DNA of 35,359 bases from Candidatus Sulfotelmatobacter sp. (GTDB taxonomy: Bacteria; Eisenbacteria; RBG-16-71-46). This document shows positions 1-35,359 of this stretch, one piece after another (within the stretch, counting starts at the first letter, position 1; every line of letters starts with the position of its first letter). The notes under the pieces were generated by a model, which worked only from the letters and a program-made list of their open reading frames with translations, was not told the origin of the DNA and did not search any database. The stretch lies in contig DATKAB010000186.1 in NCBI GenBank assembly GCA_035498555.1, forward strand, positions 1 through 35,359, written 5' to 3'. Position numbers and translations under genes: made by a program.

Positions 1-383
1 TCGATGGTCACGCAGCCGATCGAGTAGGAGCCCTGGTCGTCGAAGATCGGATCCCAGGTCACGCCGGCGTTGGAAGTCTTCCACACGCCGCCGCTGGCCG
101 ACGCGACGTACCAGGCGGACTTGTCGGACGGATGCACCGCGATATCCACGATGCGTCCCGACATGAAGGCCGGACCGATCGAGCGGAACTTGAGTCCCGA
201 AAACGTTCCCGAGCGGAACAGCGAGTCCGCGTCGGGTTTCGAGGTCTTGCTCGAGGACGCGGGCCCTCCCGTGGACCTGGACTGCGACTTGGGAGCGGAC
301 GGCTTGCCGGCGGCAGCGGCGGCGAACGGCGGTGCCGGGGCAATGGCCGCGATCAACGCGATGGCTACCAGGGAGCGCTTCAC
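1..383 (-). CDS. BNR/sortilin-like beta-propeller exported protein (N-terminal part)
   Basis: The first 127 codons of a minus-strand gene that leaves the window on the left. The start is GTG at 383, with GGAGG 6 nt upstream. Residues 1 to about 25 form a signal peptide (VKRSLVAIALIAAIAP, then an Ala-rich stretch). A Ser/Lys/Pro linker follows. From about residue 60 the protein reads LKFRSIGPAFMSGRIVDIAV, then SGGVWKTSNAGVTWDPIFDD. This is the opening of the WD40/YVTN/BNR-like family annotated as sortilin-like or 'glycosyl hydrolase, BNR repeat'; the Asp-box-like element is SNAGVTW. These are large secreted beta-propeller proteins. The enzymatic label usually has no experimental basis, so I claim only an exported propeller protein. 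Confidence 0.85.
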   Translation of the reverse strand, partial: MKRSLVAIALIAAIAPAPPFAAAAAGKPSAPKSQSRSTGGPASSSKTSKPDADSLFRSGTFSGLKFRSIGPAFMSGRIVDIAVHPSDKSAWYVASASGGVWKTSNAGVTWDPIFDDQGSYSIGCVTI

Positions 384-531
384 GGAGTCCTCCGGGCAGA
401 TGACGTGAATTCGAGTGAATCGCGGGATATTGCCGCGAACTTGCCCGCGACGCCAGCGCGCTCGGATCCGCGCGCACGGCCGGTCTGCGAGCGAGCAGAC
501 GCCCCCGCGCGCGCCGACACGCAACAACAGA

Positions 532-564
532 ACCGCCGCCCGACGGAAGTCGTCGAGCGGCGGT
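532..564 (-). terminator. Rho-independent terminator of the Spy-like gene
   Basis: ACCGCCGC at 532-539 and GCGGCGGT at 557-564 form a stem. It continues inward through CGAC/GTCG, with single-base bulges, to a GGAA tetraloop at 545-548. On the minus strand the stem is followed by the U-rich run TTCTGTTGTTG. It begins 20 nt after the stop codon at 585 and separates that gene from the BNR gene starting at 383. The remainder of 384-584 shows no other clear signal. Confidence 0.65.
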
Positions 565-584
565 GAATGCCGGTTACCGCGCGA

Positions 585-1220
585 TTACTTGTGACCAGCC
601 GCGGTGCTGTCTGCGACCCCCATCCTGGACTTCACCCGGGTCATCGATTGCTCGCGCCAACTCTTGTAGGCCGCCATCTGCTCGGGCGTGAAGACGCCCG
701 CGAGCTTGGCATCGGTCGCGTCACGCAGATTCGCCACGTCCTTCTGGAGAGCCGCCCGGTTCGCGGGGGTCCGATCGACCGCGGCGTACTTCATTCGGAT
801 CTGCCGGAGCTGATAGGCATGGTCGAGGAGAATGGGGCGAGCCTTGTCGCGTTGCTCCTGACTGACGTTGAGCGTGTCGGCGAGCTGCTTGAGCTGGTGG
901 CCGACTTCGGCCTTCAGCGCCGCCCGAGCGCTGTCCGAGAGAGCGGGCATCCGGGGCGCTGCCGCCGCGGCCGCTGCCGCGGGTGCAGCTGCCGCGGGTG
1001 CAGCCGCTGCGGGTGCAGCCGGTGCTGCGGGTGCAGCCGCCGTAGGCGCAGCCGGGGCCGAAGCGGCGGGCTGAGCGGCGGCCGCGGGCTTCGCCTTCGT
1101 GGTGTCCGCGGCGGCCTTCGAATCAGAGCCGCGGCGGCGAGCCGACGCGGGCAGCGCCACGACCATCAGGGTGAGACCGAGCAACAGGACCAAACGGGTA
1201 CGACTTCCGGAATTCCACAT
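585..1220 (-). CDS. Spy/CpxP-like periplasmic protein with Ala/Pro linker
   Basis: A 211-residue exported protein. I place the start at ATG 1220 (MWNSGSRTRLVLLLGLTLMV), because GGGGAGG lies about 10 nt upstream and the signal peptide begins immediately; the open frame extends further upstream without a signal. After the signal peptide comes a low-complexity Ala/Pro linker of roughly 60 residues. The C-terminal 110 residues are charged and helical: LKAEVGHQLKQLADTLNVSQ, then repeated basic/acidic heptads, then AGVFTPEQMAAYKSWREQ. The 'L-x-L-S/T-x-E-Q' spacing and the late LTPEQ-like motif resemble LTXXQ/Spy/CpxP proteins, which act as periplasmic chaperones or stress sensors in other bacteria. 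The family call rests on this pattern, not a database match. It stands alone, with a terminator behind it. Confidence 0.55.
   Translation of the reverse strand: MWNSGSRTRLVLLLGLTLMVVALPASARRRGSDSKAAADTTKAKPAAAAQPAASAPAAPTAAAPAAPAAPAAAAPAAAAPAAAAAAAAPRMPALSDSARAALKAEVGHQLKQLADTLNVSQEQRDKARPILLDHAYQLRQIRMKYAAVDRTPANRAALQKDVANLRDATDAKLAGVFTPEQMAAYKSWREQSMTRVKSRMGVADSTAAGHK
973..1035. repeat. Short tandem repeat in Ala/Pro linker
   Basis: Three 15-nt units and one 18-nt unit, each ending in GCGGGTGCA, lie head to tail. On the minus strand they encode the Ala/Pro linker of the Spy-like protein. They probably expand and contract by slippage and are best read as spacer coding sequence. Confidence 0.7.
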
Positions 1221-1374
1221 GACGAGCGCACCTCCCCAGATTTCGCCGAGAACTTGCGGCCACTCGGGCCGCGGAAAACGACCTCGCCGAGCTGGGGCAG
1301 TACGGATCTCGCGGCGCAAAAGCTAGCACTTTCCCATTCGTTCCGCGCTTGGGGCCCCCATCGCGCTCGAATTC

Positions 1375-1403
1375 TTGACCCTGCCGCGGGCGGCCCGTAG
1401 CAT
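1375..1403 (+). promoter_or_regulatory. Sigma-70-type promoter of the kinase gene
   Basis: TTGACC (1375-1380), 17-bp spacer, TAGCAT (1398-1403). The start codon of the kinase gene is at 1413, so transcription would begin about 3 nt before the ATG. No Shine-Dalgarno is visible. This fits a leaderless or near-leaderless mRNA. Confidence 0.6.
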
Positions 1404-1412
1404 CCAAGGCTC

Positions 1413-3650
1413 ATGGAATCCATGGTGAGCAAGAGCTTCGGGCACTACACGATTCTCCGGAAGCTCGGCAGTGGCGGCATGGGTGTGGTGTACGAGGCCG
1501 AGGACTCGAAGCTCGGCCGGCGGGTCGCCCTCAAATTCCTGACGCCGGAGATGGGCCAGGATGCGCAGGCCTTGGAGCGCTTCCAGCGCGAGGCACGTGC
1601 AGCGTCCGCACTGAATCACCCCGGCATTTGCACCATCTTCGCCATCGAGCAGCTCGAGCAGCAGCATTTCATCGTGATGGAGCTGCTCGAAGGCGAGAAC
1701 CTCGCCCAGAAGCTGAACGGCCGGGCGCTGCCGCTCGACCAGACCCTCTCGCTCGGAATCCAGATCGCCGACGCGCTCGAGTCGGCGCACGCGAAGGGCA
1801 TCGTTCACCGCGATATCAAGCCCGCCAACATCTTCGTGAGCTCTCGCGGGCAGGCCAAGATCCTCGACTTCGGCCTGGCCAAGGTGGGCGGCGAACGCCG
1901 AGCGGCGCCGGCCGCGGGTGTCGCCTCGCACATGGAAACCGTCGGCCCTCGGGAAGAGCTGACGATGCCCGGAACCACGCTCGGCACCGTGGCCTACATG
2001 TCGCCCGAACAGGCGCGCGGCCAGCTCACCGACGCGCGCACCGATCTCTTTTCCTTCGGCGCCGTCCTGTACGAGATGGCGACCGGCATCAAGCCGTTCG
2101 AGGGCGACACCTCGGCGATCATCTACGAGGCCATCCTGAATCGCGAGCCGCCGCTGGTGGACCAGGTGAATCCCGCTCTGCCCGCCGGGCTGAGCCGGAT
2201 TCTCGAGAAGGCGCTCGAGAAGGATCGCAACCTTCGCTATCAGAGCGCGACCGACCTCAAGACCGACCTGATTCGGCTCAAGCGCGACGTCGAGTCGGGC
2301 GCGCGCCGGGCGTCGGACGCCGTCGAGAGCCGCGGGGGCGCGAGTCGGGCCCAGGCCGAAAAATCGATCGCCGTGCTCTATTTCGAGAACCTGAGCGGGG
2401 TGAAGGAAGACGAATACCTGCGCGACGGCATCACCGAAGACATCATCACCGAGCTGTCGAAGATCCGCGGGTTGAACATCTTTTCGCGTCCGACGGTGCT
2501 CGCCTATCGCGACAAGCAGGTGACGCCGGCTCAGATCGGCCAGCAGTTGAAGGCCGCCTACGTGCTGGCGGGCAGTCTGCGACGCGCCGGCACTCGGCTG
2601 CGCATCAACGCCCAGCTGGTGGACACGCACACCGACTTTCCGCTGTGGTCGGAGCGCTACGACCGGGAAATGAAGGACGTCTTCGAGGTGCAGGACGAGA
2701 TCGCGCGCAAGATCGCGGAGGCGCTGCGCATCACGCTCTCGCCCCAGGAGCAGGCGGCGCTGGCCGCCAAGCCCACCGAGAACCTCCAGGCCTACGATCT
2801 CTACCTGCGTGGCAAGAGCTACGCGCGCCGCCTGACCCGTCACGACTCGGAATTCGCACTCCAGATGTTCGAGAGCGCGGTGGCGCAGGATCCCGAGTTC
2901 GCACTGGCTCACGCCGCGATCGCCAACGTCTGCGCCAGCTACTACTACCTGTACGATCGGGAACGGAAGTGGATCGATCGCGCCGAATCGGCCTGCGAGC
3001 GCGCGGTCGCGCTCAGGCCGCATCTGCCCGAGGTGGAGGTGGCGCGCGGCTGGATCCACTACGCCGCCGATCTGGTCGAGGAATCGATCGGCTGCGCCCG
3101 GCGCGCGATCGAGCTCAAGAGCGATTGCGAGGGCGCCTACTACCTGCTGTTGCGCGCGCTGTTCTCGGCCGGTCGCAACGTCGAGGTCGCCGAGATCACG
3201 GATGCCGCGCTCGAATCGAGCGGCAACGACTACAACATCTACGTGCCGATCGAAAACGCGCTGGCGGTGCTGGGCAAGGAGGAGGCGCTGCGCAACGTGC
3301 GCCAGCGCTCGATCCAGGCGCTCGAAAACCATCTCAAGGAGATGCCCGAGGACGCCCGCGCGAGAACGCTGCTCGCCACCGACTACGCGGCCCTCGAGCG
3401 GGTCGAGGACGCGATTCGCGAGGCCAGTCTCGCCATGGTGCTGCGACCCGACGAGGCCATGGTGCACTACAACGCCGCCTGCACCTTCTGCGCCCTCAAT
3501 CGCAAGGCCGAAGCCCTCGACGCGATGAGCCGCGCCTGGAAGGCCGGCTATCGCGATCCGATCTGGGCGCGGCGTGATCCGGATCTGATGCTGCTCCACG
3601 GCGAGCCCGAATTCGACCGGCTCTATCCGGCGGTGCCCGGGACGGCGTGA
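1413..3650 (+). CDS. Ser/Thr protein kinase with TolB-like and TPR regions
   Basis: A 745-residue Hanks-type kinase. The kinase domain spans residues 10-290: glycine loop [10 protein letters not shown] (18-27), ATP-binding Lys in VALK (41), HRDIKPANI (132-140), DFG (152-154) and SPE (197-199). All catalytic residues are present. Residues about 315-440 ([12 protein letters not shown], then [12 protein letters not shown]) match the TolB-N/FlgO-like module found between kinase or cyclase domains and TPRs in soluble regulators. Residues 450-745 are TPR-like helices. No membrane segment is visible, so it is predicted cytoplasmic, phosphorylating partners gathered by the TPRs; the substrate is unknown. 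ATG 1413 fits the adjacent promoter, and ATG 1422 is the alternative. Its stop overlaps the next gene's start (TGATG), so the two are probably cotranslated. Confidence 0.9.
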
Positions 3651-4222
3651 TGCCAGGGCGGGCCGCTCGACTCGGCGTGGCGTGTTTCGCCGCGGCAGGA
3701 GTCCTGCTGCTCCGACCCGATGCGGCTCGCGCCGGGTCCGCCCCGGCGGATTCGCTGGCCGCCACTCCGGCGGTCCCGAGGTCGGACTCGGTCGCCGCGC
3801 CCGACCCCACGCGCCTCGCGGAGATCCAGCTCGCGCTCGAGAGGTATCACGATATCCAGGTGTTTTTCGGTCCTGAGAACCTGCTCGGTCACCGCGCCAC
3901 CGCGTCCTCTGACGGGATCTCGATCCAGACCCGGTACAGCGGGATCTCCAACGTGCGCGCGACGTCGGAGGAACGGGCGTACTCCTGGAGCGAGATGGAT
4001 TCGGTCCGCGTGCGTCGAGCCGGACACGGAATCGGTCCGATCGTCGGGGGAGTGGTCGGATTCAGCGTCGGCGTCGGCGTGGCCATCTCCGAAAGCCCGG
4101 ATAGCGTTCTCCCAGGCGGAGAGGGACCGAACGGCGTCCCCATCCTGCTCGGCCTCGTCGCCGGAACGGGACTCGGCTACCTGATCGATCACGCCGGGCC
4201 GTGGCACCGGGTCTATCCCTAG
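3650..4222 (+). CDS. Small exported protein with glycine-rich membrane segments
   Basis: A 190-residue protein of unknown family. ATG 3650 overlaps the kinase stop by one base; GTG 3647 is in frame and possible. Residues 1-29 look like a signal peptide ending near ARAGSA. A middle region of about 80 residues (RLAEIQLALERYHDIQVFFG, ending WSEMDSVRVRR) could be a small beta-rich domain. Two glycine-rich hydrophobic segments follow, GIGPIVGGVVGFSVGVGVAI and VPILLGLVAGTGLGYLID. Their GxxxG spacing is typical of tightly packed or glycine-zipper helices. Coupling to the kinase suggests a shared role, but nothing in the sequence identifies one. Confidence 0.75.
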   Translation: MPGRAARLGVACFAAAGVLLLRPDAARAGSAPADSLAATPAVPRSDSVAAPDPTRLAEIQLALERYHDIQVFFGPENLLGHRATASSDGISIQTRYSGISNVRATSEERAYSWSEMDSVRVRRAGHGIGPIVGGVVGFSVGVGVAISESPDSVLPGGEGPNGVPILLGLVAGTGLGYLIDHAGPWHRVYP

Positions 4223-4225
4223 CTT

Positions 4226-4240
4226 CCTGGGGCCGCCAGG
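4226..4240. terminator. Weak hairpin between convergent genes
   Basis: CCTGG (4226-4230) and CCAGG (4236-4240) form a 5-bp stem with a 5-nt loop in the 20-nt gap between two converging stop codons. There is no clear T-run on either side, so this is only a possible bidirectional terminator. Confidence 0.25.
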
Positions 4241-4242
4241 CG

Positions 4243-4830
4243 TCAGCTCACGCGTTTCGGCTCTCCGGCCGCCGACTCCCGTTCCACCGCCTCGAGCACC
4301 CGCCGCGTTTCGGGCGAGAGCCAGTCCACTTCGCCGGATTGAGCCACCGCCACGCGGCCGGCTCGATCGAGCACCACGGTATGGGGAACGCGCGGACAGG
4401 GTATGCGGGCGCGCAGCTCGCCCGGACCATCGAGCAGCACCGGGAGCCGCAGGCGCTGGCGGCCGACATAGCGCGCCACCGAGGGGAAGGGATCGAACGC
4501 CACCAGCACGATGCGCAGCTCGCCGCTTCGAAACTCCTGCGCCAATGAATCGAGCGCTGCCGATTGCGCGCGCGAATCGCGCTCCCACGGCGCCCAGTAG
4601 TGAATGAGCAACGGATGCTCGGCCGAGCGCACGCGCGCCATGCCGACCGGCACCACCGGCAGCACCACGTCGCACGAGACGGCGGCGCGTCGTTCCACAG
4701 GGATCAGTGCGAGCGGCCGGGGCCGATCCCGGCCGCGATCCACGCGAATCAGCTCGACGCGCCAGGCGATGACGCCGGCCAGCAGAAAGGCCAGGACGAT
4801 CAGGGGAATCAGCGCGTGGCGGCGCTGCAC
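4243..4830 (-). CDS. Membrane-anchored TlpA/redoxin-fold protein lacking CxxC
   Basis: A 195-residue protein. GTG 4830 starts 5 nt after the cstA stop, so translation is probably coupled; no Shine-Dalgarno is seen. A single N-terminal membrane helix (ALIPLIVLAFLLAGVIAWRV) is followed by a thioredoxin-like domain with HYWAPWERDSRAQSAALDSL, then IVLVAFDPFPSVARYV, then a strand ending PHTVVLDRAGRVAVAQSG. The architecture is TlpA/ResA-like, with the domain outside the membrane. The family's WCxxC site is replaced by WERDS, so both redox cysteines are gone. A disulfide-exchange function is therefore not expected; a binding or structural role is more likely. Its position behind cstA may mean it works with that transporter. 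Confidence 0.75.
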   Translation of the reverse strand: MQRRHALIPLIVLAFLLAGVIAWRVELIRVDRGRDRPRPLALIPVERRAAVSCDVVLPVVPVGMARVRSAEHPLLIHYWAPWERDSRAQSAALDSLAQEFRSGELRIVLVAFDPFPSVARYVGRQRLRLPVLLDGPGELRARIPCPRVPHTVVLDRAGRVAVAQSGEVDWLSPETRRVLEAVERESAAGEPKRVS

Positions 4831-4835
4831 GGCGG

Positions 4836-6686
<1,851 letters not shown>

Positions 6687-6733
6687 TTCTCCTCCTCAGG
6701 GTTGTGAACCCGCAGAGACTCGCGAATTCTAGC

Positions 6734-7534
6734 TCAACTCGGCCCGCTCCGGCGCCGCAGCGCGTGCCACGCGAGGCCGTACACCAGCAGCGCCAGACCG
6801 AGGCAGGTGAGCGAGGTCGCGACGGTCACGAACATCGCCGAGTGATAGTCGGCGCTGCTCGCCGCCTCGCGCCAGTCCTCCCACACCAGCGCCAGCGCCG
6901 CGACCGCCGGCAGCAGCACCAGCGCCGCGATGCGGGCGGCGCGCTCCGGCGCCGAGAGTCGCTCGGTGGGAAGCGCCAGCGCCGGCTGCTCAGGCGCGCG
7001 TCGCGCGACGCCGCGCAGCACCCAGGCGATCGCCAGCAATCCGGCCAGCGTGCTCACGTGCTGGAGCAGTCGGAAGCAGCGCACCGGATACCCGAATACC
7101 GTGAACAGGGTGGCGCTCAGCGCCGGCAAGCGCATCACCACCGGGCTCCCGGCATGAGTGAAGGAATCCCAGGCGATGTGCGTGAGCGCGCCGACCCACA
7201 GCGAGAACAGGATCGCGGGAATCGAGCGGCTCGGCAGGCCCGGCCAGCGGGCGATCTGCTCGGCGGCGCGCGGCTGGAGCGATGCCGGCAGCAGGGCGGC
7301 GAGTGGAACCTTGAGCACCAGGTGGTAGATCACATAGGTGGCGAATCCGACCGGCAACGAGAAGAAGACCGAACCGCGCAGCGAGTGGCTCTGGAGCCGG
7401 CTGACGAGCCCGGGCATCAGGTAGGCGAAATCCGGCGTCATGCTCCCGATCACCAGCGCCGACAGCACGAACCGCCGGGGCGCGGCGCGCCGGATCGGAA
7501 GGATGGCGGCGGGATGTGCAAACGTGAACGGCAT
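6734..7534 (-). CDS. DUF4184-type integral membrane protein
   Basis: A 266-residue membrane protein. It opens MPFTFAHPAAILPIRRA and continues FVLSALVIGSMTPDFAYLMP and AILFSLWVGALTHIAWDSFT. These His- and Asp-bearing segments (AHPA, SMTPDF, THxxWDxFTH) are the signature of the DUF4184 family. They resemble the metal-site spacing of membrane hydrolases such as YdjM/LexA-regulated proteins and phospholipase C-like zinc proteins. The function is unknown. About six hydrophobic segments are visible. ATG 7534 has no Shine-Dalgarno but follows a -10-like box by 6 nt. It lies in the same direction as the HD-GYP gene, 47 nt downstream of it. Confidence 0.8.
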   Translation of the reverse strand: MPFTFAHPAAILPIRRAAPRRFVLSALVIGSMTPDFAYLMPGLVSRLQSHSLRGSVFFSLPVGFATYVIYHLVLKVPLAALLPASLQPRAAEQIARWPGLPSRSIPAILFSLWVGALTHIAWDSFTHAGSPVVMRLPALSATLFTVFGYPVRCFRLLQHVSTLAGLLAIAWVLRGVARRAPEQPALALPTERLSAPERAARIAALVLLPAVAALALVWEDWREAASSADYHSAMFVTVATSLTCLGLALLVYGLAWHALRRRSGPS

Positions 7535-7540
7535 TGCCGC

Positions 7541-7546
7541 ATCTTA
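7541..7546 (-). promoter_or_regulatory. -10-like box just before the DUF4184 start
   Basis: TAAGAT on the minus strand ends 6 nt before ATG 7534, which lacks a Shine-Dalgarno. No convincing -35 hexamer is found at normal spacing, so this is weaker than the other promoter calls. It has the same leaderless geometry as the promoters at 10675, 13035 and 31927. Confidence 0.35.
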
Positions 7547-7581
7547 CTTCGACGTGCCACCGAAGGTGTGAGGAGCGGGGG

Positions 7582-8538
7582 TCAGGCCGCCTGGCGGTCG
7601 GCTTCGTCGGAAGTCGCGACGTCGTAGAGCTGGAGAAAGATCTCGATGATCGCGGGATCGAACTGGCTTCCGCTCGCTTCCCGCAGGATCTTCATGGCTT
7701 GCAGCGGCGTGCGTCCCTTGCGGTAGGCGCGATCGGTGACGATGGCGTCGTAGGTGTCGGCGACCGCGATGATGCGCGCGCCGATCGGAATCTGCTCGCC
7801 CTGAAGGCCCTTGTAGCCGGTGCCGTCCCAGCGCTCGTGGTGGTAGGCGACCATCGGAATCACATGACGCAGGATGCCGCCCATCGAGCGCACCATGGTC
7901 TCGCCGACCTCGACGTGCCGGCGCATCTCGGTCATCTCCTCCTCGGTGAGGCCGGCGGCCTTGCGCAGGACCTCGGCGCTGATGTCGACCTTACCGATGT
8001 CGTGGAGATAGGCGCCCACGCGGATGTTCTCGACTTCGATTTCCGAGAGTCCGACCGCCCGCGCCAGCTCCACCGAATATTCGGCCACCCGGCGGGAGTG
8101 ATTCTCGGTGTAGCGATCGACCGAGTCGATGAACTTGGACATCAGCTCGAGAATACCGTGATAGGCCTGATGCAGGTCACGAAGCTGGGCCTCCTTCTCC
8201 TCGTAGAGCGTGCCGACGACGTAGGAGGTGAGCACCAGGAAGCATCCCCAGGTGCACAGGTCCAGCCAGCGCATCCAGCCTTCCGGTTCCTGGCCGGCGA
8301 ACTGGCCGGCGTTCGCGAACGCGATCGCGAAGACGATCGCGCACGAGAACAGCGCCGAATAGACGCCCTTGCGCAGGCCCAGCGAATACGCGCCGAACAC
8401 CACCGGCACGTAGTAGAAGTTGAGAAAGGCGCGCTGATTCACGACGAAGAAGTGGATGACGCCGGTGACCGCGACGATCCCGAGCAGGACCAGAAGGCCG
8501 CGATTGACCCGCCACAACTGCTTCAGGCGCCTCGTCAC
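7582..8538 (-). CDS. Membrane HD-GYP domain phosphohydrolase
   Basis: A 318-residue protein. GTG 8538 overlaps the upstream ATPase stop as GTGA, so the two are translationally coupled. The open frame extends upstream, but that part lies inside the ATPase gene. Hydrophobic segments occupy about residues 14-33, 42-75 and 93-110. A short coiled coil (TLYEEKEAQLRDLHQAYHGI) leads into the HD-GYP domain (135-305): His147 in ENHSRR, HD at 179-180 in YLHDIGK, HHERWDGTGY (233-242), and Asp261 in AVADTYDA. HD-GYP enzymes hydrolyse cyclic di-GMP. The proline of the GYP motif is absent (GYKG), a variant that may alter activity, though the metal ligands are kept. The link to a secretion/pilus ATPase suggests local control of that machine. 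Confidence 0.9.
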   Translation of the reverse strand: MTRRLKQLWRVNRGLLVLLGIVAVTGVIHFFVVNQRAFLNFYYVPVVFGAYSLGLRKGVYSALFSCAIVFAIAFANAGQFAGQEPEGWMRWLDLCTWGCFLVLTSYVVGTLYEEKEAQLRDLHQAYHGILELMSKFIDSVDRYTENHSRRVAEYSVELARAVGLSEIEVENIRVGAYLHDIGKVDISAEVLRKAAGLTEEEMTEMRRHVEVGETMVRSMGGILRHVIPMVAYHHERWDGTGYKGLQGEQIPIGARIIAVADTYDAIVTDRAYRKGRTPLQAMKILREASGSQFDPAIIEIFLQLYDVATSDEADRQAA

Positions 8539-10499
8539 GAGGCCTTTCTCAGCTTCTCGTTGGCTGCGCGCGGACGCCGCGCGCGCGCTGGCAGCTCGTG
8601 CACCTGGCCGCCGGAGAGCATGCGCTCGGATTCGGCCCCGCAGGCGGGACAGAAACTCCACTCGGCGTTGAGTCGCTTCCGACACTTGGTGCAGTGCTCG
8701 CCCACGAACTCACCGCATCCCGGGCAGAACTCGAACTCCTGGTTGAGGAACATGTGGCAGCTCGGGCACACGCGCCCGGCCTGCTCGGCCAGATAGACGA
8801 CGCGCGTGACTTCTTCGAGCGTGGTGCGGCCGGTCATCACTTTCTTCAGCCCATCCTCACCGATGGAGCGCATGCCGGATTCGATCGCCGACTGGCGGAT
8901 CACGGCGTCCGGAGAGTTGCGGATGATCAGACTGCGCAGGGTCTCGTCGACTTCGAACATCTCGAAGATGCCGGTGCGCCCGGCATATCCGGTTTCGCGG
9001 CAGCTCGAGCACCCGCGTCCGCGATGGAGGGTCACCGTGCCCTGGTGCCCGCCGCTCGAGATGCGGTTGAGAGTCGAGGCGTCGGCCTCGTATTCCTCGC
9101 GACACTTCGGGCACAGGGTGCGCACCAGACGCATCGCGACCACGCCCACCAGCGCGGTCGCCACCATGAACGGCTCGAGCCCAAGATCGATCAGGCGCGT
9201 CACCGCGCCGGGCGCGTCGTTGGTGTGCAGCGTGCTCAATACCAGATGGCCGGTGACCGAGGCGCGGAAGGCGATCTGGGCGGTCTCCTTGTCGCGGATC
9301 TCGCCGATCATGATGATGTCGGGATCCTGGCGAAGGATGGCGCGCAGCGCTCCGGCGAACGTCTTCTTGCCCTTCTCGTCCACCTGCACCTGATTGATGC
9401 CCGAGAGTTGGAACTCGACCGGATCCTCGACGGTCACGATGTTCTTGGTCTCGTGCTGCAGATGGCGCAGCGCCGAGTAGAGCAACGTCGACTTGCCCGA
9501 ACCGGTGGGCCCGGTCACCAGGACGATGCCCTGCGGGCGGTCGAGGTAGCGGCGGATCTGATCGAGGTGGTCGGAGAGGAAGCCGAGCTCCTCGAGCGAG
9601 ACACGGGTGCGGCCCTGGTCGATCACCCGGATCACGACTTTCTCGCCGTTGGTCACCGGCAGCGTGGACACGCGCATGTCCACGCGCCGGCCGCCGATCT
9701 CCACCATCAGGCGTCCGTCCTGAGGCTGTCGCTTCTCGGCGATGTCGAGGTTCGAGAGCACCTTGATGCGCGAGACGATCGCGCTCTGCGTCCACTTGGG
9801 CAGCTTCTGCACTTCCTGCAGGAGTCCATCGATGCGCAGGCGCACCACCAGATCGCGGTCCTGGGGTTCGATGTGGATGTCGCTGGCGCGATCCTCGACG
9901 GCGCGATGGAGCAGCCAGTTGGTGAGCCGCACGATCGGGCGGCCTTCGGCTTCCGCCTTGAGCTGGTCGATGGCATCGGCGGGCTCGTCGAGACTCACGG
10001 CGCTCACCGACACCTCCTCCTCGACGTTGATGATGCTCGAGAGCACCTCGTTCATCGAGGAGTCGATGTCGTAGAAGCGCTCGATCGCCTGAAGGATCGA
10101 GGAAGGCGTGGCCAGCACCGGCTGGATGAACATGCCGCTGTGAAAGCGCAGGTCCTCGAGGGCCGCGACGTTGAGCGGGTCGGCCATGGCCACCTTGAGC
10201 GTGCGCTTGCCCTCGACGTCGAAAGGCATCGCGAGATACTTGCGCGCCAGATCTTCCTTCACGTATTGGAGGACCTGCTCGTCCACCACCACTTCGTTGA
10301 GGTCGACGAGTGGAAGGCCGAGCTGACGCTGCAGGTACTCGAGCAGCACGTCCTCGGTGATCAATCCGAGCTGGATCAGGGTGGCGCCAAGCAACTGGCC
10401 GGTCTTGCGCTGTTCCTCGACGGCGGTCTGGAGATCCTGTGCGGAGATCAGATTCTCTTCGAGCAGCAGATCTCCGAGTCGCTTGTGCTCTTTGGCCAT
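8535..10499 (-). CDS. GspE/PilB-type secretion ATPase with C-terminal zinc ribbons
   Basis: A 654-residue ATPase of type II secretion or type IV pilus assembly. ATG 10499 has GGAG 6 nt upstream; GTG 10511 is in frame but less likely. Residues 1-145 form the N-terminal GspE/MshEN domain (KRLGDLLLEEN, then RKTGQLLGATLIQLG), which in MshE binds cyclic di-GMP. The ATPase core has Walker A GPTGSGKST (330-338), the Asp-box region ending EDPVE (358-362), Walker B DPDIIMIGEIRD (392-403) and a tetracysteine CxxC pair (463/466 and 497/500). After the normal end at about 570 comes an unusual tail with four CxxC pairs (578/581, 592/595, 603/606, 617/620), read as two zinc ribbons, then a basic end. No pilin or secretin gene is nearby. 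Confidence 0.93.
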   Translation of the reverse strand: MAKEHKRLGDLLLEENLISAQDLQTAVEEQRKTGQLLGATLIQLGLITEDVLLEYLQRQLGLPLVDLNEVVVDEQVLQYVKEDLARKYLAMPFDVEGKRTLKVAMADPLNVAALEDLRFHSGMFIQPVLATPSSILQAIERFYDIDSSMNEVLSSIINVEEEVSVSAVSLDEPADAIDQLKAEAEGRPIVRLTNWLLHRAVEDRASDIHIEPQDRDLVVRLRIDGLLQEVQKLPKWTQSAIVSRIKVLSNLDIAEKRQPQDGRLMVEIGGRRVDMRVSTLPVTNGEKVVIRVIDQGRTRVSLEELGFLSDHLDQIRRYLDRPQGIVLVTGPTGSGKSTLLYSALRHLQHETKNIVTVEDPVEFQLSGINQVQVDEKGKKTFAGALRAILRQDPDIIMIGEIRDKETAQIAFRASVTGHLVLSTLHTNDAPGAVTRLIDLGLEPFMVATALVGVVAMRLVRTLCPKCREEYEADASTLNRISSGGHQGTVTLHRGRGCSSCRETGYAGRTGIFEMFEVDETLRSLIIRNSPDAVIRQSAIESGMRSIGEDGLKKVMTGRTTLEEVTRVVYLAEQAGRVCPSCHMFLNQEFEFCPGCGEFVGEHCTKCRKRLNAEWSFCPACGAESERMLSGGQVHELPARARRPRAANEKLRKAS

Positions 10500-10674
10500 C
10501 CTGGGCTCCACGGGCGCGGGCGATGAGCGGGCGTGTCGGATTTATCGGCGCGTTCGAAGCGGTCGTTGACCGTGATTCGACGTGCCCGAGCGGTCCGCGT
10601 CGCGCGGGTGAACGCGCTCGCCGGCACCACCGATCGGGCCGTGCAATCTGCACGATCCTTCGCAGCCGGAACGG

Positions 10675-10703
10675 TTGGCAGCGGATGATCGCGATGCTAG
10701 GTT
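10675..10703 (+). promoter_or_regulatory. Promoter of the GAF-GAF-PP2C gene, leaderless geometry
   Basis: TTGGCA (10675-10680), 17-bp spacer, TAGGTT (10698-10703), then 7 nt to ATG 10711. A small inverted repeat, GTGCA/TGCAC (10641-10653), lies 22 nt upstream of the -35. The rest of the 10500-10674 intergenic region shows no strong signal. Confidence 0.5.
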
Positions 10704-10710
10704 CCGCTTC

Positions 10711-12531
10711 ATGGTGGATCATCCGGTGGAATCCATGCCGCGCGACGAGGCCGAGCCCGCCTCCGACGAACTGCTGCACATCCTGACCGCCCACGGTCAG
10801 CGGAACGCGGAAGCGTTTCGCGCCGCGAGCAACCTCAACGAGCTGTTGAAGGCCGCGACCCGGCAGATCCGGCGGGTGGTGGACGCGGAACGGGTGCGGA
10901 TCTGGGTGGCGCGCCGGGGGGGCATGCGGCTCGAGACCCGCGAGTTCGGCCCGGGCGACGCGCCGCCGATCCACATCCGCATCCAGCGAGGCGAAGGGCT
11001 GGCGGGCTGGTGCCTCGAGCAGGGACAGCCCCTGAGGCTCGGCGCCGGCGACGCGCGCCCGACGTTGCGCGGCGTGGTGCCGGAGTTCCGCACCGCGCTG
11101 GTGGTGCCACTCTTTCGCCGCGGCGAGGCGTTCGGCGTGATCGAATGCCTCGACAAGCGCGGCGGCGAGGACTTCGTCGTCGCCGATCTCGAGCGGCTCG
11201 ACGTCGCCAGCGAGCAGGTGGCGTTCGCCCTCGACAACGCGCTGCTGTTCGAAGAGACCGAGCGCCGCGCGCTCGAGAAAGACGTGCTGCTGGAAGTCTC
11301 GCGCACGCTCTCGGCGCCGCTCGACCTCGACGAGGTGTTCGAGGCGATCTTCCGGGGCCTGCGCGAGGTGGTCTCGTTCGACGGGGCGGCCATCTATCTG
11401 GTCAACAAGACCACGCAGGCGCTCGAGCCGGTGGCCGCCATCGGATATCCGCAGGGCTCCGAAGAGGCGTTTCGACTGCAGGTCGGCCAGGGCATCGTCG
11501 GCTGGGTGGCGAAGACCGGGGAGCCGGTGATCGTGCCCGACGTGAAGCGCGACCGTCGTTACATCGCCGCTCGGCCCCAGACGCGCAGCGAGCTGGCGGC
11601 GCCGCTCATCCTCCAGGGGCGCACGCTGGGCGTCTTCAATCTCGAGCGCGATCTCGAGGATGCCTATCACGATGGACATCTCGAGTTGCTGATGGCGTTC
11701 GCGTCGCAGGCGGCGGTGGCGATCGAGCGCGCGCGCCTGACGCGCGAGCTGCTCGAGCGCCGTCGGCTCGAGAAGGAGCTGGCGATCGCGCGCGAGATCC
11801 AGCTCTCGTTCCTGCCGTCCGCCTCGCCGGTGCTCCAGGGCTACGACCTGGCGGGGGCGACGCGCCCGCACGACCAGGTGGGCGGCGACTACTACGATTT
11901 CATTCAGGTGTCGGATTCACGCCTCGGCCTCGCGATCGCCGACGTGTCGGGCAAGGGGATTCCCGCCGCGCTGCTGATGGCCGGCTTCCGCATGAGCCTG
12001 CTCGCCGAAATCCGCAACGAATTCGCGATCCGGGCGGTGATGCGCAAGGTCAACACCCTGCTCCACGAGAGCACCGAACGCGACCGATTCGTCACCTCGT
12101 TCTATGGCGTCCTCGATTTCCGGAACCACGTGCTGATCTTCTCCAATGCCGGTCACGATCCGCCCATCCTGATGCGCGCCGACGGCACCACCGAGCTGCT
12201 GGTCGAGGGCGGAGTGGCCCTGGGCGTGCTGCCCGACGCTCGCTACGACGAGCGTCCGGTCGCGCTGCGTCCCGGCGACGTGCTGGTGATGTACACCGAC
12301 GGAATCTCGGAAGCCGAATCCGCCAGCGGCGAGCAGTTCGGCACCCGGCGCCTCGAGGACGTGGTGCGCGCGCACGCCGATCGCTCCGCCGCGCAGATCC
12401 TGGAGCAGATCGAGAAGGCGGTGGTGGACTGGGCGGGCGAGCGCGGTCCGAGCGACGACCTCACGCTGGTGGTGCTGAAGGCGCGCCCGGCGCCCGAGGC
12501 GAGTCCGGCGGCGGCTCCATCGCGCCCGTGA
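10711..12531 (+). CDS. GAF-GAF-PP2C (RsbU/SpoIIE-type) phosphatase
   Basis: A 606-residue soluble regulator. Two GAF domains (about residues 35-180 and 200-345) are followed by a helical linker (LLERRRLEKELAIAREIQLS) typical of RsbU proteins. The PP2C/SpoIIE phosphatase domain (about 380-590) has GGDYYDF, DVSGKGIPAALLMAG, SNAGHDPP, MYTDGISEAES and SDDLTLVVL. The metal-binding acidic residues are present. Such enzymes dephosphorylate anti-sigma-factor antagonists in partner-switching pathways. The GAF domains would sense a small ligand or redox cue. No antagonist or anti-sigma gene is nearby. The start is uncertain: ATG 10711 fits the promoter, while ATG 10735 has a GGTGGA before it. The last 71 nt overlap the 3' end of the convergent peroxiredoxin gene. 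Confidence 0.88.
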   Translation: MVDHPVESMPRDEAEPASDELLHILTAHGQRNAEAFRAASNLNELLKAATRQIRRVVDAERVRIWVARRGGMRLETREFGPGDAPPIHIRIQRGEGLAGWCLEQGQPLRLGAGDARPTLRGVVPEFRTALVVPLFRRGEAFGVIECLDKRGGEDFVVADLERLDVASEQVAFALDNALLFEETERRALEKDVLLEVSRTLSAPLDLDEVFEAIFRGLREVVSFDGAAIYLVNKTTQALEPVAAIGYPQGSEEAFRLQVGQGIVGWVAKTGEPVIVPDVKRDRRYIAARPQTRSELAAPLILQGRTLGVFNLERDLEDAYHDGHLELLMAFASQAAVAIERARLTRELLERRRLEKELAIAREIQLSFLPSASPVLQGYDLAGATRPHDQVGGDYYDFIQVSDSRLGLAIADVSGKGIPAALLMAGFRMSLLAEIRNEFAIRAVMRKVNTLLHESTERDRFVTSFYGVLDFRNHVLIFSNAGHDPPILMRADGTTELLVEGGVALGVLPDARYDERPVALRPGDVLVMYTDGISEAESASGEQFGTRRLEDVVRAHADRSAAQILEQIEKAVVDWAGERGPSDDLTLVVLKARPAPEASPAAAPSRP

Positions 12532-13027
12532 GGCGCGCGGCTTCCAGCGTGCGCACGAATTTCAGCACTTCGCGGCCGTGCCGGCGCACGCCGACTCGCG
12601 TCCAGATCGCGCGCACCACTCCGTGGCGGTCGGCCAGGAACGTGGTGCGGCGAAACAGGTCGATCTTCCAGCCGCCAATTCCCAGTTCGCGCATGACATG
12701 GAACTCGCGCCCCGCGAGCCGGCGCTCGTCCGACAGCAGGGGATAGGGAAGCTGGAGTCGAGCGGCCCAGTCACGGCAGCTCTCGATCGAATCGGTGGTG
12801 ACGCCGGCGATCGTCGCGCCCGCGGCGCGGAAGTGTTCATGGAGCGCGCGAAACTCGCGCATCTCGATCACTCAGCCGGGAGTTCCATTGCGGAGATAGA
12901 AGAACAGCACCAGCGGGCCGAGTCCCACCCGCCCGCGCAGGCGGAACGGCCCACCGTCCGAGCTCGCCAGCTCCAGATCGGGCAGCTCGTGATCGAGCAG
13001 GTCCTCGGGTCGTGCGCGGCTCCCCAT
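12461..13027 (-). CDS. Peroxiredoxin (BCP/AhpC type), candidate selenoprotein with in-frame TGA
   Basis: A 188-residue peroxiredoxin if TGA at 12874-12872 is read as selenocysteine 52. Before it, the frame gives DHELPDLELASSDGGPFRLR, then VLFFYLRNGTPG. After it comes VIEMREFRALHEHFRAAGAT, then GVTTDS, LPYPLLSDE and FRRTTFLADRHGVVRAIW. This is a continuous BCP/AhpC fold. The TGA sits exactly where the family has the peroxidatic Cys of TPGCxxE, and the T (49) and R (FRRTTF) of the active site are kept. A hairpin suited to a SECIS follows. The start ATG 13027 lies 7 nt after a predicted -10; GTG 13036 and TTG 13063 are alternatives. Cys appears later (ESCRDW) and might resolve. Otherwise it is a pseudogene with a TGC-to-TGA change; no other disruption is seen. 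Confidence 0.7.
12842..12865 (-). promoter_or_regulatory. Candidate bacterial SECIS hairpin
   Basis: Directly after the TGA, minus-strand bases 12860-12855 (GCGCGA) pair with 12851-12846 (TCGCGC). This gives a 6-bp stem with a GUU loop, or a 5-bp stem with loop AGUUU. Below it GAG (12865-12863) pairs with CTC (12844-12842) across a small internal loop. The loop G is 18 nt after the TGA. The E. coli fdhF SECIS has its loop (AGGUCU) at 18-23 nt, and the key loop G and U are also adjacent here. GC-rich DNA forms hairpins easily, so the position and loop bases carry the weight. Confidence 0.5.
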
Positions 13028-13034
13028 CGGGGTC

Positions 13035-13063
13035 ACGGTACCGGCGGTCTGGAGCGAGAGCAA
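13035..13063 (-). promoter_or_regulatory. Promoter of the peroxiredoxin gene, leaderless geometry
   Basis: On the minus strand: TTGCTC (13063-13058), 17-bp spacer, TACCGT (13040-13035), then 7 nt to ATG 13027. No Shine-Dalgarno precedes the ATG. Confidence 0.45.
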
Positions 13064-13067
13064 CCTC

Positions 13068-13092
13068 GCGCTTCAAGCGCCACTTGAAGCGC
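13068..13092. repeat. Perfect 10-bp inverted repeat between divergent promoters
   Basis: GCGCTTCAAG (13068-13077), spacer CGCCA, CTTGAAGCGC (13083-13092). It lies 5 bp from the peroxiredoxin -35 on one side and 7 bp from the protease-operon -35 on the other. The symmetry and position suggest an operator for a dimeric regulator acting on both genes. Confidence 0.6.
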
Positions 13093-13098
13093 CGAGTC

Positions 13099-13127
13099 TT
13101 GATTCGGCCCGGCAATCCCGATAGTCT
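13099..13127 (+). promoter_or_regulatory. Promoter of the site-2 protease/trpS/scpAB/rluB operon
   Basis: TTGATT (13099-13104), 17-bp spacer, TAGTCT (13122-13127). Transcription would start near 13134, giving a leader of about 30 nt that contains the GGAG ribosome binding site of the TTG start at 13164. Confidence 0.55.
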
Positions 13128-13163
13128 GCGACGCGGTGCATCTCACCCACCCGGAGCCCGCGC

Positions 13164-13847
13164 TTGCATTTCGATCCGCAGCTGCTCTTGCTGCTGCCCG
13201 TCCTGGTATTCAGCGTCGTGGTGCACGAATGCGCCCACGGGCTGGTGGCTCTGTGGTGCGGTGACACGACCGCGCGAGATCGGGGCCGCCTGACACTCAT
13301 GCCGTTCGCCCACCTCGATCCGGTGGGATCGCTCCTGCTTCCCGGCCTGCTGGTGCTGGTGCGGGCGCCGTTCGTGTTCGGCTGGGCGAAGCCGGTTCCG
13401 GTGGACCACAGCCGGCTGCGCGATCTGCGCAACGATCCGGTCAAGGTGGCGCTGGCGGGGCCGGCCTCCAACTTTCTGCTGGCCTTGCTGTTCGCCGGTC
13501 TGGTTCGCGTGGCGCCAGAACCGGCTTCCGCCGGCCGCTCGGCCTGGGCGGCGTGGGCCTCGCCGCTGGCGACGATCGGGCTGGCGGGGGTCCTCTGGAA
13601 CGTCACGATCGGGCTCTTCAACCTGATTCCGATTCCGCCTCTCGACGGTTCGTGGGTGCTGATGCGATTCCTGAGACTCCGGCAGATCCTGCTGCTCCAG
13701 CAGTTCCGCCTCCTCGGCATCCTGTTGATCCTGGTGGCGCTCTCGTCGCCGCAAGTGTCGGAGGTCGTGCTGCGCAGGCCGGTGCTCGCCATCTCGAAGG
13801 CTCTGCTCGAGCTGTGGGGCGTCCCGGCGAGGGAGCTGACGCTGTGA
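13164..13847 (+). CDS. Site-2 protease family (M50) membrane metalloprotease
   Basis: A 227-residue membrane protease. TTG 13164 has GGAG 7 nt upstream. The zinc site HECAH is at residues 21-25 in the first membrane helix. The second conserved motif, NLIPIPPLDG (153-162), supplies the third ligand, Asp161. LAGPASNFLLALL (97-109) is also typical. At this length it is the minimal S2P core with no PDZ domain, as in the small family members often found just upstream of trpS and scpA. The substrate is not predictable. It opens a tightly packed operon: its stop overlaps the trpS start (GTGA). It is divergent from the peroxiredoxin gene. Confidence 0.92.
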   Translation: MHFDPQLLLLLPVLVFSVVVHECAHGLVALWCGDTTARDRGRLTLMPFAHLDPVGSLLLPGLLVLVRAPFVFGWAKPVPVDHSRLRDLRNDPVKVALAGPASNFLLALLFAGLVRVAPEPASAGRSAWAAWASPLATIGLAGVLWNVTIGLFNLIPIPPLDGSWVLMRFLRLRQILLLQQFRLLGILLILVALSSPQVSEVVLRRPVLAISKALLELWGVPARELTL

Positions 13848-14893
13848 GCCGCGGCCGGATCCTTTCAGGCATGCGGCCCACCGGACGACTGCATCTCGGC
13901 AATTTTGTCGGAGCGCTCGAGAACTGGGTGCGCCTGCAGGACGAGGGCTGGGAAAACTTCCACATGGTGGCCGACTGGCACATGCTCACCACCGGCTACG
14001 AAGACACCTCGCGGCTTCAGTCCGACATCCACGAGATGGTGGTGGACTGGCTCGCGGCCGGGATCGATCCCAAACGAAGCGTGATCTTCGTTCAATCGGC
14101 GGTGAAGGAGCATGCCGAGCTGCATCTGCTGTTCTCGATGCTGGTGAGCAAGGCGCGACTCGAGCGGATTCCCACGCTGAAGGAGCAGATTCGCGACCTG
14201 CATCTCGACGAACAGACGATTTCGTACGGACACCTCGGCTATTCGGTGCTGCAGGCCGCCGATATCCTCCTCTACCGCGCCACCCACGTGCCGGTGGGCG
14301 AGGACCAGGTGCCGCACGTCGAGCTGACTCGCGAGATCGCGCGGCGCTTCAACTTCGTGTACTGCCGCGATCGCGATCCGGTGTTTCCCGAACCCGAGCC
14401 GCAGCTCACGGCGTTTCCACGCCTGCGCGGGCTGGACGGGCAGCGCATGAGCAAGTCGGTGGGCAACACCATCCTGCTCGCCGACTCCCCGGACGCGATC
14501 GCCGCCCGGGTGAAGCAGGCCTACACCGATCCGAAGAAGATCCGCGCCAACGACCCGGGCCGCCCCGAAGCCGATCCCGCCGACGGCCATCCGGGCTGCG
14601 TGGTGTGGGAGTACCATCGCAAGTTCAACGCCGCGAACGCGCAGGACATCGCGCGGCGTTGCCGGGCGGGCGAGCTGGCGTGCGTGCCCGACAAGCGGGA
14701 CCTGAGCGGGATCCTGAGCGCCGCGCTCGCGCCGATTCGCGAGCGCCGCGCGAAGTACGAAGCCGACCCGGACCTGGTGCGCGAGATCATCGCCGACGGC
14801 AATGCGCGCGCGCATCGGGTCGCGGCCGAGACCATGTCGAAGGTGCGCGAGGCAATGAAGCTGAGCGCCCCGGTGGGAGAGCGGACCCGATGA
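13844..14893 (+). CDS. trpS: Tryptophanyl-tRNA synthetase
   Basis: A 349-residue class I synthetase that charges tRNA-Trp. GTG 13844 overlaps the protease stop by 4 nt. The start fits, because the family begins almost at once with SGMRPTGRLHLGNFVGALEN; the HIGH-equivalent is HLGN at 17-20. The KMSKS loop is RMSKS (201-205) in GLDGQRMSKSVGNT. FVQSAVKEHAELHLLFSMLV and YSVLQAADILLYRATHVPVG are characteristic. The length is normal for a bacterial TrpS. The stop overlaps the scpA start (ATGA). Confidence 0.97.
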   Translation: MSRGRILSGMRPTGRLHLGNFVGALENWVRLQDEGWENFHMVADWHMLTTGYEDTSRLQSDIHEMVVDWLAAGIDPKRSVIFVQSAVKEHAELHLLFSMLVSKARLERIPTLKEQIRDLHLDEQTISYGHLGYSVLQAADILLYRATHVPVGEDQVPHVELTREIARRFNFVYCRDRDPVFPEPEPQLTAFPRLRGLDGQRMSKSVGNTILLADSPDAIAARVKQAYTDPKKIRANDPGRPEADPADGHPGCVVWEYHRKFNAANAQDIARRCRAGELACVPDKRDLSGILSAALAPIRERRAKYEADPDLVREIIADGNARAHRVAAETMSKVREAMKLSAPVGERTR

Positions 14894-15681
14894 ACGAGTC
14901 GAACTCCGAAGCTCCCGCGCCCCGCAATACCGTGACCGTCAAGCTCGCCCGGTTCGAGGGGCCGCTCGATCTGCTGCTGCATCTCATCAAACGTGACGAG
15001 ATCGACATCTACGACATTCCGATCTCGCACATCACGCAGCAATACCTGGCCTACATCGAGCTGATGCGCGCGCTCGATCTCGACGTGGCCGGCGAGTTCC
15101 TGGTGATGGCGGCGACGCTGATGCGCATCAAGGCCAAGATGCTGCTGCCTCTGCCGGCGATGGGCGAGGAGGAAGAGGAAGGGGATCCGCGCGAGGAGCT
15201 GGTGCAGCGGCTGGTCGAGTACCGCCAGTACAAGGAGGCCGCCACCACCCTCAAGTCGCGCGAGGAGGAGCGGCGGCTCCTGTTCGAGCGGGGCATGGTG
15301 CCCGGCGACGACGAGATGGGGCCGCTGCCGCTGGCGCCGGCGTCGCTGTTCGACCTGCTCGATGCCTTGAACCGCGTGATGTCGCGCGTCCCCGAGCCGG
15401 TGGTGTACGAGGTCCAGGGCGAGATCTACGACGTCGAGGAGAAGATGTCGCTGATCGCGAGCCTGGTGGCCGAGCGCGGTCAGCTCTCGTTCACCGAGCT
15501 GCTGCTGCGCTGCCGGGTGCGCGCCGAGATGATCGTCACCTTCATGGCCCTGCTGGAACTCATCAAGCTCGGGCAGGTGCGTGTGGTGCAGGCCGAGAAC
15601 TTCGCCGACATCACGCTGCTGTCCCGGGCCGAGGAAGGAAGTGAGACCCATGCCACCGTCGAACCTGCTGGCGGCAACTGA
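14890..15681 (+). CDS. scpA: Segregation and condensation protein A
   Basis: A 263-residue kleisin subunit of the Smc-ScpAB condensin. ATG 14890 overlaps the trpS stop by 4 nt. The N-terminal Smc-binding region reads KLARFEGPLDLLLHLIKRDE, then IDIYDIPISHITQQYL and GEFLVMAATLMRIKAKMLLP, all strongly conserved in ScpA. An acidic middle (GEEEEEGDPREELVQRLVEY) precedes the C-terminal winged helix (RGQLSFTELLLRCRVRAEMI). It overlaps scpB by 32 nt. The encoded complex compacts and segregates the chromosome. Confidence 0.96.
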   Translation: MNESNSEAPAPRNTVTVKLARFEGPLDLLLHLIKRDEIDIYDIPISHITQQYLAYIELMRALDLDVAGEFLVMAATLMRIKAKMLLPLPAMGEEEEEGDPREELVQRLVEYRQYKEAATTLKSREEERRLLFERGMVPGDDEMGPLPLAPASLFDLLDALNRVMSRVPEPVVYEVQGEIYDVEEKMSLIASLVAERGQLSFTELLLRCRVRAEMIVTFMALLELIKLGQVRVVQAENFADITLLSRAEEGSETHATVEPAGGN

Positions 15682-16387
15682 AGCGCTGCTGTTCTCATCG
15701 GATCAGCCTCTCCCGCTGAGCCTGCTCTGCGAGTCGCTCGAGGCCGCGCCCGAAGAGGTGGCGGCGGCGCTCCAGAAGCTCGGCGAGGACTACGCGGCGC
15801 GTGATGCCGGCATCGAGCTGCGCGAGATCGCGGGCGGCCACATGCTGGTGACCACCGCCGCTCAGTCCGAGTGGGTCGGCCGGCTGCTGCGCGGCAAGAA
15901 GCGGATGCGGCTCTCGCGCGCCGCGCTCGAGACCATGGCGATCATCGCTTACAAGCAGCCGGTGACGAAAACCGAGGTCGAATCCATTCGCGGCGTGGAT
16001 TCGAGCGCCGTGCTCGGCACCCTGCTCGAGCGCACCCTGGTCACGATTCGCGGTCGCTCGAAGGTGGTCGGCCGGCCGCTGCTTTACGGCACGACCCAGG
16101 AATTCCTCGACTACTTCGGGCTCAAGGACCTCAGCGAGCTGCCGCGGCCCGAGGAGCTTCGGGCGCTGGTCGCGGCGCGCGAGCCCGAGCAGCTCGACAT
16201 GATGGAACTGGAGGTCGTCTCGCAGGTCGCCACCGATCTCGCCGCCGGAGAGGCCGCCGGGAGCGGCTTCCTGCGCCATGAAGTGGAGCCGCTCGAGGAG
16301 CTCGAGAACGAGTCCCCGAGCGCGGCGGAGAACGACGAGGCCGAGTCGGCGTCGCCTCCTCCGCTGGCCGCGGAACTCGAGCCCTGA
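15650..16387 (+). CDS. scpB: Segregation and condensation protein B
   Basis: A 245-residue ScpB, which dimerises and binds the ScpA kleisin. ATG 15650 is preceded by GAAGGAAGTGAG inside the scpA 3' end. Two winged-helix domains are visible: LLAATEALLFSSDQPLPLSL at the N-terminus, and SRAALETMAIIAYKQPVTKT, then RGVDSSAVLGTLLERTLV. The hallmark YGTTQEFLDYFGLKDLSELP follows. A tail of about 60 acidic residues extends beyond the usual end and is probably disordered. rluB starts 8 nt after the stop. Confidence 0.96.
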   Translation: MPPSNLLAATEALLFSSDQPLPLSLLCESLEAAPEEVAAALQKLGEDYAARDAGIELREIAGGHMLVTTAAQSEWVGRLLRGKKRMRLSRAALETMAIIAYKQPVTKTEVESIRGVDSSAVLGTLLERTLVTIRGRSKVVGRPLLYGTTQEFLDYFGLKDLSELPRPEELRALVAAREPEQLDMMELEVVSQVATDLAAGEAAGSGFLRHEVEPLEELENESPSAAENDEAESASPPPLAAELEP

Positions 16388-16395
16388 GGTCATCG

Positions 16396-17724
16396 GTGCG
16401 CCTCAACAAGTTGCTTGCCTCGCGCGGCATCGGCGCGCGGCGCAAGTGCGACGCGCTCATCCAGGCGGGCAAGGTGCGCGTCAACGGCGAGGTGGTCACC
16501 GAGCCGGGGCGCGCGATCGAGCCCCAACGGGACCGGATCGAGGTCGAGGGCCGTCCGCTGCCCGGCCCGGCGCCCGCTCGCTACTACATGCTCCACAAAC
16601 CGGTCGGCGTGATCTCGACCCTCAGCGATCCGGAAGGCCGGCGCTCGCTCCGCGATCTGCTGCCGCCGGGTCCGCGGCTCTTTCCGGTCGGGCGCCTCGA
16701 CGCCGACACCAGCGGACTTCTGCTGCTCACCAACGACGGCGAGCTCGCCCACCATCTCATGCATCCGCGCTACGGCGTCGCCAAGCGCTATCGCGTTCAC
16801 GTGGATCGTGCGCCGAACGAGCGCGAGCTGGCGCGGCTCCAGAACGGCGTCGAGTTCGAGCCCGGAATCGTCAGCTCGCCCGCCCAGGTGTGGTTGCGCG
16901 ACTCGGATTCCGGCGAGGCGGTGATCGAGCTGGCGCTTCACGAGGGGCGACAGCGCCAGGTGCGCCGCATGTGCGAGGCGGTCGGGCTCACGGTGAGGCG
17001 GCTCCATCGCTACGGCTATGGGCCGCTCAAGCTCGGCGATCTGACGCGCGGCCTGTGGCGCGAGCTGTCCGATGAAGAGGTGGCGGCCTTGCGGGCCGCC
17101 TCGGCGAGGCCGCAGCTGCGGGGGTCGAGAGGCTCGCAGTTCACGGGGCGGCGCAGCTTCGAGCGCGATCGCGCTCGACCGCGCCGGAGATTTCACGCCG
17201 TCGAGGAGCGCCGCCCGCGATTCGAAAGCCGGCCCCGCGATGAGGGTCGGGCGAAACTCGAGAGCGGCTCCCGCGATGAGCGCCGCCCGCAATTCGAGAG
17301 CCGGCCCCGCGACGAGCGCCGCCCGCGATTCGAGGGTCGCTCCCGCGTTGAGGGTCGGGCGAAACTCGAGAGCCGCTCCCGCGGCGAGCGCCGCCCGCGT
17401 CTCGGGCGCAGTGGGCGGGAAGCGGGTAGGCGGCCCCTCGCTCCACGCCCCGCTCGGCGAGATGGCCGCCGGCCTGGCCCGCTCGAGGCGCCCGCGGGCG
17501 GTCCCCGCAGACGCGCTCGCGGACCCCGGCAGCGGCCATTCGAACCCCGCCCGCAGCGACCCTGGCGCCGGGGAGACGAGCGGCCGAGCGGGGCAAATCC
17601 GCCACGTCCCGGGCGCAGGCCCTCAGCCGCTGGCCCCTCGAAGCGCCGCCGCCGCGGCGCGCCGCGGACCGCCGCCACGGAGCGGCCATTCGAGCGGTTC
17701 AGGCGCCGGCGCCCAACCTCTTGA
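16396..17724 (+). CDS. rluB: Pseudouridine synthase (RluB/RsuA family) with long Arg-rich tail
   Basis: A 442-residue enzyme; the family norm is about 240-290. GTG 16396 gives the expected VRLNKLLASRGIGARRKCDA. The S4 RNA-binding domain is residues 1-55, and the catalytic domain about 62-232 with GRLDADTSGLLLLTNDG (catalytic Asp102), YRVHV and LHEGRQRQVRRMCEAVG. RluB modifies 23S rRNA near position 2605 in E. coli. Residues 235-442 are a highly basic, low-complexity extension containing five 12-residue repeats and many RR/PR pairs. It is probably disordered and RNA-binding, similar in kind to tails on RNA helicases. It closes the scpAB operon, a very common arrangement. Confidence 0.93.
   Translation: MRLNKLLASRGIGARRKCDALIQAGKVRVNGEVVTEPGRAIEPQRDRIEVEGRPLPGPAPARYYMLHKPVGVISTLSDPEGRRSLRDLLPPGPRLFPVGRLDADTSGLLLLTNDGELAHHLMHPRYGVAKRYRVHVDRAPNERELARLQNGVEFEPGIVSSPAQVWLRDSDSGEAVIELALHEGRQRQVRRMCEAVGLTVRRLHRYGYGPLKLGDLTRGLWRELSDEEVAALRAASARPQLRGSRGSQFTGRRSFERDRARPRRRFHAVEERRPRFESRPRDEGRAKLESGSRDERRPQFESRPRDERRPRFEGRSRVEGRAKLESRSRGERRPRLGRSGREAGRRPLAPRPARRDGRRPGPLEAPAGGPRRRARGPRQRPFEPRPQRPWRRGDERPSGANPPRPGRRPSAAGPSKRRRRGAPRTAATERPFERFRRRRPTS
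17209..17388 (+). repeat. Five 36-nt tandem repeats in the RluB tail
   Basis: Five units of 36 nt encode 12-residue repeats of the forms RRPRFESRPRDE and GRAKLESGSRDE, followed by a partial sixth unit (RRPRLG). Units alternate between the RRPxF and GRAKL types, which suggests duplication of larger blocks. All frames are nearly stop-free here because of composition. Confidence 0.85.
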
Positions 17725-17756
17725 AGTGCTGGGCATTGCAGTACTAGCGTTGAGGT

Positions 17757-17930
17757 GACGCGCGAGCGTCGAAAATCCCGAGCCTCGGTCCGCCTGCGGG
17801 AACGATTCCTGCGCATGGGGGCGTGTTCCGTTTGTCATGCAGGCAAGGGTGGCCTGTGCGCGCGGTCAGCGGGCGCGCTCACGCACGGAAGCTCCTCGCT
17901 CCGGTCCGTCTGGAACCGGAGGTCCGAGGC
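17757..17930 (+). other. Candidate structured RNA leader or small RNA (unidentified)
   Basis: The 289 nt between rluB and the next gene hold no convincing ORF but several complementary segments. These are GACGC-GCGA-GCGTC (17757-17770, a tetraloop hairpin), GCGGGAA/TTCCTGC around 17796-17812 (one G-U), CTCCGGT/ACCGGAG (17899-17905 with 17915-17921), and a long-range GCCTCGG/CCGAGGC pairing (17782-17788 with 17924-17930). TTGAAG (17721) and TACTAG (17742) could be a promoter, though with a short 15-bp spacer. I could not match tmRNA, RNase P, SRP RNA or a common riboswitch consensus. It may be a leader of the following gene or an independent RNA. Confidence 0.35.
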
Positions 17931-17983
17931 CCGGTTTGCAGCTCGATCGTGTTCCGCCGCGAATCTCCCCACCAGAAACTGGA

Positions 17984-18015
17984 ACGCTTCCGCCCGCAAG
18001 CGGGGTAGGAAGCGT
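17984..18015 (+). promoter_or_regulatory. Hairpin hiding the ribosome binding site of the next gene
   Basis: ACGCTTCC (17984-17991) pairs perfectly with GGAAGCGT (18008-18015). Inside it, a 4-bp GC stem closes a CAAG tetraloop (17997-18000). The 3' arm contains the AGGA ribosome binding site and the first two bases of GTG 18014. No T-run follows, so it is not a terminator. This predicts translational control if GTG 18014 is the true start. Confidence 0.5.
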
Positions 18016-18502
18016 GGGCCCCGTCACGCCGGAGCCGGTGTTGTCGCCTGCCCGGCGGCCGGGAGTTCTCCAGTGGATCTTGGCGGCACTGGTGACGCTC
18101 ATGTTGCTCGGGACCGGGGAGCCCTGGCGGGCGGACCCGAGGTTCCGCTCTCCCGGCGCCACGCTGGATACCTACTGGCAGGCGCTGCGGAACGATGACG
18201 ATTTCACGGCCGAGGAATGCCTGATCGAACCCGGGCGCGATCTGCCGTCGCCCGGCAGCTTGTGGTTCCTGCCGCCGACGACCGCGCTGCGCCTCGCGAA
18301 CGTGCGTTCGCTGCCGGTCGAGAGTGGCCGGGTGATGGTCACGTACGAAGTGCGCTTCGTTCCGCTCGGCGGGGGCGGCGAGCAGGTGTTCAAGACCGCC
18401 GCCGAGCTGATTCGCAATCGAGGCGAGTGGCGTATCGGCCGGCCGATCGGAGAAGTGAGTCTGCCGGAGTGGAAGCCCATTCCGCGGACGGTTGACAGCT
18501 GA
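18014..18502 (+). CDS. Small anchored protein, possibly NTF2/DUF4878-like
   Basis: A 162-residue protein of unconfirmed family. I choose GTG 18014 (MGPVTPEPVLSPARRP) because AGGA lies 3 nt upstream and an N-terminal membrane segment (GVLQWILAALVTLMLLGTGE) soon follows. The frame stays open to 17837, but the added residues look like random GC-rich sequence. The exported part starts SPGATLDTYWQALRNDDDFT and has alternating strands (GRVMVTYEVRFVPLGGG, then VFKTAAELIRNRGEWRIGRP). This arrangement, a helix with 'tYwqAl..dD' then strands ending in 'W.I', resembles NTF2-like/DUF4878 lipoprotein domains. The porV-like gene follows 56 nt later with its own promoter. Confidence 0.55.
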   Translation: MGPVTPEPVLSPARRPGVLQWILAALVTLMLLGTGEPWRADPRFRSPGATLDTYWQALRNDDDFTAEECLIEPGRDLPSPGSLWFLPPTTALRLANVRSLPVESGRVMVTYEVRFVPLGGGGEQVFKTAAELIRNRGEWRIGRPIGEVSLPEWKPIPRTVDS

Positions 18503-18521
18503 GATGAGGGACTCCTAGGGT
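18492..18521 (+). promoter_or_regulatory. Promoter of the PorV-like gene
   Basis: TTGACA (18492-18497), 18-bp spacer, TAGGGT (18516-18521). The -35 sits inside the last codons of the preceding gene. Transcription from about 18528 gives a 31-nt leader carrying the GAGGAA ribosome binding site. Confidence 0.55.
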
Positions 18522-18558
18522 CTCTCGTCCGGCCGGAGGGGAGAGAACCCGAGGAAAT

Positions 18559-19674
18559 ATGAAGCACCTACGCTCCGCGCTGCCGCTCGTCCTGATCGTC
18601 TCCCTCCTCGGCAGCCGCCCGGCCCAGGCCACGAAATACGCCGGTGAATTCCTCAAGATTCCGGTCGGCGCCCGCGCGATCGGCATGGGCGGCGGCTTCA
18701 CGGCGGTCGCCGACGACGCCTCGGCGCCCTACTGGAACCCCGCAGGAATGGTCTACCTGCCCTACCGGGAAGTCACGGCGCAGCACGACTGGCGATTCGG
18801 CGACCTGCTGGTGCACGACTATCTCGGCGGCGTGATGCCGCTCGGCGGCGAGACCGGAAAGAAGGCCGCGCTCGGCGTCACGCTGATCCGGCTGTCCACC
18901 GACGACATTCCCGTCACTCCGCGCCCCGGCGATCTCAAGCCCGGCGAGTTCCTCGACTACGGGGCCGACGGCCAGCCGGGAACCTTCGACTTCGGCGAAG
19001 GCGACGGGAAGTGGGAGGTGGGCGAGCGCCTGCTGATCCCGCCCGATCGCATCTTCATGGCTAGCAGCTACGACGCCGCCGGCATGATCTCGTACGCGCG
19101 ACAGCACGGCCCTCACTGGGCCTACGGGCTCAACCTCAAGTTCGTTCACAGCAGCATCCCCGACACGATTCCCGGCCAGCACGTGACCTCGTGGGGCGCC
19201 GGGCTCGACGGCGGCCTCCTCTACATGCCCACCGACGCCATCACGCTCAGCGCATCCGCCCACGATCTCACCACCACGTACATCGCCTGGAGCAATGGCA
19301 CGCACGAGCAGATATCGCCCACGCTCGACACCGGCATCGGCGTCAACTTCTTCCCCGCGCCGCGGCACGCGATCACCTGGGGATTCGACCTGGCGTGGGG
19401 GTTCGAACGCCGCAGCCTGGACAGCGAGATCTCGCTGGGCGGGCAGACCTGGGACATCCGCACCGGCCTCGAGTACTGGTACGCGAACATGGTGGCGCTG
19501 CGCGCGGGCGCCTACGGCAAGGATCTCACCCTGGGGGCCGGCGTTCGCTACAAGCAGTTCGGCGCCGACTACGCCGTGTCGATCACGCGCTTCTTCGCGT
19601 CCGACAATCCCGACTTCCCGAGCGACACGTCGTTCGATCCTTCCCAGCTGATTTCGATTGGCTGGAGCTGGTAA
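18559..19674 (+). CDS. PorV/PorQ-family outer-membrane beta-barrel protein
   Basis: A 371-residue outer-membrane protein. ATG 18559 follows GAGGAAAT. The signal peptide (MKHLRSALPLVLIVSLLGSR) ends near AQA-T. The mature start, AGEFLKIPVGARAIGMGGGF followed by TAVADDASAPYWNPAGMVYL, is the signature of the PorV/PorQ/UPF0164 group of FadL-like barrels. Alternating strands run to the end, and the C-terminus is ISIGWSW, an aromatic final strand suited to BAM recognition. In Bacteroidota PorV is part of the type IX secretion shuttle; many relatives elsewhere have no assigned role. No por/gld genes are visible, so a T9SS role is not claimed. Confidence 0.88.
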   Translation: MKHLRSALPLVLIVSLLGSRPAQATKYAGEFLKIPVGARAIGMGGGFTAVADDASAPYWNPAGMVYLPYREVTAQHDWRFGDLLVHDYLGGVMPLGGETGKKAALGVTLIRLSTDDIPVTPRPGDLKPGEFLDYGADGQPGTFDFGEGDGKWEVGERLLIPPDRIFMASSYDAAGMISYARQHGPHWAYGLNLKFVHSSIPDTIPGQHVTSWGAGLDGGLLYMPTDAITLSASAHDLTTTYIAWSNGTHEQISPTLDTGIGVNFFPAPRHAITWGFDLAWGFERRSLDSEISLGGQTWDIRTGLEYWYANMVALRAGAYGKDLTLGAGVRYKQFGADYAVSITRFFASDNPDFPSDTSFDPSQLISIGWSW

Positions 19675-19813
19675 CCGGGAAGGCAGCGCCTCCGATCGGC
19701 GATCGCGGCGAGGCTCGGTCGCTCCCCGCGACGAAGTATCTCGAGGAATCCGTCTTGCTCCTCGCGCTCACGCGCCTTGCGCTCCACGATCCGAGGCGCG
19801 GCTCCGCCGGTTC

Positions 19814-19842
19814 TTGACCTAGCGCGAATCGCTACATAACCT
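19814..19842 (+). promoter_or_regulatory. Promoter of the glgC pair
   Basis: TTGACC (19814-19819), 17-bp spacer, TAACCT (19837-19842), giving a leader of about 46 nt before GTG 19895. The rest of the 220-nt gap after the PorV-like gene (19675-19813) shows no strong terminator or ORF. Confidence 0.6.
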
Positions 19843-19894
19843 GCCGGCTTCGAGTTCCGCCGCCGAGTGCGTCGCGGCGCTCCGGGGGGAAGCC

Positions 19895-21154
19895 GTGCGC
19901 CACACCATGATGCTGGTGCTGTCGGGGGGCGGGGGCGAGCGCCTCGGGGTGCTGACCGCTGAACGAGCGGTGAGCGCCGTGCCCTTCGGCGGCAAGTACC
20001 GCGTCATCGACTTCGTGCTGAGCAACTGCTGCCATTCGGGCGGCGAGCGGATCGGGGTGCTCACCCAGCACGCGCCCACCTCGCTGCACGATCACATCGG
20101 CGCCGGCCGGCCCTGGGATCTCGATCGGCGCGGCGGCGGCGTCACCATCCTCCAGCCCTATCTCACCCGCAGTCACGCCGGCTGGTACCGCGGCACCGCC
20201 GACGCGATCGCGCAGAACTGGGATTTCATCGAGGAGCGCCATCCGCAGCGCGTGCTGATCCTCTCGGGCGACCACGTCTATCGCATGGACTATCGCGCGC
20301 TGCTCGCCACTCATCTCGAGCGCCGCTCCTCGGCCACCATCGCGGTGACGCGGGTGCCGGCCGATCAGACGCGGCGATTCGGCATGGCCACCGTGGATCG
20401 CGAGGGGCGCGTCACCGCCCTGGTCGAGAAGCCCGAGCGCGCCGACACGCCGTTCGCGTCGATGGGCATCTACCTGTTCGACACCGAGGCGCTCGGCGAG
20501 CTGATCCAGTCGAAGCCGGTGGACATGGTGCTCGATGTGCTTCGGCCCATGCTGCAGGCGGGAGGGCGGGTCGTCGCTCACGAGTTCCAGGGGTTCTGGG
20601 AGGACGTCGGGACGGTGGGCTCGCTGTATCGGGCCAACCTCGAGCTGGTGGCACCGGTGCCGAGGTTGGTGTTGGACGACCAGCGCTGGCCCATCCTCAC
20701 GCGCGACGAGGAACGCCCCCCGGTGCGCATCGGCTCGAGCGCGATCCTCGAGGACAGCCTGGTCGCGAACGGCTGCCGCGTCTCGGGCGCCGTGCGGCGC
20801 TCGGTGCTGTCGCCCGGCGTGAGCGTCGAAGCCGGCGCCGAGGTGGTGGAGTCGGTGGTGATGAGTGACGTGCGCATCGAGCGTGGCGCGCACGTGCGCC
20901 ACGCGATACTCGACAAGTACGTCCGCGTCGGCGCCGGCGCCGAAATCGGCTCCGGAGAACCTCCCCAGCACCGGGAGCACGCCTGGCTCGAGGGCCTGAC
21001 CCTGGTGGGCAAGGACGCGGTGGTGCCGGCGGGCGCGCGGCTCGGGCGCGCGGTGATGGTGGGAGTGGGCGCGACGCCCGGCTCGTTCGGCGACGGACCC
21101 GTGGATGCCGGCACCGTGATCCCGAGCCGGGTGTGGCACGAGGTGTCGGAGTGA
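19895..21154 (+). CDS. Glucose-1-phosphate adenylyltransferase paralogue, probably regulatory
   Basis: A 419-residue GlgC-family protein, which normally makes ADP-glucose for glycogen synthesis. GTG 19895 has GGGGGGAAG just upstream. It has the nucleotidyltransferase domain (1-260): [62 protein letters not shown] and SMGIYLFD. A C-terminal left-handed beta-helix follows ([20 protein letters not shown]). The conserved RAKPAV motif is RAVSAV here: the Lys at position 26 is lost, while Arg16 is kept. In plant large subunits and some bacterial partner subunits a lost Lys goes with weak catalysis and a regulatory role. It overlaps the second glgC by 4 nt (GTGA). Confidence 0.88.
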   Translation: MRHTMMLVLSGGGGERLGVLTAERAVSAVPFGGKYRVIDFVLSNCCHSGGERIGVLTQHAPTSLHDHIGAGRPWDLDRRGGGVTILQPYLTRSHAGWYRGTADAIAQNWDFIEERHPQRVLILSGDHVYRMDYRALLATHLERRSSATIAVTRVPADQTRRFGMATVDREGRVTALVEKPERADTPFASMGIYLFDTEALGELIQSKPVDMVLDVLRPMLQAGGRVVAHEFQGFWEDVGTVGSLYRANLELVAPVPRLVLDDQRWPILTRDEERPPVRIGSSAILEDSLVANGCRVSGAVRRSVLSPGVSVEAGAEVVESVVMSDVRIERGAHVRHAILDKYVRVGAGAEIGSGEPPQHREHAWLEGLTLVGKDAVVPAGARLGRAVMVGVGATPGSFGDGPVDAGTVIPSRVWHEVSE

Positions 21155-22428
21155 GGACCACGCGCTACGCCTTCATTCTCGCCGGAGGCGTGGGCAGCCG
21201 GCTGTGCCTGCTCGCCGAACGGCGCGCCAAGCCGGCGGTACCGTTCGGCGGCAAGTACCGGATCATCGACTTCACGCTGTCGAACTGCGTGAACTCGGGC
21301 ATCTTCGACATCGGCGTGCTGACGCAATACCGGCCGACCTCGCTCAATCAGCACATCGGAACCGGGAGACCCTGGGATCTCGACCGAAATCGCGGCGGGG
21401 TCCAAATCCTGCAGCCCGCACTGGGTATGCTGGAGAGCGACTGGTATCAGGGCACCGCCGACGCGATCTACCGCAATCTGATCCATCTGCGCCGTCGCCG
21501 CACCGATCAGGTGTTGATCCTGTCGGGCGACCATGTCTACAAGATGGACTACAACGTGCTGTTCGCCTTCCACACCGCGAAGGGTGCGGGGGTCACGGTG
21601 GCGGTCACCGAGGTGCCGGAGTCGCAGGTCAGCTCGTTCGGCATCCTCGAAACCGACGCCAACGGGCGTGTGATCGCATTCCGCGAGAAGCCGAAGTCGT
21701 CGCCCTCGCGGCTCGCCTCGATGGGCGTCTACCTGTTCGATCGCGAATCGCTGATCCGCTGGCTGGTGGAAGACGCCGAGGATCCCGGTTCGAGCCACGA
21801 CTTCGGCAAGGACCTGCTGCCGCGCCTGGTGGCGCGCGACGCCGGCGTCTACGCCTATCGCTTCGGCGACTACTGGCAGGACGTGGGAACGCTCGACTCC
21901 TACTACGAGGCCAACCTCGCGTTTCTCTCGAAGACTCCGCCGCTCGATCTCGCCGATCCCGACTGGATCATCCACACGCAGAGCGCCGATCGCGCGCCGG
22001 TTCGCTTCGAGCACGGCGGCCGCGTCGCCGAGAGTCTGGTGGCGAACGGCTGCCGCATCGCCGGCCGCGTCGAGCGCTCGGTGCTGTTCCCGGGCGTCAC
22101 GGTGGCGCGCGGCGCCACGGTGCGCGACAGCATCGTCATGCATGATACGGTCGTGGGTCGCGAGGCGGTGGTGGACCGCGCGATCGTCGACAAGGAGGTT
22201 CACGTCGGCGAGCAGGCGGTGATCGGCTCCGGCGAAGCGCGCACCCCGAACCGCGCCTGCCCCGAACATCTCTCGAGCGGGCTGCTGGTGGTGGGCAAGG
22301 GCGCGCGCCTCCCCGCCCGGCTGAAGGTCGGGCGCAACGCGCGGATCGGCGCGTTCGTCACCGAATCGGCGTTCGCCGGCGATGTCCCGGCCGGCGGCGT
22401 GGTGGACGGCCCGGAGTCCATGCATTGA
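21151..22428 (+). CDS. glgC: Glucose-1-phosphate adenylyltransferase, catalytic form
   Basis: A 425-residue ADP-glucose pyrophosphorylase: ATP plus glucose 1-phosphate gives ADP-glucose, the first committed step of glycogen synthesis. GTG 21151 overlaps the upstream paralogue's stop, which excludes the longer frame. The active site is complete: AGGVGSRL (Arg17), [18 protein letters not shown] (Lys27), [25 protein letters not shown] and [10 protein letters not shown]. The C-terminal beta-helix carries [20 protein letters not shown]. Together with the neighbour it probably forms a mixed tetramer. The FHA-GAF-PP2C gene follows 37 nt later and may share the transcript. Confidence 0.93.
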
Positions 22429-22465
22429 GGCGGTCGCGGATGATGCAAAGCCGGAGAGCTTCTCG

Positions 22466-24088
22466 ATGACGCTTCGATTGCAGGCGGTGGTGAATGGCGA
22501 GCCGCGCATCTGGCCGCTCCAGGGCGAGCGCCTGGGGATCGGCCGCTCGTCGCGCAATGCCATCCAAATCGCCGACGCGACCGTCTCCAAGGAGCACGCC
22601 GAGATCGTCCATCTCGCCGACGGCTGGTGGATCCGCGACCTCGGCAGCCGCAACGGGACACGCGTGAACCAGCAGGAGGCGCCGCAACCCACCCGGCTCC
22701 AGGAATCCGACCTGCTCGAGATCGGCAGCGTCATCCTGCGCGTGCTGGGGGAGGCCGCCGAGGAACTGACCCAGTGGACACCCTCTCAGGGCGTCAGCTC
22801 GTCGCTCCGGCTCAACGCGCGCGACATTCTCGGCCGCAGCGGCTCGACCGCCGCGAGTCCTGGGCTGGTCCATGTGCTGGCTGAAGCCGGCCGCGTGCTG
22901 GTGTTGCCGCGCCCGCTGCATGAAACCTGCGAGGAGATCCTCAAGTTCGTCGAGAAGGCGATTCCCGCCAGCCGCCTGATCCTGCTGCTGCGCGATCGAC
23001 CGGGCGCCGAGCCGGTGCAAATGGCGGGTCGCTTCCGCGGTGGCAGCGCGCGGCAGCCGCTCGCGATCTCTCGCGCCATCCTCGACACCGTGCTCAACGA
23101 ATGCACGTCGGTGATCACCGCCGATGCCGCGATGGATCCGCGCTTTGCCGCGCGCGAGAGCATCATCGCGCTCGCCGTGCATTCGGCGATGGCGGTGCCG
23201 CTGTTCGACAACGAGAAGGTGCTGGGCGTGCTCTACGCCGACACTTCCGACTTCACCGTCACCTACGGGCAGGAGCAACTCGAGATTCTGACCCTGCTCG
23301 GCAACATGGCGGCGGTGAAGATCACCAACGCCCGGCTGCTCGAAGCCGAACAGGCCAGCCAGCGCATGGCGCAGGAGCTGGCCACTGCCACGCGCATCCA
23401 GCAGAACCTGCTGCCCGACCCGCCGGTGGGGCTGGCCGGGTGGGAGTGCGCGGCGCGCCTGCTCACCTGCTACGAAGTGGGCGGCGATCTCTACGATTTC
23501 TACCTGCGCCCGGACGGCCGCCTGATCTTCGCGCTCGGCGACGTGTCAGGAAAGGGAATGGGCGCGGCGCTGCTGATGTCCTCGGTGCTGTCGTCGGCAC
23601 GCGTTCTCTACGACGCCGCCGGCGAGGTCGGCGAGCTGGTGCGCCGGCTCAACGCGGTGGTGCACCGCGGCACCGACTCCGGCCACTTCGTGACGCTGTT
23701 CCTCGGCGAGCTGGACCTGGGGAGCGGCCGACTCACCTACGTGAACGCCGGCCACAATGCGCCGCTGGTGCTCGGCCCGAACGGTGTCACCGCGCTGCCT
23801 GCGGACGGCGTGCCGCTCGCCGTGCTCCCGGAGTTCCCGTACGAGAGCCGCTCGATCGAGCTCCAGCCCGGCTCGCTGTTCGCGCTGTTCACCGACGGCA
23901 TTCCCGAGGCGCGAAACGGAGAGGAATTCTTCGGCGACGATCGCATCCGCGATGCCCTGCTCGAGCTGGCGAAGCTGCCCGACCTCGAGCAAGTGGCCGA
24001 CGGGCTGGTGGAGAAGGTCGAAGCGTTCACGGCCGGCGGCCAGCGGAGTGATGACATCACGCTGGTCATGCTGCGGCGCGCCGGCTAG
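22466..24088 (+). CDS. FHA-GAF-PP2C phosphatase
   Basis: A 540-residue signalling protein. ATG 22466 has GGAGAG 7 nt upstream; the frame continues into glgC but without a better start. The FHA domain (1-100) has GRSSRN (26-31), SKEHA (41-45) and LGSRNGT, so phosphothreonine binding is expected. A GAF-like domain spans about 145-300 (SAMAVPLFDNEKVLGVLYAD). The RsbU-type helix (ATATRIQQNLLPDPP) precedes a PP2C/SpoIIE domain with YEVGGDLYDF, GDVSGKGMGAALLM, NAGHNAP, FTDGIPEA and SDDITLVML. It joins phospho-peptide recognition to Ser phosphatase output. The FHA could read a Hanks kinase such as the one at 1413, but that link is speculative. Confidence 0.92.
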   Translation: MTLRLQAVVNGEPRIWPLQGERLGIGRSSRNAIQIADATVSKEHAEIVHLADGWWIRDLGSRNGTRVNQQEAPQPTRLQESDLLEIGSVILRVLGEAAEELTQWTPSQGVSSSLRLNARDILGRSGSTAASPGLVHVLAEAGRVLVLPRPLHETCEEILKFVEKAIPASRLILLLRDRPGAEPVQMAGRFRGGSARQPLAISRAILDTVLNECTSVITADAAMDPRFAARESIIALAVHSAMAVPLFDNEKVLGVLYADTSDFTVTYGQEQLEILTLLGNMAAVKITNARLLEAEQASQRMAQELATATRIQQNLLPDPPVGLAGWECAARLLTCYEVGGDLYDFYLRPDGRLIFALGDVSGKGMGAALLMSSVLSSARVLYDAAGEVGELVRRLNAVVHRGTDSGHFVTLFLGELDLGSGRLTYVNAGHNAPLVLGPNGVTALPADGVPLAVLPEFPYESRSIELQPGSLFALFTDGIPEARNGEEFFGDDRIRDALLELAKLPDLEQVADGLVEKVEAFTAGGQRSDDITLVMLRRAG

Positions 24089-24109
24089 GCGCGCGTCCGA
24101 ATCGGCCGT

Positions 24110-25975
24110 CTAACCGTTCGGCAGCCTGAGACGCTGCCCGGCGCGAACCCGGCTGCTGGTGAGGCCGTTGGCGCGCATCAACGACGTGACACTCACTCCA
24201 TGTCGCTTGGCGATGTCCGACAGCGTGTCGCCCGACTGGACCACCACATGAGGCGAGCCGTCGTCGGCGATGGCGCTGGTCTGGCGCGATCGCGAGTGGT
24301 GGCGTCGCTTCGGCGGCGCCTTGAGCCCGGCGATCTGGGCGCTGTCGGCGGCGGCGGCCTCGACACCGGCGCTGTCGGCCGCGCTCGAGCGGATCTTCAG
24401 CCGCGTGCCGCGGCGGAGGTAGGTCGTGCTCAGATGGTTCCAGCGCCGGATGTCGGAGGCCGAGCACCCGTATTGATCGGCGATCGAGGCGAGCGTCTCG
24501 CCGCGATGCACGACGTGCGTGGTGCGGCCTTCGGCGGTGGACTGCCCGGAGAGCTGGGCCGGGACCTTGAGCTCGCGCGGCGGCACGTACGAGGTCGAAG
24601 CGCGCGGATCGCTCGCGTCCACCAGCAACGGCGCATCCAGGTCGCGGGACGCCGGGACCGCCAGCACCATCCCTCGGCGGAGCGGACGCTTGCGGCCGAT
24701 GCCATTCGCGCGTGCGAGGGCCTGAGCGCTGACATGGTACTGATTCGCGATCGCCTGCAGGGTTTCGCCGCTGCGCACGCGGTGTCTCACCGTCACGTCG
24801 GCCAGCGGAATCGAAGCGCCCGCCTGCAGCTTGCTCGAAATCAGCTCGCCCTTGCCGCGCGGCACGCGGACGGTGGTGATGCCGTCCTTGCCGGGCAGCG
24901 CGTGGCGCACCACCGCGGGGTTCAGCTCCTTGAGCTCGTCCACGCCGCACTCGGCGAGCCGCGCCACGCTGCGCAGATCCACCGCGCCCTTGAGCGCGAC
25001 TTCGTCGAACTCCATCGGGTCGTCGAGCTCGACGTCGTCGAATCCGTACTTGACCGGATCCCGACTGATCGCCAGTACCGCCATGAACTGCGGGACGTAG
25101 TCCTCGGTCTGTCGAGGCAGCTTGAGGTCCCAGTAGTTGGTGGTGCCCTGGCTCTTGATCGCGCGCAGGATGGTGCCTTCGCCGGCGTTGTACGAAGCCA
25201 GCGCCAGCGGCCAGTCGCCGAAGATCGAGTACAGGTGTTTCAGGTAGCGGGCGGCGGCCACCGTGGACTTCTCCGGGTCCTTGCGCTCGTCCACCCACTG
25301 GTTGACGTCGAGGCCGAACAGCCGGGCGCTCGAGCGCACGAATTGCCACGGGCCGACCGCGTGCGAGACCGAGCGGGCGTTGAGATTGAAGCCGCTCTCC
25401 ACGAACACCAGGTGCACGAGATCGGGCGGCAGGCCCTCTCGCTGGAGGATGGTGCGGAACAGACTCATGTAGCGGCCGGAGCGCTTGAGCCAGCGCTCGA
25501 AGGTCGAGCGGCCGTTGCCGGTGAAGAACTCGATCCAGCGATAGACGTCCGTGTTGAACTGAGGCTGCAGCTCCTCGACGGCGGGGGCGTTGAGCACGCG
25601 CTCGTCGGCCTCGTTGCCCGGCTCGACCGGCGGCTGCGATTCCCAGTCGTGCCGGGCGACGTCGCGCAGGCCCTCGAATCGGCTCTGCAGATCCACCAGT
25701 TCGAGACGTTCGGTGGCGTTGGGATCCGCCGAGAGATCGGCCTCGATCTCGATCAAAGACTGGATGGCCGCCTGGAGCGCCAGCTCGGGCCGGCCATCGT
25801 GCTTGAGCTTCCAGGCCCGCTGGTAGGCCGAGCGCAGCTCGCCGAGCCGGGGCGCGCGCGTCGAATCGGCGGGCGCGGCGGCCAGGACCTGAGCACGCGA
25901 CGGGCCCGCCCAGAGGGGGGCGAGCGCCAGCGCCGCGAGCAGCAGGAGCACGATCGGTCTCGTCTTCTTCGTCAA
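24110..25975 (-). CDS. MltD-type lytic transglycosylase with three LysM domains
   Basis: A 621-residue envelope enzyme cutting peptidoglycan glycan strands. TTG 25975 has GGGAGAG about 5 nt upstream and leads straight into the signal peptide ([20 protein letters not shown]); the longer frame lacks this fit. The SLT domain (about 180-300) has the catalytic Glu193 in [11 protein letters not shown], then [10 protein letters not shown] and [13 protein letters not shown], the family motifs. Three LysM domains follow (about 397-440, 487-528, 575-620): [32 protein letters not shown] and [17 protein letters not shown]. These bind glycan. The linkers are basic or Ala-rich. It ends 21 nt from the convergent phosphatase gene and has its own promoter. 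Confidence 0.94.
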
Positions 25976-26021
25976 AGGAACTCTCCCGGGACCCCAGGCT
26001 CGGCCCTGCCCGAACCGCGGC

Positions 26022-26051
26022 AAGCTACCGGCTCCGGCATGCAGGATGCAA
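26022..26051 (-). promoter_or_regulatory. Promoter of the lytic transglycosylase gene
   Basis: On the minus strand: TTGCAT (26051-26046), 18-bp spacer, TAGCTT (26027-26022). Transcription from about 26015 leaves a leader of about 40 nt with the GGGAGAG site. Confidence 0.5.
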
Positions 26052-26164
26052 GCCGGGCCGTGCGGGTTGACCCATGGAAAGAGTCGACCCGCTCGATTCT
26101 GGAGAGGTTAGCCGGCCACCACCCCATTCCGGCCGCAAGAGCTATGCCACAAGTTCGTAACTCA

Positions 26165-26193
26165 TTGACACTTGCGCGGCACTTGGCTAGCGT
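26165..26193 (+). promoter_or_regulatory. Promoter of the PEGA protein gene
   Basis: TTGACA (26165-26170), 17-bp spacer, TAGCGT (26188-26193). The leader of about 50 nt ends with AGGGGAGGG before ATG 26251. AGGGG (26231-26235) can pair with CCCCT (26242-26246), partly covering this ribosome binding site. Confidence 0.65.
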
Positions 26194-26250
26194 GCCGCTG
26201 ACGCGTGCAGGCACTGCCGTGCCCGTTCCAAGGGGAGGGAACCCCTCAAT

Positions 26251-29196
26251 ATGAATGTGGCCACCACTGAGCTCCGCCAGTGGATGGTTTCGGCCCGCGG
26301 CCGTGGCGAAGTCCTGACCACATCGGTCCGCGGACCCGGCATCGAGGTGGTGCTGCTGGGGGCACCGGCCAGCTTCGATGCCGACGAGCTCGAAGCCTGG
26401 TTGCGCGACCTGGTGGCCGTCTCTCGCGAGACCGCCGCTGGCGACACCGGCGCTCGCCCGATTCCGGCACTCCTTCATCATCTCCTCACCGGTCTGCTGT
26501 TCTCGCATGCCGAGCTCTGGAGCCGCTCGAAGCAAACCGCTCCACTCTCGATGGCGTTCGTGCGAACGCCTCAACAGGTCGCGTTCGGCTGGGTGGGAGA
26601 GACGACTCCCGATCTGTGGCTCGATGATCAGCACGTGACGGTGGAGTGGGTGAGGATCCGCGATCAGGCCGGCAACGAAGCGCGCTCGCTCGCGATCGAC
26701 TCGCGCCATCGCGTCCGACTCCACATGGGGCTCGATATTCCCTTCGGCACGCAGCCGATCGCGGCCTCGGTGGATGCGGCCTGGGTGCCCGAATCCGATC
26801 CGGACCCGACGCCGGTGGCGGTCGTGTCGCCCCCGCAGGCGCTCGCCGATCAGCCGACCTCGCCGCCGGGCGCCGCCGCCCCCGGTGAGACGCCGGCGGA
26901 GCCATCCGGCTCGGATTGGACCGTGGTCTACGACGGCGAATCGGCGCCCGAGGAAGCGGGCGCCGAATCCCAGCAGCACCGGCCGAGCGGCAACTGGTGG
27001 CATCGCATCACCGGCTGGCTCACCCGGCGCCAGCGCCCGCGACCGGCGGCCGATGTCACTCGAGAGACCCCGGATGCCGGCGCGATCTCGGAGTGGAGCG
27101 AAGAGCAGATCGCCGCCGGTTCGTTGCCCGATCAGGTTCCGCCTAGTCCCGAGCCGGCGGAGCTGACCGCGCGGACCGTCGAGCCGACCCCGCTCCCGGT
27201 GATCGAAGCGCTGACCCCTGCTCCGGCCGAGCCCGAGGCGCTCGCGCCGCCGGCGGCTCCCGCGGTCACTGCGCCCCAGGCACCTGCTCCGCTGGCCGCG
27301 ACGCCCCCGCTCGCGCCATCCGCTCCGCTGGCCGCGCCGAGCGCTCCGCTGGCCGCGCCATCCGCTCCGCCGGCCGCGCCGAGCGCTCCGCTGGCCGCGC
27401 CATCCGCTCCGCCGGTGGGAAGCCTGTCGGACTTCCGTCTCGAAGGAGTGACTCCCTGGGAGCCCAGCAGTCAGACGGTAGGTCCACCACCGCTCCCCGG
27501 TTCGATCACGGCACGCAACCCCTCGATGTTCGTGCCACGCAGCACGGGACCTGTGCCGCTGTCGCCTGCACCCGCGGTGCAGCCGCAGCCGTCGGCCGCG
27601 CCGGTCGCGATTCCTCCCGCGGAGTCGGGCTCGATGGCGCCGCCGCCAGCGCCGCCCGCCTACGTGCCGCAGGGCAAGGTGACGGTGCGATCGTCGCCGT
27701 CGCGGCCGCAGGCTTCAGCCGCGCCTCGGGTTCCCGCGAACGTCGCGCCGGCAGCACCCGCCGTGCAGCCGTCTCCAATCGCGACCGCGCCGATCGCCAG
27801 TGCGCCGCCACCCGCGCCGCCGCCCGCGGCTTCCATCCCGCCGCCAGTTCCGACGGCGAACCTCGTGCCGGTCGAGCCGCTCGTGGAACCGATGGAGCTT
27901 TCTCCTGCCGACCTCGCCCCGGCGAGCGAACCGCCGATGGCGACCGATCCGCTCGCGGAAACGGCCTTCGAAACTCGCCGCACCCCGCCACGCCCAAGAA
28001 CGCGCGTGCCCCTGCATCCCGAGTGGCCGGCCGCCGAGCCGCCGCGCGTCGTGCGTCCCTGGTGGAGTCGGCCCTGGGCCTGGGGGGCGCTCGTGGTGCT
28101 GCTGTTCCTGATCGGATGGATGGTGGGCGGAATCCAGACCGATCGCGAGGTGGGGGAGAGCAACGCCTTCAGTCATCTGCTCCGCGCGGTGGGGCTCGGC
28201 GGCGCGCGTTATGAAGTCGAAGTGAGCAGTCACCCGCCGGGTGCGTGGATCGCGGTGGACGGAAAGGATCTCGTGCGAAGGACTCCGGCCACCCTCGAAG
28301 TGGCACCCGGAACTCACACCGTGAGCCTCTCATTCGCGGATCTGGGAAGCGCCTCGTTCACGGTGAAGGGCATGCGCGGGGATCACGTGCCGCTCGAGGC
28401 CCGGCTGTGGGGATCGCTCTCCGTCTATTCGGGTGACAGCTCGATTCCGGTGGCGGTGACCGTGGATGGGACGCCCCGCGGGCTCGCGCCGGTGACCGTC
28501 GACAGCATGATGCCCGGCGCGCACGATCTTCACTTCTCGGGACCCGGCCTCCAGTCGTGGGGACAGACCGTGCAGGTGCGCGTCAACGAGACCGCGCAGG
28601 TGGTGGCGCGGCCCATGTCCTCGCCGGCCACCGGCGTCATCGACGTGCGCGCGAGCTGGACCGATGCCGAGGGCTCCGAAGACCTGAACGGCGCGAACGT
28701 TTACGTGGATGGCGAGCATCGCGGCGTCACGCCGCTCACGCTCGAGCTCCCGCGAGGTCCGCACAGCGTGCGCGTCGAGAGCCGCGGGGAGCAGTCGCTG
28801 GTTCAGGTGATCGATCTCCCCGGCGGGAACCAGCGCTTTGCCAAATTCGAGCTGGGGCTCGCCGCCGATCGGCCCCGGCTCCAGGTGCTCGGCCTGCCGC
28901 TGCGGCTGAGCCCCGATCAGACCACCGTGCTCTCCGCCAACCTCGACGGCGTCACGCCGGGCGAAGTGCGCGACATGTGGCTGCACGTTCGCCAGCCCGA
29001 GGGCACCTGGCGACGCTACGAGATGACGACGATGAAGTCGCCGGGCGGCGTGGTGGGCTCGGCGGTATTCCCGATCACGCTGCTCGACGATCAGGGGCGC
29101 ACGCTGTTCTACGTGAGCTCGTCCACCACCACCGGCGACGAATTCTTCAGCGAGATCCTCCCCGCGCTGCAGGCGACGCCGACGCCGAAGAAGTAG
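26251..29196 (+). CDS. Large single-pass membrane protein with PEGA domains
   Basis: A 981-residue protein. Residues 1-175 form an N-terminal domain I do not recognise (MNVATTELRQWMVSARGRGE, then LSMAFVRTPQQVAFGWVGE). Residues 180-600 are a Pro/Ala-rich disordered segment with tandem repeats. One membrane helix (about 609-629, WGALVVLLFLIGWMVGG) follows a basic stretch, so the N-terminal part is predicted cytoplasmic. The outer part has three PEGA-like domains: about 654-710 (SSHPPGAWIAVDGKDLVRRT), 720-770 (VAVTVDGTPRGLAPVTVD) and 795-845 (NVYVDGEHRGVTPLTLELPR). A final beta-rich domain ends near EILPALQA. PEGA modules occur in envelope-associated proteins and often accompany kinases. A transmembrane sensor or scaffold is plausible. 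Confidence 0.8.
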   Translation: MNVATTELRQWMVSARGRGEVLTTSVRGPGIEVVLLGAPASFDADELEAWLRDLVAVSRETAAGDTGARPIPALLHHLLTGLLFSHAELWSRSKQTAPLSMAFVRTPQQVAFGWVGETTPDLWLDDQHVTVEWVRIRDQAGNEARSLAIDSRHRVRLHMGLDIPFGTQPIAASVDAAWVPESDPDPTPVAVVSPPQALADQPTSPPGAAAPGETPAEPSGSDWTVVYDGESAPEEAGAESQQHRPSGNWWHRITGWLTRRQRPRPAADVTRETPDAGAISEWSEEQIAAGSLPDQVPPSPEPAELTARTVEPTPLPVIEALTPAPAEPEALAPPAAPAVTAPQAPAPLAATPPLAPSAPLAAPSAPLAAPSAPPAAPSAPLAAPSAPPVGSLSDFRLEGVTPWEPSSQTVGPPPLPGSITARNPSMFVPRSTGPVPLSPAPAVQPQPSAAPVAIPPAESGSMAPPPAPPAYVPQGKVTVRSSPSRPQASAAPRVPANVAPAAPAVQPSPIATAPIASAPPPAPPPAASIPPPVPTANLVPVEPLVEPMELSPADLAPASEPPMATDPLAETAFETRRTPPRPRTRVPLHPEWPAAEPPRVVRPWWSRPWAWGALVVLLFLIGWMVGGIQTDREVGESNAFSHLLRAVGLGGARYEVEVSSHPPGAWIAVDGKDLVRRTPATLEVAPGTHTVSLSFADLGSASFTVKGMRGDHVPLEARLWGSLSVYSGDSSIPVAVTVDGTPRGLAPVTVDSMMPGAHDLHFSGPGLQSWGQTVQVRVNETAQVVARPMSSPATGVIDVRASWTDAEGSEDLNGANVYVDGEHRGVTPLTLELPRGPHSVRVESRGEQSLVQVIDLPGGNQRFAKFELGLAADRPRLQVLGLPLRLSPDQTTVLSANLDGVTPGEVRDMWLHVRQPEGTWRRYEMTTMKSPGGVVGSAVFPITLLDDQGRTLFYVSSSTTTGDEFFSEILPALQATPTPKK
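27319..27414 (+). repeat. 21-nt tandem repeats coding SAPLAAP
   Basis: Four full 21-nt units and most of a fifth encode SAPLAAP or SAPPAAP. Alternation of TCC and AGC for the Ser codon shows a 42-nt higher-order unit, so the array grew by duplication of pairs. It lies in the disordered region of the PEGA protein. Confidence 0.85.
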
Positions 29197-29221
29197 CGCC
29201 GCCCACTCCGCGCGCAGTTCC

Positions 29222-29269
29222 GCCCACGGCGTGGGCGCTCCTTCGCTGCCCACGCTCGTATTTCCTTTG
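29222..29269 (+). terminator. Terminator with a competing upstream hairpin
   Basis: GCGTGGGC (29229-29236) pairs with GCCCACGC (29248-29255), and the T-rich TCGTATTTCCTTT follows: a Rho-independent terminator after the PEGA gene. GCCCAC (29222-29227) can instead pair with GTGGGC (29231-29236), which would break the terminator stem. The two structures exclude each other. No leader peptide is evident between them and comEC. Confidence 0.5.
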
Positions 29270-29286
29270 CGCCGCTCGGGCGCGAC

Positions 29287-31800
29287 GTGGCACGGCGTTT
29301 TCCGGTGGGCCTGCGCATGGGGGGAAGGAACGCGGCGCCACTCGCCGTCGCGCTGTGGCTCGGAATCCTGATGGGTCCGGCCGTTCCGGCGGCGGTGTCG
29401 CTCGTGCTCGGCCTCGCGCTGGTGGCCATGGCGTTCAGAGTCCGCCGAGCAAGTCGCGTGGTCTCCGACCTGCTCCTGTCGCTGGCGATGCTGGCGGGCG
29501 GCGCGACGCGCGGCGCGGCCCATCACGAGGGGCTCGAGCACGCGCGCCGGCAGGTGCGTACCGATCGGCTCTATCGGCTGAGCTGCGAGGTCGTGACGCC
29601 GCCCGATCTCGCCACCGATCGCGTCACGGTGATGGGCCGCGTGATCGCCGCGACGCCGCCGCTGCCGCGCGGAGCGCTCCTGCGGGTGCGATTGCCGCAG
29701 GAGTCCCGCCCTGAATGGGGCGATCGCCTCGAGTGCCTGGCGAATCTCGAGCCGCCCTCCCCGCCGCGCAATCCCGGCGGCTTCGATCCGCGCGGCGCGG
29801 CCGATGCCGCAGGCATCCTCGCAAACGCCCGCGCCTTCACGGTGCGCGCGCTTCCCCCGCCGCTCCTGGCCACGGTGATCCGCGCCACACTGGCCCGGTG
29901 GCGGCGCGGCATCGAATCGCGGCTCCACTCCGGCTTGAGTCCGACCGCCGAGTCGCTGGTGCTTCCGCTGGTGACCGGCGATCGCTCCGATCTCTCCCCG
30001 GCGCTCGACGCCGGACTGCGCGCCGCCGGACTCATCCACCTGCTGGCGTTGAGCGGACTCCACGTGAGCGCCCTGGCCGCCGCGACCCGCATGATGGTGG
30101 CGAGCGCGGGCGGTGGCGTGGCCGCGCGTGGAGCCGCCGGCGCGCTGGCCGCGCTCCTCTATGCCGGACTCGCGGGGCCGATCCCGTCGCTGATGCGCGC
30201 CGCAGTCTCCGAGTGCTGGCTGGGCGGCGCGCGCATCGCACGGCGCGCGGCGGATCCCATCCAGGGCCTGGGGGTGAGCGCGTTGCTGCTGCTGGCGATG
30301 GCGCCGGGCTGGGCGCGCGACCTCGGCTTCCAGCTCTCGTTCGCGGCCTCGCTCGGCCTGGCGGCGCTCGCGCCGCCTCTGCTCGAGGGGGCGCCGCGGG
30401 CCCGCGCAGTGCTCGCGCCGCTCGCCGCCACGCTCTGCGCGCAACTGGTCTCGTCGCCGATCCTGATCGCCTGGACGCACGGCGTGTCGTGGCCGGGCGC
30501 GCTCGCCAACCTGGTGGCGGTGCCGCTCTCCGGGTTGCTGCTCGCCGCGGCGTGGATCGCCGTCACCCTCGAAGCGCTGCTTCCGGGTGCGGGACATCTC
30601 GGCTTCTCGGCCTGCGAACTCTTGAGTCGGGCGCTGATCCAGGTGACTGAACGCGCCGCTTCATTCCCGTCGGCGCTGATCGCTACCGGCCACGAGCCGG
30701 CGGTCGCCGTGCTGAGTGCTGCCGGTGCGGTGCTGCTGGTGCTGGCGGCGTGTCGCGCCCGCGACCTCGAATCTCGCCGCGGCGGGACGTCGCCGGCGCG
30801 ATTTGGCGCACTCGCGCTCGGGCTCTGGTGCTGCGCGCTGAGCGCCGCGCTGGCCTTGAGCGCGCGCGAGCCCCGGCCGCCCGAGGGGAGGGCCTGGCTC
30901 CTGGCGCTCGACGTCGGCCAGGGCGACGCGATCGCGATCGGCCTTGCCGACGGGTGGTGGCTGGTGGACACCGGCCCGCGTTCGCCGCGCTTCGATTCCG
31001 GGCAGGGCGTGATTCGCCCCTTCCTCCGCTGGGCGGCGATCCGAGAGCTCGACGCGCTGGCTCTGACTCACGACGACGGCGATCACACCGGGGGCGCCGA
31101 GGCGCTGCTGTCGTCGATGCCGATCGCGCGCCTGATCGGACCGCCGCCACTGCCCCGGCGGCCGGGGCCGCTGGCGCGATTCGAGTGGGCGCGCGCCGGG
31201 AGTCGCGGGGCGTGGTGGCGCCCGCCCCGCCTCGCCGGACTTCCGCCGCGCTTCCAGTTCGCGGCGCTCGGCGACACGCTGCGCGACGCTCCCCGGGTTC
31301 GAGTCCTGTGGCCTCCTCGTCCGGAGGGCGATTCGGCGCTGGTCGCGATCGCTACCTCGAGCGATAACGACGCGGGACTGGTGCTCGAGCTCGAAACCCG
31401 GGGGACGCGCGCGCTCCTCACCGCCGACGTCGACAGTCTCGTCGAGGAATCCCTGGCCGGGGGCGACCTCGCCTGGCTCAAGGTCGGGCACCATGGCTCG
31501 CCGAGCTCCACGGGCGTGCAATTCCTCGAGCGCACGCATCCACGGCGCGCCGTCATCTCGTGCGGCCTCCACAACGTGTACGGACATCCCTCGCCGCTGG
31601 TGCTATCCCGGCTGGAAGCGGCAGGAGTCCGGCTCGATCGCACCGATCTCGACGGCGCCCAGTGGTACGAGCTGAGCGCCGCGGGCGTGGAGCGGCTCGA
31701 TTGGCGGACGAGCGATCCCACCACCGAGCGTGCATCGCTCGGCCCCGTCGAGTCGAAGGGAGTGGCCGCGGTCGGCATCTCGGCACCGCGCCTGCCGTGA
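29287..31800 (+). CDS. comEC: ComEC/Rec2 competence DNA-uptake channel
   Basis: An 837-residue membrane protein. GTG 29287 is used; in-frame ATGs further in (for example residue 11) are alternatives, and no clear Shine-Dalgarno is seen. The N-terminal DUF4131 region has an OB-like domain (RVTVMGRVIAATPPLPRGAL). The competence core is recognised by LPLVTGDRSDLSPALDAGLR, then AGLIHLLALSGLHVSALAAA, followed by many helices. The C-terminal metallo-beta-lactamase-like domain (about 540-820) has LDVGQGDAIAIGLADGWWLV, VDTGP, HDDGDHTGG (595-603), LKVGHHGS and YGHPSP. ComEC forms the inner-membrane channel for single-stranded DNA in transformation. Its metal-site motifs are intact, as expected for the nuclease-type domain. 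No comEA or comF lies beside it. Confidence 0.94.
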   Translation: MARRFPVGLRMGGRNAAPLAVALWLGILMGPAVPAAVSLVLGLALVAMAFRVRRASRVVSDLLLSLAMLAGGATRGAAHHEGLEHARRQVRTDRLYRLSCEVVTPPDLATDRVTVMGRVIAATPPLPRGALLRVRLPQESRPEWGDRLECLANLEPPSPPRNPGGFDPRGAADAAGILANARAFTVRALPPPLLATVIRATLARWRRGIESRLHSGLSPTAESLVLPLVTGDRSDLSPALDAGLRAAGLIHLLALSGLHVSALAAATRMMVASAGGGVAARGAAGALAALLYAGLAGPIPSLMRAAVSECWLGGARIARRAADPIQGLGVSALLLLAMAPGWARDLGFQLSFAASLGLAALAPPLLEGAPRARAVLAPLAATLCAQLVSSPILIAWTHGVSWPGALANLVAVPLSGLLLAAAWIAVTLEALLPGAGHLGFSACELLSRALIQVTERAASFPSALIATGHEPAVAVLSAAGAVLLVLAACRARDLESRRGGTSPARFGALALGLWCCALSAALALSAREPRPPEGRAWLLALDVGQGDAIAIGLADGWWLVDTGPRSPRFDSGQGVIRPFLRWAAIRELDALALTHDDGDHTGGAEALLSSMPIARLIGPPPLPRRPGPLARFEWARAGSRGAWWRPPRLAGLPPRFQFAALGDTLRDAPRVRVLWPPRPEGDSALVAIATSSDNDAGLVLELETRGTRALLTADVDSLVEESLAGGDLAWLKVGHHGSPSSTGVQFLERTHPRRAVISCGLHNVYGHPSPLVLSRLEAAGVRLDRTDLDGAQWYELSAAGVERLDWRTSDPTTERASLGPVESKGVAAVGISAPRLP

Positions 31801-31926
31801 CCGCGGTCGCGCTCTCGCGCACCACCGTGGTCATCGGCTGAGATCGCGGCGCACGTGGCTCGACGGGCGCTGCGATGGGGAATTGGAGCCTCACCCGACT
31901 GCAATCTTCGGAGCAGGACTCGCGGT

Positions 31927-31955
31927 TTGCCGCGGATGAGGGCGGTTGCTAGATT
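31927..31955 (+). promoter_or_regulatory. Promoter of the purine operon, leaderless geometry
   Basis: TTGCCG (31927-31932), 17-bp spacer, TAGATT (31950-31955), then 5 nt to GTG 31961. No Shine-Dalgarno and no purine riboswitch are visible in the 160 nt after comEC. Confidence 0.5.
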
Positions 31956-31960
31956 GCGGC

Positions 31961-32635
31961 GTGCTCTCCTCGTCGCCGATCCTCGCGGTCTTCGCCTCGG
32001 GGCAGGGGACCAATTTCGAGGCTCTGGCGGCAGCCGCGGAGGCCGAGGAGCTGGGAGGAGAGCTGCGGGCGCTGTTCAGCGATCGCGCCGACGCGCCGGC
32101 GATCGAGCGGGCGCGCCGGAGGGGAATCGAGACGGTGACGCCGCCGGTCGGACGCTTTCGCACCCGGCTCGAAGACGAGTCGCCATGGCTCACGGCGTTG
32201 CGGGAGCGGCGCGTCGAGGTGATCCTGCTCGCGGGATTCATGCGCCGGCTCCACGAGATTCTGCTGGACGCCTATCCCGACCGCGTGCTCAACATCCACC
32301 CGTCGCTGCTCCCGCGCTTCCCCGGCCTGGACGCGATCGGCCAGGCCTGGCGGCACGGCGCGCTCGCCACCGGTTGCACGGTGCATCTGGTCGACGAAGG
32401 GCTCGATTCCGGACCGATCCTGGCGCAGGCCTCGGTGGGCGTACGCGAGGAGGACGACCTGGCGTCGCTCGAAACCCGCATCCATCGCGTCGAGCATCTG
32501 CTCTATCCGCGCACCGTTCGCCGCTACCTCACCGAGCCATGGCGGCGCGAGGGGGCGCGGATCGCGTGGGGCGAGGGCGCCGGATTTCGGAGCCTGGCTC
32601 CGGTCAAATGGCCGGTGCGAGGGGTGGCGAATTGA
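31961..32635 (+). CDS. purN: Phosphoribosylglycinamide formyltransferase
   Basis: A 224-residue PurN, which uses 10-formyl-THF to formylate GAR, the third step of purine synthesis. GTG 31961 gives VLSSSPILAVFASGQGTNFE, where SGQGTNFEAL matches the family's SGxGSNxQAL. Active-site residues are Asn111 and His113 in NIHPSLLPRFPG and Asp145 in HLVDEGLDSGPILAQ. A C-terminal extension of about 25 residues goes beyond typical length. The start is set by the promoter geometry; TTG 31946 is in frame but falls within the spacer. The stop overlaps the HAD gene start (TTGA). Confidence 0.93.
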   Translation: MLSSSPILAVFASGQGTNFEALAAAAEAEELGGELRALFSDRADAPAIERARRRGIETVTPPVGRFRTRLEDESPWLTALRERRVEVILLAGFMRRLHEILLDAYPDRVLNIHPSLLPRFPGLDAIGQAWRHGALATGCTVHLVDEGLDSGPILAQASVGVREEDDLASLETRIHRVEHLLYPRTVRRYLTEPWRREGARIAWGEGAGFRSLAPVKWPVRGVAN

Positions 32636-33438
32636 GCGCGGCGCACTCGCCGATGGACGGCCGGCCGCCACTCCAGGCGGCGTTGTTCGACGCCGGCGGC
32701 ACGCTGGTGCGGCTCGATTTCGAATGGATGAGCGAAGCGGTCACCAGCCTCGGGTTTCCGCTCGACGCTTCGACCCTTCGTCACGCCGAGATCGAAGGCC
32801 GCCGCGCCTACGACGCGAGCCGCGGTCATCCGCAGGCCCCGGGCGCGATCCATCCACCGCTCGGCGCGAGCGGCGACACCGACGCCTATTTCGAAGGCAT
32901 GCTGGCCGCGGCCGGCGTACCGCGCGCCATCGTCGAGCAGGCGGTGGCGGGCTTCCTCGCGCGCCATCGGGACCATGGGCTGTGGAGCCGCCCGCTCGAG
33001 GGCGCCCGCGCGGCGCTCGATGCCACGCTGGCGATGGGGCTGCGCATTGCGGTGGTATCGAACTCCGACGGACGGGCCGAGCAGCACTTGATCGAGTCCG
33101 GGGTGCGCGCCGGGCTCGAGTTCGTGGTGGATTCTCAAGTCGTGGGGATCGAGAAACCCGACCCTCGGATCTTCCGCTTCGCGATCGACCGGCTCGGGAT
33201 CGCGGCGGAGCGCACGATCTACGTCGGCGACCTGCTCTCGATCGATGCGCGCGGCGCGCGCGCCGCCGGGCTCCAGTTCGTGCTGGTCGACCCTTACGAC
33301 AACTACGCGCCGATCGACGTGCCGTCCATTTCCGGCATGGAGCTGCTTCCGCGGTATCTTCTCGAGAACTTCGACGTCGGCGGCCAGTCGGGCGCGCCGG
33401 CGTCGAGTGCGCCCACACCCAACCGCGCCGTCCCGTGA
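32632..33438 (+). CDS. HAD-superfamily hydrolase in the pur cluster
   Basis: A 268-residue HAD (subfamily IA) phosphatase-like protein. TTG 32632 overlaps the purN stop by 4 nt with GAGGGG upstream; ATG 32653 is the alternative but has no ribosome binding site. Motif I is ALFDAGGTLVRLD (nucleophile Asp20). The second Asp of DxD is Gly, a form common in 'FDAGGTL' members. Motif II is VVSNSDG, motif III GIEKPDPRIF, and motif IV YVGDLLSIDARGA. A helical cap lies between motifs I and II. The substrate is unknown. Its place between purN and purC hints at nucleotide or pathway-intermediate dephosphorylation. Confidence 0.87.
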   Translation: MSAAHSPMDGRPPLQAALFDAGGTLVRLDFEWMSEAVTSLGFPLDASTLRHAEIEGRRAYDASRGHPQAPGAIHPPLGASGDTDAYFEGMLAAAGVPRAIVEQAVAGFLARHRDHGLWSRPLEGARAALDATLAMGLRIAVVSNSDGRAEQHLIESGVRAGLEFVVDSQVVGIEKPDPRIFRFAIDRLGIAAERTIYVGDLLSIDARGARAAGLQFVLVDPYDNYAPIDVPSISGMELLPRYLLENFDVGGQSGAPASSAPTPNRAVP

Positions 33439-33457
33439 GGCGGCGGGAGGTCCAAGC

Positions 33458-34393
33458 ATGAACGCATCGACTCTGCCGATCGAGATTTCTCCCGAGCTGC
33501 TCGACCCACGCCGGGCGCTCCACACCGTCGAACTGCCCGGCCTGACGCCGTGGCGGCACGGCAAAGTGCGCACCATCTACGAAGCCGGTCCCGATCACCT
33601 GGTGATCGTGGCCAGCGACCGGCTCTCGGCCTACGACTCGATCCTGCCCACGCCGATTCCGGGGAAGGGTGTGATTCTGTCGGCGATCTCGGCCTACTGG
33701 ATGCGCGGGCTCGCGAACGCCGCGCCGCATCATCTGGTGAGCGACGATCCCGCCGACTTCCCTTCCGCCTTCGCGCCTCACGCCGAGCGGCTGCGCGGCC
33801 GCGCCCAGCTGGTGCGCCGCGCGCAACGGATCGACATCGAGTGCGTGGTGCGTGGCTACCTCACCGGCTCGGGCTGGAAGGAATACCAGGCCAGCGGCAC
33901 GGTGTGCGGCATTCGCCTGCCGGCGGGATTGCGGGACGGCTCGCGACTCGAGCCCGCGATCTTCACGCCGGCGACCAAGAACGACGTCGGCCACGACGAG
34001 AACATCTCGTTCGAGCGCATGATCGAATTCGTGGGACGCCCGACTTCCGAAGCGCTCCGCCAGCGCTCGATCTCGATCTATGAGGAGGCGCGCCAGCACG
34101 CCTGGAGCCGCGGCCTGGTGCTGGCCGACACCAAGTTCGAGTTCGGGAGGATCGGCAGCGATCTCACGCTGATCGACGAAGTGCTGACTCCCGACTCCTC
34201 GCGCTACTGGGACCGCGCCGAATACGAAGCCGGCCGGCTGCTCAGCTTCGACAAGCAGCTGGTGCGCGACTGGCTCGATCGCAGCGGCTGGAACCACGAG
34301 CCGCCGGCGCCCGCACTGCCGCCTGACATCGTGGCGAGCACGCAGCAGCGCTACCTCGAGGCGATCCGCCGCCTGAGCGGGGCGCCGCGATGA
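33458..34393 (+). CDS. purC: SAICAR synthetase
   Basis: A 311-residue PurC that ligates aspartate to CAIR. ATG 33458 follows GGGAGGTCCAAGC, a good ribosome binding site. Family motifs are RHGKVRTIYEAGPDHLVIVA, SDRLSAYDSILPTPIPGKG, CVVRGYLTGSGWKEY, IFTPATKN, LADTKFEFG and IDEVLTPDSSRYW. The length fits the long, yeast-like form rather than the roughly 240-residue E. coli form. It stands 19 nt after the HAD gene and overlaps an in-frame purH start (ATGA at 34390). Confidence 0.96.
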   Translation: MNASTLPIEISPELLDPRRALHTVELPGLTPWRHGKVRTIYEAGPDHLVIVASDRLSAYDSILPTPIPGKGVILSAISAYWMRGLANAAPHHLVSDDPADFPSAFAPHAERLRGRAQLVRRAQRIDIECVVRGYLTGSGWKEYQASGTVCGIRLPAGLRDGSRLEPAIFTPATKNDVGHDENISFERMIEFVGRPTSEALRQRSISIYEEARQHAWSRGLVLADTKFEFGRIGSDLTLIDEVLTPDSSRYWDRAEYEAGRLLSFDKQLVRDWLDRSGWNHEPPAPALPPDIVASTQQRYLEAIRRLSGAPR

Positions 34394-34455
34394 GCGGCGC
34401 CGAGCCGGGGGAGCGGGGTGCCGGTCGTGACGCGCGGCCGGCGGAGGGAGCGATC

Positions 34456-35359
34456 ATGACGCGCGAGATCGAGCCGGGCTGGCCGCGCGTCGCGCTGCTC
34501 TCACTCAGCGACAAGAGCGGCGCCGCCGAACTGGCGCGCGAGCTGGCGGCGCACGGCACGCGGCTGTTGGCGAGCGGCGGCACCGCGACCCACCTGCGCG
34601 CGGCCGGTGTCGAGGTCACCCCGGTGGAAAGCGTCACCGGCGCGGCCGAGTTGCTCGGGGGCCGGGTGAAGACGCTGCATCCGCGGATCCACGCCGGAAT
34701 CCTCGCGCGGCGAAACGATCCCACGCACGCGGCGCAGCTCGAGCGCGAGGGGATCGCGCCCATCGACCTGGTGGTGGTCTCGCTCTATCCGTTCGAGGAG
34801 CGCGCCTCGAAGCTCGACGAGCCGCAGGCGGTCGAGGAGATCGACGTCGGTGGCGTGGCGCTGCTGCGCGGCGCCGCCAAGAACTACGAGCACGTGGTGG
34901 CGTTGCACGATCCGTCTCAGTACGGCCAGGCGCTCGCCGCCTATCGGGCGGGCGGGCCGTCGCTCGAGCAACGGCGGCGCTGGGCGCTCGCGGTGTTCGC
35001 GCGCACCGCGAGCTACGACGCGGCGATCGCCGGGGAGCTCGAACGGCGCTCCGGGAAAGCCGGCGCCGACGAGCCGCCCGCGATTCACGTGCTGGCGCTC
35101 GAGCGGGTGCGCCCGCTCCGCTACGGCGAGAATCCGCACCAGGCCGGCGCGCTCTACGCGCGTCTCGGCGAGAAGGCGCGACTCGACGCCTGGAAGGAGG
35201 GCAAGGAGCTCTCCTACAACAATCTGCTCGACCTCGAGGCGGCGGTGCGGATCGCGGCGAGCTTCGACTCGACGGCCTGCGTGATCGTCAAGCACCACGA
35301 ACCGTGCGGCGCGGCGGTCGCGCCCACCGTGCTCGAGGCGTGGCGCGCGGCGCGCCGGT
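34456..35359 (+). CDS. purH: Bifunctional AICAR formyltransferase/IMP cyclohydrolase (N-terminal part)
   Basis: The first 301 codons of PurH, cut by the window end. ATG 34456 has GGAGGG 7 nt upstream; ATG 34390, overlapping the purC stop, is in frame but adds a low-complexity extension. The IMP cyclohydrolase (MGS-like) domain is clear: RVALLSLSDKSG, LLASGGTATHLRAAGVEVTP, GGRVKTLHPRIHAGILARRN, VSLYPFEERA and IDVGGVALLRGAAKNYEHV. The transformylase domain opens with LRYGENPHQAGALY and KELSYNNLLDLEAA. The active-site segment is VIVKHHEPCGAAVA: the Lys-His pair is kept, but the usual Asn before PCG is Glu. The enzyme performs the last two steps to IMP. Confidence 0.96.
   Translation, partial: MTREIEPGWPRVALLSLSDKSGAAELARELAAHGTRLLASGGTATHLRAAGVEVTPVESVTGAAELLGGRVKTLHPRIHAGILARRNDPTHAAQLEREGIAPIDLVVVSLYPFEERASKLDEPQAVEEIDVGGVALLRGAAKNYEHVVALHDPSQYGQALAAYRAGGPSLEQRRRWALAVFARTASYDAAIAGELERRSGKAGADEPPAIHVLALERVRPLRYGENPHQAGALYARLGEKARLDAWKEGKELSYNNLLDLEAAVRIAASFDSTACVIVKHHEPCGAAVAPTVLEAWRAARR

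Follow-up and report, generated by a model that had tools for sequence, protein, structure and literature searches.

The window analysed here, a 35,359-nucleotide stretch of DNA from a member of the phylum Eisenbacteria, carries on its minus strand, at positions 12461-13027, a gene for a predicted selenocysteine (Sec)-containing peroxiredoxin of the PrxQ/BCP type, hereafter prx. Translation from the ATG at 13027 gives a 188-residue frame whose sole interruption is the TGA at codon 52 (12872-12874, minus strand), flanked by FFYLRNGTPG and VIEMREF, and which ends at a second TGA (12463-12461), where UGA would serve as the normal stop. Residues past about 165 form a low-confidence tail that the orthologues do not have. 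The gene stands alone at its locus and is not part of an operon with a reductant gene. On one side, its 3′ end overlaps by about 70 bases (12461-12531) the end of a convergent gene for a GAF/SpoIIE-type protein phosphatase (10675-12531, plus strand); on the other, it is flanked by a divergent gene for an M50-family peptidase (13164-13847, plus strand) and by genes for a TrpRS/TyrRS-type synthetase, ScpA and ScpB (13553-16387, plus strand). A gene such as prx is one that automatic annotation would tend to truncate or omit.

With the TGA read through, residues 13-140 match the AhpC-TSA profile (Pfam: PF00578) with an E-value of 7e-26, and codon 52 aligns with the catalytic cysteine of solved BCP/PrxQ proteins (5enu at an E-value of 4e-34). 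Both the active-site Thr49 and the catalytic Arg126 are kept, so that prx combines the profile match, the T/S-x2-C/U motif and the catalytic arginine by which an AhpC-TSA peroxiredoxin is recognized. The original prediction, made from the letters alone, had described exactly this: a minus-strand peroxiredoxin at 13027-12461 broken only by a TGA at the position of the catalytic cysteine, with the active-site threonine and the later arginine intact, and each part of that description is borne out by the translation, the profile match and the alignment with solved structures. An AlphaFold2 model of the protein (mean pLDDT 87.5) finds its best PDB matches among BCP/PrxQ structures, with 5enu and 5iiz first, at 32-36% identity and a TM-score to the target of up to 0.91; structures of 1-Cys peroxiredoxins are also among the matches, and the closest solved structures by fold and sequence together are PrxQ/BCP.

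A family-wide search found close relatives of prx (48-55% identity) in six further genomes, from six different genera, and in each of them a TGA lies in frame at the identical codon, within TPGU, TPLU or SPGU. None of the seven genes has any other in-frame stop. A profile search of 47 genomes of the phylum, the same set as was searched for the class, returned the same seven orthologues and no cysteine-containing direct orthologue; the next matches, at E-values of about 1e-39, were the ordinary PrxQ proteins of these genomes, with the motif TPGC(T)xEAC. An alignment-based search of contigs gave five named orthologues, all assigned to Candidatus Eisenbacteria, and a contig search with the single prx protein as query gave nothing. 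The pairing of cysteine and Sec at column 52 that the original prediction had proposed to look for holds against the solved BCP/PrxQ proteins and against the cysteine paralogues of the same genomes, all of which are more distant PrxQ proteins. In all seven orthologues, then, the conserved site that carries the UGA lines up with the catalytic cysteine of homologues, as expected of a bacterial selenoprotein. Conservation extends to both sides of the TGA: downstream of it, residue identity is 44-56% across all pairs of the seven, with no sign of decay, which is the pattern expected of a translated region.

The position of the gene is fixed by its conserved neighbours. The order common to the seven genomes is SpoIIE-type phosphatase, prx, M50 peptidase, TrpRS-type synthetase, ScpA and ScpB, the last two being seen only where the contig extends far enough, and the M50 gene adjoins prx in six of the seven, G009 being the only carrier in which it was not detected. 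In three genomes without prx (G008, G014 and G016; loci L109, L103 and L107, respectively), the SpoIIE and M50 genes lie about 100 bases apart, with no remnant of prx between them. Since only UGA-form orthologues were found and the gap in the prx-free genomes is clean, the gene appears to be either present with its UGA or absent.

These observations bear directly on the simplest alternative, namely that prx is a cysteine peroxiredoxin gene broken by one base change, or by an assembly error, in the genome of the window only. A single substitution suffices to turn TGC or TGT into TGA, and the window is a single contig of a draft assembly; yet genomes of seven genera, at about 50% protein identity, share a TGA at this codon, the sequence is conserved on both sides of it, and the prx-free genomes show a clean, short SpoIIE-M50 gap rather than the remains of a decaying gene. 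We consider this alternative refuted by the TGA-bearing orthologues and assign it a negligible probability: conservation of the TGA in all seven rules out both a sequencing error and an isolated nonsense mutation. The original prediction had already rated such a mutation as the less likely course, and had named conservation of the TGA in relatives as a check and degradation of their downstream sequence as a ground for rejecting a Sec reading; the TGA is indeed conserved, and no such degradation is seen.

The genome of the window (3.8 Mb in 219 contigs, completeness 100) encodes the full set of genes expected of a bacterium that makes selenoproteins, selA, selB, selC and selD, a search for which had likewise been proposed. 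We found selA at an E-value of 4e-162, selB at 6e-101 over the GTPase part and with a C-terminal match, both within one 649-residue open reading frame, and selD at 8e-106, with a tRNA-Sec bearing a UCA anticodon adjoining selD. The selD gene (G000:C81, L019:3954-5030, minus strand) itself contains one in-frame TGA, located at the SelD active site (SCAGUASKVGPGDL), and its product is thus predicted to be a selenoprotein as well; in each of the six other prx carriers, the selD match likewise holds one in-frame TGA. Sec use is wide in the family: selA is above the cut-off in 17 of its 20 genomes, and tRNA-Sec matches of 63-75 bits were likewise obtained in 17 of the 20. In two prx carriers, G007 and G017, the search gave no convincing tRNA-Sec, and in G017 also no selA match. 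In both, the TGA-containing selD is found at the edge of a contig, 67 bases from it in G007 and truncated by it in G017. The tRNA-Sec of the other genomes sits at this place, and the completeness of G017 is 80%; because of this, we take these gaps as missing sequence.

The same evidence weighs on a second alternative, in which the UGA codes for a residue other than Sec, through a general change of the code or through readthrough by a near-cognate tRNA-Trp. Readthrough of UGA is possible in general, with nothing specific to suggest it here, but UGA is also the stop codon of prx itself and of several orthologues, the in-frame UGA occurs at the catalytic position only, a tryptophan as the peroxidatic residue should inactivate the enzyme, and the genome holds complete Sec machinery together with a Sec-type selD. 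A general reassignment of UGA is rejected on the grounds of its use as a stop in these genes and of the machinery present, and decoding as any amino acid other than Sec is, in our estimate, extremely improbable.

Ten nucleotides behind the UGA, at 12845-12861 of the minus strand and within the codons for M-R-E-F-R-A, lies a hairpin resembling a bacterial SECIS element (TGCGCGAGTTTCGCGCG; apical loop AGUUU). The seven sequences align without gaps from the UGA, with the hairpin at positions 14-30, and share a 6-bp stem, a 5-nt loop of the form AGUU[U/C] with G as its second base, and a UGA-to-loop spacing of 16 nt. All 42 stem pair cells (seven sequences by six pairs) hold standard pairs, and the column pair 15/29 occurs as GC, GU, AU, UA and CG. 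The covariation score is 0.437 as against 0.110 in shuffled alignments, a value matched by none of 500 shuffles, and the signal is lost when the partner is shifted by 1-3 columns; relatedness is retained in the shuffles, and four of the six stem pairs are invariant and uninformative, so that the covariation rests on two pairs. When codons were redrawn by local usage with the amino acids held fixed, the energy of the native hairpin was lower than that of these synonymous controls in each of the seven members (P 0.0005-0.022). The bare hairpin has an energy of -9.6 kcal/mol in the window and of -7.3 to -9.6 kcal/mol across the seven.

The published model of bacterial SECIS elements calls for a loop of 3-9 nt, a stem of 4-16 bp, a spacing of 16-37 nt, a G among the first two loop positions and an energy of at most -7.5 kcal/mol (PMC13188914). 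The hairpin fits this model in loop, stem and spacing, with some energies near the -7.5 kcal/mol limit and that of one member, L024, just missing it. Lower stems beneath the 6-bp hairpin show no conservation across the seven, and a scan of the window at Rfam gathering thresholds gave no match. Rfam families need not cover a SECIS hairpin that is short and specific to its gene. We regard the hairpin as a covarying, SECIS-like element that fits the model.

Taken together, these lines of evidence argue for prx being a PrxQ/BCP-like peroxiredoxin with Sec as its peroxidatic residue, inserted at UGA codon 52 via SelB and the hairpin, a reading to which we give a probability of about 0.96. The original prediction that the UGA is decoded as Sec is accordingly well supported by the seven TGA-bearing orthologues, the full Sec machinery and the covarying hairpin. 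As may be pictured from the machinery, the hairpin and the conservation, SelB and Sec-tRNA(Sec) would bind the hairpin behind the UGA and insert Sec at codon 52; by analogy with the chemistry of the family, U52, its selenolate kept in place by Thr49 and Arg126, would then attack H2O2 or an organic hydroperoxide and be converted to a selenenic acid. U52 and Arg126 are kept across the seven proteins, as is Thr49, with Ser in its place in one orthologue.

How the selenenic acid would be reduced is suggested by what the Sec proteins have in place of the resolving cysteine. A 2-Cys PrxQ carries this residue either at position +5 or in helix 3, and the Sec proteins have it at neither site: position +5 is an invariant arginine in all seven, and the helix-3 position (C84 of the Xanthomonas PrxQ) is occupied by Ala, Ser, Thr or Val. 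Besides the Sec, no cysteine at all is present in five of the seven. The prx of the window contains a cysteine, Cys84, which shows no conservation and is offset by about one helical turn from the site used in Xanthomonas. As both resolving positions are replaced and most members are without any cysteine, the selenenic acid would probably be reduced by an external thiol, be it thioredoxin, glutaredoxin or a low-molecular-weight thiol, in a '1-Sec' cycle, and prx is probably a '1-Sec' peroxiredoxin in need of an external reductant. Having no resolving cysteine, these proteins offer a natural test case for the recycling of a peroxidase with a lone Sec.

The same features could also speak for a protein in which Sec is inserted but which acts mainly as a thiol/selenol oxidoreductase, a sensor or a chaperone, given that the resolving cysteine is missing at both PrxQ positions, that +5 is an invariant arginine and that no reductant is encoded in an operon with prx. 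Against this, the T-x2-U motif, the catalytic arginine and the PrxQ fold are all retained, and 1-Cys peroxiredoxins, whose structures are among the matches of the model, are active peroxidases. We hold such a non-peroxidase role to be unlikely and favour that of a Sec peroxidase.

Sec-containing peroxiredoxins with the TxxU motif are, as the original prediction had noted for Sec peroxiredoxins of several bacteria, an established family. They were the second most abundant family (listed as COG1225) in the Sargasso Sea set (PMC1088965), twelve were counted in a survey of 2006 (PMC1794560), and they are tabulated with reference to the Eubacterium acidaminophilum enzyme in PMC13188914. The kind is therefore already known, and the Eisenbacteria prx is an added member. 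It shares with the TxxU proteins from E. acidaminophilum and marine metagenomes the Sec at the peroxidatic position of an AhpC-TSA (PF00578)/COG1225-type protein, but falls outside the NCBIfam PrxU family (NF040737; 18.4 and 27.3 bits against a cut-off of 270) and forms a clade of its own within one Eisenbacteria family. With cysteine PrxQ/BCP proteins, such as those of Xanthomonas campestris (5iiz) and Burkholderia (5enu), it has in common the fold, the T-x2-C/U motif, the catalytic arginine and, in six of the seven Sec proteins, the glycine preceding the peroxidatic residue; it differs from them in having Sec for cysteine and no resolving cysteine at either site, and does not reach the NCBIfam cut-offs for PrxQ equivalogs (62.6 of 260 bits for NF053650 and 55 of 140 for NF006960). 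Like 1-Cys peroxiredoxins of the Prx6 type, it has a single redox-active residue and no resolving cysteine, but it is nearer to PrxQ in sequence and fold, is too short for the C-terminal extension of Prx6, and carries Sec. In a phylogenetic tree, the Sec proteins make up one side of a branch (support 94/90), apart from the cysteine PrxQ proteins of the phylum. An ordinary cysteine-type PrxQ with a resolving cysteine (TPGCTKEAC) is also encoded in the genome of the window (G000:C78:929-1387; L047, L091).

What would set the Eisenbacteria proteins apart, judged from sequence comparison, is thus their separate Sec clade and their 1-Sec character. Tentatively, and with somewhat less than even confidence, we propose that they represent an obligate-Sec, resolving-cysteine-free '1-Sec' subfamily of PrxQ-like proteins, confined to one Eisenbacteria family, occurring in the Sec form or cleanly absent but never in a cysteine form, and with the hairpin embedded in the invariant REFR motif. 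A search of a literature collection that includes few subscription journals found no paper on Sec or selenoproteins in Eisenbacteria, and prx adds a well-supported selenoprotein to this phylum.

Formate dehydrogenase is the commonest bacterial selenoprotein. In the genome of the window, an FdhA match over the cut-off (G000:C130:17535-19505, L112) has no in-frame stop, so that formate dehydrogenase seems to be made without Sec here, and the Sec machinery may chiefly serve, among others, SelD and the defence against peroxides. Within the window itself, a tblastx scan for further conserved in-frame TGA codons gave, among the matches listed, pairs in antisense or other non-coding frames of conserved genes.
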